Shown here: piece after piece, positions 1 through 64,000 of the stretch | Layout of the letters: each line of letters opens with the position of its first letter | Position numbering within the stretch: the first letter of the stretch is position 1 | Assembly: GCA_017538105.1 (NCBI GenBank) | Contig: JAFYJN010000008.1 | Span: forward strand, 1 to 64,000 | Direction of reading: 5' to 3' | Length of the DNA: 64,000 nucleotides | Source: Prevotella sp. | GTDB taxonomy: Bacteria; Bacteroidota; Bacteroidia; Bacteroidales; Bacteroidaceae | Notes under the pieces: model-generated | The model's input: the letters and a program-made list of their open reading frames with translations, nothing else | Told to the model about the DNA's origin: nothing | Databases searched by the model: none | Program-made: the position numbers and the translations under genes

Positions 1-639
1 GATGTCCAGCATTGCCTTGGTCTTGGCGTAATCACCCCTCTCCAGATAGACCTGTGTGCTGATGCCCAGGACTCTTTTGGATGTGGCTATCTCTCCTATT
101 CCGATGAGTGCGTGATAGAGGCTGTCGGAAAGATACAGCACGCTGTCGTTGAGATTGAGCATTTTGTAACTACCCAGTATTCGGCTACATTCCAACAGAG
201 AACTGAGGGTGTCGTGTGCATGCAAGAAAAGGGAAGCACCCTCCCTATATGCGGCGATGGCTTGGGTGGGATGGTATTGTTTGTTGAACAAATCGCCCAT
301 CTGCCCGTGAATCTTCGCCAACAGGGCATAGAGAGTATCGCCTCCGGCGGTGGTGTCGGCCACCTCAATGGCATGCTGAAAGGCGGCGAGGGAGGCGGGT
401 GCCTCACCCATGTCACGATAGACACTGCCGAGGAGGTAATGGGCATGGACACGGTCGTAGTTGGTGCCGTGGTGGTCGAAATAGTCGGTGAGTTGGCGGA
501 TGGTGTCAAGGGATAACTGCTGGTAGGCTCGGTTGAGCGAGTCCTGCTCGTGGAGCAAGGCACGCATCCGGTCTGTGCGACCATCCCCGCAGCCCATGAG
601 CAGGAAGAACAGCAGCGGAAGTATGAGCAGTTTTCGCAT
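1..639 (-). CDS. TPR-like lipoprotein, 3' end cut by window
   Basis: Translating the minus strand from the ATG at 637-639 gives an open frame of 213 codons to the window edge, so the C-terminus is missing. The product starts MRKLLILPLLFFLLMGCGDG, a signal peptide with a lipobox (LMGC). It is then a helical, repeat-like sequence with TPR character, such as HAHYLLGSVYRDMGEAPASL and a second helix pair around HGQMGDLFNKQYHPTQAIAAY. The N-terminus closely resembles the TPR lipoprotein at 35079-36656, so the two are probably paralogues. Only 1 bp separates it from the stop of the leucine-rich-repeat gene upstream, implying co-transcription. The role is unknown. Full-length relatives in this phylum often continue into a transmembrane helix and a cytoplasmic signalling-like tail, which cannot be seen here. 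Confidence 0.75.
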   Translation of the reverse strand, partial: MRKLLILPLLFFLLMGCGDGRTDRMRALLHEQDSLNRAYQQLSLDTIRQLTDYFDHHGTNYDRVHAHYLLGSVYRDMGEAPASLAAFQHAIEVADTTAGGDTLYALLAKIHGQMGDLFNKQYHPTQAIAAYREGASLFLHAHDTLSSLLECSRILGSYKMLNLNDSVLYLSDSLYHALIGIGEIATSKRVLGISTQVYLERGDYAKTKAMLDI

Positions 640-640
640 G

Positions 641-2920
641 TTATTTTACAACGACTTTCTTCGTGGTGCCGTCACTCATCTTTACGATGATAACACCTCG
701 CTGTGGTTGACTTATGCGGCAGCCACTTAGGTCGTATTGCTCAACAATCACAGGCTGTTGCTTTGCTGTCGGCACAATTATTTCTGTCGGATTCGGGTCA
801 TTGTCGGTCAATGCCACGATGTTCTCAAAGTCCTTCCATTGTTCGGCATTGCGATATGTTTCTATGGCTTCAGCAGGTACGTGAAGCGTTTCTTTGTAGT
901 AGGTATATAGAAAGATATCATTTCCTATTTCCGGCAATTGTTCTGCATAGCAGTACATGTCTTTTAAACCACTACGTACAAAAGCATAGTCACCGATGTT
1001 AGTGATACTGTTGGGAATAATAACGGTGGCCAAATTCAAACATTCATAGAAGGCAGATTTCCCAATGCTCGTTACACTGATGGGGATGCTGATGCAAGTC
1101 AAGCCTGTACAATGAGAAAATGCATCCTCCCCGATACTTAAAATACTGTTGGGAATAACCGTATTCTGGCATCCCAAAAGGATGGTGTTACTTGCTGTTT
1201 CAATAATAGCGTTACAATTTTCGCGAGAGTCATACACGGCATTTCCGTTTTCCACTTGAATCGCAGTCAGACCAGAACACCTGAAAAAAGCTCGGTATCC
1301 GATGGCATTTACACTGTTGGGGATAGTGATAGATGAAATACCTGTGCAAAAGGAGAACACACCCTCATCAATGGTTGTCAAACTATTGGGGATGGATATT
1401 TCGGTGAGTTGGGTGCAACCGATGAACGCATATTTTCCGACGGCTGTCACGCTGTTGGGGATACTAACAGCAGTCAGGCCATCGCAACCGGCAAAAGCAT
1501 AGGCCCCTATGCTGGTCACACTGTTGGGAATACTGATGGAAGTCAGACCGGAACACATGTAGAACGCATTGTCACCTAAGGCTGTCACGGTGTTGGGAAT
1601 AACTGTATTCTGGCATCCCCAAAGGAGGGTATTGCTGGATGTCTCAATAAGGGCGTTACAGTCCTCGCGGGAGTCATACACGATATTCCCGCTTTCTACC
1701 TGAATGGTATTCAATCCATTACAACCAGTGAACGCATCTTGTCCTATTCTCGTTACGTTGGCCGGTATCTGAATGGAAGAGAGCCTTTCACAACCCATAA
1801 ACGCCGCTTCACCGATGCTTGTCACGTTTTGGGGTATATTGATAGTAATGACGGAACTGCCGTGAAACGCATTCTTCCCTATGCCTGTTATCTCTTCTCC
1901 TAAGACGAACTCTTCTACTACCGAGCCAAAACAACCAGACACGGAGTTCCATTCATAATCTCTTGAAACGATGGCATTGCTGTTGATTTCAACTTTTTTA
2001 AAATGACAATTGGAAAACATCCATTGATTGATGTCCGTCATTCCACTGGGTATGGTGATGGAAGTAAGAGAGTAACACATTTCAAACGCATAATCTCCAA
2101 TGCTCGACATATTCGCTGACATCCTGAACGAGGAGAGTTTCCAACAGTTACAGAATGCACGTTCTCCTATGCTTGTTACATTGTCGGACATATCAAAAGA
2201 GGTGAGATTAGAACAGCCATAGAATGCGCCAGCTCCAATGCTTGTCACATCTTCTCCCAAAACATATTCCTCAACTTGACCGCCGAATATATTCTTTATG
2301 GAAGATTCGTTCATGTTATAATCATAGTTTTTAGAGACAATGGCATTGCTGTTGATTTCAACCTTCTTCAGATTGTCGCAATCCTTGAACGCATTTTCTC
2401 CTATTGTCGTCACACCGCTGCCTATAGTGATAGAAGTAAGTTCAGAGCATCCTGAGAACGCCTCTTCCCCTATGCTCGTCACACTGTTGGGAACCATTGA
2501 GCCTTTACATCCTAAAAGGAGTTTGTTGTTGGCTGTTTCAATAATGGCATTGCAGTTTTCACGGGAGTCATACACAGGGTTTTCCTCATCTATAACGATG
2601 GATGTCAGGCTGGTACAGCCGGAAAATAGGTTGTTACCGATGTTCGTCACGCTATAGGGGATGGTCACGGAGGTCAGTTCAGAAGATTTGGAAAAAGCTC
2701 CCGTTTTTATGCTCGTCACATGATATTCAACATCATTGTAAACAACTGCAGGTGGGATGACAACATCACCAACGTAATGCCACCTGCCCATAAATATTAC
2801 TTCTGCTTCCTGGGTTTCCGGGAACAGTTTGTAATAGATGTCGTCAATCTTCACGCTATTCTGTGCACTCGCCATCATAGGCAGAAGCACTACCAATATA
2901 AATAGAATTTGTTTTTTCAT
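641..2920 (-). CDS. BspA-type leucine-rich repeat protein with sorting-like C-terminus
   Basis: This is a secreted or surface protein of 759 residues made almost entirely of BspA-type (LRR_5) repeats, recognisable by recurring units like SVTSIGEYAFAGCSGLTSI. I chose the ATG at 2920 because it gives a clean signal peptide (MKKQILFILVVLLPMMASAQ); an in-frame ATG 30 bp upstream adds only a polar extension. Two other modules are interleaved. One occurs three times and contains VYDSRENCNAIIETA followed by LLGCQNTVIPNSV. The other occurs twice and contains KKVEINSNAIVS. The C-terminus (YDLSGCRISQPQRGVIIVKM, ending TKKVVVK) looks like a degenerate type-9-secretion sorting domain as found in Prevotella. 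Such proteins are implicated in adhesion in relatives; that role here is inference. A promoter-like sequence lies about 105 bp upstream. Confidence 0.88.
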   Translation of the reverse strand: MKKQILFILVVLLPMMASAQNSVKIDDIYYKLFPETQEAEVIFMGRWHYVGDVVIPPAVVYNDVEYHVTSIKTGAFSKSSELTSVTIPYSVTNIGNNLFSGCTSLTSIVIDEENPVYDSRENCNAIIETANNKLLLGCKGSMVPNSVTSIGEEAFSGCSELTSITIGSGVTTIGENAFKDCDNLKKVEINSNAIVSKNYDYNMNESSIKNIFGGQVEEYVLGEDVTSIGAGAFYGCSNLTSFDMSDNVTSIGERAFCNCWKLSSFRMSANMSSIGDYAFEMCYSLTSITIPSGMTDINQWMFSNCHFKKVEINSNAIVSRDYEWNSVSGCFGSVVEEFVLGEEITGIGKNAFHGSSVITINIPQNVTSIGEAAFMGCERLSSIQIPANVTRIGQDAFTGCNGLNTIQVESGNIVYDSREDCNALIETSSNTLLWGCQNTVIPNTVTALGDNAFYMCSGLTSISIPNSVTSIGAYAFAGCDGLTAVSIPNSVTAVGKYAFIGCTQLTEISIPNSLTTIDEGVFSFCTGISSITIPNSVNAIGYRAFFRCSGLTAIQVENGNAVYDSRENCNAIIETASNTILLGCQNTVIPNSILSIGEDAFSHCTGLTCISIPISVTSIGKSAFYECLNLATVIIPNSITNIGDYAFVRSGLKDMYCYAEQLPEIGNDIFLYTYYKETLHVPAEAIETYRNAEQWKDFENIVALTDNDPNPTEIIVPTAKQQPVIVEQYDLSGCRISQPQRGVIIVKMSDGTTKKVVVK

Positions 2921-3412
2921 ATTATTTCTTTTTATATAGTTATTATGCAAACAATCTCATTGTCATTTCTTATTGAGGGTAATAGATGTCGGTTACATAT
3001 TCATTGAAATATGACTTTATCGCCACAAATATATGATATGTTTTTCAATAATGCAAGAGTTTCTTCCATGAATTTTCATGGTAAAATGAGCTTAACTCAT
3101 TGTGTCACAATTCGCAGCACGTTTTTTACATGTTTTACATGTTACACTAGAAAACACGTATTTTCTGGTCTATGGCTCTCGTATGCACCTTTCCGCCGAA
3201 CAATTTCTGAGCCAGGGAGCTTCTCTGGTGCAGTTGGAGGGTTTTTATGACACAGTAAATAAGGAAAAAGGCTCAAAAAAACAAAAAACAGTGAAATAAT
3301 GTGATAATAGGGCGTGTTATCATAATAAAACGGGGATTTCACGTTTATTGTATCGTGAAAAGGAAGATAGGAGAAGATTAGGGAAGATAGGAGAAGATAA
3401 AGGACAATAGCT
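2921..3412. other. Intergenic region between divergent genes
   Basis: This 492-bp gap separates the minus-strand leucine-rich-repeat gene from the plus-strand SGNH hydrolase. It is AT-rich, holds the promoter at 3026-3056, and ends in a purine-rich direct repeat (GGAAGATAGGAGAAGAT twice, about 3361-3399) just before the hydrolase start. Short open frames exist on both strands but have atypical amino-acid content and no recognisable family, so I see no gene here. Confidence 0.6.
3026..3056 (-). promoter_or_regulatory. Promoter of the leucine-rich-repeat gene
   Basis: On the minus strand TATATTTG (3026-3033) fits the Bacteroidota -7 consensus TAnnTTTG, with a TTG at 3054-3056 about 20 bp upstream. 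Transcription would leave a leader of roughly 100 nt before the ATG at 2920. Confidence 0.5.
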
Positions 3413-4198
3413 ATGTGGATAATCAAGAATAAAGGTTTTTCAAGACGATGGGGGGCACTGATGACAGTGCTGCTCCTTGGTATTATGCCCATGAGGGCAC
3501 AGATTACCGACGACCTGTTGCTGGCCGTGGACAGCATCGTGGAACTGCTGGTGAACGATACCGTCACCGCCGTGCCACAGACACAGAAACAAGCAAGACT
3601 ACAGAACGACACCACACACCACCGCATACTGCTCTTCGGCGACTCCATGCTTGACGGTGTGGGACGGCGTTTCTATGAATATGCGCAGGAGAGCGGTCAT
3701 TATCTGTTTACCTCGATATGGTATGGCTCGACGACCCACTCATGGGCACGAACCACGGAACTGGACAGGCTGATGGACCAGGTGAAACCGACCTTCGTCA
3801 TCATCAGCCTGGGAACGAACGACCTGGGCTACCACGACCTGAAAGCCCGAAGCGAGAGCGTGAAAGAGATACTGCGAGTGGTGGGCGATATTCCATTCGT
3901 ATGGATAGGTCCCGCCAAACTGCCTAAGCTAAACAAGGACTTCGGCGTGGTGGACATGCTGCGCGAGACCATCGGCGATGACCTCTTCTACGACAGCTAC
4001 AACGAGCGGCTGGCACGTCTTCCCGACAATGTGCATCCCACCTTCGCCGCCAGCGCAGCATGGGTGGACAAGGTGGTGCAGTGGATGAACCGCCCCGAGG
4101 CACCTTATCACATCCGTCTGGTCTATCCCACCCAGAAATATACCTTCAAGAACTATGAGACGCATAGTCCAAGGTACAAGGGGAAACAGAAAAATTAA
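3413..4198 (+). CDS. SGNH/GDSL-type hydrolase, secreted
   Basis: This 261-residue protein has a signal peptide (MTVLLLGIMPMRAQ follows a basic N-terminus) and the SGNH hydrolase blocks. Block I is LLFGDSMLDG with nucleophile Ser about residue 78, block III is SLGTNDLG, and block V is DNVHPT with the catalytic Asp and His. The fold hydrolyses or transfers esters, typically acyl or acetyl groups on carbohydrate or lipid. The sequence resembles the DUF459/acetyltransferase-associated SGNH branch, but no MBOAT acetyltransferase is adjacent, so the substrate is unknown. It stands alone on the plus strand between two minus-strand units. The start at 3413 sits directly after a purine-rich repeat that may supply the ribosome-binding region. 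Confidence 0.85.
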   Translation: MWIIKNKGFSRRWGALMTVLLLGIMPMRAQITDDLLLAVDSIVELLVNDTVTAVPQTQKQARLQNDTTHHRILLFGDSMLDGVGRRFYEYAQESGHYLFTSIWYGSTTHSWARTTELDRLMDQVKPTFVIISLGTNDLGYHDLKARSESVKEILRVVGDIPFVWIGPAKLPKLNKDFGVVDMLRETIGDDLFYDSYNERLARLPDNVHPTFAASAAWVDKVVQWMNRPEAPYHIRLVYPTQKYTFKNYETHSPRYKGKQKN

Positions 4199-4268
4199 AA
4201 AATTAGAAAATTAAAAGATTAAAAATGAAATGGTGTAAAAAATGGAAGTAAAAGGGGAAGTTATAAAA

Positions 4269-4321
4269 GGGAGTTAAAAAGGACAATGGCACGAGGCGGA
4301 GTATTGTCCTATTTAACTCCC
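4269..4321. terminator. Inverted repeat between convergent genes, probable bidirectional terminator
   Basis: Arms 4269-4287 and 4303-4321 are complementary at 18 of 19 positions, with a 15-nt loop. They lie between the SGNH hydrolase (plus) and the DUF3108 gene (minus), which converge. The flanks at 4240-4380 contain more copies of the same GGAAGTTA and GGAGTTAA units, so the hairpin is built from a repeat family that also occurs near 34480 and 50120. Confidence 0.6.
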
Positions 4322-4386
4322 ACTTTAACTCCCTATTTAACTTCCTCTTATTCCCTCCAACTTCCTTTTACTTCCTTTTAAGAAAA

Positions 4387-5208
4387 TCAATTCACCCTGG
4401 CAGTAATGGGACTGCGTGTGCCGCGCATACCTGTGACGTAGGCCTTGGCACTGCCGAAATTGAGGTTGAAGTCGATGCGCACGGGGATATGGTTGGCATC
4501 GTCGGTAACGTAGAAGACGGCCAACTCCTTATACTTCCCTTTCTTCTTCTTGTATTCGTAATACGACAGTTTCAAGCAACGGTATTTCACGTTGTTGTCG
4601 CCCTTGACAGTCTCCTTGCCTTTATACTCCAGGTAACCCTTGCCCACACCATCGCCATCGGCCACATCAACGTTTTGCTTCCAACCCGGTTTCCATCCCG
4701 AATTGTTGTAACTGCGAGCCTTGATGAAGAGGTTGAGCATATCGACGACACAACTGGTCTTGCTGTCGCTGATCCACTTGCCTTGTCCCTTGTCTTTCTT
4801 GCGATACATACGGAGGTTGCATTTGCCGCCGCTATAGTCGTATATCACCTCGTCGACAGTATAGTGCTTGCCCTCGGTGGCTCCCTTGCGGAAATAGAGG
4901 GGAACCATCTGTGTGGAGATGTAGCTGAGCAGTGTGTCGCGCATGACAAAGAAATTGTCAAGTTTGCCGTTGCCCTTGGTCTGCAGACTGCATTTGAAGG
5001 CTGACTGTCCCTTGTAGTTGGACGACACGGTGGACATCGCCGCAGAACCCACTTTCACCCAAACGAATTTCCAGTTGAAATAGAGGTTGTATGATAGGTA
5101 TTCGCCTGATTTGAAGGCGGTGTTCTCGGATGTGCATTGCGCCTGCGCACTCATAGCCAGGAGGCACAGTGTCAATACGGTGAAAAGCCAGTTTTTGATA
5201 CGTTTCAT
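4387..5208 (-). CDS. DUF3108 domain-containing protein
   Basis: This 273-residue exported protein has a signal peptide (LLAMSAQAQ) followed by a DUF3108-like body. Recognisable stretches are FKSGEYLSYNLYFNWKFVWV near the N-terminus, the central LNLFIKARSYNNSGWKPG, and a C-terminal DDANHIPVRIDFNLNFGSAK. The family is periplasmic or envelope-associated and of unknown biochemical function. It is the last gene of a three-gene unit and its ATG is 1 bp from the stop of the Ig-like lipoprotein gene, so translation is probably coupled. The downstream hairpin at 4269-4321 would end the transcript. Confidence 0.85.
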   Translation of the reverse strand: MKRIKNWLFTVLTLCLLAMSAQAQCTSENTAFKSGEYLSYNLYFNWKFVWVKVGSAAMSTVSSNYKGQSAFKCSLQTKGNGKLDNFFVMRDTLLSYISTQMVPLYFRKGATEGKHYTVDEVIYDYSGGKCNLRMYRKKDKGQGKWISDSKTSCVVDMLNLFIKARSYNNSGWKPGWKQNVDVADGDGVGKGYLEYKGKETVKGDNNVKYRCLKLSYYEYKKKKGKYKELAVFYVTDDANHIPVRIDFNLNFGSAKAYVTGMRGTRSPITARVN

Positions 5209-5209
5209 G

Positions 5210-7192
5210 TCAGTTCATTATTTTTGGTAAATATTCGATGCCCAACTTGCGGGCTCGTTCGAGATTTCGCTGTTTGATTTTCTTCTCTTTGTCGGGTTTC
5301 TGCTTGGTGATTTCCGACGGTTTGAGGTGAGAGGGATCTACGCGCTGGATGCCCCAGTGGTTGTTGACCTCCCACTTGGCCTTGCACTCTATCTTTTCAG
5401 GATAGTAATACACCATCTCCCCTTGTATGCCCCGGACAAAGTCGCCAGTGTCCCATAGGCCGTTTCTGTTGCTGTCGACAAACAACCGCACGTAATAGGT
5501 GCCAGGTTTGACATAGTTGAACACCGCCACGCCATTTTGGGTGGATACCTCCGCCACCACCTTATCCTGTTTGCTGAGCAACTGAACCACGCAGGTGGTG
5601 TCGGACAAGTTGTCAAAACGTAATGTGATGGTGGTGAAATCGTCCTTGTCTTTTACCCTCATGCCTTTCTTGGTCTTTCCATTCACATGACCATAGATGT
5701 CGGTAAAGGCCGCGGAGTCGAGTTCCAAGCTGTAGTCCCCCCCTTCCTTCCATAATGAGTCGTTGGGCAGACGCACCTCATAGTAGCGCTGCGCCGGTCC
5801 ATAGGAAGGCACATCAGATAGCCGGGACTTCTCAAATGCCACATCAACGGGATTCCACACCGTATCGTTCTTCATGAACAGGTGTATACCCTCAGTGTTC
5901 ACCTCAAAAATGGGCGTGGGAAATTCTATCTGCACCACACTGGTGGGCAACATGTCGGTGGGAACATTGATTTTCGGAATCAGTTCCTTGCGGGGCATGA
6001 CGCTGTCGTAGGGCTGTCCTTTCTTCTTCCTCTTCTCCTGCTGTTTGCGCCAACGCTCCTCTTCCTTGGCCTGCTCCTTCATCCGTCTCACATAGGAAGA
6101 TTTCGATACCGTTTCCGCCGTGTCGGCATATTGCACGAGCGCACCCGTGGAATCGGTCTTTAAGTAATGGGCAACATAGCGCAGCGTGTCTTGGTTGACC
6201 AGTGCCGTATCGGTAATCCAATAGGTGAGCGTGTCATGGTGCTGGTTGGTCTCGAGCAACAGCGCGTCGGCGTTGAAATTGAGTGCTTCAATGACAGGCA
6301 GTTCCTCATGGCCATAGCTGAAATAGAATGACAGACGATCAGCGTCTTTGCGTTCTTTCTTTATCAGGTAACGGTTGGTAAGAGTCTCTGTGAACGCCCG
6401 CAGCACGATGTCGTCGGGCAGGAAATGGGTATATCCCACACGGTTGATGGTCTGGATGTGCAACGAGTCGCGCCAGATGGTGTCCTGCCGGAAGTCGGGC
6501 TTGAAACTGGGCGTGATGAGGTCGGGTGTAAAAGCCAGCCTTTCACTTTTCTGGCTGAAGAAATAATTCGCGTCGACATCTTCAAGGGCGTAGATGCGGT
6601 AAGTGCCCGATTTCACTCCTTTGATGACGAAGCGTCCACTTCCGTCGGTACGCGCCACACGGAGCATCGGCTCATGTTGGAAAGCACTGTCGGCAAGGTT
6701 ATCGTACAGACCAACGAGGATGCCCTTGATGGGTTCCAAGTCCTTGGCGTCAACCACATAGCCGGACACCTCCAACGTGTCAATTTCCGACCCTGTGGAG
6801 AAACTGTAGGTAAAGTTGCCCAAAGGATTATCCTCGTTGTTGTCGCTGATGGCGTCGCTGAAGTCAATGGTGTAAGTGGTGTTCTCACGCAACGTGTCGC
6901 GCAACTCAACAGTGATGCGTTTGCCCGTGCTCTTGATTTCCGGAGCCTCCATCTGCGGGGGCGAGACGACTACTTTCTCTGTGGCGTTCTCCAACTTGAT
7001 GAACTCGTCGAAGTAGATGCTTATCTTCTGGCTGTGAACGTCGGTGGCCTTGTCGTCAGGGGCACATCCCATCACACGGGGCGGGGTCTCGTCGTACCAA
7101 CCGCCGTCGGGCTTTCCCATCTTCGCACAACCGATAATGCCGAGAAGAAGACTCAGCAAGCATAATTGGCGATATGTGCGTAGATGGCGCAT
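5210..7192 (-). CDS. Ig-like domain lipoprotein
   Basis: This 660-residue lipoprotein has a lipobox (LLGIIGC) and then GGWYDETPPRVMGCAPDDKA, the start of an SbsA-type bacterial Ig-like (Big_5) domain that Bacteroidota proteins of this kind carry at the N-terminus. A carboxypeptidase-regulatory-like segment follows near residues 150-200 (GRFVIKGVKSGTYRIYALED). A highly charged stretch (around EEERWRKQQEKRKKKG) lies near the middle, and a second beta-sandwich-like part ends in a basic tail. The family is common in Bacteroidota and has no established function; a cell-envelope role is inference. It sits between the GH3-family gene and the DUF3108 gene with gaps of 19 bp and 1 bp. Confidence 0.85.
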   Translation of the reverse strand: MRHLRTYRQLCLLSLLLGIIGCAKMGKPDGGWYDETPPRVMGCAPDDKATDVHSQKISIYFDEFIKLENATEKVVVSPPQMEAPEIKSTGKRITVELRDTLRENTTYTIDFSDAISDNNEDNPLGNFTYSFSTGSEIDTLEVSGYVVDAKDLEPIKGILVGLYDNLADSAFQHEPMLRVARTDGSGRFVIKGVKSGTYRIYALEDVDANYFFSQKSERLAFTPDLITPSFKPDFRQDTIWRDSLHIQTINRVGYTHFLPDDIVLRAFTETLTNRYLIKKERKDADRLSFYFSYGHEELPVIEALNFNADALLLETNQHHDTLTYWITDTALVNQDTLRYVAHYLKTDSTGALVQYADTAETVSKSSYVRRMKEQAKEEERWRKQQEKRKKKGQPYDSVMPRKELIPKINVPTDMLPTSVVQIEFPTPIFEVNTEGIHLFMKNDTVWNPVDVAFEKSRLSDVPSYGPAQRYYEVRLPNDSLWKEGGDYSLELDSAAFTDIYGHVNGKTKKGMRVKDKDDFTTITLRFDNLSDTTCVVQLLSKQDKVVAEVSTQNGVAVFNYVKPGTYYVRLFVDSNRNGLWDTGDFVRGIQGEMVYYYPEKIECKAKWEVNNHWGIQRVDPSHLKPSEITKQKPDKEKKIKQRNLERARKLGIEYLPKIMN

Positions 7193-7211
7193 GTGAGTAA
7201 GAGTTGACGTG

Positions 7212-8729
7212 TTATTGCTCTTGATTCAGCAGTTCCAGCATCTCGTCGATATACTGCCGGTTGTTCGACAGACGCGGCACCTTATGCTGGCCACCCAATT
7301 TCCCTTTTTTCTTCAGCCAGGCGTTGAACAGGCCCGTAGATGCCTTGATAATCTCAAGCGGCTGGAGGGTGATATTCTTGTAACGCTTCGCCTCGTAGTC
7401 GCTATTGATTTCCTGCAACTTGTTGTCGAGCAACCGGGCGAAGGCATCCAGGTCTTCAGGCGGACGGCTGAACTCGATGAGCCACTGGTGGCGGCATTTG
7501 GCGTTGCCATCCATGAAGACGGGAGCCGCCGTATATTCCAACACCTCGGCACCAGTTTCTCCGCAGGCATAGGCCAAGGCTTTCTCCGCATTGTCGACGA
7601 TGAGTTCCTCGCCAAAGGCGTTGATGAAGTTCTTGGTACGTCCAGTGATGATGAACTTATAGGGATTCGTCGAGGTGAAACGCACCGTGTCGCCAAGGAT
7701 ATAACGCCACAAGCCGCACGAGGTGCTAATGACCATGGCATAGTTCACTCCCGTCTGCACACCGGCCAACGGCACCACCGTGGGATGGTCGCTCTCAAAC
7801 TCATCCATGGGGATGAACTCGTAATAGATGCCGTAGTCGAGCATGAGCAGCATCGCCGGGTCGGAGAGATCGCTCTGCAGTCCAAAGAACCCTTCGCTGG
7901 CGTTATATGTCTCCATATAGTGCATGGCGGGACTGGTGATGAGCTGTTGGTACTGGCTGCGGTAGGGCGTGAAGGCCACACCACCATGAAAGAACACCTC
8001 AAGGTTGGGCCACACCTCTTCGAGATGCGTCTTTCCAGAGAGTTCCATCACACGTGTGAGCACCGACAACATCCACGAGGGAACGCCGGAGAGGTTGGTG
8101 ACATTGGCGCGGAGTGTCTCCTGCGCTATGCGGTCGCGTTTCACCTCGAAATCGCTGAGCAGCGCCGTAGCCTTCTTGGGCACACGGATAAGGTTGACAA
8201 GCGGGTTGATGTTCTCGATGAGGATGGCGCTGAGGTCTCCCACGAGGCTGTTGCTCACATTGTAGTTGGGCGAGTGGCTGCCACCGAGAATCAGTCCCTT
8301 GCCGTCGAACATGCGGCTACGGGGGTTGGCCATGAGATAGAGTGCCACGGCATCCTTGCCACCGGCATAATGCACATTGTGCAACCCTTCTGGACTGACG
8401 GGGATGAACTTGCTCTTGTCATTGGTGGTGCCCGACGACTTGGCATACCATTTCACCATGCCCGGCCACAACACGTCGCGCTCCCCATGGCGCATCCTGT
8501 CAATATCGCCTTTGAGGTCTTCGTAAGTGTTGAGAGGTACCTGGCGGGCGAAATCATCGCTGTTATGGATGGTACTGAATAGATGTTGGCGACCGTATTC
8601 GGTGTCGGCACCTTTCTTCAAGAGGTAATGCAGCACCTCGTCCTGCAAAGCCTCTCCTTCATTGTTATGTCGTTCCAGCTCCTTTTGCCTTCTGCGGAAA
8701 GCCAGTGAAGCGATACCGGTTAATCCCAT
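7212..8729 (-). CDS. GH3 auxin-responsive promoter family protein
   Basis: This 505-residue protein matches the GH3 branch of the acyl-adenylate-forming superfamily. The phosphate-binding region reads YAKSSGTTNDKSKFIPVS, followed by a long ordered body (YNASEGFFGLQSDLSDPAML) and a C-terminal hinge (GRTKNFINAFGEELIVDNAE). Plant GH3 enzymes conjugate amino acids to carboxylic acids through an acyl-AMP. The bacterial homologues have an undefined substrate, so only ATP-dependent acyl activation is inferred. It begins a three-gene minus-strand unit with the Ig-like lipoprotein and the DUF3108 protein. A -7 element lies about 30 bp upstream of the start. Confidence 0.9.
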   Translation of the reverse strand: MGLTGIASLAFRRRQKELERHNNEGEALQDEVLHYLLKKGADTEYGRQHLFSTIHNSDDFARQVPLNTYEDLKGDIDRMRHGERDVLWPGMVKWYAKSSGTTNDKSKFIPVSPEGLHNVHYAGGKDAVALYLMANPRSRMFDGKGLILGGSHSPNYNVSNSLVGDLSAILIENINPLVNLIRVPKKATALLSDFEVKRDRIAQETLRANVTNLSGVPSWMLSVLTRVMELSGKTHLEEVWPNLEVFFHGGVAFTPYRSQYQQLITSPAMHYMETYNASEGFFGLQSDLSDPAMLLMLDYGIYYEFIPMDEFESDHPTVVPLAGVQTGVNYAMVISTSCGLWRYILGDTVRFTSTNPYKFIITGRTKNFINAFGEELIVDNAEKALAYACGETGAEVLEYTAAPVFMDGNAKCRHQWLIEFSRPPEDLDAFARLLDNKLQEINSDYEAKRYKNITLQPLEIIKASTGLFNAWLKKKGKLGGQHKVPRLSNNRQYIDEMLELLNQEQ

Positions 8730-8758
8730 GATAGTGGATATCGAATGTCTTGATTATA

Positions 8759-8766
8759 CAAAAGTA
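8759..8766 (-). promoter_or_regulatory. -7 element of the GH3 operon promoter
   Basis: TACTTTTG on the minus strand fits the Bacteroidota -7 consensus and lies 30 bp upstream of the GH3 ATG. I see no convincing -33 TTTG at the expected spacing. Confidence 0.5.
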
Positions 8767-8814
8767 TGGTTTTCTTCGTGAACGCCCTTCCTTTTTACTA
8801 TTTTTAACCCATTT

Positions 8815-9855
8815 TCATTGGTTTTCCTCGGCAAAGGCGGCTTGCTCGGCGGCGGCGATAATGTCTTCACGGGTTTGGGCGGCACTCTTGATTTTCAGGT
8901 CGCTAAGATCAAATTCGTCTTTCTTAGGATGTTCTTGTTTGGCCGACGACTTGGTTGGGTGGTCGTTGTTCTTCTCCACCCTGGAATCGTTGGCCGTTTG
9001 GACCATGCCGACACCAGCGTTGTCGTTACGGGGAGTCTTTTCTTCTGCCATGGGAATGGCGGTGAGGGGATTCTCTTCTTGTTTGGTCTTCTGACCCTTG
9101 GCGTTGAAGATGGCCCTGACAAGTTGAGGCTCTTTGCGCAACCTGTTGAGGGTGGTCTTCGACGCCTCTTGCTGGCTCTCTTTCTTGGAATAGCCTGAAC
9201 CTGAGCCGCAAGCCACACCTTCCATCACCACCTGGTAGCAGAACTTGGGACTTCCCGTTTTGTCCTTATCCTGCTGCAAGAGTTTGTAATCCACCTGAAT
9301 ACGGTTTTTCTGGCACCATTCTATCAGCTTGCTTTTGAAATTCACCTCTTTGTAGGCTATTTTCTCCAAATTGAGGTAGTTCTTCAGGATATGGGCGGTC
9401 ATGAAAGTCATGACGGCCTGATAACCCCTGTCAAGATAGAGGGCACCCACAAGCGCCTCAAAGGCATTGCCTCCCATATAATTGTTGTGCGACGACGCGT
9501 GGCCGCTGGAGACGATGAGTTGGGTGAGGCCCAATTGCTCCGCTAAATGGTTGAGCGTCTCGCGCTGAACAATTTTGCTGCGGGCGTTGGTGAGGAAGCC
9601 CTCACCCTTGCCCTCGAAACGACGGAACACAATATCTCCCACGACGGCATCGAGTATGCCGTCGCCCAGATATTCCAAACGTTCGTTGTTCAGGGGTTTG
9701 CCCTTTTCCTTGCGCATGACGCTCTTATGCATCAGCGCCAGCTTGTAGTATTTGATGTTCTTTGGGTAAACCCCCGTGATGGCGTATATAGCCGAAAAAA
9801 GCTCCTTCTCCTTGCGGAAAGGGAGCTTTATTCTGTCGATGAGGTTATTCAGCAT
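8815..9855 (-). CDS. rnc: Ribonuclease III with long C-terminal extension
   Basis: Ribonuclease III cuts double-stranded RNA, including rRNA precursors. The signature NNERLEYLGDGILDAVVGDI contains catalytic Glu61 and Asp65, and Glu133 lies in GNAFEALVGALYLDRG. Asn130 stands where E. coli has the second catalytic Asp (D114). A double-stranded-RNA-binding domain follows near residues 170-240 (PKFCYQVVMEGVACGSG, SKKESQQEASKTTLNRL). At 346 residues it is about 100 longer than typical enzymes; the extra C-terminal tail is charged and low in complexity (KNNDHPTKSSAKQEHPKKDE). Its start lies inside the end of fabF, an 11-bp overlap, indicating an acpP-fabF-rnc operon as is common in bacteria. Confidence 0.95.
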   Translation of the reverse strand: MLNNLIDRIKLPFRKEKELFSAIYAITGVYPKNIKYYKLALMHKSVMRKEKGKPLNNERLEYLGDGILDAVVGDIVFRRFEGKGEGFLTNARSKIVQRETLNHLAEQLGLTQLIVSSGHASSHNNYMGGNAFEALVGALYLDRGYQAVMTFMTAHILKNYLNLEKIAYKEVNFKSKLIEWCQKNRIQVDYKLLQQDKDKTGSPKFCYQVVMEGVACGSGSGYSKKESQQEASKTTLNRLRKEPQLVRAIFNAKGQKTKQEENPLTAIPMAEEKTPRNDNAGVGMVQTANDSRVEKNNDHPTKSSAKQEHPKKDEFDLSDLKIKSAAQTREDIIAAAEQAAFAEENQ

Positions 9856-11107
9856 ATTTCTTGAAAACTACGCAGGCATTATGACCTCCGAAGCCGAAGG
9901 TGTTGCTCAGCGCGGCACGCACCACACGTTTCTGTGCTTTGTTGAACGTGAAATTCAGGTCATAGTCGATTTCCTCGTCCTTGTCGTCGTCAGCATGGTT
10001 GATGGTGGGCGGCACGATGTCGTTCTTCACGGCCAGCACGGCAACCATGGCTTCCACGGCACCGGCGGCGCCGAGCAAGTGACCGGTCATCGATTTGGTG
10101 CTGCTGATATTGAGCTTGTAGGCGGCATCGCCAAACACTTCCTTGATGGCCTTGGCCTCGCTGATGTCACCCACATGGGTGGAAGTGCCATGTACGTTGA
10201 TGTAATCGATGTCTTCGGGTTTCAAACCGGCATCCTCGAGGGCGTTCTTCATGACGAGTTTGGCGCCCAGTCCTTCGGGGTGCGACGCGGTGATATGGTA
10301 TGCGTCGGCACTGAGGCCCTCACCCACCATCTCAGCGTAAATCTTGGCACCACGGGCCTTGGCATGCTCCAGCTCTTCGAGAATAAGACATCCACTACCT
10401 TCGGCCATGACGAAACCATCGCGGCTGGCGGAGAAAGGACGGCTGGCACCCTTCGGGTCATCGTTGCGTGTGGAGAGGGCTTTCATGGCATTGAAGCCAC
10501 CCACGCCCACGGCACATACGGCAGCTTCCGCGCCACCGCTCACAATCATGTCGGCCTTGCCCAAACGGATAAGGTTGAAGGCATCAGCCAATGCGTTGCT
10601 CGATGAGGCGCAAGCCGACGTAGTGGTGAAGTTGGGGCCGTGGAACCCGAAATGTATGGAGATAAGACCGCTGGCAATGTCGGCAATCATTTTCGGGATG
10701 AAGAATGGGTTGAATTTCGGTCCTGCCTCAATATGGGTGGAATAATAGCTCACCTCATCCTCGAAAGTTCTGATACCGCCGATACCCACACCATAGATGA
10801 CGCCGATGCGGTTCTTGTCAACCTTCTCTAGGTCCAAGCCGCTGTCAGCCACGGCCTGCATGGCGGAAATCATGGCGAACTGGGCATAACGGTCCATCTT
10901 GCGAGCCTCTTTGCGGTCGATATATTGTGTCACGTCAAGATCTTTGACTTCGCAGGCAAATTGCGTCTTGAACAGACTGCTGTCAAAAGTGGTGATGGGG
11001 CCGGCTCCACTCACGCCGTTAACAAGGTTTTTCCAGGTCTCTTCGGGTGTGTTACCTACAGGCGTCACAGCGCCTAATCCTGTAACTACAACTCTTTTCA
11101 ATTCCAT
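9845..11107 (-). CDS. fabF: Beta-ketoacyl-ACP synthase II
   Basis: FabF condenses malonyl-ACP with a growing acyl-ACP in type II fatty acid synthesis. The 420-residue length is normal. The catalytic triad is visible: nucleophile Cys166 in TTTSACASSSNA, the first His in INVHGTSTHVGD, and the second His in MTGHLLGAAGA. It follows acpP, its acyl-carrier substrate, on the same strand after a 99-bp gap that holds a hairpin with a T-run. Its end overlaps rnc by 11 bp. Confidence 0.97.
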   Translation of the reverse strand: MELKRVVVTGLGAVTPVGNTPEETWKNLVNGVSGAGPITTFDSSLFKTQFACEVKDLDVTQYIDRKEARKMDRYAQFAMISAMQAVADSGLDLEKVDKNRIGVIYGVGIGGIRTFEDEVSYYSTHIEAGPKFNPFFIPKMIADIASGLISIHFGFHGPNFTTTSACASSSNALADAFNLIRLGKADMIVSGGAEAAVCAVGVGGFNAMKALSTRNDDPKGASRPFSASRDGFVMAEGSGCLILEELEHAKARGAKIYAEMVGEGLSADAYHITASHPEGLGAKLVMKNALEDAGLKPEDIDYINVHGTSTHVGDISEAKAIKEVFGDAAYKLNISSTKSMTGHLLGAAGAVEAMVAVLAVKNDIVPPTINHADDDKDEEIDYDLNFTFNKAQKRVVRAALSNTFGFGGHNACVVFKKYAE

Positions 11108-11122
11108 GATGACAGATGATAT

Positions 11123-11193
11123 AAAAAAAATGCTTATGGTTTATAGCTAAGGGGTTGGCTACGAGGTCAACACCGGCACTATAAACCATAAGC
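11123..11193 (-). terminator. Terminator or attenuator between acpP and fabF
   Basis: A perfect 15-bp inverted repeat (11132-11146 with 11179-11193) is followed on the minus strand by eight T residues (11123-11130). The 32-nt loop contains a further small GTTG/CAAC pairing. The position right after acpP suggests partial termination, so that acpP mRNA would exceed fabF-rnc mRNA. That consequence is inference. Confidence 0.7.
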
Positions 11194-11206
11194 TTCAAAT
11201 TCAATA

Positions 11207-11443
11207 TTATTTCGAGTTGTTCTCGATGTAAGCAATGGCATCACCGACAGTACGGATCTCCTCGGCTTTGTCGTCAGGAATGGAAACACCAAATTCCTTC
11301 TCAAACTCCATGATCAGCTCAACGGTGTCGAGGGAATCAGCACCCAAGTCATTGGTGAAGCTTGCTTCGGGCTTCACTTCTTCTGCACTAACACCAAGTT
11401 TCTCAACGATAATGTCCGTTACTTTTGCTACGATTTCTGACAT
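11207..11443 (-). CDS. acpP: Acyl carrier protein
   Basis: The 78-residue acidic protein carries acyl chains on a phosphopantetheine arm during fatty acid synthesis. The attachment site is Ser37 in [13 protein letters not shown], the canonical DSL motif. The length and the position next to fabF are typical. A promoter with good -33 and -7 elements lies about 50 bp upstream, and a terminator-like hairpin follows. Confidence 0.97.
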
Positions 11444-11495
11444 AATTTGTTAATTTAAAATGTTTATAAATAGTTTTCTTATCCAAAATCGGGTG

Positions 11496-11527
11496 CAAAG
11501 GAACGAATTTTCTTTCATGTGTGCAAA
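11496..11527 (-). promoter_or_regulatory. Promoter of acpP
   Basis: On the minus strand TTTG (11524-11527) is followed after 20 bp by TTCCTTTG (11496-11503), one mismatch from TAnnTTTG. The implied leader is about 45-50 nt. Confidence 0.55.
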
Positions 11528-11615
11528 TATTTTTAAAAAAAAGAAAACGTTTTTGCACAAACACCCCCATACTGTGCATATTTTGGACCCCATTTTTGAC
11601 GTAAGTCAATCTTTT

Positions 11616-14141
11616 TCAATCCTCTCCTCCACCTCCAACACCTACGTTGAAACCTCCACGGTTGTCCTGGCGCATGTCGTCTTGGCCATCCTCGCGTCGT
11701 TCCTCTTCTTTGGGACGTTTGGGTGTCATATTGCCGAAGTTCCATGTCACGGTGAGGTTAACGGTACGGCCACGACGCCAGTTCTCTTGATAGCGGGTGA
11801 ACGTGTCACCGCTGGTGTAGGTCTTCCACTTGCGGCTGTTGAGCAGGTCGCGACAGTTGAGCGACACCACCAACTGGCGGTTGAAAAAATTCTTCTTGAT
11901 TCCCATCTCCATGCTGAAGTTGGACTTGCGGTAACCCTGGGTTATCACTTGGCGAGCGCGGTAACGACCCGACAGCTGAACGGTGATGTCGTAGGGCAAG
12001 ATGAGACTGGCCTGCATACGAGCGTTCCATGTGAAGTTGTGGTTCTCGGCACCCGTCACCGTCTGTCCGTCAATCACATAACTGAAACCGTTGAGTTTGT
12101 AATAGTAAGCGTTGGCGGTGGTGGTGAGGTCGAGGATTCGGAAGAACTTGTTCTTGAGCACCACCTCAAGACCAGTGCTCAGGCTCTTTGCCAGGTTTTT
12201 GCTGGTTTGGTACATCATACCGTCGCTACTGCTCTGCCAACGGATGCGTTGCATGACATCGGTGGTGGGACGGTAGTAGGCACTGACGAGGAGCGAGTGC
12301 TGTGTCCACGTACGAAGGTAGTTGAGCGAGAAGGAATTGCTGAATTCGGGGGTCAACTCGGGGTTGCCAAACTCTACCATTGAGGCGTCACGCGTGTTCC
12401 TGTACGAGTTGAGCTGTCCTCCCCAAGGACGGCGCAGACGACGGGTGTAGTTGAGCTGCAACTGGTCGTTCTCGGTAATCTGGTAAGAGAGGAAAACGCT
12501 GGGGAACAGTTGGAAGTAGTCTTTCTTAAACGGTTGGTCACGCAACGACGCGTCGCGTTCCTGATACCAGTCGTAACTCTCGGTGTTCACCTTCCAGTAT
12601 TCGCCGCGCAAGCCAGCCATGACGCCAAAGTTCCCGAATTTCATAGTGGAGGTGAAATAAAGGGAGTGAACGTCCATGTCATAAATGAAACGGTTGTAAT
12701 AGGTCTTGTCTTCCACTTGTGAGCGGCCGTCCCAGTTGCTATTATCAATCCACGACTCCTGTGGGGTGTTTTCGTGTGAGAAACGCCCATTGTAACCCGT
12801 CTGTATGAGCACTGTTTCGGAGATGGGGTTTTCATAGTCGAGCCTCACCTCCCATGAACGGTTACGGATGAAGGCTGGACGGTACTGGTAAGTATAGGTG
12901 GTGGGCGTGACTCCGTCGTAATAAGTGGTGGAGTCTTGGTAGAAATTATCGTTGTCGGAACGCCAATTGTTATATTCCACCACGAAATCGAGATAATGCT
13001 TGTCGGTGAAGTTGTGACGGTAGTTGAACTCACCATGCATCATACGCATGTCGCCGTTGCCGGTATTCCGGCGCAGCATGAGTTGCGTGTCGGTATCGCT
13101 GCCGAGGAAACCATAGTGGTAAGGCGTAATGTTGAGGTTGTTGTTGCCTCCTACCATGAACATGCCCCCCACGGAGATATCATCTTTCTGCGTGGCATGC
13201 CACGTAAGTCCTCCACGGCTGAAGAGGTTGTTGCCACGACTGTCGTTGGCCCCCCGATACCACTGGTATTGGTTGGTGGTGAGGTATTCTTGGTAACTGT
13301 AGCTTCCACCGCCATTGTTTTGGCGGTGACGGAAACCGATATTGAAATAGGCATCGAGGGCCGAACTGTTGTAATTGATATTGAAACTGGTATGGGCACT
13401 GCCACGCGTGTTGCCACCAGCTTGCACCGAGCCGTAGTAGCCCGCCTTGCGGTCTTTTTTGAGCACGATGTTGATGATGCCTGCACTACCCTCGGCGGAG
13501 AATTTGGCTGACGGATTGTCGATGACCTCGATGCGCTCGATGCTCTCAGCAGGCAACTGCTGGAGTATCTGCGCTCGGTTGTCGGCGGTGAGACCGCTGG
13601 CTCGGCCGTTAATCCACACCTCTACGCTGGTGTTGCCACGGAGAGAGATATTGCCATCGTTGTCCACCTCGACGGAGGGAATGTTCTCCAACACATCAGA
13701 GGCGGCACCACCGGCATTGGCGATGTCCTGTGTTACATCGAACGACTTCCGGTCCACTTCCAGTTTCATGCTGGAGCGTTGGCCCGTGACTGTTACCTCC
13801 TGCAATTGGCGGGAGTCTTCGCTCATATAGAGCACATTGTAATGGGTGGATGGTTTCGCGACGGTGACAGCAAACTGTCGCGTCAAATCTTTGTAACCTA
13901 CAAACGAAAGAGTGAGTGTGTAATTTCCCGGGGGAAGGTCCGTGATGTCGAACGCACCGTCCAAATCAGTAACGGCACCCTTCACCAACTTTGTCTCACC
14001 TCGTGGTGAGACAACAACATTGACGAAGCCCAAAGGCTCGTCGGTTTTTTTGTCTTTTACCTTGCCACGCACTGTTCCCTGTGCCATGGCAATGGAAAAA
14101 CCAGCAAAAAAAAGTAATAAAGTTCCAACAAATCGATTCAT
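11616..14141 (-). CDS. TonB-dependent-receptor-like outer membrane beta-barrel protein
   Basis: The 841-residue precursor has a signal peptide (LLLFFAGFSIAMAQ) and then a carboxypeptidase-regulatory-like domain (residues about 22-105: GTVRGKVKDKKTDEPLGFVN). A plug domain follows (about 115-220: DVTQDIANAGGAASDVLENI, IEVIDNPSAKFSAEGSAGII), then a large aromatic-rich barrel of the OMP_b-brl_3 type. It ends in a hydrophilic Gly/Asp-rich tail instead of the usual barrel-terminal aromatic residue, which is unusual. The family is widespread in Bacteroidota; the cargo is not predictable here because no SusD or surface lipoprotein is adjacent. It is a single-gene unit upstream of acpP. Confidence 0.9.
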   Translation of the reverse strand: MNRFVGTLLLFFAGFSIAMAQGTVRGKVKDKKTDEPLGFVNVVVSPRGETKLVKGAVTDLDGAFDITDLPPGNYTLTLSFVGYKDLTRQFAVTVAKPSTHYNVLYMSEDSRQLQEVTVTGQRSSMKLEVDRKSFDVTQDIANAGGAASDVLENIPSVEVDNDGNISLRGNTSVEVWINGRASGLTADNRAQILQQLPAESIERIEVIDNPSAKFSAEGSAGIINIVLKKDRKAGYYGSVQAGGNTRGSAHTSFNINYNSSALDAYFNIGFRHRQNNGGGSYSYQEYLTTNQYQWYRGANDSRGNNLFSRGGLTWHATQKDDISVGGMFMVGGNNNLNITPYHYGFLGSDTDTQLMLRRNTGNGDMRMMHGEFNYRHNFTDKHYLDFVVEYNNWRSDNDNFYQDSTTYYDGVTPTTYTYQYRPAFIRNRSWEVRLDYENPISETVLIQTGYNGRFSHENTPQESWIDNSNWDGRSQVEDKTYYNRFIYDMDVHSLYFTSTMKFGNFGVMAGLRGEYWKVNTESYDWYQERDASLRDQPFKKDYFQLFPSVFLSYQITENDQLQLNYTRRLRRPWGGQLNSYRNTRDASMVEFGNPELTPEFSNSFSLNYLRTWTQHSLLVSAYYRPTTDVMQRIRWQSSSDGMMYQTSKNLAKSLSTGLEVVLKNKFFRILDLTTTANAYYYKLNGFSYVIDGQTVTGAENHNFTWNARMQASLILPYDITVQLSGRYRARQVITQGYRKSNFSMEMGIKKNFFNRQLVVSLNCRDLLNSRKWKTYTSGDTFTRYQENWRRGRTVNLTVTWNFGNMTPKRPKEEERREDGQDDMRQDNRGGFNVGVGGGGED

Positions 14142-14271
14142 GATGAAATTTAGATGGTAATGGCGACAGATAGTTTAATGGACTACACCTATTTTAAATA
14201 AAATAAACCATCACTATGGACTTATCTTAAAAATTCGATGGCGGAATTGTAAAATTATGATATTTTTGCAG

Positions 14272-14279
14272 TACCTTTG
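14272..14279 (+). promoter_or_regulatory. -7 element of the tRNA-Arg promoter
   Basis: TACCTTTG followed by GC matches the Bacteroidota -7 consensus and lies about 50 bp upstream of the tRNA. No TTTG stands at the optimal upstream spacing. Confidence 0.5.
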
Positions 14280-14329
14280 CAGCGTCCAAACAAAAACGAC
14301 GCTTCCAAGCGTCAAACAAAAGGAATGGA

Positions 14330-14401
14330 GGACCCATAGTTCAATGGATAGAATAAGTCTCTCCTAAAGATTAGATCCGAGTTCGATTCTCGGTGGGTCT
14401 A
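14330..14401 (+). tRNA. tRNA-Arg (anticodon CCT)
   Basis: The 72-nt sequence folds into a cloverleaf. The acceptor stem is GGACCCA with TGGGTCT (a G-U first pair), the D stem is GTTC/GAAT, and the anticodon stem is AGTCT/AGATT around the loop CTCCTAA. The T arm is CCGAG TTCGATT CTCGG. Anticodon CCT reads AGG. CCA is not encoded. Confidence 0.93.
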
Positions 14402-14485
14402 CGAAAGCGGATGTCTCAGGATATCCACTTTTGTTTTTTTGTTGAAAATAATGCCACAAGAAACACACCATATCGCTTTTTTTCG

Positions 14486-14493
14486 TACCTTTG
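14486..14493 (+). promoter_or_regulatory. -7 element upstream of the ADP-ribosylglycohydrolase gene
   Basis: TACCTTTG followed by GC fits the consensus and lies 26 bp before the ATG at 14520, giving a very short leader. It separates this gene's transcription from the tRNA upstream. Confidence 0.55.
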
Positions 14494-14519
14494 CATGACA
14501 ACCTAAACAACCAAGCCTT

Positions 14520-15311
14520 ATGATTGGAGCTATTATTGGAGACATCGTGGGCTCGAGATTTGAATTTTCCGATGCCCCACAACCCGGATTTGAATTGTTC
14601 ACCGACGAATGCGGTTTTACCGACGACACTATCTGCACCATCGCCGTGGCTGATGCCGCCATGCACGGTGGCGATTACAAACAGGCATTACTGAAATGGT
14701 GCCGCAAATACCCCAACCCCATGGGAGGCTACGGGAGCCGGTTCTATCAATGGATCAACACAGACGACCCTGCCCCTAACAACAGTTGCGGCAATGGGGC
14801 GGCCATGCGCGTGAGCAGCATCGGATGGCTGTTTGATGATTTTGACCAAGTGATGGAAGAGGCCAAGCGTTCCGCAGAGGTGAGCCACAATCATCCCGAA
14901 GGCATCAAGGGGGCTCAATGTGTGGCCGCTCTCATCTATTGGCTGCGTACCTGCCGCATCATCAAGGATGATATAGAGAGGTCGGTAAAACGCAGTTTCG
15001 GCTATGACATTCCATCGATGGCCGACGTCAACAGGATAGGCAGCTTAGGTCATTTCGACGGCACCTGCCAGGAGACGGTTCCCATGGCCATCCGCTGTCT
15101 GATGGACGGCAACGACTTCGAAGATGTACTGCGCAAGGCCATCCTTGCCGACGGCGACACAGACACCAAGGGTGCCATCGCCGCATCCATGGCAGAAGCG
15201 CTCTACATCATTCCGGAAGAGATTGTGGAGAAAGCGTTCACCTATCTTCCCAACGATATGCTTGACATCATCAATGAGTTCATCAGCAGGCAAGTACAAG
15301 TAGAAGAATAA
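14520..15311 (+). CDS. ADP-ribosylglycohydrolase family protein
   Basis: The 263-residue protein belongs to the DraG/ARH-like family, which removes ADP-ribose from proteins or small molecules using two metal ions. Metal-binding motifs are visible: GDIVGSRFEF at the N-terminus, GFTDDTICTIAVADA near residue 37, and DGDTDTKGAIAASMAEALY near residue 210. The length is normal for the family. It has its own promoter and ends at a long hairpin shared with secDF. No ADP-ribosyltransferase is visible nearby, so the substrate is unknown; a housekeeping or nucleic-acid-repair role is possible. Confidence 0.9.
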   Translation: MIGAIIGDIVGSRFEFSDAPQPGFELFTDECGFTDDTICTIAVADAAMHGGDYKQALLKWCRKYPNPMGGYGSRFYQWINTDDPAPNNSCGNGAAMRVSSIGWLFDDFDQVMEEAKRSAEVSHNHPEGIKGAQCVAALIYWLRTCRIIKDDIERSVKRSFGYDIPSMADVNRIGSLGHFDGTCQETVPMAIRCLMDGNDFEDVLRKAILADGDTDTKGAIAASMAEALYIIPEEIVEKAFTYLPNDMLDIINEFISRQVQVEE

Positions 15312-15356
15312 GCTATAGATACTATAGATACTATAGAAGCTATAGAAGCTATAAAA
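15312..15356 (+). repeat. Short tandem repeat CTATAGA(T/A)(A/G)
   Basis: Directly after the stop codon, units close to CTATAGATA and CTATAGAAG repeat about five times. The unit is AT-rich and nearly palindromic (CTATAG). It lies in the 3' untranslated region just before the terminator hairpin. Confidence 0.75.
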
Positions 15357-15378
15357 AACTATAACCCCCACCCCCAAT

Positions 15379-15419
15379 AACAAATCAGACGAGCGATGTC
15401 TTCGCTCGTCTGATTTGTT
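15379..15419. terminator. Bidirectional terminator hairpin
   Basis: A perfect 18-bp stem (15379-15396 with 15402-15419) and a 5-nt loop lie between the convergent ADP-ribosylglycohydrolase gene and secDF. The stem ends in TTTG/T on the plus strand. The symmetry suits termination of both transcripts. Confidence 0.85.
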
Positions 15420-15437
15420 TATCGTTTCTAGAAGCGG

Positions 15438-18431
15438 TTATTTCTTCTTGACAGGTTCTTTCACTTCTTTCTCAGCCACGGCCACTTCGCCTTCCTCAAT
15501 CTTGCGACCCATGGTCAGATAAGCCACAGGAGCAGCAATGAAGATGGACGACAGCGTACCGAATATCACACCGAGAATCATGGCGAAGGAGAAGCTGCGG
15601 ATGCTGGCGCCACCAAAGATGAAGATACAGAGCAACACTATCAACGTAGACACTGACGTATTGATGGTACGTGCCAGGGTCTGGTTCAGCGAACTGTTGA
15701 AGATGGTCTGCTTGTCACGTTTCTTATACAGGCGCAGGTTCTCACGTACACGGTCGAATACCACCACCTTGTCGTTGATGGAATAACCGATAACCGTAAG
15801 GATAGCACCGATGAATGTCTGGTCAATCTCCAACGAGAAGGGAACGATACCCCACAGGGCGGAGAAGAAACCGATAACGATGAGTGTATCGAGTGCCAAA
15901 GCTACGAGCGAACCGACAGAGAACGCCACGTTGCGGAAACGAATCAAGATATAGATGAAGATGGCGATGAGGGCCACGATGACCGAGATGATGGCCTTGT
16001 TGGTCACGTCACGGGCGATACTCGGACCCACCTTGGTACTACTGATAATGGAACCACCCTCACGAACATCGGGGTTCTTGAAGTCGGCCTCGTTCTTCTG
16101 GGTCACCAAACCAGCTTCGCTCAAAGCCTTGAACAGCTTGGCCTCAGCCTCATCGTCGACAGTGGGACTGTTCGACTCGATGTTCCAGTTCGTGGACACA
16201 CGCACGGTCTTGCCATCAGTACCCAAGGCGATAACGCTTGTGTTGGCTTCCTTGCCATTCTTGTCACCCAGGGTGTTGATGAACTTGCCGGCCACAGCCT
16301 GACGCACCTTCTCCACAGGAGTAGCTTTATCGAGGGTGACAACATAGTTACGACCACCGGTGAAGTCGATACTGCGGCTCAAGCCACGGATGGCGAAGAA
16401 ACCGATGAAAATCAACGCCATGATACCCCAGATGACGAAGGTCTTCTTGTACATGCCCATGAAGTTGAACTTCGTGTTCTGCAACAGGTTGCGCGAGAAA
16501 CGGGTGGTGAAGTCAAGGTTGAGCCACTTGCCCTTCTTCATCATGTGCTCGTAGACCAGACGGGTAAGGAACACGGCGGTGAAGAACGAACAGCAGATAC
16601 CGATGATCAAGGTAATGGCGAAACCACGTACAGGACCTGTACCGATGACTGCCAGGATGACACCCGTGATGATAGAGGTGAGGTTCGAGTCGAAGATGGC
16701 GGAGAAGGCGTTGCTGTAACCAGCTGTCAATGCTTGACGCACATTCTTGCCCGCCCGCAACTCTTCTTTCGTACGTTCATAGATAAGCACGTTGGCGTCC
16801 ACGGCCATACCCAAGGTGAGCACGATACCGGCGATACCAGGCATGGTAAGCGCCGACTGGAACGAGGCCATGATACCCATCGTGAAGAACAGGTTGATCA
16901 ACAGGGCACAGTTGGCCATCATACCCGGGATGAAGTCGTACATGAGAATCATGTAGAGCATCAGCACCACGAAAGCGATGATGAACGAAGTGATACCTTG
17001 TTTGATGGACTGGGCACCGAGCGACGGACCCACCACCTCTTCCTGTACGATACGTACGGGAGCCTTCATACGACCTGACTTGAGCGTGTTAGCCAAGTCC
17101 TTGGTATCTTCCACAGTGAAACTACCGCTGATCTGCGAGTTACCACCAGTAATCTCCTGGTTTACGTTAGGAGCGCTGTAAACGAGGTTGTCGAGCACGA
17201 TGGCAACGGGCTTGCCGATGTTCTTCTTGGTGAGGTTGGCCCAGCTGCGGGCGCCGTCCTCATTCATCTGCATGGTAACAACGGGACGACCGGTGAAGTG
17301 GTCGAACTCGTCGTTGGCACCCTCTATCACGTCACCCTCCAACGGCGCACGGCCATCGGCGGTGGTAACGCGCAAGCAGTAAAGCTCATAGATACGTTTG
17401 TTGTTGGGGATGCGGTCGCTGGGTTTAGCACTCCACAACAGTTTCACATCCACGGGCAACGTTTGGCGTGCCTCGTTGGAGTGGAGGATGGTATTGATGG
17501 CAGCGGTATCAGCCACGTTGGCCATACCGACCACACAATACTGGTCACGGCTGAGCTGCAACATATCAGTCAACTTCTTCTCGCCGGCAGCCAACGTGGT
17601 AGTGGCGGCTGGTGTCTTGGCCTTGGCAGTGTCAACAGCGGTGGTGTCCTTGGCGGCTGGTGTGGCAGCTGTGCTGTCAGCAGCGGCGGGAGCACCATAA
17701 GCCATGCTCAGCTGGCTGAGATACGGAGCGATTTCCGCGCTTTGGTAGGTCTCCCAGAACTCAAGGTTGGCACTACCCTGCAGCAGCTTACGCATACGCT
17801 CGGGATCTTTCACACCCGGCATCTCCACCATGATACGGCCTTCCTGGCCCTCCAGCATCTGGATGTTGGGCTGAACGACACCGAATTGGTCGATACGGTT
17901 GGTGATAACGTTCTTAGCGTCGGTAACGGTCTCGCTCACTTTCTTGCGGAGGATGCTCTCCACCTCGTCGTCGCTGCTGTTGGTCTTCACCTCAGGCAAC
18001 TGTTGCGTGGCGAACACTTCGGCCAGACGATGACCTGGTGCGTTCTGCTGGTAATGTTTAATGAACAGCGAGATAAAATCGTCTTGTGTCTGCTCTTCCT
18101 CGGCACGCGCTTCCTGCATGGTCTTCAGGAAAGCGGCGTCTTTCTTGAAACCGGCCAAGTTCTCCACCAGGTCGGGCACAGACACTTCGAGAATCACGTT
18201 CATACCGCCCTTGAGGTCCAAACCGAGACCCACCTGAGTTTCCAAACACTTTTGGTAGGAATAGATTCCCAGGTATTTCACGGAGTCCTTATAGTCCTGC
18301 TGGGCTATGGGATCTTTGATTTTAGCGGCTTGCTTGTCATAATAACTCGTAGCCACCGAGAACGACAAGTAGAAGATACTTGCCAGCGTCAAGAGTACGG
18401 CTGTAACGATTACAATTCCTTTGTTTTGCAT
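15438..18431 (-). CDS. secDF: Fused protein translocase subunit SecDF
   Basis: SecD and SecF assist Sec-dependent protein export using the proton gradient. This 997-residue protein fuses both, as is usual in Bacteroidota. The SecD part shows GLGLDLKGGMNVILEV near residue 72 and GMAVDANVLIYERTKEEL near 545. The SecF part begins about residue 650, with DFTGGRNYVV and GYSINDKVVVFDRVREN. An Ala/Thr-rich insert near residues 248-290 lies in the periplasmic portion of SecD. A Lys/Glu-rich tail ends the protein. It appears monocistronic between a -7 element upstream and the hairpin at 15379-15419. Confidence 0.97.
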   Translation of the reverse strand: MQNKGIVIVTAVLLTLASIFYLSFSVATSYYDKQAAKIKDPIAQQDYKDSVKYLGIYSYQKCLETQVGLGLDLKGGMNVILEVSVPDLVENLAGFKKDAAFLKTMQEARAEEEQTQDDFISLFIKHYQQNAPGHRLAEVFATQQLPEVKTNSSDDEVESILRKKVSETVTDAKNVITNRIDQFGVVQPNIQMLEGQEGRIMVEMPGVKDPERMRKLLQGSANLEFWETYQSAEIAPYLSQLSMAYGAPAAADSTAATPAAKDTTAVDTAKAKTPAATTTLAAGEKKLTDMLQLSRDQYCVVGMANVADTAAINTILHSNEARQTLPVDVKLLWSAKPSDRIPNNKRIYELYCLRVTTADGRAPLEGDVIEGANDEFDHFTGRPVVTMQMNEDGARSWANLTKKNIGKPVAIVLDNLVYSAPNVNQEITGGNSQISGSFTVEDTKDLANTLKSGRMKAPVRIVQEEVVGPSLGAQSIKQGITSFIIAFVVLMLYMILMYDFIPGMMANCALLINLFFTMGIMASFQSALTMPGIAGIVLTLGMAVDANVLIYERTKEELRAGKNVRQALTAGYSNAFSAIFDSNLTSIITGVILAVIGTGPVRGFAITLIIGICCSFFTAVFLTRLVYEHMMKKGKWLNLDFTTRFSRNLLQNTKFNFMGMYKKTFVIWGIMALIFIGFFAIRGLSRSIDFTGGRNYVVTLDKATPVEKVRQAVAGKFINTLGDKNGKEANTSVIALGTDGKTVRVSTNWNIESNSPTVDDEAEAKLFKALSEAGLVTQKNEADFKNPDVREGGSIISSTKVGPSIARDVTNKAIISVIVALIAIFIYILIRFRNVAFSVGSLVALALDTLIVIGFFSALWGIVPFSLEIDQTFIGAILTVIGYSINDKVVVFDRVRENLRLYKKRDKQTIFNSSLNQTLARTINTSVSTLIVLLCIFIFGGASIRSFSFAMILGVIFGTLSSIFIAAPVAYLTMGRKIEEGEVAVAEKEVKEPVKKK

Positions 18432-18484
18432 TTTGTTTATGGTTGTTTTTGATTATTTTTTCCGCCAATACACGTTTTAGCGTG

Positions 18485-18492
18485 CAAAGATA
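18485..18492 (-). promoter_or_regulatory. -7 element of the secDF promoter
   Basis: TATCTTTG followed by GC on the minus strand fits TAnnTTTG and gives a leader of about 45 nt. The -33 position is not clear. Confidence 0.55.
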
Positions 18493-18540
18493 GTCATTTT
18501 TTCATATTTGGGAAAAAAAATGTACTTAAATATTCATTTT

Positions 18541-19620
18541 TTAAGGATTTGCGCGTCTTTTTAGCCAGCAGAAGATGGGATAATGGTCGCTATCGGTGAT
18601 TGACCGGTCCACTTCGCAGCTGTATGGTTCATAAGACTTTGAGCAAAAGATATTGTCGATGCGCACATACATGCCGTAGCGTTGGAAGGTAAAACCCAGA
18701 CCTGTGCCGGCTTCGGCAAAACAATCGCGCAGCCCGCGTCCTATGGTGTGGTGGACATATGACAGGGGCGAGTCGTTGAAATCACCACACACGATGATGT
18801 GGTCGCCACCTTTTTCCGCAATATAACGCGCCACGGCATCGGCCTGCGGAGCGCGTTTGGCCTGTGCCTTTTTGAGTTTCGAAAGAAAATGTTTTTTCTT
18901 CACCTTGGGCTTTTTGCCCTCTACCATCTGGTTGAACAATTTTTTCTCATGCATGGAGAAACCCACCGTTTCCAAGTGGTTGTTCACCACCAACACCGTA
19001 TCGCCGTCGATGAGCAGCCGCGAGGCCATGCTCTGGTTGCCGCGCGAAGAATAGCTGATGCGCTCGCTGTCGAGAATGGGGAAACGGCTGTAGATGGCTA
19101 GACAGTCACCATCATGTCTGTACATGATGCTGTCGCGGTAAGGATAGAGCGGATTCAGGGCCTCATCGATAAGCCGGGCATCATATTCATGCGGACTGGC
19201 TTCCTGCAAACAGATGATGTCGGCATCACTTGCCGCCAAATAGTCGACAATGGGATTGTGTCCCTGCTTTTTGTATTCCCAACCTGCCCAAAGGAAGACA
19301 TTGAACGACAACACCTTGATGGAACCTTCTGGAGGCGGGGTACTTAAATTGATAGGTACGTATGTGCGTATAGGCGCATAAGCCAACAACAAGCCAGCGA
19401 TGGGCAGGAGCATCATGCGCTTGCGCACCATGAACCACACCAACAGCATCAGCACATTGAGAATGAGAAAAAGGGGGAATATCAGCCCCGAAAGACTCAG
19501 CAGGGGATGCTCCTTGGGTGACAGATATCCCGAATAGCCGGAAATCAGCATCAGGGCAATGACCACCACGTTGAAAACCAGCAATATCCAGAAAAAAATC
19601 TTACGAAACGTGCGTGCCAT
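18541..19620 (-). CDS. Endonuclease/exonuclease/phosphatase family protein, membrane-anchored
   Basis: The 359-residue protein has three hydrophobic segments in the first ~90 residues and then an EEP domain. Its motifs are KVLSFNVFLWAG, CLQEASPHEYD (metal-binding Glu), VVNNHLETVG, VCGDFNDSPLSYVHH and the terminal SDHYPIFCWL. The EEP fold hydrolyses phosphodiesters in nucleic acids, lipids or inositol phosphates. The membrane anchor makes DNA repair unlikely and favours an outward-facing domain, but the substrate is unknown. It follows the rhomboid gene after 5 bp, and this pair recurs in Bacteroidota. Confidence 0.88.
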   Translation of the reverse strand: MARTFRKIFFWILLVFNVVVIALMLISGYSGYLSPKEHPLLSLSGLIFPLFLILNVLMLLVWFMVRKRMMLLPIAGLLLAYAPIRTYVPINLSTPPPEGSIKVLSFNVFLWAGWEYKKQGHNPIVDYLAASDADIICLQEASPHEYDARLIDEALNPLYPYRDSIMYRHDGDCLAIYSRFPILDSERISYSSRGNQSMASRLLIDGDTVLVVNNHLETVGFSMHEKKLFNQMVEGKKPKVKKKHFLSKLKKAQAKRAPQADAVARYIAEKGGDHIIVCGDFNDSPLSYVHHTIGRGLRDCFAEAGTGLGFTFQRYGMYVRIDNIFCSKSYEPYSCEVDRSITDSDHYPIFCWLKRRANP

Positions 19621-19625
19621 GAAAG

Positions 19626-20546
19626 CTATTTCTTGTTACCCGCGTCGAAAAGCTTGCGCTTCTCTTCCTTCGTGAGACTATCATAGCCGCTTTTGCGTAT
19701 CTTGTCGAGAATAACGTCTATCTCGTCCTGTTCGCGCTGCTTGCGCACATTGTATTGTTCGTCGGTCTCGCGATGTGTGGGTTCCTCATGCCGAGACTGT
19801 GGTTCGGAATCGCGATGGCTGCGACGCTCCCAGTTGCCACGCAGATTGTCGAAGAACTGCTGACCCTTGCTGCGCCCATAGTTGCTGCCAGAGTCGGGGT
19901 GTCGTTGCCAATAACGTATCATGAGGAAACCGAAGAGCATACCGCCAAGGTGGGCAAAATGAGCCACGTTGTCGTTCGACGTGCCCAAGGCTGAGAACAG
20001 TTCCACCGCCACGTAGAAGATGACGAACCACTTCGCCTTGATGGGTATGGGGAGTGGGAAAATGAAAATGCGCTCGTTGGGGAATATCATGCCGAAGGCG
20101 AGAAGGATGGCATAGATGGCTCCCGAGGCTCCAACGGTGGTCCATGCGTTGAGCGCCACCGCCAATTCCTGACGCAAGGAGAACACCTCACCCAGACCAA
20201 GGCCCGTGCTCACACAGAGCGACACCAACTGTGACACCTCTTGCAGCAGACCGGCGCCCAAACCGCAGGAAATGTAATAAAAAAGGAATTTTTTCGGTCC
20301 CCACGTCCTTTCAACCACGCAGCCGAACATCCACAAGGCAAACATATTAAAGAAGAGATGCTCCCATCCACCGTGCATGAACATATAGGTGACAAACTGG
20401 TAGAGATGGAAATCACTGGCCATGAAGAAATGCAACCCGAAAATGTCATTCAGGTCCACTCCCTTGGACTTAAACACCAACATCGCGATGAAAGCGATGA
20501 TGTTAACTATCAACAGATTTTTGGTAACGGTGGGTATGCTGCGCAT
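19626..20546 (-). CDS. Rhomboid family intramembrane serine protease
   Basis: Rhomboids cleave transmembrane proteins within the bilayer. This 306-residue protein has the family core: HGGWEHLFFNMFALWMFG, the nucleophile Ser141 in GASGAIYAILLAFGM, and the partner His199 in FAHLGGMLFGF. About six transmembrane segments precede a soluble, highly charged C-terminal tail of roughly 85 residues (REQDEIDVILDKIRKSGYDS). The tail is common in the Bacteroidota members. It is the first gene of a pair with the EEP protein; a -7 element lies about 40 bp upstream. Confidence 0.92.
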   Translation of the reverse strand: MRSIPTVTKNLLIVNIIAFIAMLVFKSKGVDLNDIFGLHFFMASDFHLYQFVTYMFMHGGWEHLFFNMFALWMFGCVVERTWGPKKFLFYYISCGLGAGLLQEVSQLVSLCVSTGLGLGEVFSLRQELAVALNAWTTVGASGAIYAILLAFGMIFPNERIFIFPLPIPIKAKWFVIFYVAVELFSALGTSNDNVAHFAHLGGMLFGFLMIRYWQRHPDSGSNYGRSKGQQFFDNLRGNWERRSHRDSEPQSRHEEPTHRETDEQYNVRKQREQDEIDVILDKIRKSGYDSLTKEEKRKLFDAGNKK

Positions 20547-20583
20547 GGTTTTATTCTTATGGATTAAGTTTGCTAATTGGCCG

Positions 20584-20591
20584 CAAATTTA
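20584..20591 (-). promoter_or_regulatory. -7 element of the rhomboid promoter
   Basis: TAAATTTG followed by CGG on the minus strand fits TAnnTTTG, 38 bp from the ATG. A TTTG lies 23 bp further upstream, slightly beyond the usual spacing. Confidence 0.5.
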
Positions 20592-20673
20592 CTAAAAATA
20601 TCCGTTATTTGGCACAAAATCAGCGGTATACACGATTTTTTTCAATATTTTCTTCACTTTTTTCCCTTTTTTG

Positions 20674-20704
20674 TTTGTTTTATGAAAGGAATCGCTTATA
20701 TTTG
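20674..20704 (+). promoter_or_regulatory. Promoter of the HU gene
   Basis: TTTG (20674-20677), 19 bp and TATATTTG (20697-20704) fit the Bacteroidota consensus exactly. The leader would be about 47 nt. Confidence 0.75.
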
Positions 20705-20758
20705 CCACGAAAATCGTCAATTCGTTTCATATTTTTAACCCAATAATTAATAACAATC

Positions 20759-21022
20759 ATGAACAAAACAGAACTTATCGAGAAAATCGCCGCTGGTGCC
20801 GGGATGACCAAAGTGGATGCCAAGAAAGCATTGGACGCTACATTGAAAGCTATCAAAGAGGCTGTTGTAGCAGGTGATAAAGTGGCCCTCATCGGCTTCG
20901 GTACATTCAGCGTGGCTGAGCGCCCCGCTCGTGAAGGTATCAACCCCCGTACCAAAGAGAAGATTAAGATTGACGCCAAGAAAGTGGTCAAATTCAAGGC
21001 CGGTGCCGATTTGGCTCTCTAA
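20759..21022 (+). CDS. HU family DNA-binding protein
   Basis: The 87-residue basic protein is a histone-like HU/IHF relative that bends and compacts DNA. It has the dimerising helices (MNKTELIEKIAAGAGMTKVD), the beta-arm signature GFGTFSVAERPAREGINPRT and the closing KIKIDAKKVVKFKAG. The arm reads REGINPRT, where E. coli HU has the RxGRNPxT pattern. It is monocistronic between a consensus promoter and an intrinsic terminator. Confidence 0.96.
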   Translation: MNKTELIEKIAAGAGMTKVDAKKALDATLKAIKEAVVAGDKVALIGFGTFSVAERPAREGINPRTKEKIKIDAKKVVKFKAGADLAL

Positions 21023-21041
21023 TTTTGTTAAGAAAAAATCA

Positions 21042-21073
21042 AAAAGGTGTCTTCACGAGAAGACACCTTTTTT
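21042..21073 (+). terminator. Intrinsic terminator of the HU gene
   Basis: The stem AAAAAGGTGTCTT (21042-21054) pairs with 21061-21073, with a 6-nt loop and a T-run at its end. The A-rich 5' arm means it could also act for kduD on the other strand. Confidence 0.85.
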
Positions 21074-21092
21074 TGTGGTGAGAGGTGAGGGG

Positions 21093-21884
21093 TTACGGTT
21101 GTTTGCCGATATAGGCGAGGATGCCGCCGTCAACATAGAGGATATGTCCGTTCACGGCATCCGAAGCGTGTGAAGCGAGGAACACGGCGGGACCGCCCAG
21201 TTCCTCGGGATTGAGCCAGCGACCGGCAGGTGTCTTGGCGCAGATGAACGAGTCGAAGGGATGGCGGCTGCCATCGGGCTGGCGCTCGCGCAAGGGTGCC
21301 GTCTGAGGTGTGGCGATATAGCCCGGGCCAATGGCATTGCACTGAATATTGTACTCGCCATACTCGGAACAGATATTGCGCGTGAGCATCTTCAGGCCGC
21401 CCTTGGCGGCGGCGTATGCGGATACCGTCTCACGGCCCAGCTCGCTCATCATCGAACAGATGTTGATGATTTTCCCCTCACGGCGTTCCATCATCTCGGG
21501 AATAACGGCCTTGGTCATGATAAAAGGTCCCACGAGGTCGATGTCGATGACCTGCTGGAACTCCTCCCGTTTCATCTCGTGCATGGGTATGCGCTTGATG
21601 ATGCCCGCGTTATTTACAAGGATATCGATATGTCCGAGTTGGCGACGGATGTCCGCCACCATCTTCTGCACATCGGCCTCGTTGGTCACATCACACAAGT
21701 AACCGTGAGCATCAATGCCCAAGTCACGATAGTCGGCCAAAGCTTTGTCCAGATGTTCCTGACCGCGACAATTAAAAGCGATCTGCGCACCGGCTTTTGC
21801 CAGTGCCTCGGCAATAGCGAAGCCAATGCCATAAGCTGCACCGGTCACCAATGCCACTTTCCCTTTGAGTGAAAATAGGTTCAT
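21093..21884 (-). CDS. kduD: SDR oxidoreductase, 2-deoxy-D-gluconate 3-dehydrogenase / gluconate 5-dehydrogenase type
   Basis: The 263-residue short-chain dehydrogenase has the nucleotide-binding VTGAAYGIGFAIAEALAKAG, the NNAGI motif, and the catalytic Ser, Tyr and Lys (ICSMMSE, SAYAAAKGGL). Next to KduI the expected reaction is reduction of 2,5-diketo-3-deoxygluconate to 2-keto-3-deoxygluconate (KDG), in the breakdown of unsaturated uronates from pectin, alginate-like polymers or glycosaminoglycans. Annotation as gluconate 5-dehydrogenase is also possible; sequence alone does not separate them. It starts 8 bp after the stop of kduI. Confidence 0.88.
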   Translation of the reverse strand: MNLFSLKGKVALVTGAAYGIGFAIAEALAKAGAQIAFNCRGQEHLDKALADYRDLGIDAHGYLCDVTNEADVQKMVADIRRQLGHIDILVNNAGIIKRIPMHEMKREEFQQVIDIDLVGPFIMTKAVIPEMMERREGKIINICSMMSELGRETVSAYAAAKGGLKMLTRNICSEYGEYNIQCNAIGPGYIATPQTAPLRERQPDGSRHPFDSFICAKTPAGRWLNPEELGGPAVFLASHASDAVNGHILYVDGGILAYIGKQP

Positions 21885-21892
21885 AGTTGTTT

Positions 21893-22735
21893 CTATTTTA
21901 ATTCCCCAATCTTCGAAAAATCCTGGTCGCCATAATCGAGGTTCTCACCACCCATGCCCCAGATGAAAGTGTAGTTGTGCGTGGCGGCGGCACTGTGGAT
22001 GCTCCATTCCGGTGAGAGCACCGCCTGGTCACCTTTCATCCAGATATGGCGCGTCTCTTCCACCTCACCCATAAAATGACAGACAGCCTGTTCCTCGGGC
22101 ACTTCGAAATAGAAATACGCCTCCATACGGCGACTGTGCACATGGGCGGGCATCGTGTTCCACACCGAGCCCGTGGCCAACTCCGTCATGCCCATCTGCA
22201 GTTGACAAGTGGGCAACACCTGGTTGACCAGCATTTTGTTGATGTCGCGTTCGTTGCTCATCTCCAGACTGCCCATGTGGGCCACCACGGCATCTTTCTT
22301 CGTCACCTTCTTGCAAGGATATTCCTTGTGGGCGGTCGTGCTGTTGAAATAGAACTTGGCGGGGTTCTTCCCGTCTTTGCTCTCGAAGAACACGTCACGG
22401 TCGCCACGGCCGATGTAAAGGGCTTCCTTATAGCCAAGCGTGAACTCTTCATCGCCCACACGGACAATGCCCTCGCCACCCACGTTGAAGATACCCACCT
22501 CGCGGCGTGTGGTGAAGAATGGGGCGCGCAACGGGTCGATGGCCTCGAGTTTCAACGACTCTTCCACTGGCATGGCACCGCCCACCACCATTCGGTCGTA
22601 CATTGAATACACCATGTTCACCTCATCTGCGGCAAAAACCTTTTCAATGAGGAAATCACGGCGGATACGCGCCGTGTCGTAATGCTTCGCATCCTCGGGG
22701 TGCGCGGCATAGCGTACTTCATAATTGGTTTTCAT
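21893..22735 (-). CDS. kduI: 5-dehydro-4-deoxy-D-glucuronate isomerase
   Basis: KduI converts 5-keto-4-deoxyuronate to 2,5-diketo-3-deoxygluconate, the step before KduD. The 280-residue length is normal. The cupin metal site is visible in MPAHVHSRRMEAYFYFEV (two His and Glu) with a later His in EWSIHSAAATHNYTF. The N-terminus MKTNYEVRYAAHPEDAKHYD is characteristic. It leads a two-gene operon with kduD and has a consensus promoter. No polysaccharide lyase, transporter or KDG kinase is in this window, so supply of substrate must be encoded elsewhere. Confidence 0.95.
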   Translation of the reverse strand: MKTNYEVRYAAHPEDAKHYDTARIRRDFLIEKVFAADEVNMVYSMYDRMVVGGAMPVEESLKLEAIDPLRAPFFTTRREVGIFNVGGEGIVRVGDEEFTLGYKEALYIGRGDRDVFFESKDGKNPAKFYFNSTTAHKEYPCKKVTKKDAVVAHMGSLEMSNERDINKMLVNQVLPTCQLQMGMTELATGSVWNTMPAHVHSRRMEAYFYFEVPEEQAVCHFMGEVEETRHIWMKGDQAVLSPEWSIHSAAATHNYTFIWGMGGENLDYGDQDFSKIGELK

Positions 22736-22767
22736 ATTTCAATAAGTGTTTTTTTGATTTGTTAGTG

Positions 22768-22799
22768 CAAAGATACGATGAAACATGCAGAAAATCAAA
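22768..22799 (-). promoter_or_regulatory. Promoter of the kduI-kduD operon
   Basis: On the minus strand TTTG (22796-22799) is followed by 20 bp and TATCTTTG (22768-22775), a consensus match. The leader would be about 25 nt. Confidence 0.7.
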
Positions 22800-22835
22800 A
22801 AAAACAATTTTTTTTCATAATCCTTGTAGTTTTTG

Positions 22836-22843
22836 TAACTTTG
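22836..22843 (+). promoter_or_regulatory. -7 element of the sigma-factor gene; fixes its start
   Basis: TAACTTTG followed by TTGCG fits the consensus. Transcription would begin near 22850, so the upstream in-frame ATG at 22778 cannot be used and the ATG at 22883 is preferred. Confidence 0.6.
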
Positions 22844-22882
22844 TTGCGTCTAAAGTGTGAAAATCAATCGGAAAAGACAACA

Positions 22883-23362
22883 ATGACAACTTTGGAAAAA
22901 CAGTTTGCGCAAACCATCGCAGAACACAAGAGCACCATCTACACCGTGTGCTACATGTTCTCGAAAGATGCCGACGAAGTGAACGACCTGTTTCAGGAGG
23001 TGTTGGTCAACATCTGGAAAGGATTCGAAAACTTTGAGCATCGAAGTGACATCAAGACGTGGATCTACCGCATCGCCCTCAACACCTGTATCTCTCTCGA
23101 CAGAAAGAAACGACGCAGCAGCGAGGCTAAGCTGACCATGGACATCAACCTTTTCGAGGACCGCGACGAAGACACGCGACAGGTGGACATGCTTCACAAG
23201 CGTATCTCACGCCTGCAACCCTTCGACAGGGCCATCGTCCTTCTCTGGCTGGAAAACCTCTCCTATGAGGAAATCGGACAGATTGTCGGCATCACCACAA
23301 AAAATGTCAGCGTTCGCCTTTTCCGAATCAGAGAACAATTGAAACAAATGTCAAACAATTAA
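22883..23362 (+). CDS. RNA polymerase sigma factor, ECF type
   Basis: The 159-residue protein is a minimal sigma-70 family factor. Region 2 reads VNDLFQEVLVNIWKGFENFE with the following IKTWIYRIALNTCIS, and region 4 is LSYEEIGQIVGITTKNVSVR followed by RIREQL. Such factors redirect RNA polymerase to specific promoters. I start it at 22883 (MTTLEKQFAQ) because a -7 element lies between this and the earlier in-frame ATG. The gene 12 bp downstream encodes a membrane protein that may regulate it. The stimulus and targets are unknown. Confidence 0.92.
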   Translation: MTTLEKQFAQTIAEHKSTIYTVCYMFSKDADEVNDLFQEVLVNIWKGFENFEHRSDIKTWIYRIALNTCISLDRKKRRSSEAKLTMDINLFEDRDEDTRQVDMLHKRISRLQPFDRAIVLLWLENLSYEEIGQIVGITTKNVSVRLFRIREQLKQMSNN

Positions 23363-23374
23363 ATTTCACACATT

Positions 23375-23959
23375 ATGAGCAACAACGATTTCGAATTCGA
23401 GAATATGCGTGAGCAGATGGCCACGCTGAAGAAGAAGCTGGAGCAGCAGGAGATAGTGAACGACCACATCATCCGCCAGTCAATGAAGAAAGCTGCCGGT
23501 AACATCAACCGCACATACATCTGGGTGATTGCCCTCGGTCTGCTGATGGTTCCATACGGTTATTGGGCCTTCGTGATGTTGTCGGGCCTTTCCGTCGCCT
23601 TCTGGATTGGCACAAGCATCTTAATGCTGGTATGCGCAGGAGCCACCTATTACAATAAGAGGAACCTCAATGACGCGAACCTGATGACGAACAACTTGGT
23701 GGACGTCCGCCGTCGTATAGCCCGCGCCAAGAAGTTTGACAACGACTTTCTTTTCTTCGGCATCCCCGCCATCCTGATTTGGTTGGCTTGGTTCTTCTAC
23801 GAATTATACAAAATCGACAACGACTTGTTCAACCAGCCAATGTCTTGGGGCGCCTGCGTCGGAGCGGTCATCGGTACGGCCATCGGCCTCTCCATCCACT
23901 TCAAGAACCAACGTCAGTACAAGGAGATTATCGAACAGATAGACGAACTGACGGAATAA
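23375..23959 (+). CDS. Membrane protein coupled to the sigma factor
   Basis: The 194-residue protein begins with a charged, coiled-coil-like segment (MREQMATLKKKLEQQEIVND, about residues 11-30). Two hydrophobic segments follow near residues 49-90 (VIALGLLMVPYGYWAFVM and the next), and two more near 130-175 (FFGIPAILIWLAWFFYEL, ACVGAVIGTAIGLSI). It ends in a short charged tail. I recognise no named domain. The 12-bp gap to the sigma-factor gene and the cytoplasmic coiled coil fit a membrane-bound partner or anti-sigma role, which is inference. A classical anti-sigma zinc motif (HxxxCxxC) is absent. Confidence 0.8.
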   Translation: MSNNDFEFENMREQMATLKKKLEQQEIVNDHIIRQSMKKAAGNINRTYIWVIALGLLMVPYGYWAFVMLSGLSVAFWIGTSILMLVCAGATYYNKRNLNDANLMTNNLVDVRRRIARAKKFDNDFLFFGIPAILIWLAWFFYELYKIDNDLFNQPMSWGACVGAVIGTAIGLSIHFKNQRQYKEIIEQIDELTE

Positions 23960-23981
23960 ACACGAGGAACTACCATTCATC

Positions 23982-24024
23982 AACCGCGCCCAAAACTCAA
24001 AAAAAACGAGATTTGGGCGCGGTT
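23982..24024 (+). terminator. Terminator after the sigma-factor operon
   Basis: The stem 23982-23994 with 24012-24024 (core CCGCGCCCAAA/TTTGGGCGCGG) has an A-rich loop and is followed by TTTCTATT. It lies 22 bp after the stop codon. Confidence 0.8.
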
Positions 24025-24144
24025 TCTATTAATTGGAAATTTTTTCTTGCAAAAAGACAAAATTTCTCCGATAGTCATACATAAAAAGCAAAAAACAACC
24101 CAAATTCCCCGTCCCCCGTGAGTTTAAAGGTCGTTTGATAAGGG

Positions 24145-24753
24145 TTAATAAACGAAATTTTTATCTAATCTTGCTGCCGGGATTATTTGATTATTGTAAT
24201 ACACAAAAGGAATGGAGGCAGGGCAGAACAAGGAATTGAAATGAGGCCAATTGTTGTATTGGTTTCTTGCATAATAAATATACTCAATCTCTTTATTCTT
24301 TCCTGTTGGATGTACAATTTCACCGAACAGATCGGCAAATTCAGCTTTATAGTCGATATTGGATAGCAAAATAAAATCTATTCCTCTTATATTGGAATAT
24401 CCGATGATCCTGTAATTATAATCAAGAATGAACTTATCACGAATCTCTTGTTTTTCTATATGATAGAGGTCTATAACACGTGTAATGTTTTTCTTGTGGA
24501 AATACAATACAAACCCATTGTCTTCGGATTGTTCATCGGAAGTGTGTACGGCATTATCAGCGACTTTCTCAAGATAAAATATCAATGTGTCATTGGTTAT
24601 AGCGAATTCATCAAGAATAAAGCCATTATTTTCATCAACCTCTTCATTGTTGGATACATGAGTCGTTTCTTTATGACAACCAATCAAAAATAGGATCAAG
24701 CAAAAGAAAACGCTAATTAAATGTTTCCGTCTTATATATTTTATTTTCATCAT
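24145..24753 (-). CDS. Small lipoprotein, candidate immunity protein for the RHS toxin
   Basis: The 202-residue protein has a signal peptide with lipobox (LFLIGC) after a basic N-terminus, so it should be a membrane-anchored periplasmic or outer-membrane lipoprotein. I recognise no domain; the body is acidic and rich in Asn, Ile and Tyr. Its start overlaps the 3' end of the RHS gene by 41 bp, the usual position of an immunity gene, and its DNA is as AT-rich as the RHS toxin tip. A lipoprotein immunity factor would guard against a toxin acting outside the cytoplasm, or arriving through the periplasm. All of this is inference from position and composition. Confidence 0.75.
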   Translation of the reverse strand: MMKIKYIRRKHLISVFFCLILFLIGCHKETTHVSNNEEVDENNGFILDEFAITNDTLIFYLEKVADNAVHTSDEQSEDNGFVLYFHKKNITRVIDLYHIEKQEIRDKFILDYNYRIIGYSNIRGIDFILLSNIDYKAEFADLFGEIVHPTGKNKEIEYIYYARNQYNNWPHFNSLFCPASIPFVYYNNQIIPAARLDKNFVY

Positions 24754-27700
24754 AATACTGTATTAAGTTGTTATAAACATCATATATCCTGAAAATAATA
24801 TCAGGATGGCGGCTTGCTGTTAAAAAATCCTCACCGCTAATAGACATAAAGACTAAAGAACCCATATTAGACTGTAAGGTCTCTCGCGAGAGAACATGAG
24901 AATGGTCAAATGTATTAACAATAAAGCCGTATTGTTGCAATGCATATAATATATCTATTGAATTCGATACATCCCTTTCTTTATGCCTTGTCGTTAGTAT
25001 GTTTGTTGAAAATTGACCAATAGTACCTGATATTCTTGCCCATTCTACTTCGGTGTTTCTAATTAACAATCTGAAAAGGATTTCTGATTGTTGTATATCG
25101 TTAACTTGCAAAATAGTACTCCGCTTGCTATTTGAATACAATTTAATAGTTCCCTCTGGAAATTCAGCTATTAGTTTATTAGTTTCTTCTGAATAGACCC
25201 TATCTTTTTTGTTATTTAATCCGACTATTGAAAGAATTTGTTGTCCGATGTTAGTAATCTCATAAAAGTATCCTTTTTGATTATACTTATAGTCCTTTTT
25301 GCCGTTAGGATCAATACGATTCACGGGATCACCTTCGCAATAAGCGAATGGACTAATCTCAGGATTCTTCTCTGCCAAGGAATCCATGGTCGTGAACCGC
25401 CCACCCACGACAGGATCCATCCACCTCGCGCTGAAGTCGTACTCGTCAAGGGGCAGGGTGCGCTCCAGCTCCTTCCCGCCGAACTTGTAGGGCTGCACCG
25501 TGCCTCCCGTGCTCTGCTTGCCGAAGAGCGTGCCGTCGGGGTAGTACTGGTTCCGCTGCTCCACCGTGCCGTCCTGGCTCATCACAATCCGCACGCTGCC
25601 AAGGTGGTCTTTCAGATAGTAGTGGTAGAGGGGCTCGCCGCGCTCGTCGAAGGTGACGTAGCCCTCCTCCGTGAGCAGCATCGACAAAGTGTCGTTGCGG
25701 TATATCACGTTGCCGCAGTAGTCGGTCACCGCCTGCGGGTCGTTCTGGTTGATAGGGGGAAGGATGGGTCCCACGATGCCGCCGCCCATGGGTTCGTTCC
25801 CGCCGATCGTGGAGGCAAGACCGATGGGGCCGCCGGGGTTGAAGGTGGGTATCGTCCAGTATTCCGCCCTGAGCTTGTTTCCCGCCGCGTCGTAGGTGAA
25901 CTTCATCTTCGTGTCGTCGGAAAAGGTTATTTGTCCCGGCAAATTTAGCGAATTATATTCAATTGACGTAATTTCCCGGTTCAAATCTTTCGTCATGTTG
26001 CCGTTTCCGTCGTATTCGTACTCCACGGCGCTGTCCGCCAGGTCCTGGAAGTGGTGCGCCGCGTTGTACGTGGGCTGCGAGGCGACCGCGTCGTCGCACT
26101 TGACCAGGCGGTTGTCGTCGTACTCCATCGTCAGGTCGTCGATGAGTCCCGCGCCGCTGTCCTTCGGGCCTCTCCTCTTGAGCGAGGTGACGTTGCCCAT
26201 CGCGTCGTAGGTGAGGTTCTCGTTGAAGGTCTGCGCGTTGGTGCCCAGCGAGCTGCCCGTGCGGTAGTTGGCAGCCGTGAGCCGCCCCATGCCGTCGTAG
26301 GTGAACCTGTAGCCCCTGTAGTCGGTGACGGAGCTGCCCGTCCACAGCATGGCGCTGACCTTTCCGGACCATTGGGGCGCGGAGGGCGTTATGCCCCACG
26401 ACGTCCCCTCGTAGGCCAGCACTTCGAGGAACCGCTGACCCTGTATCTTCGTCGGCCACGAGCGGACGTTGTAGTCGTAGGAGGTCGTCTCCAGCCCGCC
26501 AGTTACCTTCGCGGCCACACGTCCCATCGCGTCGTAGGTATAGCGTGCGATCATTACGGGCGAACTCCCGTTAACCGAGTGGGTGACGGTGAGTGGTCTG
26601 CCGACATGGTCGTAGGCGTATGTGTACCTTTCCGTGAGCGTCGCTTTCCGTGGTGCGGAGTGTACCAGCTCCCTTTCCACCGGCCTTCCCGTGAAGTCGT
26701 AGCCGGTATATTCACTGTCGTAACCTCCGAGGATGTTCCTGTTGTGCGTCTGTATCAGCCGCTCCCTGGGGTCGTAATAGAATGCCGCGAGGCTATAGAC
26801 CGGCGTGTCCGCCAGCGGCAGCCTCGCCGCAGCCTTTCCGGTAACCAGCCCGTAATGCCATCTAGCCTGTCTGCCTCCGGGCTTGCCCTTCCTGAAGGAC
26901 AAGGAGTCGATGCCTTCCGCGAAAACATAGCTGTCGTAATAGGTGGCGGTGAGAGCCACGGCTGCGGCGAGCGTGACGTTGGACACGGTGTAGCCGAGCA
27001 GCTGGCCCGTTCCCGTGAATGCGCACCTGGGAGCCTGTACGGCATACAACTGCGCGTCTGCCGTTGGCACGTCGTAGGTACACAGGCCCGTGAGGCATTC
27101 CCTCCCCAGCGAATCGTAGGCGTGGAAGGTGCTCTTTCCGAGCGTCCGCTGCACGGCATCCTGCGTGTATGCCACCCGTCCGTCGGTGTCGGCGGCTATC
27201 CTCGTCCATCCCGCCCCGGGTTTCTTCACGCCGCACACCCTGCGCAGGCCGTCGTGGCGGTAGAGGTAGGCGTAGTCATCAAGCGCGGACTGCGGGACGG
27301 TGCCCGACGACGGGTTGCCGCCGATGGCCGGCGGAAGCACGGCACACAGCAGACCGTCGACGGTATAGACATAGTACGTGTCGAGGAAGGTCCTGGAGTT
27401 CCCCGTGCCCAGCACAACCCTGTCGAGCACCGTATTCCCCCTCCTGTCTGTGAACCGCAGGCGCGAACGCCCGTCCTCATCCGCCGTCCTCGCCACGGAG
27501 AGCGTTCCGTCGGGATAGGTGCCCGCCACAGTGATGACGGAACCCTGCTCGGTGACGGTGGCTGCCGTATGCCTGAGGCACGTGAGCGAGTCGGCGCCGT
27601 CCTTGTTCGTCATGTACGCACTGTTGCATGCACGTCCCGCCTGCCGCCATGCCGCCCCCGGACCATACCGGGACACCTCCCTGCCGAGCGGTGCCGCCTC

Positions 27701-28174
27701 GTACAGCAGCAGCGATGACGGGTCGGTGTCGCCGTAGGCGGTGACGGCGGCCGAGCGTACGTCGACAGGCTCCGCGCACATACTGGCAGCAGCCGTCATG
27801 GGCACGTCCTGCCACACGGCTGTCGTACGCCCCCAGGCGTCGTACTGCCACATGGTGAGCAGGTCGCGCCCGTCGGGAGCAGCACCTACCCTCACATGCT
27901 GCGTATCCCTGTCCAGCCCGTCGGGATAGGATACCTCGAGCGTGCCGTCGTCAGGGTTTTCCGACCGTGCGGTGAACACAGCCACGTAGGGGTAGCCCGC
28001 GTACTCCAGCAGCTTGGGCACCGGCACGGTGTCGAGCGTATCGGGCAGATACGGCGTGAGCGGCCCGAAAGGGTCAATCTGTGCGGACGCGTTGAGCGCG
28101 GCGGCGGCAAAGGCCGCCAGGACGGCAGCTTTCCTGCCGTGAATGCTGTTGCCTTTCTTCTCCATAGCCTTCAT
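24713..28174 (-). CDS. RHS repeat protein with C-terminal toxin-like tip
   Basis: This 1153-residue protein has a signal peptide (AAFAAAALNASAQ) and then many YD/RHS repeats (YDAMGRVAAKV, YDGMGRLTAAN). The RHS-associated core is DHLGSVRIVMSQDG, YKFGGKELERTLPLDEYDFS, SARWMDPVVGGRFTTMD and PVNRIDPNGK. The DPNG motif near residue 957 is where the core is expected to be cut by its aspartyl-protease-like activity. The remaining ~195 residues (DNA 24713-25300) are a separate tip encoded by AT-rich DNA. The tip has EVEW, then HSH, then SGED, an order of Glu, His-x-His and Ser-x-x-Asp that resembles a JAB/JAMM metallopeptidase with longer spacing. It follows the first RHS gene after 3 bp and overlaps the candidate immunity gene. 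Confidence 0.9.
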   Translation of the reverse strand: MKAMEKKGNSIHGRKAAVLAAFAAAALNASAQIDPFGPLTPYLPDTLDTVPVPKLLEYAGYPYVAVFTARSENPDDGTLEVSYPDGLDRDTQHVRVGAAPDGRDLLTMWQYDAWGRTTAVWQDVPMTAAASMCAEPVDVRSAAVTAYGDTDPSSLLLYEAAPLGREVSRYGPGAAWRQAGRACNSAYMTNKDGADSLTCLRHTAATVTEQGSVITVAGTYPDGTLSVARTADEDGRSRLRFTDRRGNTVLDRVVLGTGNSRTFLDTYYVYTVDGLLCAVLPPAIGGNPSSGTVPQSALDDYAYLYRHDGLRRVCGVKKPGAGWTRIAADTDGRVAYTQDAVQRTLGKSTFHAYDSLGRECLTGLCTYDVPTADAQLYAVQAPRCAFTGTGQLLGYTVSNVTLAAAVALTATYYDSYVFAEGIDSLSFRKGKPGGRQARWHYGLVTGKAAARLPLADTPVYSLAAFYYDPRERLIQTHNRNILGGYDSEYTGYDFTGRPVERELVHSAPRKATLTERYTYAYDHVGRPLTVTHSVNGSSPVMIARYTYDAMGRVAAKVTGGLETTSYDYNVRSWPTKIQGQRFLEVLAYEGTSWGITPSAPQWSGKVSAMLWTGSSVTDYRGYRFTYDGMGRLTAANYRTGSSLGTNAQTFNENLTYDAMGNVTSLKRRGPKDSGAGLIDDLTMEYDDNRLVKCDDAVASQPTYNAAHHFQDLADSAVEYEYDGNGNMTKDLNREITSIEYNSLNLPGQITFSDDTKMKFTYDAAGNKLRAEYWTIPTFNPGGPIGLASTIGGNEPMGGGIVGPILPPINQNDPQAVTDYCGNVIYRNDTLSMLLTEEGYVTFDERGEPLYHYYLKDHLGSVRIVMSQDGTVEQRNQYYPDGTLFGKQSTGGTVQPYKFGGKELERTLPLDEYDFSARWMDPVVGGRFTTMDSLAEKNPEISPFAYCEGDPVNRIDPNGKKDYKYNQKGYFYEITNIGQQILSIVGLNNKKDRVYSEETNKLIAEFPEGTIKLYSNSKRSTILQVNDIQQSEILFRLLIRNTEVEWARISGTIGQFSTNILTTRHKERDVSNSIDILYALQQYGFIVNTFDHSHVLSRETLQSNMGSLVFMSISGEDFLTASRHPDIIFRIYDVYNNLIQYYDENKIYKTETFN

Positions 28175-28177
28175 GTG

Positions 28178-31100
28178 TCAGTATTGGTAGTCGTACCTTT
28201 TTAGTATATGACGGATCTTCTCATCCCCTGTTCCCTGGCCGTCATCGGCATCCTCGTAGAAGTAGCTCTCACGGAGCCGCCCGAAAGTGTCGTACTTGTA
28301 CAGCGTGTTGTTACCGTCGGGATCCATCTCACCGACGAGGCGCAGCCCGTCATAGAGGAACAGCCTGACCAGCACGCGGGGTAAGTACTGCTGCTGCATC
28401 AGGCCGAAGTATCGGAACGGGTAGAAATCGTCCTCCCTCATCATTTCGAAATCGTCGAGACTGACGGCGGCGTTGGCCTTCTCCGCCGTAACGTTGTCCA
28501 CACGCGCCATGATGCGCTGCCCCTTCTTGCCCCAGAAGAGTACCGTGCGCAGCCCGTCGCGCGTCAGTTCCTGCGGGTTGCCGTAGGCATCGGTGGCATG
28601 TACGGTGTAGCAGTGCCTGACGTACTGTCCCCCGTATGACGTGGCCACGTCCTGCAGGTAGGGTATGCCCGTGGCGGTGGTTGCGTAGGTGTTGGTCACC
28701 GTTCTTGTCAGCCCGCCGTCCTGCTCCGTCATCGTCACCGGGGGGTTGAGCAGGTGCCGCTGCACCATCCACTGGCAGCCTGCCACGTCGGCGGGGTATG
28801 CGTAGGTGACGGTGTGCGTCGTTCCGTCGCTCATGGGCGACGACTCGGAGGAGACCAGCCGGGAAGAGTTGTAAGCGACTGACTTCGATATCGTGAAGGG
28901 CGTGGCGATCCCCGGGGTGTAGGTGCTCTCTGTAACCAGTGTGGGGAGATACGAGCACGTCCTGGTCTTGGTGAGCCATCCCGCTCCAGCCGCCGAGGGG
29001 TTGGGATCCGTCGGGAAAATGACAGCCTCCTGATAGGCGGTGACCATGTCTGCGTGAGCTGTCGGAGAGTAGGTGATGCGCTGCTCGTAGAGCTTCCTCC
29101 CAAGGGAGTCGAAGCGTTCCACGGACTGCAGCCTGCCGCGTTCATGCGACCGGCTGGTGAACGGGAAGGCCGCAGAGCTGCCCACGGGTGTCTGGTAGTA
29201 CGCGGCGGTGTCAGGGTGCGCCACGCCATGGATGTCGGTGCCGTAGTTCGAGAAGCGGTAGTGTGTGAAGCCGTGGGAGGTGCCGCTTCCGTCGAGGGTC
29301 TCCTCGATGACCGATGAGTAGCCCACGTCGGGCGTGTTGTGCGACGTGGTGTGCATACGGTAGCCCGTCGCAGACTTGAGTTCCAGATAAGCCCCTCCGG
29401 CGGTGTACGTCAGCTCGTATGGCGGCGTACCCGCCGATATGCCGCTGCTGTTCTGACCGCCGATGGTGTCGGAATAGTGGTATTTCCTGCAAACGGATCG
29501 GTTGCCGTACCTGTCACTCTCGTTTATCTCCTTCACCCGCAGGCCGCCGACGTGTGAAATGCCGGGAACGGGAACGACCGTGGCGTGGTCTGCTCCCACT
29601 GTGGCGGAGCAGTCGTTGAGTTCATAGGTAAACTGGGTTACCGCCCCCGTGGGCCACGTAATCCTCGTGAGTGTCTCGGCCTTGGTGTACGTCAGGTTGG
29701 GCATGACCACGCCGAAGGTGGGGGCGGGTGTGCCGGACAGCGGGTAACTCTCACCTGTATAGTATCCCCACGAGTCGGTCTTGGCCATGACGCAGTTCAC
29801 AGGCATCTGTGCGCCGTAGTCAAACGAATAGCAAGGCATGTTGTCCGCAGATGTATTCTCGGGAATGGCCGGCAGGTGCGTCTGCGGCGTATATGTCTTG
29901 GCTGGAATCCCCTCCCTGAACTCCATGCGCTCGAGTTTGTACTTGCCGAAACGCCTGATCTTGAAGAACACAGACCACGGCTTGTCGCCAAGCTTGCTCT
30001 CGAAGGCCATGCGGTAGAGGTACTTGTACTTAAGCGTCGAGCTGATCCTCTCCCTAATGACGGCATCGGATTCGCCTGGGAGCGAGCCTACGCCCATGAA
30101 CACGAAGAACTGATTGACGGGATCCTCCTGCTCGATGAAGTACACGGGGCCGCGAATTTGCCCTCTCTGCGACCAGTACAGCGACTCGCCGAAAAGGTCG
30201 CCGTAGTCGGAGACACTCTCGTAGTCGAGGGTTACCTTCTCGCTGTCTGTCTCGATTGTCTTCAAGAGGACGGGGAAGAGCAGGAAGCCCGTATAGCCTT
30301 TCCTTCCGGTGTTGTAGGGGTCGGTAATGTAGGTGTATGCACCGTAGAGGTTGACGTACTGCGGGACATACCTGATGTCGCACATCAGGCAGTCAGTGTC
30401 GTAGGTCAGCGTGATGATCCTGTTAGAAGGCGTGGTTATCTTGGTGAGCTTCCACGTAGTGGGGATGAGGTCGCTGTTATTACGGTTGTAATAGGGAATG
30501 CTGAACTCCGTGGCCTGGATCCCGCCGAACTCGTACCTGCAGCCGTCTGGGGTGACGAGGGTGAACTTGTTGAAGAAGCGGTTGTTGCGGATGTTTCCCG
30601 TCCAGTTGTTCGTGTTGATCCTCGTGCGTATCTGCTGCAGACCGATGAAGCCCTCGCCTTCTGAAGGATTGAACTCCACCTTGATGTCGTCGTCGGAGAC
30701 CACCGTCCATCCTCCCTGTGCGTTGAGGTAGAAGTTGCCCGTATAGCCGCAGAAGTCGAAGGCGAACTCGTCGGCAGTCAGCTCATAGTGCCCGAAGTCG
30801 TCGAGGAAAGCACCGCCCGTATGCGCAGCGAACTGGGTATCGGTGATGCCCGCCATCTCCGTGGCATGGCCGTAGAACCCCCTCGCCACGCCGTTGGAGT
30901 TCATCTTCTCGTCGGGCTCACAGCGCACGGTGCGCGTAATCTGCCCTCCTGCCCGCAACGTCCATCCGACACCCAGGGAGCCGGGCTGCTGGTGCGGCCT
31001 GACGGAGGCGAGGTGATAGGAGATGGAGACGGGCATGCCGTAGGCTCCCGTCTTGATTTCGTGAATGGGTATGTTGATCTCGGGAACGCCGGTGAAAAGA

Positions 31101-31243
31101 CTCACGGGTACGGAACCGTATGTGCCCAGGTGCGCCGCATCGGGAGCCTGGATGTTCTCCACGGGCATCAACTGGCCGGAGGCCGGCAATGTGGCTGCTA
31201 TGGCGGCTATCACAGCAAGTAAAATCTTCGTTTTCTTCATCAT
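28178..31243 (-). CDS. RHS-type protein, N-terminal partner
   Basis: The 1021-residue exported protein (signal peptide LLAVIAAIAATLPASGQ) carries the N-terminal module common to Bacteroidota RHS proteins, including GMPVSISYHLASVRPHQQPG and LGVGWTLRAGGQITRTV. It ends with a single YD repeat (LYKYDTFGRLRESYFYED) and a final DYQY. It lacks the RHS core and toxin tip, which the next gene supplies 3 bp downstream. The two products probably act together as a split shell, analogous to two-part RHS or TcB/TcC systems; the comparison is structural inference. Codon use is GC-rich relative to the flanking genes. Confidence 0.85.
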   Translation of the reverse strand: MMKKTKILLAVIAAIAATLPASGQLMPVENIQAPDAAHLGTYGSVPVSLFTGVPEINIPIHEIKTGAYGMPVSISYHLASVRPHQQPGSLGVGWTLRAGGQITRTVRCEPDEKMNSNGVARGFYGHATEMAGITDTQFAAHTGGAFLDDFGHYELTADEFAFDFCGYTGNFYLNAQGGWTVVSDDDIKVEFNPSEGEGFIGLQQIRTRINTNNWTGNIRNNRFFNKFTLVTPDGCRYEFGGIQATEFSIPYYNRNNSDLIPTTWKLTKITTPSNRIITLTYDTDCLMCDIRYVPQYVNLYGAYTYITDPYNTGRKGYTGFLLFPVLLKTIETDSEKVTLDYESVSDYGDLFGESLYWSQRGQIRGPVYFIEQEDPVNQFFVFMGVGSLPGESDAVIRERISSTLKYKYLYRMAFESKLGDKPWSVFFKIRRFGKYKLERMEFREGIPAKTYTPQTHLPAIPENTSADNMPCYSFDYGAQMPVNCVMAKTDSWGYYTGESYPLSGTPAPTFGVVMPNLTYTKAETLTRITWPTGAVTQFTYELNDCSATVGADHATVVPVPGISHVGGLRVKEINESDRYGNRSVCRKYHYSDTIGGQNSSGISAGTPPYELTYTAGGAYLELKSATGYRMHTTSHNTPDVGYSSVIEETLDGSGTSHGFTHYRFSNYGTDIHGVAHPDTAAYYQTPVGSSAAFPFTSRSHERGRLQSVERFDSLGRKLYEQRITYSPTAHADMVTAYQEAVIFPTDPNPSAAGAGWLTKTRTCSYLPTLVTESTYTPGIATPFTISKSVAYNSSRLVSSESSPMSDGTTHTVTYAYPADVAGCQWMVQRHLLNPPVTMTEQDGGLTRTVTNTYATTATGIPYLQDVATSYGGQYVRHCYTVHATDAYGNPQELTRDGLRTVLFWGKKGQRIMARVDNVTAEKANAAVSLDDFEMMREDDFYPFRYFGLMQQQYLPRVLVRLFLYDGLRLVGEMDPDGNNTLYKYDTFGRLRESYFYEDADDGQGTGDEKIRHILKRYDYQY

Positions 31244-31309
31244 GTTGGATAATAATGTTTAGGGTTTAGGGTAGAGTGTTTAGTGTTCTGACTCGTCGCT
31301 TGTCTCTCG

Positions 31310-32530
31310 TCACTTGACCGTTATCTTCGCCGTCTCTTTCCGGCCGTCTGCCCATATCGTGAGGGTGAACACGCCGCGCGTGCAGCGTGAGAGGTCGACA
31401 ACGGAGGTGTGCTGCCCGGCGGAGAGAATGGCTTCGGGCAGCAGCCAGACGGTCTTGCCGTCGGAGGTGAAGATGGCGGCGGCGAAGGAGGCATTGCGGG
31501 AGAGATACCATGTGAGCTGTCCGGAAAGACCGCCGCCGTAGGAGGTGAGGGAATAGGAGGTGAGCGGGGAACCGCCTGGGGAAAGCGGGCCGGAGCCCTC
31601 CCCGCCTCGGGCAAGCAAAAATGTGCCGCCGTTGACGCTTGATCCGCCACCTGTTGACAAACCGGCAACATTTTCACGCAGCCGTTCGTTCTCGGGATCG
31701 TAGGCCAATGTCTCCTGCTCTCGCGGAGAAAGGTAGAAGGCCTCGGTGGCGGAATCATCACCGTAGGCCTCCGTGGTGACGGTGAGCACGGGATAGCGGT
31801 AGCCTCCGGCGAAGAAATGATAGGTGTCGGTGGTGCGGAGGAGCCTGTCGCCCTGCATCCGTCCATGGACGCTGTCGGCCGTGAAGGGAGGCAGGCTGTC
31901 GAGCAGTGCCTCCATGGCGGGGCGCGTATATACGGGCAGCAGGTCGGCTCCCTCGCGGCGCACCACGTGCAGGCGCAGCACGTGGCGCAGGGTGTCGCCG
32001 CCGGGGGTGACCATCGTGCCGGATGCATCGGCCTTGACGGTGGTGTGGCCGAAGGTGCGGCAGTAGGTGCGCTCGCAGTACTGCGAGGTGCCGTGGAAGG
32101 GGGCGGAGAGGCTGTCGCCGTAGGCGAAGGGGTAGCGCAGCAGTGTCTCGGGCATGGTGTATCGTATGAGCCACTGGTTGTTCTCCGTCCCCGGGGAGAG
32201 AAGGGTGTCGCCGCGCAGCAGGGTGTAGCGGCGGGTGCGGCGTGCGATGGCCATGAGCGTATCGGTGGTATCGGAGGGTAGCAGATACTCTACCTTCAGC
32301 TTTCCGTCCATCTCGTGCAGGTCGGAGAAGTCCCACATGCGCCCGCGCCCTGCCTCGCCCACGTCGGGAGGTGCCACCTGCACCTCATTCAGCAGGTCGC
32401 CCTCACGCGGCGCGTTGGCCGGAGAGGTGAGCACCTGCGCTGAGACCGATTCAGAAACAATCATCAGTATTACAATTATGGAAACGTTCGTTTTTACGAA
32501 TCTGTTTATGTGTTTACCTTTCTGTCGCAT
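31310..32530 (-). CDS. Secreted protein with type-9-secretion-like C-terminus
   Basis: The 406-residue protein has a signal peptide (VILMIVSESVSAQ) after a long basic N-terminus. Its middle is Thr/Arg-rich, with no domain I know, and contains a Gly/Ser-rich linker (LSTGGGSSVNGGTFLLARGG). The C-terminus (QHTSVVDLSRCTRGVFTLTI, ending KETAKITVK) resembles a type-9-secretion sorting domain. It lies directly upstream of the two RHS genes on the same strand, 66 bp away, and has the same GC-rich composition. It may therefore be an accessory surface factor for the RHS pair; that is inference. Confidence 0.8.
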   Translation of the reverse strand: MRQKGKHINRFVKTNVSIIVILMIVSESVSAQVLTSPANAPREGDLLNEVQVAPPDVGEAGRGRMWDFSDLHEMDGKLKVEYLLPSDTTDTLMAIARRTRRYTLLRGDTLLSPGTENNQWLIRYTMPETLLRYPFAYGDSLSAPFHGTSQYCERTYCRTFGHTTVKADASGTMVTPGGDTLRHVLRLHVVRREGADLLPVYTRPAMEALLDSLPPFTADSVHGRMQGDRLLRTTDTYHFFAGGYRYPVLTVTTEAYGDDSATEAFYLSPREQETLAYDPENERLRENVAGLSTGGGSSVNGGTFLLARGGEGSGPLSPGGSPLTSYSLTSYGGGLSGQLTWYLSRNASFAAAIFTSDGKTVWLLPEAILSAGQHTSVVDLSRCTRGVFTLTIWADGRKETAKITVK

Positions 32531-32536
32531 TGATTT

Positions 32537-32998
32537 CTATTCTCCAGTTTGCTTAATGGTTATGCTTTTTTGATCCTCTTCGTAGTATCCCATGACCGAA
32601 AAACGGAATTCTCGTTTTTTACCTGAATTATTTTCTGTAGCTGTCAATTCTATTTCCTGATCACTTACCTTCTTTATTTTCAACCAGTCAGTCTGTATAT
32701 ATGGATAGGTTTTTGTATGCTCGCCTCCATATTCAAAATCATTACCTGTTATATATTCTACACCGGGGTTCATCGTGTTGTTTATATACAATGACATTTC
32801 CCTGTTGCCATTTTGTCTAAGTATGTGGATTCCTCCTGTTGAAGGGAATTGGTAGGATGCAGGGAAAAGAGGGGTCGTGTCATCTTCTCCCTGACAGGAA
32901 ATGACAAAGAATATGGACATGGCACAGAGACTGCTCAAAATATGGTTCTGGAAGTAAAAAAAGGATATTGCGTTGTAATGGCGTTGTCGTATTTTCAT
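32537..32998 (-). CDS. Lipoprotein with BACON-like domain
   Basis: The 153-residue lipoprotein has a lipobox in FFVISCQG. The folded part has the pattern of a BACON/Ig-like module: DWLKIKKVSDQEIELTATEN, then SGKKREFRFSVMGYYE and the closing KSITIKQTGE. BACON domains occur in Bacteroidota surface proteins and are thought to mediate carbohydrate or mucin contact. A later in-frame ATG (MSIFFVISCQ) would still leave the lipobox but a very short signal. Its stop is 6 bp from the start of the next gene, so the two are probably co-transcribed. Confidence 0.75.
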   Translation of the reverse strand: MKIRQRHYNAISFFYFQNHILSSLCAMSIFFVISCQGEDDTTPLFPASYQFPSTGGIHILRQNGNREMSLYINNTMNPGVEYITGNDFEYGGEHTKTYPYIQTDWLKIKKVSDQEIELTATENNSGKKREFRFSVMGYYEEDQKSITIKQTGE

Positions 32999-33052
32999 AA
33001 GATAGTGAAACAGATTTCTTTAAGTTAAATACTAACGATATATGAAATGAAG

Positions 33053-34246
33053 CTAAGGATGTATACAGAAGAAATGGAATTCATGGTTGTATTTTTTGGG
33101 GGCTGTCGTCAAGAATTGAGGATTAAGCAGGTGTTCCATATAATAGCCATTTGGGACGTTCCATTGACCCATATTGACATGAATCATATCATAATTGTCA
33201 TAGTACTTTTTATATCCATCAATGATGTATGCGTGACCTTTTCCTCTTTCCCATAGTCCGAGAAAATCAGATTTTGTCCTTGAACAAGCCAACACAATCC
33301 CATTTGGATAATCTCTTAGGGTCGACCTGATATACTGAGGACCTTCTTCCATAATCATAGTGCCGTTTCTGGTGAATAGAGGAACAGCATCTTCTGTATC
33401 AGCAGAACTGCCATCATCACCATAGTCCATGTCAACAGCGATTCCTATAAGATGAATAAACCTTGCGACAGTATCGCAGATTTCAGGGTAATAATATTCA
33501 TAATCAATATTTTTGAAAAGAATCATATTATCATAATTCAAGGGAAGTCCATTGAAATTATTTGTATGCCGGGTCACAGTAAACGCTTGAGCGGTTGCCA
33601 CAGCAACACATCCCGCATAATTACTGGGGCAATATCTTGCAAAAACTCCTTGTTGTTTCCATTCTACCTGAACTTTCGGCAAGACCTCTTCTTCCAACTC
33701 CCAAAGTGGATTTGGTTGCCAAGTGACAGGTTCATGGCCATCTGGGGCATTCCAACATTCAATGTCAATCATTCGTGACAGAATTAAATTCATCGGGTTC
33801 TCGTCAATGTCCCTATTAACAAAACCTGAAAATGTGAAATTATTATCTTCCAATTCTGCAACTACTTCTGGAGCTGTTGCATATGCTGGAATTAGAATTG
33901 TTCCATCGCCAATGTTGGCGGCATATACAAGTGTATCAGGAAAATTGATAGAGTCCTCATAACTTATAAGTGAGGCATTTATAGCATCACGACGACGAAA
34001 AACTTGTATTTCCGGGGAATTGTTATTGCCGCTGATATGGCGCTTGTTCCTTTTGATAGAAGCATTGTGTTCGCAATAATGACTAACAATATTGTTTACT
34101 TCATCTAATGATCTAACGCTTATCTCTTCTATTATTGGATTTGAAGTGTTGTTTACTTGGAAGGGTAAACTATTCTCTAATCCATCATTACAAGATATAC
34201 TCGTCAACAGTATGGCAAATAAGATAAGAATGTGAATTCGTTTCAT
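33053..34246 (-). CDS. C10 family (streptopain-like) cysteine peptidase, lipoprotein
   Basis: The 397-residue protein has a lipobox Cys19 (LLTSISC), a pro-region of roughly 170 residues, and a C10 catalytic domain. The oxyanion Gln and pocket are in VEWKQQGVFARYCP, the nucleophile Cys213 is in NYAGCVAVATAQAF, the partner His338 is in GKGHAYIIDGY, and the closing motif is HVNMGQWNVPNGYY. This is the family of streptopain (SpeB) and Prevotella interpain A. Unlike those secreted enzymes this one should stay membrane-anchored. Many family members have the variant HAW; here it is HAY. Location beside the RHS cluster may be incidental. Confidence 0.85.
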   Translation of the reverse strand: MKRIHILILFAILLTSISCNDGLENSLPFQVNNTSNPIIEEISVRSLDEVNNIVSHYCEHNASIKRNKRHISGNNNSPEIQVFRRRDAINASLISYEDSINFPDTLVYAANIGDGTILIPAYATAPEVVAELEDNNFTFSGFVNRDIDENPMNLILSRMIDIECWNAPDGHEPVTWQPNPLWELEEEVLPKVQVEWKQQGVFARYCPSNYAGCVAVATAQAFTVTRHTNNFNGLPLNYDNMILFKNIDYEYYYPEICDTVARFIHLIGIAVDMDYGDDGSSADTEDAVPLFTRNGTMIMEEGPQYIRSTLRDYPNGIVLACSRTKSDFLGLWERGKGHAYIIDGYKKYYDNYDMIHVNMGQWNVPNGYYMEHLLNPQFLTTAPKKYNHEFHFFCIHP

Positions 34247-34628
34247 AATGATGGAATTGGTATTTTTGTTTATTATATGAATTTAACATAGTTCATCTTA
34301 GGAAGGGGGGTAGGCGGATTACCACTTCATGGTAATGAGAGGAATAGTATTATTATGGTTCATAATGTTTCTTAAAAATCCGCCGCGCCCGCCGGGGAGA
34401 TGCACCTCCCCGGACGGACGGTTACGGCGGCAGTAAAATCAGTCCATATAATGTTTTCAACTTCTGCAAGTTCCAGTTGAAAGGAGTTAAAAGAAGTAAG
34501 GAGAAGTTAGATGGAGTTAGAACCCAATAGCCCAGAGACCATCAATGGATTTGATTACTGACCCCACCCCTATCCCCTCCCCTACAAGGGAGGGAAACTG
34601 AAGGGGATGAATGTTTAGTGAAAAGGGG
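34247..34628. other. Intergenic region with repeat-like tracts
   Basis: This 382-bp gap holds no convincing gene. It contains a GC-rich stretch at 34380-34435 (inverted CCGCC/GGCGG and CCCCGG units), a purine-rich GGAGTTAAAAGAAG tract near 34482-34521, and a CCCTCCCCTACAAGGGAGGG palindrome near 34571-34594. The last two belong to repeat families that recur elsewhere in the window. No TAnnTTTG element was found before the C10 peptidase gene. Confidence 0.55.
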
Positions 34629-34979
34629 TTAGAAGAAACCGTAAAGATTCGTATCGGGTGTGTTCAACTCGATGACGTATTTCTCGGCGTTTTGTTGCTC
34701 GGTGAGCACAATGTTTTCTACAGAACCTAAAGAGAGGTCCATCACACGGTGGCAGATGACTTCATTAGCAGTGTTGCGGATAACAACATCAGTAATGCCT
34801 ATGTCATCCGATGATGACACGGTAATCTCATTGTCATCGCATTCTACGGACACGGGTATCTCCGTACGTCCAACTTGATCATTTGACCCGTTGTCGTCGT
34901 TGTTGAGTTCGATGTTGTCTGCCCATAGGCAACAGGCAACAAAACATGCCAGGCATGTCAAAAGGATTTTTTTCATCAT
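34629..34979 (-). CDS. DUF3244 domain-containing protein
   Basis: The 116-residue exported protein has a signal peptide (CLACFVACCLWAD) and a DUF3244-like body: RTEIPVSVECDDNEITVSSS followed by TDVVIRNTANEVICHRVMDL and a beta-rich end. The family is small, secreted, restricted to Bacteroidota and of unknown function, often beside TPR proteins, as here (35079-36656). It has its own promoter-like element about 30 bp upstream. Confidence 0.8.
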   Translation of the reverse strand: MMKKILLTCLACFVACCLWADNIELNNDDNGSNDQVGRTEIPVSVECDDNEITVSSSDDIGITDVVIRNTANEVICHRVMDLSLGSVENIVLTEQQNAEKYVIELNTPDTNLYGFF

Positions 34980-35007
34980 AATAAAATTATTAGGTTGTTA
35001 TTTGTTG

Positions 35008-35015
35008 CAAATCTA
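35008..35015 (-). promoter_or_regulatory. -7 element of the DUF3244 gene
   Basis: TAGATTTG followed by CAAC on the minus strand fits TAnnTTTG and lies 29 bp from the ATG. The -33 element is not clear. Confidence 0.5.
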
Positions 35016-35078
35016 TGAAAAACGACAAAAATCAACCTAATAATTCGTTCTGCATTTTTTCTGCATTTTACAATATGC

Positions 35079-36656
35079 TCATAATGAGCATATTATAGCG
35101 TCCCAATCTCCGCTTTTACCATTATCACCAAAAGACCTTTTATACAATCTTGTCTTCATGGAATGGATGGCCTTGTATGATTTAATCATTAAAAATGATA
35201 ACTCCTCCGTACCGAATCGCATTTTGGTGAGCATACATAATTGGTAATTGATCCTGCTCATCTTGGTGAGTTTCATACATTCATCATGGAAATGGGGAAA
35301 ATTCTTTTCGAAGAAAAAAAAGAAAGAATTCCACGTTTCCTCATTCATGTGCTTTTTTTCTTCTACCATTTTGCGCAAGAGACTTTGCCATTCCAAATAC
35401 TTTTCAGGATTCAGGCCTTTTTGATGTTTCTTTTCTTTAACAATATGTTCGTATTTTTCTATCTTTAACTGTAAAGCTTCTTTTTTCCGCCGGTTATATT
35501 TGTAGAGGAAGAAGATGGAAGCGGATAACAGGAGTACCAAAGATAATAAAAAGACAACGAGATTTCGCCTACGAAGAACTTCTTCTTTCAGACGGGCGTT
35601 CTCTTTCTCACGCAGTTGGTAATTGTATAATGATTGCATCCTGGCCACTGTCTCGGTGGCTGTGACATCTTCGACGGAGTCGTTCATCTCTACCCATTTC
35701 TGGTAATGGGTGATGGCTTGTGATAGATTGCCCTCTCGGACTTCATGTTCTGCCAGTCTGCGGTGGGCGTAGCGGATATTATTCACATTGCCCTCTTCCA
35801 ACAAGCGTTGCGCACACCAGATTAAAGAATCCTGCGGAATAACGTCTTTGTAGATATAACAGGCAATATTGAAGGTGGCGGTGCGGGTGTCAGGTGTCAG
35901 GTGATGAAGGGCCTGTTGGATGTATTTCCGGGCTGAATCGGGTTGGTGGAGATGGTGATAGGTGCGTGCTAACTGGTTGAGAACACTGGGTTGAACGGGC
36001 ATTGTTTCCGATTCCTCCATCAGACGAAGAGCAACCTTGAGCGTATCCAATGCGTTTTCCCGTTCGTTGAGAAAATTGTAGGCTGAGGATATTCCGGATA
36101 AAGCATAGATGGATCGTAAAGTATCGCCCGTTTCCTCAAAGCATGACTTTGCCTGCTGATATTCATGCAGACCTTCCTCGTTCAAATTCAAACTGATATA
36201 TAAATGACCCATTTGGTTGTGACATAATCCCCGTAACCGTGCATTTGTGAAGTCGGGTTGTATGACATCCAACATCTTTTGGAAATAACCAATTGCCTGT
36301 GGTGCATCGCCTAAGTCCATGTTGACACGTCCCCCGTAATAATAGGCTATGGGAAGTAGTTTTGGATCACCACCGTGTTCGTAATAGTCAAGCACGGTAC
36401 GTATGAGGCTGTCGGAGGTGTGGGGGATGTATGCCTTGTCGGCGGCCTTGATGCGAAGGAGACGGTAATACATCCGGTCAGCTTCAGGGGCTTGAGTCAT
36501 CTGTTCCACCAAACGGTCGAGGCTGTCAATGGCTGCCTTGGGATTCACATCACAGAGGCTGTCGGCCATGAGCAATGCAGCAGGATAATGATGTTTGCCC
36601 CCGCAGCCTATCAGCAGCAGAGAGAACAACAGCGGGAGGAGGAGCAGACGACGCAT
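35079..36656 (-). CDS. TPR lipoprotein with transmembrane segment and cytoplasmic tail
   Basis: The 525-residue protein has a lipobox (LLIGCGG) and about seven TPR-like helix pairs over residues 20-340. A single transmembrane helix (FLLSLVLLLSASIFFLYKYN, about 365-385) and a coiled-coil Lys/Glu-rich segment follow. The C-terminal region (MSRINYQLCMLTKMRFGTEE, then SFLMIKSYKAIHSMKTRLYK) looks like an HTH-type or DUF6377-like output. This resembles a sensor-like protein, with TPR outside and helix-turn-helix inside, common in Bacteroidota; its signal is unknown. It is paralogous to the truncated gene at 1-639. Confidence 0.85.
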   Translation of the reverse strand: MRRLLLLPLLFSLLLIGCGGKHHYPAALLMADSLCDVNPKAAIDSLDRLVEQMTQAPEADRMYYRLLRIKAADKAYIPHTSDSLIRTVLDYYEHGGDPKLLPIAYYYGGRVNMDLGDAPQAIGYFQKMLDVIQPDFTNARLRGLCHNQMGHLYISLNLNEEGLHEYQQAKSCFEETGDTLRSIYALSGISSAYNFLNERENALDTLKVALRLMEESETMPVQPSVLNQLARTYHHLHQPDSARKYIQQALHHLTPDTRTATFNIACYIYKDVIPQDSLIWCAQRLLEEGNVNNIRYAHRRLAEHEVREGNLSQAITHYQKWVEMNDSVEDVTATETVARMQSLYNYQLREKENARLKEEVLRRRNLVVFLLSLVLLLSASIFFLYKYNRRKKEALQLKIEKYEHIVKEKKHQKGLNPEKYLEWQSLLRKMVEEKKHMNEETWNSFFFFFEKNFPHFHDECMKLTKMSRINYQLCMLTKMRFGTEELSFLMIKSYKAIHSMKTRLYKRSFGDNGKSGDWDAIICSL

Positions 36657-36741
36657 GAATGAATGATATAAATTGCTGTTTTACAGCATTGTTAACAACT
36701 CTCTGACAAGTACTTGACGGGAGTCTGAGAAAAAGAAAATC

Positions 36742-36768
36742 CTAACAGTATGAAAATCAAACTGTTAG
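36742..36768 (-). terminator. Terminator of the tRNA-Gln transcript
   Basis: CTAACAG (36742-36748) pairs with CTGTTAG (36762-36768); on the minus strand it is followed by GATTTTCTTTTTC. It is 12 nt beyond the tRNA 3' end. Confidence 0.65.
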
Positions 36769-36779
36769 AATTCCTTCTC

Positions 36780-36852
36780 GTTGTCCAAGGCGGATTCGAA
36801 CCACCACAAACAGAACCAAAACCTGTTGTGCTACCATTACACCATTGGACAA
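36780..36852 (-). tRNA. tRNA-Gln (anticodon TTG)
   Basis: On the minus strand the 73-nt sequence folds into a cloverleaf. The acceptor is TTGTCCA/TGGACAA, and the anticodon stem is ACAGG/TCTGT around the loop TTTTGGT. The T-arm contains GGTTCGAATCC. Anticodon TTG reads CAA, so the tRNA is glutamine. CCA is not encoded. Confidence 0.93.
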
Positions 36853-36869
36853 TCGCAAAAATGCGGATG

Positions 36870-36901
36870 CAAAGGTAGTGGTTTTTTATACCACCACCAA
36901 A
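36870..36901 (-). promoter_or_regulatory. Promoter of tRNA-Gln
   Basis: On the minus strand TTTG (36898-36901), 20 bp and TACCTTTG (36870-36877) fit the consensus. The element lies between tyrS and the tRNA, so the tRNA is transcribed independently of tyrS. Confidence 0.7.
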
Positions 36902-36916
36902 TTTTTCCGCACTTTT

Positions 36917-38224
36917 TTATTTCACCGTCACCAGATAGTAATTCTTCTTGCCACGCTGAACAAGCAAATAATGGCCATCGATGAGATCGTCGGCTGTGAC
37001 GGGACGATCGAAGGCGGTCAGTTTCTCCTTGTTGAGCGACACGCCGCCACCCTGAACCATTTTGCGCATTTCACCACGGCTGGGGAAGACGGGCACATCT
37101 TCACGGGTGAACAACTCCACGGCAGGCGCACCGAGCGCCTCTTTCGGAAGGTCGAAGTGGGGAACACCCTCGAAGATGTCGAGCAGCGTCTGCTCATCGA
37201 GTTTCTCCAACGCCTCCTTGGTCGACTTGCCGAACAGGATGCCCGAGGCCTCGATGGCCATCTCCAGGTCAGCCTGAGAATGCACCATGACGGTCACCTC
37301 TTCGGCCAGACGCTTCTGCAACACGCGACGACCGGGATCCTGACGATGCTCTTCCACCAAGTCCTCGATGGTTTCTTTCTCCAACGAAGTGAAGATTTTG
37401 ATGTAACGCTCGGCGTCATCATCGCTCACATTGAGCCAGAACTGGTAGAATTTATAAGGTGTGGTGCGCTTCGGGTCAAGCCAAACATTGCCGCTCTCCG
37501 TCTTGCCGAACTTCTTGCCATCGGCCTTGGTGATGAGCGGACAGGTGAGGGCAAAAGCCTCGGCCTCGTTGCCCAGCGTGCGACGGATAAGCTCCGTGCC
37601 CGTGGTCATGTTGCCCCATTGATCGTTGCCACCTAATTGCAACTTACACCCTTTGTTCTGATACAGATAAAGGAAGTCGTAACCTTGCAGCAACTGATAG
37701 GTGAACTCGGTGAACGACAGTCCATCGCGTGCCGTGCCGTTAAGACGCTGCTGCACGCTATCCTTGGCCATCATGTAGTTGACGGTGATATGCTTGCCTA
37801 CGGTGCGGGCAAAATCGAGGAAAGTGAAGTCCTTCATCCAATCGTAGTTGTTGACCATCTCGGCGGCATTGGCGTCGGTGCTCTCGAAATCGAGGAATTT
37901 CGCCACCTGACGCTTGATGGCTTCCTGGTTGTGGTAGAGCGTGTCACTGTCGAGCAGGTTGCGCTCCTGGCTCTTGCCTGACGGGTCGCCAATCATACCG
38001 GTGGCACCACCCACGAGGATGATGGGTTTATGGCCACAACGCTGCAAATGACGCAGCATCATGATACCACAGAGGTGACCAATATGAAGTGAGTCGGCAG
38101 TGGGGTCGGTACCCAGGTAGGCCGTCACCATCTCTTTCTGCAACAGCTCTTCGGTACCTGGCATAATCTGCGCCAGCATACCACGCCATTTCAACTCTTC
38201 AACAAAATTCTTTCTCATCTCCAT
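36917..38224 (-). CDS. tyrS: Tyrosyl-tRNA synthetase
   Basis: TyrRS charges tRNA-Tyr with tyrosine. The 435-residue class I synthetase shows HIGH as [13 protein letters not shown] and the KMSKS loop as KFGKTESGN. It also has the family stretch [18 protein letters not shown] and a C-terminal S4 RNA-binding domain (about residues 365-430: [20 protein letters not shown]). The KFGKT variant is the usual one in this branch. It ends a minus-strand run with metK, DUF4271, hemD, rnpA and yidD. Confidence 0.97.
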
Positions 38225-38272
38225 ATATTTTTGAATCTTTTAATATTTTAATTTTTTTAATCTTTTAATCCC

Positions 38273-38524
38273 CTACGGTACCGGGTCGTAACCGCTTCCA
38301 CCCCATGGGTGACACCTGAGAATACGCCTTATGGCCAAGTAAAGACCCTTGAACGGACCGTGCTTAACCAGAGCCTGACGAGCATATTCCGAACAGGTAG
38401 GTGTGAACCGACACGATGGCGGTGTGAGCGGTGATATGCACACTTGGTAGAAACGAATAGGAAGGAGCAGCAACCATACCAATACCTTCTTTACGAACGA
38501 CCACACCTTTTTTAATATCATCAT
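38273..38524 (-). CDS. yidD: Membrane protein insertion efficiency factor YidD
   Basis: YidD helps YidC-dependent membrane protein insertion. This protein of about 83 residues has an N-terminal amphipathic helix, the Cys-containing core [20 protein letters not shown] and the terminal [13 protein letters not shown], all diagnostic. I choose the ATG at 38524 because it overlaps the rnpA stop as ATGA; an ATG 12 bp upstream would extend the protein by four residues. The rnpA-yidD order is the classical one. Confidence 0.9.
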
Positions 38525-38925
38525 AACCGTTCGCATAACCGCTCAAGTAAGTTGGTCATCTTAGCGGACACGGTAGCGGAATCGCACAAACAACTATCCA
38601 GCCATACGAAAGCCAGCAGGAGCGTCTCTTCTGGATGTGTCTCCATCAGTCGGCCTACATCAGCCTTGACATGACGGTAAGCCTCGCGCACCTGCCGTTT
38701 CACCCTATTACGCTTCACGGCACGCTTGAAACAACGCTTAGGCACACTCACCATCATGCGCAACGGCACACCATCATGACCGCGGGGCACCATCGTATAG
38801 ACCATCCGTAACGGATAAGCGGCCAGCGAACGACTGGCGCCACCAAAGAGCAGGTCTATCTCCTTGCGGTTACACAGACGCTCTTTCTTGGGCAGGGTGA
38901 ACAATCCCAGAGCGGCCATCAACAA
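38521..38925 (-). CDS. rnpA: Ribonuclease P protein component
   Basis: RnpA is the protein subunit of RNase P, which matures the 5' end of tRNAs. The 134-residue basic protein has the family motif [17 protein letters not shown] and an N-terminal [17 protein letters not shown]. It follows hemD after 5 bp and overlaps yidD. The gene is not next to rpmH or dnaA as in many bacteria. Confidence 0.95.
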
Positions 38926-38930
38926 AGGGA

Positions 38931-39677
38931 TTATTTATTCTTTTTCAGATAAGCACGCAGAGCGCTTGTCATGGAAGGATATTCCGGCGTAGGAGCATTC
39001 AGGTCAAGACGCAAGCCCTGATCGGACACCTCCTTGGCCGTGGCGGGACCAAAAGCGGCTATACGGATGTCGCCTTGTTTGAAATCAGGGAAATTCTTGG
39101 TGAGCGACTTGATGCCCGTGGGACTGAAGAACAGGAGCATGTCGTAGTCGAACGCAGCCACCTCCTCTTCAGTGAAATCGTTGCTCACAGTGCGGTACAT
39201 CACACATTCCGTATGTTGTAATTTCTTGGCATCGAGCAGGTCCTTCACCTCGCTGTTGTTAACATCGCTCATGGGCACGAGATACTTCTCGGTCTTGTGC
39301 TTCACCATAGTGGGCACCAAGTCGATGATTTTGCCCGTGGTGCCGAAGAACACCTTGCGCTTGCGATATTGAACATATTTCTGGATATACAACGCGATGG
39401 TTTCCGTAACACAGAAATATTTCATGTCTTCGGGAATGGTCAGACGAAGCTCCTTGGCCAAAGTAAAGAAATGATCAATGGCGTGGCGAGATGTGAAGAC
39501 CACTGCCGTATGGCTCAGGATACTCACTTTCTGGTGGCGAAAATCCTTTGCTGTGATACCTTCCACCTTAATGAATGGGCGAAACACCAATTCCACTCCG
39601 AATTCCTCTGCTATGTCGTAATACGGCGATTTGGAACTGGTGGGCTGAGGTTGTGAAACCAAGATTTTCTTAATCAT
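38931..39677 (-). CDS. hemD: Uroporphyrinogen-III synthase
   Basis: HemD closes the ring to uroporphyrinogen III in haem and corrinoid synthesis. This 248-residue protein matches the divergent Bacteroidota form: KKILVSQPQPTSSKSPYYDI at the N-terminus, AVVFTSRHAIDHFF, and LFFSPTGIKSL with AAFGPATAKEV near the C-terminus. Family conservation is low, so the call rests on these and on the flanking DUF4271 and rnpA genes. It starts 8 bp after the DUF4271 stop. Confidence 0.88.
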   Translation of the reverse strand: MIKKILVSQPQPTSSKSPYYDIAEEFGVELVFRPFIKVEGITAKDFRHQKVSILSHTAVVFTSRHAIDHFFTLAKELRLTIPEDMKYFCVTETIALYIQKYVQYRKRKVFFGTTGKIIDLVPTMVKHKTEKYLVPMSDVNNSEVKDLLDAKKLQHTECVMYRTVSNDFTEEEVAAFDYDMLLFFSPTGIKSLTKNFPDFKQGDIRIAAFGPATAKEVSDQGLRLDLNAPTPEYPSMTSALRAYLKKNK

Positions 39678-39685
39678 TCCTTGTC

Positions 39686-40495
39686 TTAAAAATTGAATTT
39701 CAAATACTCCTTAAAAAACGCCATCAAACCGTACAAAACGACAAGAGGCATCATTTCGAGGGCACAAAAGTACAAAAAAATTTGCAAAAAGGAACCTCTT
39801 CGACGAAAAAAGATGATAAATGACTTGTAAAAAGCCGCCATTTTCGACAAAATGATGACAATTCCGACATAAATGACCACTATTCCGACAGGAATTGACA
39901 TATATGGAAACACCAACACCACGGGATAAAGGAACACCCCCTCCAAGGCTGTGAGCAACAGAAGCGACTTATGCCATTGTAAATTTTTTTTATTGTCGAA
40001 AAACACCCAGTCGATGAAAACATAGGCACATATCTTCAACAAGAAATACAACAGCACACCGCCTATGAAAACAAATAACAGGGTTTGGTGAGGAAGGAAC
40101 AAGAAACGTATGGTTTCCTGCCGACTGACGAACAGGTAACACCCCAGGCCAAACACCAACACGGTGTTCAGTCCCAGGAGCCACAGTCCGCGCAGCTCCG
40201 TCTTCGTGTCGGGCACGGTCGTTACACGTGCTTTCTCATAGTGGAAAAAGCCCTTGAGATGACGACGAAAGAACTTGCCGCTGCTTGAGAAAGCCACCAT
40301 CATAAGCAGTAGGCAAACGATATAGATAAAGATGACCCAACTGTCGGTACTTACGGAATAAGGGAGCGGATCGCCCCCCTCCCCTATCGGCACCATACCT
40401 TCAATGACAGACGTGTCAGCCTTGAAACCTCCCACCACGGCATCGCCGTAATGGGAAAGCGGCATGGAGAACAGACTGTCGTTGGGGAAAGCCAT
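39686..40495 (-). CDS. DUF4271 domain-containing membrane protein
   Basis: The 269-residue protein has about six hydrophobic segments (for example WVIFIYIVCLLLMMVAFSS and FGLGCYLFVSRQ) and the character of DUF4271. The family is found next to hemD in Bacteroidota. Its function is unknown. The order metK, DUF4271, hemD suggests one transcript; the gap from metK is 19 bp. Confidence 0.85.
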   Translation of the reverse strand: MAFPNDSLFSMPLSHYGDAVVGGFKADTSVIEGMVPIGEGGDPLPYSVSTDSWVIFIYIVCLLLMMVAFSSSGKFFRRHLKGFFHYEKARVTTVPDTKTELRGLWLLGLNTVLVFGLGCYLFVSRQETIRFLFLPHQTLLFVFIGGVLLYFLLKICAYVFIDWVFFDNKKNLQWHKSLLLLTALEGVFLYPVVLVFPYMSIPVGIVVIYVGIVIILSKMAAFYKSFIIFFRRRGSFLQIFLYFCALEMMPLVVLYGLMAFFKEYLKFNF

Positions 40496-40514
40496 GACTC
40501 AAGGAAAAAAGAGA

Positions 40515-41777
40515 TTATGCCAAGCCAAAAGCCTCGCGGATGGTGTCCACCTCATCAAGTTTCTCCCATGTGAAAAGCTCCACCTCCATCACCTTCGTCT
40601 CATGGTAATGGCTGGTGAATTCTTTCATCACCTTGCGGCACTCACGTCCCATATGGCCGTAGGCCGCCGTTTCCAGATAAATGGGCTGGCGCAACTTGAA
40701 GCGCTCTTCTATGCCTCGGGGGGTGAGATTGAAATGTTTGCGTATCCATCGGGCTATCTCACCGTCGCTCATGGAAACATGGCTACGCCCGTAGGTGTTC
40801 ACATAGACACTCACAGGCTGCGCCACACCGATGGCATAACTCACCTGCACCAACATCTCGTCACTCACACCGGCAGCCACCATGTTCTTGGCGATATGGC
40901 GGGCGGCATAGGCTGCCGAACGGTCCACCTTGCTGGAGTCCTTGCCTGAGAAAGCGCCACCACCATGCGCACCCTTGCCACCATAGGTGTCGACGATAAT
41001 CTTGCGGCCCGTAAGACCCGTGTCGCCGTGTGGGCCACCGATGACAAACTTGCCCGTGGGGTTGACAAAATATTTGATGTCGGGGTTGAAGAGATTCAGC
41101 ACCTGTTGACTGGTGACACGTGCCTTCACGCGGGGTATGAGGATATTGATGACATCCTGACGTATCTGGGCGAGCATGCGCTCGTCGTCGTCAAGGAACT
41201 CATCATGTTGCGTCGACACGACGATGGTGTCGATGCGGCGCGGCACATTGTCATCGCCATATTCGATGGTCACCTGACTCTTTGAGTCGGGACGCAGATA
41301 GGTCATCTCCTTCCCTTCCTTACGGATGGCGGCCAATGTCTCCATCAGTAGGTGGGAGAGATAGAGCGACACGGGCATGTAACTGTCGGTTTCCGCCGTG
41401 GCATAGCCGAACATCATGCCTTGGTCGCCAGCGCCTTGTTCGGCAGGCGTGGCACGGTCAACACCACGGTTGATGTCACCGCTCTGCTCATGGATGGCGG
41501 TGAGAACACCACACGAGTTGCCGTCGAACTGATATTCCGACTTGGTATAACCAATACGGTTGATGGTGCGGCGGGCGATGGTCTGAAGGTCAATGTATGC
41601 CTCGGAGTGCACCTCACCCATGATGATTACCTGACCAGTGGTCACAAAGGTTTCAATGGCGCATCGGGCCTGGTCGTCATAGGCCAGGAACTGGTCCAGC
41701 AGAGCGTCGCTAATTTGGTCGGCCACCTTGTCGGGATGACCTTCCGACACCGATTCTGATGTGAAAAGATATGGCAT
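40515..41777 (-). CDS. metK: S-adenosylmethionine synthetase
   Basis: MetK makes S-adenosylmethionine from methionine and ATP. The 420-residue product has the motifs [32 protein letters not shown], and the Gly-rich loop [16 protein letters not shown] start at the ATG at 41777; the ATG at 41807 would overlap the -7 element at 41805-41812. It heads a likely operon with DUF4271, hemD, rnpA, yidD and tyrS. Confidence 0.97.
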
Positions 41778-41804
41778 AGTGTGATGATTATATGTTTGAG
41801 GGTG

Positions 41805-41812
41805 CAAAGGTA
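41805..41812 (-). promoter_or_regulatory. -7 element of the metK promoter; fixes its start
   Basis: TACCTTTG followed by CAC on the minus strand fits the consensus, 28 bp from the metK ATG at 41777. No TTTG occurs at the optimal upstream spacing. Confidence 0.6.
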
Positions 41813-41865
41813 CGATTTTTTATTCATATCGCTCCTTGCACCCTCAAGAAAAATGGATTATTTCT

Positions 41866-44685
41866 TTATTCACTCACATCTGGCAACATGACCACTTCCA
41901 CCTGGTTGCCGGGTTTCATGACCACATCCCTTATAAACGCTGACACTTTCTGCGGGGTCACGCCATTGATGATGGTCTTGTAGTTCGTGTGCAGGTCAAT
42001 GCCGTTCTCGGCAAAGGCTTCCAAAACGTTGATCCAATAGCCGTTCTTGCGGGCATTGTCATCGGCCTGCTTGAGCATCAGTTCCTTCACCTTACCCAAC
42101 ATATCGGCATCCACCTCGCTGCATAGCCGCTGGGCCTCGTCGCGCATGATGCCAAGAGCCTCGTCAGCCTGTTCGGGTTTCATCGGACAGACACCCACCA
42201 AAGCGGTGAACGGCTTGTCGCCACCCAGCACAGAATAGCCTCCGGCACCTGCCGAATAGGCAGCGCTGGCCTCCTCGCGTATCTTCTTCAGGTAAATCAT
42301 TTCCAACACCTGACCGGCAGCCGACACCAGCACATCGCCCTCCTGGGTATAAGGCGCGGTATCGTTGAACCATACCAAGCGTGAGTTGGCTTTCGGCGTT
42401 TCCATCTTGCGCAGGAAACGGTTCACTTTCTTGCCCTGTGCGTAGGTTGTCACCGGACGCCATTGGTCGCGCTGGCCATTGTCGGGCAAGGAGGCAATGT
42501 ATTGCTCAATCATCTGGCGCAACAACGCCTCATCGTAGTTGCCCACGAAGATAAACGTATAGTCGCCAGCATTGGCAGTGCGCTCGGCGGCGATTTGCAG
42601 GATACGGTCGTAGTTGACTTTCGCCAGGTCGCCGATATTCATCGACATGAAACGGGGATTACGGTCGTACAGGGTGACGCGGATGGAGTCGGAGAAAGCC
42701 ACGTCGGGCGACAGGTCTTTGTTCTTGAGCTGGTTCTCCAGCATACCCATCAGTGTGGCGAACGACTTCTCATCCTTGGCGATGCTCGTGAATTTGAGGT
42801 AACAGAGTTGGAACATCGTCTCCAGATCTTTGGGGGCACAGTTGCCCGACACAGACTCATGAGTATCACTGAGCGACAGACTCACCTGCGCCTGCTTGCC
42901 GGCAAGGGCCTTGTCAAGTTCGGTTCTGTTGAAAGCGCCCAAACCGCTCATGCCCACTACGCTGCCCAGAAGCGATGTATTGAAAATATCACTTTTCGGA
43001 TAGAGCGACGCGCCTCCTTTGGAAAACGCATACATGCGTACCTCGTCATCCTTGAAGTCGGTCTTCTTCATCAGCACCTTAGCACCATTAGATAGCTGCA
43101 GCTGTGTGAAGCCCAGCTGTTCATTCTTGCTCTCGCTCACAATGGAACCCTTGGCGGGCAATTCGCTGATGAGCGGCTCCTCCTTCACGTTGTCAACCCA
43201 CGGGGTGAGTGTCTCGCCACGTACGCTGGAAATGGCCCGGTATAGACCGTCGGCAGTAGGATAGACCTTGCCGTCTTTCTCGTTGTTCAGGCTGAGCACC
43301 ACCACATTGGTGTCGGTGCGGCTAACCAACTCACCCAACACCTCATTGACCATCTCCACGGGAACCATCGGGGCGAACTGGTCGCAGAGCTGTTTCTCGT
43401 CTTCGATGGACATCAACGGCTCGTTCTCCAGGAAATGGTCGCGGCAGGCATTGCCATAGACGGAATTGTCGCGTTTGTCACGGTTGGTGTACACCTTGTC
43501 CACCTGGCTGAGGAACTCGGCACGGGCACGGGCATATTCCGTGGCTGTGAAACCATGCTGCAAGGCACGTTCCACCTCACGGTAAGCGGCGGCCAACGCT
43601 TCCATATGTTTGCCATCCTTCGGAACGACACTCAAGTCGAAAGCGCCCTTGGTATGCGACAGGAAGAAAGCACCGTCGCTCACACCGGCATTGAGGAAGG
43701 GACAGTCGGGCTCTTGTCCCACTTCGGTGAGACGATTGTTGAGCATGGCCGTTGTCATGCGTTTGGCATATTCGCCAAGGACATACGACAGGTCGCCTTT
43801 TTCCTCGGCGGTCTCCACCTCATGCTTGAACATCACCTCTATCATGTCCGTCTGCTGTTCCTTGTCCTTGTCGATGATTATGATGGGGTTGGGGTTGTCG
43901 GGCACCAATTCTGGCACTACCTTGGGAGCGCCCGCAGGCACCTTGATGCCGCTGAACATCTCCTTGATCTTAGCCTCGGTGCGGTCCACATCAATGTCAC
44001 CCACCACGATAATGGCCTGGTTGTCGGGACGATACCACTTGCGATAGTAAGCCCTCAACACCTCAGGGGCGAAGTTGTCCACAATCTCCATCTTGCCGAT
44101 AGGCATACGACGGCCATATTTGCTGTCGGGGTACAACGCCTCGAGGTTACGTTCCAACATACGCATGATAGGCGAGGTGCGCAAGCGCCACTCCTCATGA
44201 ATCACGCCACGCTCTTTCTGTATCTCATCCTCCTCGAGCAACAACCCATTGCTCCAATCCTTGAGAATGAGCAAGCAGGAGTCGAGAGCCGAGACACGTG
44301 CGGAAGGTACGTTGCATATACGGTAAACGGTCTGGTCGATTCCTGTATAGGCATTGAGGTCGCCACCGAACTCCACACCGAGCGAACGAGCATACTCAAT
44401 GAGGTTGTTGCCCTTGAAATTGTCGGAGCCGTTGAAAGCCATGTGCTCGAGGAAATGGGCCAAACCACGCTGGTCCTCATCTTCCTGGATACTACCCACC
44501 CGTTGGGCGATGTAGAAATTGACACGGTGTTCGGGATAACCGTTCTGACGTACATAATACTTCAGACCATTGTCCAACTGTCCCATCCTTATGGCGGGAT
44601 CGATAGGCAGCGGATACTGCTGCGCCTTGGTCGTTGCCGCCACAATGAGCAGCAACATGAGAGTAACGAATTTCTTGATGTTCAT
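41866..44685 (-). CDS. M16 family zinc metallopeptidase
   Basis: The 939-residue exported protein has a signal peptide (MLLLIVAATTKAQ) and two M16 (pitrilysin/insulinase) halves. The active N-terminal half shows the inverted zinc motif as GLAHFLEHMAFNG, with the distal Glu in RGVIHEEWRLR. The C-terminal half is a non-catalytic M16_C domain (GNYDEALLRQMIEQYIASLP). The Bacteroidota proteins of this type are periplasmic or secreted. I start at 44685 because a -7 and -33 pair lies just upstream of it and the longer ATG at 44751 would precede this promoter. Confidence 0.93.
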   Translation of the reverse strand: MNIKKFVTLMLLLIVAATTKAQQYPLPIDPAIRMGQLDNGLKYYVRQNGYPEHRVNFYIAQRVGSIQEDEDQRGLAHFLEHMAFNGSDNFKGNNLIEYARSLGVEFGGDLNAYTGIDQTVYRICNVPSARVSALDSCLLILKDWSNGLLLEEDEIQKERGVIHEEWRLRTSPIMRMLERNLEALYPDSKYGRRMPIGKMEIVDNFAPEVLRAYYRKWYRPDNQAIIVVGDIDVDRTEAKIKEMFSGIKVPAGAPKVVPELVPDNPNPIIIIDKDKEQQTDMIEVMFKHEVETAEEKGDLSYVLGEYAKRMTTAMLNNRLTEVGQEPDCPFLNAGVSDGAFFLSHTKGAFDLSVVPKDGKHMEALAAAYREVERALQHGFTATEYARARAEFLSQVDKVYTNRDKRDNSVYGNACRDHFLENEPLMSIEDEKQLCDQFAPMVPVEMVNEVLGELVSRTDTNVVVLSLNNEKDGKVYPTADGLYRAISSVRGETLTPWVDNVKEEPLISELPAKGSIVSESKNEQLGFTQLQLSNGAKVLMKKTDFKDDEVRMYAFSKGGASLYPKSDIFNTSLLGSVVGMSGLGAFNRTELDKALAGKQAQVSLSLSDTHESVSGNCAPKDLETMFQLCYLKFTSIAKDEKSFATLMGMLENQLKNKDLSPDVAFSDSIRVTLYDRNPRFMSMNIGDLAKVNYDRILQIAAERTANAGDYTFIFVGNYDEALLRQMIEQYIASLPDNGQRDQWRPVTTYAQGKKVNRFLRKMETPKANSRLVWFNDTAPYTQEGDVLVSAAGQVLEMIYLKKIREEASAAYSAGAGGYSVLGGDKPFTALVGVCPMKPEQADEALGIMRDEAQRLCSEVDADMLGKVKELMLKQADDNARKNGYWINVLEAFAENGIDLHTNYKTIINGVTPQKVSAFIRDVVMKPGNQVEVVMLPDVSE

Positions 44686-44704
44686 ATTTGTAGAATTATG
44701 TGTG

Positions 44705-44736
44705 CAAAAATATACAAAATCGAGTGAATGGCCAAA
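44705..44736 (-). promoter_or_regulatory. Promoter of the M16 peptidase gene
   Basis: On the minus strand TTTG (44733-44736), 20 bp and TATTTTTG (44705-44712) fit the consensus. It would leave a leader of only about 13 nt. Confidence 0.6.
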
Positions 44737-44790
44737 GTTATTTGAAATCATTTGTATTTTTCATCCATTATCCCTGCTGTTTGGACGGTC

Positions 44791-47703
44791 TCAATCAAGG
44801 GCGTCCAACAAGATGAAAGCGGCCCAAAATTGGGGGGACTGGTATGGATGGGGTCCCGATGACGCCGGATCTCCTTCAACAGTATAGGCACGCACATCAT
44901 GCTGAGCCATGCGCAACGCCACGTTTTTCTTGTGTCCCTCCATCAACAGTTCGTAGAAGCGCGTCATCAGAAGACGGGTGGCATCGTCGTCAACTTTCCA
45001 CAGACTCATGAGCAAGGTGTTGGCACCGGCATTCTTGAATCCCCGTTGCAGACCGAATACACCATCACCCTTGATTTCGCCAAGTCCAGTCTGGCAAGCC
45101 GACAAAACCACCAAATCGAGACCTCGCAGGTCCATCTGCGAAATCTCCTTCGCCGTGAGAACACCATCATCAATGCCTTCAGGCAATGGAAGGCACTTCA
45201 ACACATGGTTGGCACCGGCGAAGAGAAGGCCTGAACGTGTGAGCATCTTGTCCTCGGAATCGGCGGAGCGTGCGTCGGTTTGTTGCAGGAATGACATCCT
45301 GCTCATCTTTGTAGCTTCGCGTTCCGTCCAATAGAATCCATGCGTGGCCACATGGAGCATCTTTATACCCTTACCCGACAGTTCCTTGAACGACATTTCA
45401 GTAGCCAAAGTGTCTGTTCTCAGCAAAGTGGGAACATGATGTGTCGAAAGCGTTCTCACCACCCCCTCCGCTTCCGTCTTCGTGGCAGGCAAATAAATGG
45501 CGCCAGCACGCATATGGAGGGAATCGGCTACCAAGGACATGTCGTCAAGGGAACGGCTCACATGACTGGAATAAGGATTATAGGCGGCAAGATGCTCCAC
45601 ATCCGCATCAAAACGTATGCCACCATAAACGACGGCATTGTCAGTCTTTGAGGGATGATGCTGGATGGCGAGCTCACGTGTGGACGACAACCGATAAAAA
45701 TTCCACAAATCAGAAAGGAACAATCCACGTTGTCCGGCAGGAAGATTCTCAATGGCAGTGTTGTACAACTCACCATCGGGCGAGAAATAGATATTGCTGA
45801 TGCCTTCCAATTCGCCAGCCATCGGCTCGAACAGCCTCGTGGCCATACCCTCGTCATCATAGCTCAAAGCGGCAATCTCACTCTCCTCAAAGAGTCTGTA
45901 TAGCTTGGGCAGACTACTGTCCGCCCGCAAAGTGACGGCTATGTATACCACACTGTCGTTATCAATAGGGCACCGCACGAATTCTATGGCCAAATCCTCG
46001 GGTTTCAATGCCGCCCTCACATCCTGCCACTTCACACGGAGGTTTTTCGTGAAGTCGCCCACTACGGCAGACTGCCGAACCAACAGCTGCTCCTGATGGT
46101 CGACAAGTTGCGCCAAGGAGTCGACATTCACCGTCGTGTCGCCCTGCGTCGCCTGGGCATAGGCTTTTTCCAACTGGCCACGCAGGTCGTTCAGTTGTTC
46201 ATAGATGGACAACAACGTGGTGTCGCCACTGTTCAGGATGGTTTCCCTGAGTTGGGTGTCGGCACTGAGGAGTAGCCCTTTGGAAAGGAGCATGCCATCA
46301 TAGAGTATTGGGGCGAAACGCCCGTCGGCGGTATAATAGGTATAGTAAGGCAACTCACGAGTGAACACCTTGGAATATTGACTCCAAAAATCATGGCGGT
46401 TACCGGCATTGAGACCCGTGAAATAGTCAAGAATCATGCCCGACGAATAATCCACATACTCCGACATGGTCTTTACGGTATTGTCAATATGGCCATTGAG
46501 AAAAGAAAAAGCGCCATAATTATACAATACCGAAGGGTAATACTGCCCATATTTTCCATAGTGGTTGACCACCAGCGCCAACGTCTCTTCAGCCATGTTC
46601 TCCGCCTTGTCATAATCGCCCATTTTGCTGTATATCTGAGCCAACACATTCCTGGAACCGATGGTCAAGATATGGCTCTCGCCGAAAATACGCCTTCTAA
46701 GAGCCAGCACCTGTTGTTCCATTTCAAGAGACCTTGGTAGGTCTGATTCCATCAGGTAAACGGCCAAATTGTGCAATGCCGTGATATAATCGCTGTCGGT
46801 CTCTTTGCGGAAACTCTTAAGCAGGGCTATCTCCTGTTCTTCCGTTTCCACAGCCCTGTCATAATAGCCCAAACCATTGTATGCGCGGGCAAGAAAATTT
46901 TTACACATGGCCTGCTCCTTGGTGCCTATCTCTTTTCTTTCCATGACACGCTCCACCTTCTCGCAGATCTTGGCGGCCTTGTCGTAGAAAGACATCTCAT
47001 TGAATGCGGCGGCAAGATTCAGGGCGGTATGTATATAATCATCGGACTCTTCACCCAGCACCACGCCCAAGATATCCAACGACCGTTCAAAATATGCCAA
47101 GCCCTCAACTTCTCGGCCACAGTTGGACAGCGTAACACCCAGATTGGCCTGACTGCGCGCATATTCCATGCTGTTCTCTCCATAAAGCTCTTTATAGATG
47201 GCTGCCGACTCTTCCAACAACGCCACTGTCCCTTCCATCTGGTGGGCTTCCACGTGGTAAATACTTAAAAGGTTAAGCGCATAGGCAAGCTCCTCACGCA
47301 TGTCGGGCAGCGAGCGTCGATACAAATCCACCGCCTGTTCCTCCCATGAGATGGCGCTGGGATAGTCATACATCCAATAGTAGGCTGCGGCAATGTTTTC
47401 CAACGCGTCAACCTGTTCTTTGGGACAATTCAACGAGTCGTACAACTCGGCGGCCTGGAGAGCATAAGGAAGACCTTTTTGATACTCTTCTTTGTCAATA
47501 TATTCCACGGCGATGGAATTGAGCAACTCGGCGTATGTCGTATCCCGTGGGCCATCACCATATTGCTGATGGAGAAACAACAAAGAATCGAGATTTGTTT
47601 CCAGATGCTGTCCAGCGAAAGGATTGTCTTCGGTTTGGGCCTTGGTGTTCAACGGTATCAGGAACAACGCCGCCGAAAGCAGGATAAAGAAAGTCTTATT
47701 CAT
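44791..47703 (-). CDS. Tetratricopeptide repeat protein with C-terminal CHAT protease domain
   Basis: The 970-residue exported protein (signal peptide LFLIPLNTKAQ) has about ten TPR-like units over residues 30-440, for example AQIYSKMGDYDKAENMAEET. It ends in a CHAT domain, a caspase-like cysteine protease fold, with catalytic His in LHVATHGFYWTE and Cys in VLSACQTGLGEIKGDGVFGL. CHAT domains occur in bacterial toxin, conflict and signalling systems; here the signal peptide puts the enzyme in the envelope. Its start overlaps the end of xerD by 8 bp. The partner or substrate is unknown. Confidence 0.92.
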   Translation of the reverse strand: MNKTFFILLSAALFLIPLNTKAQTEDNPFAGQHLETNLDSLLFLHQQYGDGPRDTTYAELLNSIAVEYIDKEEYQKGLPYALQAAELYDSLNCPKEQVDALENIAAAYYWMYDYPSAISWEEQAVDLYRRSLPDMREELAYALNLLSIYHVEAHQMEGTVALLEESAAIYKELYGENSMEYARSQANLGVTLSNCGREVEGLAYFERSLDILGVVLGEESDDYIHTALNLAAAFNEMSFYDKAAKICEKVERVMERKEIGTKEQAMCKNFLARAYNGLGYYDRAVETEEQEIALLKSFRKETDSDYITALHNLAVYLMESDLPRSLEMEQQVLALRRRIFGESHILTIGSRNVLAQIYSKMGDYDKAENMAEETLALVVNHYGKYGQYYPSVLYNYGAFSFLNGHIDNTVKTMSEYVDYSSGMILDYFTGLNAGNRHDFWSQYSKVFTRELPYYTYYTADGRFAPILYDGMLLSKGLLLSADTQLRETILNSGDTTLLSIYEQLNDLRGQLEKAYAQATQGDTTVNVDSLAQLVDHQEQLLVRQSAVVGDFTKNLRVKWQDVRAALKPEDLAIEFVRCPIDNDSVVYIAVTLRADSSLPKLYRLFEESEIAALSYDDEGMATRLFEPMAGELEGISNIYFSPDGELYNTAIENLPAGQRGLFLSDLWNFYRLSSTRELAIQHHPSKTDNAVVYGGIRFDADVEHLAAYNPYSSHVSRSLDDMSLVADSLHMRAGAIYLPATKTEAEGVVRTLSTHHVPTLLRTDTLATEMSFKELSGKGIKMLHVATHGFYWTEREATKMSRMSFLQQTDARSADSEDKMLTRSGLLFAGANHVLKCLPLPEGIDDGVLTAKEISQMDLRGLDLVVLSACQTGLGEIKGDGVFGLQRGFKNAGANTLLMSLWKVDDDATRLLMTRFYELLMEGHKKNVALRMAQHDVRAYTVEGDPASSGPHPYQSPQFWAAFILLDALD

Positions 47704-48640
47704 CGGTATTAGTTGATGGGGAAATGATGTTTCTCGGATGGTGTTCTTCTATCTCCCGGCGCAAGCTGGCCATGTCGATATGGGTGTATATTTCGGTGGT
47801 GGCAATGCTCTCATGGCCGAGCATGGCCTGTATGGCACGCAGGTCGGCGCCGCCTTCGAGCAGGGCCGTGGCGAAGCTGTGGCGGAAGGTGTGCGGACTG
47901 ATGGTCTTCACGATGCCCGCCGCATTGCCGAGACGTTTCACCATGATGAGAATCATCGTGCGCGTGAGATGCGCCCCACGGCGGTTCAAAAAGACGTAGT
48001 CCTCCTCTCCAGGTTTAATGTCCATGGCATCCCGGAACTTAAACCAATAGCCCAGTTCTTTGATAACTCGTGGTGACATGGGTACAAGCCGTTCCTTGCT
48101 CCCCTTGCCCATGACACGCAGGAATCGCTCCTCAAGATAGAGGTCGGAGAGCTTGAGGTTCACCAACTCCGACACGCGCAGTCCGCAACTGAACAGGGTC
48201 TCTATGATGGCGCGGTTGCGGTGCCCCTCCCATTTCGATAGGTCGATGGCCGCCTCGATGCTGTCCACCTCTTCCGTGGAAAGCACTTCGGGCAAATGGG
48301 TGCCCAGTTGTGGCGACTCCAGCAGTTCGGTGGGGTCGTTGTCGATATATCCATCGGTCAGGAGGAAATGGTAGAAAGAGCGCACACCGCTCAGGATACG
48401 GCACTGGGAACGTGCCCCGATACCCAGATCATAAAGTGCGGCGGCGAAATGACGCAGGTCTTCAAGTTTTGCTTCTGTGGGAAGAATATTTTCCTGGCGC
48501 AGGAATTGGAGCAGTTTGTCCACATCGCGCATATATGCCTCGAGGGTGTTGGGCGAATAGTTGCGTTGCAGGCGCAGGTAACGCCGGTAACGAGCCACCA
48601 CGGAGGTCTGCTTTCTCTGTGTCGTCGGCTGTCCGTTCAT
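47696..48640 (-). CDS. xerD: Site-specific tyrosine recombinase XerD
   Basis: XerD resolves chromosome dimers at dif together with a second Xer. The 314-residue protein has the N-terminal SAM-like core-binding domain and the catalytic residues: Arg in SCGLRVSELVNLK, Lys in GKGSKERLVP, His-x-x-Arg in HTFRHSFATALLEGG and Tyr in TTEIYTHID. The length and pattern fit the housekeeping recombinase rather than an integrase of a mobile element. It overlaps the O-methyltransferase stop by 4 bp and the CHAT start by 8 bp. Confidence 0.93.
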   Translation of the reverse strand: MNGQPTTQRKQTSVVARYRRYLRLQRNYSPNTLEAYMRDVDKLLQFLRQENILPTEAKLEDLRHFAAALYDLGIGARSQCRILSGVRSFYHFLLTDGYIDNDPTELLESPQLGTHLPEVLSTEEVDSIEAAIDLSKWEGHRNRAIIETLFSCGLRVSELVNLKLSDLYLEERFLRVMGKGSKERLVPMSPRVIKELGYWFKFRDAMDIKPGEEDYVFLNRRGAHLTRTMILIMVKRLGNAAGIVKTISPHTFRHSFATALLEGGADLRAIQAMLGHESIATTEIYTHIDMASLRREIEEHHPRNIISPSTNTDE

Positions 48641-49260
48641 GACAGGATATGTATTAGTGTCAGACCGTCGCGCAGTGGCAGAATCACTTTCTCCACCCTA
48701 TCGTCGGCTGCCACATGGTCGTTGAAGCGACGTATGCCGAGGGTCTGTGGATCGTGGTCATAGCTATCGTCCACCACATGACCGTCCCATAAGGTGTTGT
48801 CGGCGAGGATGAACCCGCCAGGGCGGACGATGCGCAGTGCCATCTCGTAGGCATCTACATAAGTACGTTTGTCACCGTCGAGAAAAGCCATGTCGAAAGT
48901 CACTCCCAGTCGGGGAGCCTCGGTCAAGGCATCGCCGATGAAGAAACGTATCTTGTCGGCCACAGGAGACCCTTCTATCCACGGACGGGTGAAGTCCTCC
49001 AGCTCTTCGTCGATTTCGAAGGTATAGACCATGCCACCATCATCCAGGCCCTGGGCCATGCTGATGGCACTGTATCCGCTGAACGTGCCCACCTCGAGGA
49101 TGTTACGCGGACGAATCATGCGCACCAACATACGCAACACTCGACCTTGCAGATGGCCACTGGCCATACGTCCCGCTAACAGATGGATGTTGGTGGCCCT
49201 CCAAAGACGGTAAAGATAGTCGTCTTCCGGATCGATATGGGCGGCGATGTAGTCTTCCAT
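48637..49260 (-). CDS. O-methyltransferase, class I SAM-dependent
   Basis: The 207-residue protein matches the metal-dependent catechol-type O-methyltransferase family. Motif I is NILEVGTFSGYSAISMAQGL; the metal and SAM residues are in MAFLDGDKRTYVDAYEMALR and RPGGFILADNTLWDGHV. The acceptor substrate is unknown. It begins a likely O-methyltransferase, xerD and CHAT unit with a 4-bp ATGA overlap into xerD. Confidence 0.92.
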   Translation of the reverse strand: MEDYIAAHIDPEDDYLYRLWRATNIHLLAGRMASGHLQGRVLRMLVRMIRPRNILEVGTFSGYSAISMAQGLDDGGMVYTFEIDEELEDFTRPWIEGSPVADKIRFFIGDALTEAPRLGVTFDMAFLDGDKRTYVDAYEMALRIVRPGGFILADNTLWDGHVVDDSYDHDPQTLGIRRFNDHVAADDRVEKVILPLRDGLTLIHILS

Positions 49261-49340
49261 TTTTAAGGGTGGAGTGGAGACGTTACCAAGGAGTTTAAGA
49301 GTATCAAGGCTGTCAAGTGTCCAGACAATAGTCCTTTACC

Positions 49341-49408
49341 GTGAATACACTAAACACTAAACATTCAACACTAAGCACTCAACACTAAACATTCAACACT
49401 AAACACTA
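49341..49408. repeat. CACTAAACATTCAACACT-type repeat tract
   Basis: The tract is built of alternating ACACTAAAC, ATTCAAC, ACTAAGC and ACTCAAC units. Related tracts are seen at about 54525-54550, 58030-58070 and, on the other strand, 31257-31290. All lie between genes. Confidence 0.7.
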
Positions 49409-49824
49409 CCCCCCTTCAACGCTTCTATGGCCAGGCGGTAGCTGTCAAGACCAAAGCCACAGATGACACCCTTGCAGGCACTGCTGATGAGCGAGCGGTG
49501 ACGGAAAGGCTCACGTTGGTGCACATTGCTGATGTGTACCTCCACCACAGGCGCTTTGATGGCGCGGATACAGTCGTGCAGTGCCACACTGGTATGGGTA
49601 TACGCCCCGGCATTAAACACGATACCGTCAACGGTGAACCCCTGACGCTGTATCTCATTGATAAGTTCACCTTCTACGTTGCTTTGATAATAGCTTATTT
49701 CAATGTCAGAATAGCGTTTACGTAGTTGGGGTAAATATGCTTCAAACGATTCGTTGCCATAGATACCTGGCTCACGCTGTCCTAATAAATTAAGGTTGGG
49801 ACCATTGATAATGAGTATATTCAT
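49399..49824 (-). CDS. aroQ: Type II 3-dehydroquinate dehydratase
   Basis: AroQ catalyses the third step of the shikimate pathway. The 141-residue protein shows NGPNLNLLGQREPGIYG, the flexible-loop start YQSNVEGELINEIQ, and the substrate-binding VFNAGAYTHTSVALHD and VEVHISNVHQREPFRH. The length is normal for type II dodecameric enzymes. It has its own promoter (divergent pair at 49852-49927). Confidence 0.96.
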   Translation of the reverse strand: MNILIINGPNLNLLGQREPGIYGNESFEAYLPQLRKRYSDIEISYYQSNVEGELINEIQRQGFTVDGIVFNAGAYTHTSVALHDCIRAIKAPVVEVHISNVHQREPFRHRSLISSACKGVICGFGLDSYRLAIEALKGGSV

Positions 49825-49851
49825 AACACGTGTGAATAAAATGATGAATCC

Positions 49852-49927
49852 GCTGCGAAGTTACAATTTTTCCACGTAACTGCAAAATGAATTTGGCTTT
49901 TCCAATAAAAAGCAGTAACTTCGCAGC
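49852..49927. promoter_or_regulatory. Divergent promoter pair in a 13-bp inverted repeat
   Basis: A perfect inverted repeat (49852-49864 with 49915-49927) carries TAACTTCG reading outward on each arm, one change from TAnnTTTG. On the minus strand TTTG stands at 49883-49886 (19 bp spacing), on the plus strand at 49892-49895 (20 bp spacing). The left promoter suits aroQ (leader about 25 nt), the right suits rbfA with a leader of about 330 nt. Confidence 0.65.
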
Positions 49928-50121
49928 CGGAAAGAAAAGAAAAAAGTAAAATACCCACCTCGACCCTCCCAGGGAGGGGGAATGAAGGAGCAGGGGGCAA
50001 GGAGCAAGAGAATACCCGATAAATTCTTCATTGATAAATCAGAATCGCGAAGCGACAATTTTTCGACATATGTCTCAACAACTCGTCAACAATCAAAATT
50101 CAAAAATCAACATTCAAAAAA

Positions 50122-50247
50122 TCGCGAAGCGAATTAACTCCCATTTTAACTCCCATGAGCGAAGCGAATTAACTCCCATTTTAACTCCCATGAGCGAAGC
50201 GAATTAACTCCCATTTTAACTCCCATGAGCGAAGCGAATTAACTCCC
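50122..50247 (+). repeat. 35-bp tandem repeat upstream of rbfA
   Basis: The unit begins GAGCGAAGCG and continues AATTAACTCCCATTTTAACT before CCCAT. Copies start at about 50122 (first two bases differ), 50157, 50192 and 50227 (the last is partial, about 21 bp), so 3.6 copies. The copies are essentially identical, and the tract ends 14 bp before the rbfA ATG. Confidence 0.92.
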
Positions 50248-50261
50248 TATTAATTATATAT

Positions 50262-50597
50262 ATGCAAGAGACAAGACAAAACCGCATAGCACGACTGCTA
50301 CAGAAGGAGCTGAGCCTCATCTTCCAGTCACAGACACGCATGATGCATGGCGTGATGGTGAGCGTGACACGCTGCCGTATATCACCCGACCTGAGCATCT
50401 GCACCGCTTACCTGAGCGTGTTCCCTTCGGAACGGGGAGAAGAGATACTGCAAAACGTGAACAACAACGCCAAAACCATCCGTTATGAACTGGGCACGCG
50501 CGTGCGTAACCAACTGCGTATCATTCCCGAACTGAGGTTTTTCATCGACGACTCGCTCGACTACATCGAGCATATCGACGAACTGCTGAAGAAGTAA
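50262..50597 (+). CDS. rbfA: Ribosome-binding factor A
   Basis: RbfA assists 30S subunit maturation and 16S rRNA 5' end processing. The 111-residue protein has the KH-like fold pattern with TRQNRIARLLQKELSLIFQ, the central MVSVTRCRISPDLSICTAYL and the C-terminal RIIPELRFFIDDSLDYIEHI. The ABC permease gene follows after 28 bp. It has an unusually long leader. Confidence 0.95.
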   Translation: MQETRQNRIARLLQKELSLIFQSQTRMMHGVMVSVTRCRISPDLSICTAYLSVFPSERGEEILQNVNNNAKTIRYELGTRVRNQLRIIPELRFFIDDSLDYIEHIDELLKK

Positions 50598-50625
50598 TTT
50601 TCGCCCAGATTTCAGCCCTCAAAAA

Positions 50626-51855
50626 ATGGCCAATTTCCCGTTTTTCATCGCGCGGCGCTACCTATTCTCGAAAAAGAGCACCCACGCCATCAACATCATC
50701 AGCGGCATCTCCGTGGTAGGTGTCGCCGTGGGCACATTGGCATTGGTGGTCACGCTGAGCGTATTCAATGGGTTCCACGACCTGGTGGCCTCGTTCTTCA
50801 CATCCTTCGACCCACAAATCAAGGTGGTGCCCGTGAAGGGAAAGACGGCTCCTGCCGACGATCCCATCCTCACGCAAATAAGAGAGCTGCCAGCCGTCGA
50901 TGTGGCTACGGAATGTGTGGAAGACCAGGCCATGGCCGTTTACGACAACCGCCAGACCATGGTGAAAGTGAAGGGGGTGGACGACAACTTCGCCGACCTT
51001 ACCCATATTACGGAGATTCTCTACGGCGACGGGCAGTTTGAACTGGCCAAGGCCAACCTGCAATACGGCACGCCAGGCATACAACTGGCGCAGAACCTGG
51101 CGCTGGGGGTGAAATGGAGAGGATACCTCCACCTGTTTGCGCCCCGCCGCGAAGGACAGCTCGATATGGCCCATCCCGAAGATGCCTTCGTCACCGATTC
51201 GCTCATCTCCTCCGGCGTGGTGTTCAACGTGCAACAGTCGAAATACGACCGCAACTACCTACTTGCGCCCATCGCCTTTGCACGCAACCTTTTCGGTCAG
51301 CAGGGTATGCTGTCGTCACTTGAACTGCGTCTGAAAGAAGGAACCAGTTTCGACGCGACGAAAAAAGAAATAGAAAGGATTGCCGGCGACAAATACAAGG
51401 TGATGGACCGCTATGAGCAACAGGCCGAAACATTCAACATCATGAACATCGAGAAACTGTTGGCCTATGTCTTCCTCAGTTTCATCCTACTGGTGGCCTG
51501 CTTCAACATCATCGGGTCGCTCTCCATGCTCATCATCGACAAGAAAGAGGATGTGCAGACCTTGCGTAACCTGGGAGCCGACGATCGCCAGATATCACGC
51601 ATTTTCTTGTTCGAGGGACGTATGATAGCCACGGCAGGAGCCGTGCTGGGTATCATCGGCGGACTGTTGCTCTGTTGGATACAGCAACAGTTCGGTGTGG
51701 TGAGTCTGGGAGACAGCAGTGGCAACTTCGTGGTCGACGCCTACCCCGTGAGCGTCCATTTCTGGGATATCGTGCTCATCTTCATCACCGTTATCGCCAT
51801 GGGATGGATAGCGGTGTGGTATCCCGTAAGACAGCTGAACAAAAAACTATTGTAA
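50626..51855 (+). CDS. ABC transporter permease, LolC/E or FtsX-like
   Basis: The 409-residue membrane protein has the MacB/FtsX-type permease layout. One N-terminal transmembrane segment (INIISGISVVGVAVGTLALV) is followed by a large periplasmic domain (about residues 45-270). Three C-terminal segments follow near 275-300 (YVFLSFILLVACFNIIGSLS), 325-350 and 380-400. In Bacteroidota this neighbour of rbfA is a LolC/E-like lipoprotein exporter subunit; function is by family membership. No ATPase gene is adjacent in this window. Confidence 0.88.
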   Translation: MANFPFFIARRYLFSKKSTHAINIISGISVVGVAVGTLALVVTLSVFNGFHDLVASFFTSFDPQIKVVPVKGKTAPADDPILTQIRELPAVDVATECVEDQAMAVYDNRQTMVKVKGVDDNFADLTHITEILYGDGQFELAKANLQYGTPGIQLAQNLALGVKWRGYLHLFAPRREGQLDMAHPEDAFVTDSLISSGVVFNVQQSKYDRNYLLAPIAFARNLFGQQGMLSSLELRLKEGTSFDATKKEIERIAGDKYKVMDRYEQQAETFNIMNIEKLLAYVFLSFILLVACFNIIGSLSMLIIDKKEDVQTLRNLGADDRQISRIFLFEGRMIATAGAVLGIIGGLLLCWIQQQFGVVSLGDSSGNFVVDAYPVSVHFWDIVLIFITVIAMGWIAVWYPVRQLNKKLL

Positions 51856-51866
51856 TAAACTCATAG

Positions 51867-51884
51867 CCTTCCCCTTAGGGAAGG
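51867..51884. terminator. Weak hairpin between the permease gene and murI
   Basis: CCTTCCC (51867-51873) pairs with GGGAAGG (51878-51884) around a 4-nt loop, between convergent genes. No T-run follows, so it may instead be a member of the CCCTCC/GGAGGG palindrome family. Confidence 0.4.
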
Positions 51885-51903
51885 GAAAAAGAGAACGAGG
51901 ATC

Positions 51904-52740
51904 TTACTCTAACTCTATTCTTTCCACGAACACATCTTCGTGGAGAAAAACCTGGGCCTGTTCCTTGAACGTCTCAGGGTTTTCCGTTGTGAGATAACGC
52001 ACCGTGGCGCCTTTCGAACAATGTTCCTCCATATCGGGATGACGCTCGAAATAACGCTTCAGACTGCCAGCGACAAACTCACCTTGGGGGATGATGCGCA
52101 CCCCTGTGGGCAAATACTTCACAATCTTGGGCATCAACAAGGGATAATGGGTACATCCCAACACCAAGGCATCAATCTCCGGATCCTTGCGCATCACCTC
52201 GTCGATGCGCTTCTTCACGAAATAATCGGCACCGGGACCGTCGGCCTCGTGGTATTCCACCAAAGGCACCCAGAAGGGACAGGCCACGCCCGTCACTTCG
52301 ATGTCGGGATGCAACTTGTTGATTTCCAAATCGTAGCTCTTGCTGCGGATGGTTCCCTCTGTGGCCAACACCCCCACATGGCGCGACTGGGTGAGCGACC
52401 CTATCGCCTCGGCGGTGGGACGGATGATGCCCAACACACGACGGTGACCGTCCCACTGCGGCAGGTCGTTCTGCTGGATGCTGCGCAGGGCTTTGGCCGA
52501 CGCAGTGTTACAACCGAGAATCACCAAATGGCAACCCATCTCAAATAGTTTCAACACGGCCTGACGGGTGAATGAATACACCACATCGAAAGAACGCGGT
52601 CCATAAGGAGCACGCGCATTGTCGCCCAAATACAGATAGTCATATTCGGGCAACAGTTGGCGGATGCCATGTAAGATGGTCAACCCACCATAGCCAGAGT
52701 CGAAGATTCCGATAGGTCCAGGTGAAGAAGGTAAATTCAT
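51904..52740 (-). CDS. murI: Glutamate racemase
   Basis: MurI makes D-glutamate for peptidoglycan. The 278-residue protein shows both catalytic Cys regions: LVILGCNTASAKALRSI and LVLGCTHYPLLMPK. It also has the N-terminal GIFDSGYGGLTILHGIRQLL. It is the last gene of the outer-membrane cluster and its ATG overlaps the stop of the preceding OmpH gene by 1 bp. Confidence 0.96.
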   Translation of the reverse strand: MNLPSSPGPIGIFDSGYGGLTILHGIRQLLPEYDYLYLGDNARAPYGPRSFDVVYSFTRQAVLKLFEMGCHLVILGCNTASAKALRSIQQNDLPQWDGHRRVLGIIRPTAEAIGSLTQSRHVGVLATEGTIRSKSYDLEINKLHPDIEVTGVACPFWVPLVEYHEADGPGADYFVKKRIDEVMRKDPEIDALVLGCTHYPLLMPKIVKYLPTGVRIIPQGEFVAGSLKRYFERHPDMEEHCSKGATVRYLTTENPETFKEQAQVFLHEDVFVERIELE

Positions 52741-53240
52741 TATCTCAAACGGCTTAAAATGTCGTTGGTGAGGTCCTCACCCATCTCGGTATCCACATAC
52801 TGCAAGGCATCGCCGTCGGTATTGAGGATGAGCAACAACCCACGCTCACGACCGATGGCTTTCACGGCCTCGCTGATTCTGTTGTTCAGCGGCACGAGAG
52901 CGTCACGCTCCGCCTGCTGCAGCAAACGGCTGGCTTCCTGGCGGAACTGGATATTCTTCGACATCAGCTCCTGCAACTCCGTCTGACGTTTCTGCAAGAT
53001 AGTGGGTGCGAAATCGCGCTGGCCCTCCAGAAACTCCTCGTATTTGCGGTTGAACTCGTCTTCCACACGTTGGGTCTCCGCATCGTACTGACCGCGCAAC
53101 TTGTCGAGTGACGCCTGGGCCTCCGCATAGCCGGGCATGGCTCGCAACACCGCATCATGACTGAAATAGCCCACCTTTGTCTGAGCCTGTATCGTCAACG
53201 GCAGAAAGAAGAGCAGCAATAACCAAAATGATTTCTTCAT
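52740..53240 (-). CDS. OmpH/Skp family periplasmic chaperone (third copy)
   Basis: Skp chaperones carry unfolded outer-membrane proteins through the periplasm to BamA. The product of 166 residues has a signal peptide (LLLLFFLPLTIQAQ), the family start KVGYFSHDAVLRAMPGYAEA, and a Gln/Glu-rich coiled coil. I prefer the ATG at 53240 over 53309 because only it starts at a signal peptide. Three similar genes lie in a row here. Confidence 0.9.
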   Translation of the reverse strand: MKKSFWLLLLFFLPLTIQAQTKVGYFSHDAVLRAMPGYAEAQASLDKLRGQYDAETQRVEDEFNRKYEEFLEGQRDFAPTILQKRQTELQELMSKNIQFRQEASRLLQQAERDALVPLNNRISEAVKAIGRERGLLLILNTDGDALQYVDTEMGEDLTNDILSRLR

Positions 53241-53312
53241 GTCGTGTCGGAAAAAGTGTGACAAGGGGCAAGCATGGAAGTGCCTGCCCCTGGATGGTTG
53301 TTGTATCAATGA

Positions 53313-53810
53313 TTATTTCTTGGCCAACTGAGCCTTCACATCACTCGTCACATCCTTGCTGATGCTGTCGTTGATGTAAGGAAGGGAGCCGTTGGACATG
53401 ATATAGACATAGCCGCCAGCCTTGCCCACAGCTTCCACGGCTTGCATCACACGCTGCTGGATGGGAGCCATCTTCTCCTGCTGGGCACGCTGGAACGCCT
53501 GCTGGTTCTGCTGTGCCTGTTCAGTGATACGCTGGTATTTCTCCTGCAAATCAGCTTCTTTCTCCTGCTGTTGGGTAGCGCTGAGGGTGCTCTTCGTCTT
53601 GTCGTACTCCTCGGCCAGACGCTGCAACTCGGTCTGCGAGGCGGTAAGCTCCTGCTCATATTGCTTGCCCAGGGCTTCCAACTCCTGCATGGCGGTGGTG
53701 TATTCGGGCAGAGACTGGATCACTTTGTCAAGGTCCACATGTCCAAACTTCTGCTGTGCGAACAGTGAAAGGGGAGCGCACAGCATCAACATCATAAATA
53801 GTTTCTTCAT
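53313..53810 (-). CDS. OmpH/Skp family periplasmic chaperone (second copy)
   Basis: This 165-residue product has a signal peptide (MMLMLCAPLSLFAQ) and the OmpH pattern KFGHVDLDKVIQSLPEYTTA followed by a long Gln-rich coiled coil. I start at 53810 (MKKLFMML); upstream in-frame codons add a non-signal extension. It lies between the other two copies, with gaps of about 70 bp. Confidence 0.9.
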   Translation of the reverse strand: MKKLFMMLMLCAPLSLFAQQKFGHVDLDKVIQSLPEYTTAMQELEALGKQYEQELTASQTELQRLAEEYDKTKSTLSATQQQEKEADLQEKYQRITEQAQQNQQAFQRAQQEKMAPIQQRVMQAVEAVGKAGGYVYIMSNGSLPYINDSISKDVTSDVKAQLAKK

Positions 53811-53880
53811 TTCGTTCGTTATTAAGTGATTATTTGATTTCTCGTTACTTTGCCACAATGGCGCGGCAAAATTACTACAA

Positions 53881-54393
53881 TTAATTGGAATAGCCTAATT
53901 TTTCGAGCACTTCGTTGCTGATGTCTATTTTCGGCGAACCGAAAATGATGCCGCCGTTGCTGGCACGGTCAAGCACCAGCGAATAACCGCGAAGCTCGGA
54001 AATGTCCTTCACGGCATTGTAAATCTCTTCCTGGATAGGGGTCATCAGCGCCTCGCGCTTCTTGAACAATTCGCCTTCCGGGCCAAAGTATTTCTTCTTC
54101 AGGTCGCTGGCTTCCTTTTCCTTGTTCATGATCTCCTCCTGCTTCTTCTGTTTCTGCTCCTGCGAGAGGAAGACCACCTCGTTCTGGTAGTTCTTATACA
54201 TCGTGGCGGCCTCGGTATTGAGCGCCTCCACTTCTGCTTGCCACTTGCGCGAAACTTGGTTGAGTTGTTCGTTGGCACGTTCGTAGGCGGGCACATTGCG
54301 AAGGATATAGTCCATATCCACCAATGCGAATTTCTGGGCTTGGCTTGTCATGGCAAGCATAGCCAAAAGGCTTAAGATCATCAGTTTTTTCAT
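53881..54393 (-). CDS. OmpH/Skp family periplasmic chaperone (first copy)
   Basis: This 170-residue product has a signal peptide (LSLLAMLAMTSQAQ) and the OmpH pattern FALVDMDYILRNVPAYERAN with a central charged coiled coil (KEASDLKKKYFGPEGELFKK). The ATG at 54393 begins the signal peptide; longer starts do not. It follows bamA after a repeat-rich gap of about 190 bp. Confidence 0.9.
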   Translation of the reverse strand: MKKLMILSLLAMLAMTSQAQKFALVDMDYILRNVPAYERANEQLNQVSRKWQAEVEALNTEAATMYKNYQNEVVFLSQEQKQKKQEEIMNKEKEASDLKKKYFGPEGELFKKREALMTPIQEEIYNAVKDISELRGYSLVLDRASNGGIIFGSPKIDISNEVLEKLGYSN

Positions 54394-54489
54394 CGTCTGT
54401 CTTTCTCGTTTTTTGTTGGTTCCCTTGTTTGACGGGCAAACAGGAGATTCGTCACATGTCACCAACATTTATTTAACATTTATTTCAAT

Positions 54490-54580
54490 TTAGCCCCTCT
54501 CTAACTCCCCCGAGGGGGAGAGTGAAAACACTCAACATTCAACACTCTACGCCCTCCCCTCGGGGAGGGATGGGAAAGGG
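54490..54580. repeat. Repeat-rich gap: palindromes and CACTCAACATTC tract
   Basis: Downstream of bamA lie CTCCCCCGAGGGGGAG (near 54505-54520), a CACTCAACATTCAACACTC tract (near 54528-54548), and CCCTCCCCTCGGGGAGGG (near 54553-54570). All three belong to repeat families seen elsewhere in the window. Confidence 0.65.
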
Positions 54581-54584
54581 GCTC

Positions 54585-57212
54585 CTAGAACTCCTGTCCA
54601 AGAATGAAGTGGAACTGGCTACCACCTTTCTTGCCCCACACTGTGTCGAAGCCATAGGCCCAGTCGATACCCATCAGACCCACCATAGGTAGGAAGATAC
54701 GCACACCCACACCTGCGCTCCTCTTCATGTCGAAGGGATTGAAGTTCTTGGTCTCCGACCATGCGTTACCGCCCTCGACGAATCCAAGACCGTAGATGGT
54801 AGTGTTGCCCAGGAGGAATGGATAGCGCAGCTCGAGCGTCATGCGGTCGTAAGCATAGCCCGAATAGCCATAGGGCGTGAGCGACCCGTTCTCGTAACCA
54901 CGCAGGCCGATGGTCTCCTCGGCATAGCCTGTGCTGTAGCCACTCATACCGTCGCCACCCATATAGAACGTCTCGAAGGGCGATTTCTTATATTTGTTAT
55001 ACGAACCCAACAAGCCCAGTTCTACACGGGCCATGAGCACGAGGCATTTCACGTTGTTGGTCAGGGCCGTGAACGTACGTGCCTTGAATTTCCACTTATG
55101 GTATTCCACCCACCGGTATTTCTCCTGTTGCTCCTGCACATAGGTGGGCGACTGGCTGTTGTTGGCCAGCTGCGAATAGTCCTTGCCGTCCCACAGCGAC
55201 CATGGTGGCGTGATGGACACCGACGCGGAGAATTCACTACCCGAGCGTGGGAAGAGCGGGTTGTCGATGGAAGCCCTATTTAGGGCAATACCAAGATTCA
55301 GGTTGTTCGAGTTACCCGATGTCATGAGGAAATAGCGCCAGTTCTTGAGCATGTAACGGGTGTACGACAGGTTCATCGAGAGTGAGAAATAGTCGTCGGG
55401 CCACGTTAGGCGCTTGCCCCACCCCAGCGAGGCTCCCAGCAGCTTGACATATTTGTCGGGGTCGTAATAATTTTCATAGGAGTTGTAATAATTGCCATAA
55501 TATGAGCCATAGCCATATAGGTAATTATAGTAATTGTTCATGTAACCACTGTTGTAGTACGAGCTCGACACGTCGGTCTGTTTCGAGAAGTACACGCCGA
55601 AGCTGAACTGTATGGGTCGTTTGCCGCCAAACCATGCCGTGGAGTATGACAGGTTATACGACTGGTAATACGTACCATTTGTCTGGGCGCCAAGGGAGAG
55701 CACCTCACCATCGCCGATAGGCAGGATGCCACGGTGCTCCTTGTTCTTGTTGAACAGGTTGGCCATGGAGAAATTGTTGAGTTTCAGACCAATACGTCCG
55801 ATGACGCCTGTCTGTCCCCAACCCAACGAGAACTCTATCTGGTCGTTCGACTTCTGTTCCAAGTTCCAGTTGATATCGACGGTTCCCTCTTCATAGTTGG
55901 GCTGCACGTCGGGATTCACCTTCTCCGCGTCAAAATGACCCATGGAGGCCAACTCGCGTGCCGAACGCATGAGCGCATCTTTGGAGAACAGGTCACCGGG
56001 CTTCGTGCGCAACTCACGGCGCACCACATTTTCATAGAGTCGTGTGTTACCGAAAATGTTTACATGGCTGATGTGTGCCTGAATACCCTCGGAGATACGC
56101 ATCTCCAGGTCGATGCTGTCGCCCACGATATTCACCTCGGTGGGTTGCAGCTGGTAGAACAGATAACCGTTGTTCCAATAGAGGTTACCCACGGCGTCGT
56201 CATCCTCGGTAAGGCGTTTGGAGAGCAGTTTCTGGTTGTACACATCACCTTTCTGCATACCCAGCGTTTGATTCAACTGGTCGGTGGGGTAAACGGTATT
56301 GCCCACCCATGTGATGTTGCGGATGAAATACTGTCGGCCCTCGTCAACCTTCACATACACATTCACATGCTTCTCGTCGTTGTTCCAGACGCTGTCGGCA
56401 AGGATGGTGGCGTCACGGTAGCCATACTCATTGTATTTCTCTATCAGTTTCTGCTTGTCTTCCTTCCACCGTTCCGGGGTGAACTTCTTCGACTTGAAGA
56501 AGTTGGCAAACTTGCCTGCCTCATGTGTCTTGGAGAAGGCACCCTTGGTGAAGAGACCGCCTTTGATTTTCGAATCCGACAGATTATCATTGCCCTCGAT
56601 GATGATTTGGCGCACCTTCATTTTCTCCTTCTTGTCGACAATCACATCGAGAATCACCTGGTTCTTGTTCGACACGTCATCGCGCTGGTTGATGGTAATC
56701 TCGGCATTCTTGTAACCCTTCTCGTCGAAATAGCGCTTGGCCAATATTTTGGCACGGTCGATGATGTTGGGCGTCACCTGTCCACCCTTGATGATACCCA
56801 GTTTCTGCTCCATGTCCTCACGTTCCGACTTCTTCAGACCAATGTAGTTGATGGTCGAGATACGCGGACGTACCGACAGGTTGATGTGCAGGTAGGCATT
56901 GTCGCCGACGATACTGTCGACGAGCACCTGGACTTCGGAGAACAGTCCGTGACGCCAATAGCGTTTCACGGCTTCGGTCACCTCATTACCGGGGATGGTC
57001 ACTTGTTGCCCTATGCTGAGGCCAGAGATACCCAGCAGCACAAAGTCCTCGTAACCTTCCACGCCCGACACTGTCAGTCCGGCGAGGGTACAGGTACGCG
57101 GCGTACCGGCATACGACACGTCGGGATGCTCCACTCGTTGCTGGGCATAGAGAACCGTGCTGAACAACATCGCCAGCACAGACAATATCACCTTATTTAT
57201 ATATTTCATCAT
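54585..57212 (-). CDS. bamA: Outer membrane protein assembly factor BamA
   Basis: BamA inserts beta-barrel proteins into the outer membrane. The 875-residue precursor has a signal peptide (LAMLFSTVLYAQ), five POTRA repeats (about residues 30-460, for example ISHVNIFGNTRLYENVVRRE), and a C-terminal Omp85 barrel ending HFILGQEF, a barrel-terminal aromatic residue. Tyr/Asn-rich segments (YNYLYGYGSYYGNYYNSYEN) near residues 575-600 are barrel loops. It follows uppS after about 30 bp and precedes the Skp genes. Confidence 0.97.
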   Translation of the reverse strand: MMKYINKVILSVLAMLFSTVLYAQQRVEHPDVSYAGTPRTCTLAGLTVSGVEGYEDFVLLGISGLSIGQQVTIPGNEVTEAVKRYWRHGLFSEVQVLVDSIVGDNAYLHINLSVRPRISTINYIGLKKSEREDMEQKLGIIKGGQVTPNIIDRAKILAKRYFDEKGYKNAEITINQRDDVSNKNQVILDVIVDKKEKMKVRQIIIEGNDNLSDSKIKGGLFTKGAFSKTHEAGKFANFFKSKKFTPERWKEDKQKLIEKYNEYGYRDATILADSVWNNDEKHVNVYVKVDEGRQYFIRNITWVGNTVYPTDQLNQTLGMQKGDVYNQKLLSKRLTEDDDAVGNLYWNNGYLFYQLQPTEVNIVGDSIDLEMRISEGIQAHISHVNIFGNTRLYENVVRRELRTKPGDLFSKDALMRSARELASMGHFDAEKVNPDVQPNYEEGTVDINWNLEQKSNDQIEFSLGWGQTGVIGRIGLKLNNFSMANLFNKNKEHRGILPIGDGEVLSLGAQTNGTYYQSYNLSYSTAWFGGKRPIQFSFGVYFSKQTDVSSSYYNSGYMNNYYNYLYGYGSYYGNYYNSYENYYDPDKYVKLLGASLGWGKRLTWPDDYFSLSMNLSYTRYMLKNWRYFLMTSGNSNNLNLGIALNRASIDNPLFPRSGSEFSASVSITPPWSLWDGKDYSQLANNSQSPTYVQEQQEKYRWVEYHKWKFKARTFTALTNNVKCLVLMARVELGLLGSYNKYKKSPFETFYMGGDGMSGYSTGYAEETIGLRGYENGSLTPYGYSGYAYDRMTLELRYPFLLGNTTIYGLGFVEGGNAWSETKNFNPFDMKRSAGVGVRIFLPMVGLMGIDWAYGFDTVWGKKGGSQFHFILGQEF

Positions 57213-57242
57213 CGATTGAATCGAAAAAGCTTGTTCTTATCA

Positions 57243-57995
57243 CTATTGTTCCATCTCTTCCACCTGTGCCTCGGTCTTGCCGAACCTGCGCTGCCGCCGT
57301 TGGTAGTCGGCAATGGCCTCCAACAGGTTGTCCTCCTTGAAATCAGGCCAATAGGTGTCGCAGAAATACAGTTCCGAATAGGCTATCTGCCAAAGCAGGT
57401 AATTGGATACCCTCACCTCGCCACCCGTGCGGATGAGCAGGTCAGGATCGGGCATATAGCAGGTGTTCATGTGCGCTGACAGCGTATCCTCGCTGATGTC
57501 GTCAATCCGCATCTTGCCTTCAGCCACCTCGGCGGCTATCTCCTTGGCAGCCTGCGTCATCTCCCATCTCGATGAATAACTCAACGCCAAGGTCATGGTC
57601 ATCGCATCGTTGGCGGCAGTATGGTCCATCACCTCGTTGAGCTTATCCTGCACCACGGCGGGGAGACGGTCGAAGTCGCCGATGACCCTCAGACGCACAT
57701 TGTTCTTCATGAAAATCTCTTCCTCCAGGGCAGAGAGCACCAAAGCCATGAGCGCGGCCACCTCATCTTCCGGTCGGTTCCAGTTCTCGGTGGAGAAGGT
57801 GTAAAGGGTGAGGTATTTCACACCGATATTCTTACATACCGTGGTCACGGCACGCACCGACTCGACACCTGCCTGATGGCCGTAGCTGCGCGACTGTCCG
57901 CGTTCGGTGGCCCAGCGTCCGTTGCCATCCATGATGATGGCAATGTGCTGTGGTATGCGGTTGTTATCTATTTCTATGTTCATTTCAAATGACAA
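57243..57995 (-). CDS. uppS: Undecaprenyl diphosphate synthase
   Basis: UppS makes the C55 isoprenoid carrier used for peptidoglycan and surface glycans. The 250-residue protein shows [28 protein letters not shown] and [20 protein letters not shown] with YWPDF. An ATG four codons in could also serve. It lies between DUF6089 and bamA. Confidence 0.96.
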
Positions 57996-58029
57996 ATTTC
58001 TTTTTCATCCTTCACCCACCAACGCTCAG

Positions 58030-58070
58030 CCCAATCACTCAACATTCAACACTCAACATTCAACACTCAC
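58030..58070. repeat. CACTCAACATTC repeat tract
   Basis: Units of CACTCAACATTCAA repeat about three times between the uppS start and the DUF6089 stop. The tract belongs to the same family as 49341-49408. Confidence 0.65.
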
Positions 58071-58075
58071 TAGTT

Positions 58076-58759
58076 TTAATAGTCGTCGTTATGACAGGTT
58101 CGGCATTTTGCCATGAAGCTGTAGGTGAACGTCAGCTGCAACATGCCGTAACAGTCGGTGTTCTTGAACAATCCGCTGCTCTCGATGCCGTAGGGGTCTT
58201 TGCAGCCGTCCAGCATGTCGCTCATAGAGAGATGTATGGCATAGCTCACGCCGAGGTTCGTGCGGTCGCCTATCTTGTATTTCACGCCAATGCCGAAAGG
58301 CACGTTCGCCGTGAACACGTTCTTCTCGTCACCATTGACGAAGGTGCCGCCGAGACCGGCAAACACATAAGGCGTGAGGCGCTTGGCACCACGGTAGTCG
58401 CGTCCCGTACCATAGGGCCAGAAATTGCACTCATACACCACGCTGAGGTCAACAAGCAGGTTGTCGAACTTATACGGGGTGACATCCATGCCGGGATAGT
58501 AGGTGTCGGCATCTTTCGATGAGCCCTTGATCTTACCCACGCCCAAGTTGGCCCTCAGACCCATATAGGGATTGAACACCCTTCGCAGCACTGCCGAGCC
58601 CATGGGCTGGAAACCTTTGGTGAGCGACCCGTTGAAATCGCCCTGATAGTTGAGCAGTCCAATGCCTCCACCCACTTCCATCTTGTATTCCACGTCATCC
58701 TGAGCCATGACGGTGGTCATGGTCATCATCAACAGGATAATGGGAAACAATCTGCGCAT
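58076..58759 (-). CDS. DUF6089 family outer membrane beta-barrel protein
   Basis: The 227-residue exported protein (signal peptide MTMTTVMAQ) has a beta-rich body with the DUF6089 pattern: EVGGGIGLLNYQGDFNGS, YMGLRANLGVGKIKG and TPYVFAGLGGTFVNG. It lies just upstream of uppS and bamA, which is its usual place in Bacteroidota. A role in outer-membrane or gliding/secretion machinery is suggested by context only. Confidence 0.85.
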   Translation of the reverse strand: MRRLFPIILLMMTMTTVMAQDDVEYKMEVGGGIGLLNYQGDFNGSLTKGFQPMGSAVLRRVFNPYMGLRANLGVGKIKGSSKDADTYYPGMDVTPYKFDNLLVDLSVVYECNFWPYGTGRDYRGAKRLTPYVFAGLGGTFVNGDEKNVFTANVPFGIGVKYKIGDRTNLGVSYAIHLSMSDMLDGCKDPYGIESSGLFKNTDCYGMLQLTFTYSFMAKCRTCHNDDY

Positions 58760-58807
58760 GATTGATAAGACAATTGTTTGTTTTTACTGCGAAACTTGCG
58801 AATGGAA

Positions 58808-60256
58808 TTATTCCGTGATGGCCTTTTCCTCTTGCTGCCATCCCGCCTCGTTGAGGCGTCCGCGCCACACCTGTCCGCTGTCCGAACAGAACAGCCATAT
58901 AAACTGTTCACTGTCGACGGTCATGGCGAAGGCACTGCCGCTGGCGAATGTCTCCGGCAGAGAGAAACGGCTGTCTTTCATCCAGTTGATGCCACCGTCC
59001 AGACTCATATAGAAACTTGAGAAGGCGGCATGGTCGCAGGAACCCACCCCTTCGGCACCTAATGCCAACAGTCCGTCAACATAAGGAACTACGCCAAGGT
59101 GGTTCATCCTGGGCAGGGCATAATTCTTGACAGAAGTGTCGAGCAACATCCACGACGACTTGATGTCCATGTTCCCAGGCTCTTCCATCTCTTCCAGCAG
59201 GCAAATCTTTGCCCATACCACGGCACAGTCATCGGCGGGATAGGTAGCCACGTCGCGGTTGCCCAAAACGACGATACGCTCTGCCGTCTTATCGGTAACC
59301 AGAGGAGTCGACACGATATTGATGTCGGTGGTGGGAAGCTGCGTGGATTGGTCGTCCAAAGGCTCAGCCCACCAAGAGGTGCCATTGTCAGAGGCGTACA
59401 AAGCCCCATCGACACCTGCCGCGAATAACAGGTGCGATGACGAGCCCAACAATGATTTCAGTTCTGAACCGAAGGAAGTACTTACCGTTTCCCAGTTCTC
59501 ACCATTGGCGCTACGCATCAGCGCATCGCCCACTTTCATATACAACATTCCGTCTTTCACTGCCACGTTTTCCACGATGTCCGCGGTCAGCGGTGAACTG
59601 ATGTCGGTGGTGACGGATGTCCAGTTGCCACCATCGGCGATGGGAGAGGAATAGATGACGCCCGAGGTACCGTCAGTGGAGCCGAAGACAAACATACGGT
59701 CGCCGCAAGGCAGGGCGCGCAGCGTCTGCATGCCAGCCAGCCACTCCGGCGTGGCCATCTGTTGCCACTTGAACTCGTCAGCCTGTTCCTGATGCACATT
59801 CACCTTGACGGTATAGTCGCGTGTGGCCGTCATGTCATTCGACAATATCCTAATGATACGCGGCGATGTGAAATCAATGGAGTCGCTACTGCTGTATGTG
59901 CGAATGCTGTCGCTGGTCAGACTCTTGACACCAATATATCCGGAGTTCTTCGCGGTGATGACACATATCACATGGGCGGCATCGGTGCCATAGGGCAACG
60001 AGTCGGGATTGTAAACAATACGATTGTTGTGGTCGATATAAAACTTATAGGTGCTACCGGTATAGGTCGCTTTATATACGCTGTCCACCCCTTTGCTGCT
60101 CGTGGTGTGCAGATAACGGTTCATGGTGCCGAGCGCGAACGACGAGATGGCCGTGTCGCTGTAGGAAACGTATTCATCTTCATTGTCGCCAAGACATGAC
60201 GTGAAAATGACGGCAGCCATACAGAGCCATGTCAAGGGCAAGAATATTTTTTTCAT
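58808..60256 (-). CDS. DUF6242 domain-containing lipoprotein
   Basis: The 482-residue lipoprotein has a lipobox (FTSCLGD), an N-terminal DUF6242-like part (SDTAISSFALGTMNRYLH, ITAKNSGYIGVKSLTSDSIR) and a beta-propeller-like C-terminal part with repeats of the type LFAAGVDGALYASDNGTSWW. The family is Bacteroidota-restricted with unknown function. It is preceded by a -7 element and lies 48 bp from DUF6089. Confidence 0.8.
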   Translation of the reverse strand: MKKIFLPLTWLCMAAVIFTSCLGDNEDEYVSYSDTAISSFALGTMNRYLHTTSSKGVDSVYKATYTGSTYKFYIDHNNRIVYNPDSLPYGTDAAHVICVITAKNSGYIGVKSLTSDSIRTYSSSDSIDFTSPRIIRILSNDMTATRDYTVKVNVHQEQADEFKWQQMATPEWLAGMQTLRALPCGDRMFVFGSTDGTSGVIYSSPIADGGNWTSVTTDISSPLTADIVENVAVKDGMLYMKVGDALMRSANGENWETVSTSFGSELKSLLGSSSHLLFAAGVDGALYASDNGTSWWAEPLDDQSTQLPTTDINIVSTPLVTDKTAERIVVLGNRDVATYPADDCAVVWAKICLLEEMEEPGNMDIKSSWMLLDTSVKNYALPRMNHLGVVPYVDGLLALGAEGVGSCDHAAFSSFYMSLDGGINWMKDSRFSLPETFASGSAFAMTVDSEQFIWLFCSDSGQVWRGRLNEAGWQQEEKAITE

Positions 60257-60366
60257 CCGTTTTCAGATTAAAATTCATGTGTCAACAACCCAGAGCTTGC
60301 CATACGCGCACCAACATTGATCCGCTCCACGTGTCTAAACGCTGTCGGCCTTGGGTCTTTAGGGTG

Positions 60367-60374
60367 CAAATTTA
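60367..60374 (-). promoter_or_regulatory. -7 element of the DUF6242 promoter
   Basis: TAAATTTG followed by CAC on the minus strand fits TAnnTTTG, about 110 bp from the DUF6242 ATG. The -33 position is not clear. Confidence 0.5.
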
Positions 60375-60468
60375 AGCAGAAATCCGCAAAAACGACATCT
60401 TTTTGCTTCATTATTATACAAATTATTGAATAAATGAGTATTTTTTAAGGTCTGTTTAGAGTTGGCAC

Positions 60469-60507
60469 AAAAAAAAGAGGACGACATGAATCGCTCATCC
60501 CGGCCTC
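60469..60507 (-). terminator. Probable terminator of the small ORF
   Basis: On the minus strand a hairpin with GAGG/CCTC and ATGA/TCAT pairing, interrupted by small mismatches, is followed by eight T residues (60476-60469). It lies about 12 nt after the small ORF stop. Confidence 0.6.
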
Positions 60508-60518
60508 CTGAAAACATC

Positions 60519-60620
60519 TTAACGGATGTTGGTCTTCATAAGACGAACCACACAAAGGGTGGTCATCAGTCCCACAAAAGCCAACACCATGGCTGTTTCA
60601 AAATCTAATAACATAATCAT
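60519..60620 (-). CDS. Small membrane ORF of 33 residues
   Basis: The frame encodes MIMLLDFETAMVLAFVGLMT continuing to a final KTNIR: one hydrophobic helix of about 20 residues followed by a basic tail, a typical small inner-membrane protein. An AAGG motif stands just upstream of the ATG, a consensus -7 element lies about 60 bp upstream, and a hairpin with a T-run follows the stop. I know no family for it. It is too short for routine gene callers and sits alone in a 690-bp gap between pckA and the DUF6242 gene. Expression is unproven. Confidence 0.55.
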   Translation of the reverse strand: MIMLLDFETAMVLAFVGLMTTLCVVRLMKTNIR

Positions 60621-60679
60621 TACCTTAAAAAATCTATCAAACTACTAACCTATGAATAAGTATTCTCACGAACACGGTG

Positions 60680-60687
60680 CAAAGATA
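60680..60687 (-). promoter_or_regulatory. -7 element upstream of the small ORF
   Basis: TATCTTTG followed by CACC on the minus strand is a full consensus match. It would start transcription near 60672 and leave a leader of about 50 nt before the small ORF. A TTG lies 14 bp upstream, closer than usual. Confidence 0.55.
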
Positions 60688-60845
60688 CGCCCTTTTCCGC
60701 TCAAGTACAGCACTATAGACCTCTTTTCTCCGTTTTTCGCGCGCTTTTTTGACATAAATCAACATTCTTTAGGAGTTCGCCGGCCAATTCGTGAAATAAG
60801 TGTAATTCATTGTATATACTCATTCGTGAAATCCATAGTATAAAA

Positions 60846-60873
60846 ATCGGGACACCCTTTTGGATGTCCCGAT
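60846..60873 (-). terminator. Terminator of pckA
   Basis: ATCGGGACA (60846-60854) pairs with TGTCCCGAT (60865-60873). On the minus strand TTTTTA follows. Confidence 0.8.
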
Positions 60874-60946
60874 GGTTTATAGGAAGTTTTCAAGCATACA
60901 AGCAGGTTTCAAGCTATCCTCTTGCTCCCTGCCCCTTGCTCCTTGA

Positions 60947-62569
60947 TTACAGTTTCGGTCCAGCAGCCACAAGCGCCTTGCCAGCCTCGTTGCCCTCATA
61001 CTTCACGAAGTTCTTGATGAAGCGGCCAGCCAGGTCTTTGGCTTTCTCGTCCCACTCAGCGCGGTTCTGGTAAGTGTCGCGCGGATCGAGGATTCCCCAT
61101 GCCACACCGTCAAGCTCTGTCGGCACTTCGAGGTTGAAGTAAGGAATGCGCTTGGTGGGAGCTTTCAGGATGGCTCCGCCGAGGATGGCATCGATGATGC
61201 CACGGGTGTCCTTGATGGAGATACGCTTGCCCGTGCCGTTCCAACCGGTGTTCACCAGATAAGCCTTGGCACCGCTCTTCTCCATGCGCTTCACCAGTTC
61301 CTCAGCATACTTCGTGGGATGCAGCTCGAGGAAAGCCTGGCCAAAGCAAGCCGAGAAGGTGGGAGTAGGCTCGGTGATGCCACGCTCCGTACCCGCCAAC
61401 TTGGCGGTGAATCCGCTCAGGAAATAGTACTTGGTCTGCTCGGGATCGAGGATGCTTACCGGAGGCAGCACGCCGAAAGCGTCGGCACTCAGGAAAATGA
61501 CATTCTCGGCGGCAGGACCGGCACTCTTGCCATAGATGGGCTTCACAATCTTCTCGATGTGCTCGATGGGATAGCTCACGCGGGTGTTCTCCGTCACGCT
61601 CTTGTCAGCGAAGTCAATATTTCCCTCACCATCCACGGTAACATTCTCCAACAGGGCGTCACGACGGATGGCATTGTAGATGTCGGGCTCGCTCTCCTTG
61701 TCGAGGTTGATGACCTTCGCATAGCAGCCACCCTCGAAGTTGAACACGCCGTCGTCATCCCATCCGTGCTCGTCGTCGCCGATGAGCAGACGTTTCGGGT
61801 CTGTCGAAAGGGTGGTCTTGCCCGTTCCGGAGAGACCGAAGAAAATGGCGGTGTTCTTGCCTTCCATGTCGGTGTTGGCAGAGCAGTGCATGGCGGCGAT
61901 GCCTTGCAGCGGGAGGAAGTAGTTCATCATCGAGAACATACCCTTCTTCATCTCACCACCATACCAAGTGTTGATGATGCACTGCTCACGGCTCGTGGTG
62001 TTGAACGCCACGCAGGTCTCGCTGCGCAGACCCAGCTCCTTGTAGTTCTCCACCTTGGCCTTTGAAGCGTTGTAGATGACGAAGTTGGGCTCAAACGTCT
62101 CCAACTCGGCCTCACTGGGCTGGATGAACATGTTCTTGATGAAATGGGCCTGCCAAGCCACTTCCATGATGAAGCGCACGGCAAGGCGTGTGCCCTCATT
62201 GGCACCGCAGAAAGCGTCAACCACGAAGAGACGTTTGTTGCAGAGCTCCTTGACGGCGATTTCTTTCACTTCTTTCCACACAGCCTCGCTCATGGGGTGG
62301 TTGTCATTGGGATAGCCCTCTGTGGTCCACCACACCTTGTCATGGCTCTGTGCGTCGTCGACGATATATTTGTCTTTGGGCGAACGACCGGTATAGATAC
62401 CCGTCATCACATTGACGGCATCCAGCTCGGTTAACTGTCCCTTGTCAAAACCTTCCAGACCTTCCTTGGTCTCTTCTGCGAAAAGCACCTCATACGAGGG
62501 GTTGTAAAGCACTTCGGTAGTTCCAGTGATACCGTACTTCTCCAAAACAGACTTTTCAAACTTTGCCAT
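60947..62569 (-). CDS. pckA: Phosphoenolpyruvate carboxykinase (ATP)
   Basis: PckA interconverts oxaloacetate and PEP; in Bacteroidota it usually runs toward oxaloacetate, fixing CO2 on the route to succinate. The 540-residue protein has the P-loop [14 protein letters not shown], the metal-binding [20 protein letters not shown] and the ring [21 protein letters not shown] start at 62569 ([13 protein letters not shown]); the longer frame would begin with an atypical hydrophilic stretch. It has a consensus -7 element and terminator. Confidence 0.97.
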
Positions 62570-62631
62570 TTTTTGTAAAAATTTATTATAGTGAATATTA
62601 TATCCGTAATACAACGCTTAAAAATCGGCTA

Positions 62632-62639
62632 CAAAGTTA
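62632..62639 (-). promoter_or_regulatory. -7 element of the pckA promoter
   Basis: TAACTTTG followed by TAG on the minus strand fits the consensus and gives a leader of about 55 nt. The -33 element is not clear. Confidence 0.55.
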
Positions 62640-62768
62640 CGATTTTTTTAGGGCATTATTCATCATTGCACACCCAAAAAAGTGCGTGCAATCGATGATT
62701 TTTGGTTAAAGTTTTTAAAAACACGCTCATTGACAATCATTTTGGCATATTCACTTTGCAAAAATAAT

Positions 62769-62776
62769 TATCTTTG
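62769..62776 (+). promoter_or_regulatory. -7 element of the upp promoter; fixes its start
   Basis: TATCTTTG followed by CAAC fits the consensus and lies 16 bp from the ATG at 62793. The leader is very short, and the ATG at 62682 lies upstream of it, so 62793 is the start. Confidence 0.6.
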
Positions 62777-62792
62777 CAACAAACATATCATC

Positions 62793-63449
62793 ATGAAAAT
62801 CATCAACCTCAGCGACAACCAATCCGTCATCAACCAATATTTGGCTGAGATACGCGACACCGAGTACCAGCAGAGCCGACAACTCTTTCGTAACAACATA
62901 CGCCGTATTGGGCAGATGATGGCCTACGAGATTTCTAAAGTTCTCAGTTATAAGCCACGTGAGGTGACCACACCGTTGGGCACGGCACACATCGACCTCC
63001 CCTCCGACGATATCCTCTTGGCCACCATCCTCCGTGCTGGACTACCCTTCCACGAGGGGTTCCTCGACGTGTTCGACCATGCCGCCAACGCCTTCGTGTC
63101 GGCCTTCCGCATGTACACCAACCGCGAGCATACCGAGGTGGGTGTTCACACCGAATATATGGCATCGCCCACCATCGAAGGCAAGACGCTCATCATCGCC
63201 GACCCCATGCTCGCCACCGGCGGTTCCATGGCGGCCACCTATGAGGCACTGCTCAAGACGGGCAAGCCCGCCGCCCTCCATATCGCCTGCGTCATCGGCA
63301 CCGACGAGGGCATCGACATCGTGCGCCAGGCCGTGCCCGACGACACCACCCTTTGGTGCGCTGCCATCGACCCGGGCATGAACGAACACAAATACATCGT
63401 CCCCGGCTTCGGCGACTGCGGCGACCTCTGCTACGGCGAGAAATTGTAA
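62793..63449 (+). CDS. upp: Uracil phosphoribosyltransferase
   Basis: Upp makes UMP from uracil and PRPP in pyrimidine salvage. The 218-residue protein has the PRPP-binding IIADPMLATGGSMAATYEAL, the N-terminal DTEYQQSRQLFRNNIRRIGQ, and the closing DPGMNEHKYIVPGFGDCGDL. It stands opposite pckA and ends at a hairpin shared with the next gene. Confidence 0.95.
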   Translation: MKIINLSDNQSVINQYLAEIRDTEYQQSRQLFRNNIRRIGQMMAYEISKVLSYKPREVTTPLGTAHIDLPSDDILLATILRAGLPFHEGFLDVFDHAANAFVSAFRMYTNREHTEVGVHTEYMASPTIEGKTLIIADPMLATGGSMAATYEALLKTGKPAALHIACVIGTDEGIDIVRQAVPDDTTLWCAAIDPGMNEHKYIVPGFGDCGDLCYGEKL

Positions 63450-63491
63450 TTCAACTTCCGCAAATACCAGTCATTCCACAACGCCATAAAC

Positions 63492-63530
63492 AAAAGGGGA
63501 ACCGATGACCAATCATCAGTTCCCCTTTTT
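63492..63530. terminator. Bidirectional terminator between upp and the oxidoreductase gene
   Basis: AAAAGGGGAAC (from 63492) pairs with GTTCCCCTTTT (to about 63529), with an inner GATGA/TCATC stem. It ends in a T-run on the plus strand and has an A-run on the other, so it can stop both convergent transcripts. Confidence 0.85.
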
Positions 63531-63544
63531 CCTTTTTACCTTTA

Positions 63545-64000
63545 TTACCCTTCAACCACTTCCCACGTGTCGTTGGTCATGAGCAGCTCCTCGAAGTTAT
63601 GGTATTTCTTCTGGGCGCTCACCTGGGCTATCTGCTCATGCACGGCGGCATCGTAGGTAGGAGCCTCCACGTCGCGGATAACACCAAGTGCCACGGGGAA
63701 GCCATTCTCGGGATCCATCATGGCCAACTTCAGCTGCAGGGTGTTGTCCTCGCAGTGAGCGTCATGCACGAGGATATCGTCGAGGGTATAACCATCCTCG
63801 CCAATCTTCACCACCTTCAAGCCGAAGCCGTCCTGCACCAGACCGAACTCGTCGTTCTCGCCGAAGACGAGTTTCTCGCCATGACGCACATAGATGGCAT
63901 TTTTCTTACGACCCTCTTTGTTATATACGGAATCGTGCGTACCATTGTTGAAGATGACGCAGTTCTGAAGAATCTCGCACACGGCGGCACCTTTATGCTG
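63545..64000 (-). CDS. korB: 2-oxoacid:ferredoxin oxidoreductase beta subunit, 5' end cut
   Basis: The minus-strand frame stays open to the window edge, so the protein is truncated at its N-terminus; only the last ~151 residues are visible. They start QHKGAAVCEILQNCVIFNNG, the conserved core of the beta (TPP-binding) subunit of 2-oxoacid:ferredoxin oxidoreductases, and end in a C-terminal domain typical of the 2-oxoglutarate type. The enzyme makes reducing ferredoxin from 2-oxoglutarate or vice versa. The alpha subunit should lie outside this window. The precise substrate (2-oxoglutarate versus pyruvate) is not provable from this fragment. Confidence 0.85.
   Translation of the reverse strand, partial: QHKGAAVCEILQNCVIFNNGTHDSVYNKEGRKKNAIYVRHGEKLVFGENDEFGLVQDGFGLKVVKIGEDGYTLDDILVHDAHCEDNTLQLKLAMMDPENGFPVALGVIRDVEAPTYDAAVHEQIAQVSAQKKYHNFEELLMTNDTWEVVEG

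Follow-up and report, generated by a model that had tools for sequence, protein, structure and literature searches.

The closest described relative of the system studied here is Tox-JAB-1. In the passages of Zhang et al. 2012 (PMC3482391) that deal with this clade, it appears as the tip of Sec-exported RHS proteins, found only in Bacteroidetes and accompanied by a lipoprotein partner, Imm65, which is the sole apparent lipoprotein among the immunity proteins collected there. The same passages propose that the toxin is a nuclease, because the clade is without the residues that line the ubiquitin-tail tunnel. A sister family, Tox-JAB-2, is listed with a citation among nuclease effectors in the corresponding part of a 2022 paper (PMC9635880). 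Our limited literature search returned no experimental study of Tox-JAB-1, and one may exist elsewhere.

Here we describe a locus of this kind from a Prevotella genome (assembly GCA_017538105.1, contig JAFYJN010000008.1). We use "the window" for the whole stretch of 64,000 nucleotides that was analysed. A first-pass annotation of the window had read the C-terminal end of one RHS protein as an exchangeable JAB/JAMM-like tip and had considered a Sec-exported RHS protein with such a tip not to be a standard described effector. The second half of that claim is not supported: the 2012 account (PMC3482391, in the passages cited above) describes Sec-exported Tox-JAB-1 RHS proteins with lipoprotein immunity.

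Organization of the locus

The features of the locus are collected in Table 1. Within the RHS protein, Pfam recognizes DUF6443 (PF20041, E = 2e-20) and RHS repeats (PF05593, E = 4.1e-9), and the NCBIfam model of the Rhs core, TIGR03696, matches residues 884-958 (E = 1.1e-11). The Sec-type signal sequence at the N-terminus was assigned by a simple rule only.

Table 1. Features of the RHS locus, in window coordinates
Feature	Position	Strand	Description
Candidate immunity lipoprotein (P0002)	24145..24753	minus	202 aa, with lipobox LIGC; 41-nt overlap of its start with the tip gene
RHS protein, open reading frame	24713-28174	minus	1153 codons, 1153 aa
C-terminal tip, Toxin-JAB1 domain	24713..25297	minus	residues 960-1153 (194 residues)
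Junction motif PVNRIDPNGK, end of the RHS-associated core	25298..25327	minus	residues 950-959
GC-rich RHS core with N-terminal Sec-type signal peptide	25298..28174	minus	DUF6443, RHS repeats, signal-peptide rule, GC 0.629
Secreted partner protein	28178..31243	minus	1021 aa; YD/RHS repeat close to the end; separated from the RHS start by 3 nt
Secreted protein heading the GC-rich gene run	31310..32530	minus	406 aa; weak resemblance to a type-9 sorting tail, E 0.17, below cut-off

Of the eight other genomes that contain a match to the secreted 1021-aa protein, five have it upstream of, and on the same strand as, a core homolog, and only the match in G005 spans most of the protein. We presume that the division between this protein and the RHS protein resembles that of two-part RHS shells. 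Directly upstream of the run, at 32537-34246, there are two AT-rich genes (GC 0.38): the product of one has a near-threshold BACON domain, and the other encodes a lipoprotein-like C10 peptidase.

Composition and exchange of the tip

Composition changes abruptly along the RHS gene, as the first-pass annotation had stated: GC and GC at third codon positions are 0.629 and 0.811 in the core and drop to 0.308 and 0.272 in the tip. The best single change point gains 106 units of likelihood, where 300 codon shuffles give 7.0 at most. It falls at 25369, in the core some 70 nt ahead of the junction, rather than at 25310 where the shift had been placed; likewise, the range 24713-25310 given for the AT-rich tip takes in the final core codons, the tip proper running from 25297 to 24713. 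The RHS run as a whole (25300-32530) has a GC content of 0.613, and the window outside 24145-32530 has 0.503. The candidate immunity gene (24145-24753), at 0.320, is as AT-rich as the tip, and the tip and the adjoining lipoprotein gene therefore look like one cassette.

To assess whether the tip is exchangeable, as had been proposed, we compared the window with related genomes. One genome of the same genus (G019) contains four loci (L067-L070) whose core ends are 77-85% identical to that of the window and are followed by different tips, so that the relatives do not share one tip. No two of these four tips are related, and none is related to the window tip (best BLASTP match among the five, E 0.22), and the JAB profile, which includes the window tip itself, matches only the window tip among them. 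At the four junctions GC falls from 0.58-0.63 to 0.31-0.39. In blocks of 30 nt, DNA identity between the window and these loci is 0.59-1.00 as far as about 25400; between 25400 and 25310 it is 0.47-0.77, and past 25310 it is 0.23-0.57. A conserved core with differing tips is a feature of polymorphic toxin systems, and the locus shows it.

The own genome has further RHS cores near the ends of other contigs (L071, L072, L088); the tips of L072 and L088 have no Toxin-JAB1 match, and L071 leaves its contig at the junction.

Among 200 genomes of the genus, 4 encode Toxin-JAB1, as do 36 among 393 of the order, with the own genome counted both times; 33 of the 49 places listed were treated as loci. 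A regular expression for D-P/A-x-G found a junction motif upstream in the same open reading frame at 27 of the 33, one of these matches (L063) being spurious; a variant junction was seen by eye in L063 and L040. The motif is absent from the reading frame at five of the 33 loci (L038, L041, L044, L046, L062). One JAB-1 tip of the same genus (L003:469-1077) has a C-terminal part unlike that of the others and is followed by an open reading frame without a signal sequence; it is possibly a decayed or recombined cassette.

Identity of the tip

The only Pfam family that matches the tip is Toxin-JAB1 (PF15659; 41.5 bits, E 2e-10, cut-off 21), with an alignment that covers profile positions 2-78 of 87; searches with the single tip sequence against NCBIfam, PADLOC and PDB gave nothing useful. 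With a hidden Markov model built on the 31 other tips, the window tip scores 53.5 bits across 184 positions of the profile, and 500 shuffled window tips reach at most 6.6 bits with the same leave-one-out model. All 32 aligned tips match PF15659, and four candidate metal ligands, E1044, H1091, H1093 and D1116 (E85, H132, H134 and D157 in tip numbering), are invariant in 32 of 32. The window tip is nevertheless only 15-23% identical to the 31 others, and a Pro that follows HxH in 28 of the 32 is replaced by Val (HSHV, not HSHP).

The first-pass annotation had based its JAB/JAMM-like assignment on the succession of EVEW, HSH and SGED, which lie at residues 1042, 1091 and 1113. The assignment agrees with the profile scores and the invariant residues, and the order and D1116 stand. 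The Ser is less certain: the near-invariant Ser of the family aligns to S1102 (S143 in tip numbering, in LQSN) and not to that of SGED (S1113), while D1116 is invariant, which leaves the SxxD assignment uncertain. The loop between HxH and the acidic residue is long, as had been noted, but because the distances separating HxH, Ser and Asp differ among the aligned JAB-1 tips, it is not a special expansion. By itself the motif order provides modest evidence, since E-x(20,80)-HxH-x(5,40)-SxxD also occurs in 137 of 20000 shuffled tips. The idea that an unrelated AT-rich tip shows the motif by chance can draw on this count, but a Pfam score about twice the cut-off and a leave-one-out score far above every shuffle make it extremely improbable.

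The residues tabulated for the family in PMC3482391 (NxxxE, HxH, S and D, in the part that treats this clade) are found in the window tip as N81...E85 (NTEVE), H132/H134 and D157, with the position of Ser ambiguous. The setting also agrees with that description: the domain is C-terminal on a Bacteroidales RHS protein, with a signal peptide assigned by rule only. We conclude that the window tip is almost certainly a Toxin-JAB1 RHS tip, and it is probably a metal-dependent toxin.

Comparison of the family profile with PDB sequences points weakly to JAMM proteins. The 32-tip profile matched 12 PDB sequences at E 0.1-1.5, each score being weak alone, and 11 of the 12 are JAMM/MPN proteins: AfJAMM (1oi0, 1r5x), RadC (2qlc), Mov34/MPN/PAD-1 (2kcq) and seven rows of BRCC36; the best match, 2kks, carries the label uncharacterized. 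HSHP and S..D are superposed in the three printed alignments. A profile of six closer tips had no match in PDB. AlphaFold models of the window tip and a related tip (pLDDT 38 and 49) are of too low quality for a metal site to be recognized, and a fold search with the second gave no significant match, RadC 2qlc being the top Foldseek entry at E 0.31.

The adjoining lipoprotein and the partners of other tips

On the grounds of adjacency, overlap with the tip gene and a signal sequence with a lipobox, we regard P0002 as a candidate immunity protein, and it probably protects its producer. It has no match in Pfam or NCBIfam, and a search of 60 genomes, the own genome included, recovered only P0002 itself.

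An adjacent open reading frame is present at 30 of the 33 JAB-1 loci, and its product looks exported in 29 of 30 cases by a hydropathy rule and in 28 of 30 by a stricter signal-peptide rule. Ten of 29 such partners form one group (phmmer, E-values for the 29-sequence set), and with a profile of this group three more outscore all shuffles. P0002 falls outside the ten-member group (hhalign probability 0.2%) and has no sequence link to the sampled partners.

To see how far these features are specific to JAB-1, we hand-picked 70 loci from places in 60 genomes of the order, of which 57 non-JAB RHS tips passed the filters and 55 have an adjacent open reading frame. The limits were slightly unlike in the two sets: at least 60 aa within -90 to +60 nt for JAB-1 tips, and at least 80 aa within -90 to +100 nt for controls. 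By either rule the partner looks exported in 42/55 controls, and 27/48 (hydropathy) or 25/48 (strict) of the window's own open reading frames pass as well. The difference between JAB and non-JAB partners gives a Fisher p of 0.016 by hydropathy and 0.073 by the strict rule, with the slightly unlike limits just mentioned. With so many among the controls, exported partners are common for such RHS tips and do not mark out JAB-1. The mean drop in GC at the junction is 0.087 over the 57 control tips, compared to about 0.32 in the window.

Pfam families over cut-off were found in 10 of the 55 control tips: Tox-MPTase3 in three, CHAP, OmpA and Ntox23 in two each, and phospholipase A2 in one. Eight of these ten belong to metallopeptidase, peptidoglycan or lipid families; for Ntox23 the relevant passage of PMC3482391 gives no activity. 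No Pfam nuclease family was detected up to E 0.01 in the 55 tips, 45 of which have no match over cut-off and could conceal nucleases. The passage on Tox-MPTases in PMC3482391 compares them with a desumoylating enzyme; because of this relationship these tips need not act in the envelope, and therefore not all eight need do so.

A possible mechanism and its alternatives

The reading that we tentatively favor, at close to even chances, is that the tip is a zinc-dependent JAMM metallopeptidase acting in the envelope of a neighboring cell, with the lipoprotein guarding the producer. The metal binding, catalysis, release, delivery, target and immunity that we infer would combine as follows. An AT-rich cassette, consisting of the Toxin-JAB1 domain and the overlapping lipoprotein gene, would have been swapped onto a GC-rich, Sec-exported RHS protein. 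The RHS shell would be exported, perhaps together with the product of the partner gene at 28178-31243, and would shield the tip. The own genome encodes SprA and eight proteins with type-9 sorting tails over cut-off; the RHS protein itself ends in the tip. The tip may then be freed near the DPNGK junction and reach a neighboring Bacteroidales cell, where the putative Zn-JAMM site (E1044, H1091, H1093, D1116) would hydrolyze a peptide bond of the envelope, either in a peptidoglycan stem or in an envelope protein. Kin would be spared because P0002 sits in the same compartment. The envelope would be an unusual target for the JAMM fold.

Our inclination towards an envelope peptidase stems from the 28 of 30 JAB-1 partners that look exported under the strict rule, together with the eight of ten readable control tips; an envelope target suits a lipoprotein partner better than a cytoplasmic nuclease does. 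Against it, exported partners are not specific to JAB-1, being frequent among the controls and among the window's open reading frames, and 45/55 control tips are unreadable by Pfam. P0002 cannot be connected by sequence with the other partners, and the window tip is without the usual Pro after HxH. The two papers cited above also count against it. The same cassette could carry a cytoplasmic nuclease, as Zhang et al. argued for the Tox-JAB clades by analogy with RadC (PMC3482391, in the part on these clades), and the appearance of the sister clade among nuclease effectors in the passage of PMC9635880 agrees with this. Our own searches add RadC 2qlc at E 0.18 among the PDB profile matches, its first place in the non-significant Foldseek result for the pLDDT-49 model, and a Pfam RadC match (0.0036) in one of the 32 tips. 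But canonical JAMM peptidases score equally with RadC in the same profile search, no nuclease family is seen among the ten readable of the 55 control tips, and partners that look exported would have no contact with a nuclease in the cytoplasm, except by acting at entry. We consider a nuclease a real possibility, somewhat on the unlikely side.

It could also be argued that the JAB domain does not kill, being a peptidase for processing or release, or inactive, in a protein with an adhesive or other surface role. The Val that replaces Pro after HxH, the odd position of the Ser and the low identity to other tips would be in keeping with such a role. However, the domain is the most C-terminal one, retains all four candidate ligands, and sits where relatives carry other tips, with its own adjacent lipoprotein gene; a non-killing domain is accordingly improbable. 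Returning to the envelope peptidase, one may go further and imagine that Bacteroidales RHS tips are mostly envelope hydrolases with exported partners, that Tox-JAB-1 is a periplasmic JAMM peptidase, and that the P0002 family is distinct from Imm65, a generalization that we hold to be doubtful though conceivable. If the argument from compartments is right, the dependence of toxicity on export would distinguish a nuclease from a peptidase across an entire Bacteroidales toxin family.

Relation to known systems

The locus shares with Tox-JAB-1 (PF15659) the position of the domain as an RHS C-terminal tip, its occurrence in Bacteroidales, the Sec signal, the NxxxE/HxH/S/D residues and the adjacent lipoprotein gene, and it departs from the other 31 Toxin-JAB1 tips in its low sequence identity (15-23%), in HSHV for HSHP, and in a family Ser that lies outside SGED. 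P0002 resembles Imm65 in being a small protein encoded directly after the tip, with a signal peptide and lipobox, a comparison made by description; it differs in having no Pfam match and a probability of 0.2% with the ten-member partner family of other JAB-1 tips. The likeness to JAMM/MPN metallopeptidases (AfJAMM, BRCC36) and RadC consists of the HxH(P)...S..D order in the printed alignments of the family profile, at sequence E-values of 0.1-1.5 only, whereas the window tip is delivered as part of an RHS protein. Other Bacteroidales RHS tips (Tox-MPTase3, CHAP, OmpA, PLA2, Ntox23) have the same core junction, on average an AT-richer tip, and commonly an exported neighbor (42/55); compared to these, the window tip has an unrelated domain and a larger drop in GC than their mean. 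Hence, the window tip is a divergent new member of a toxin family that was described by sequence in 2012, and an ordinary representative of a weapon system that is already known.
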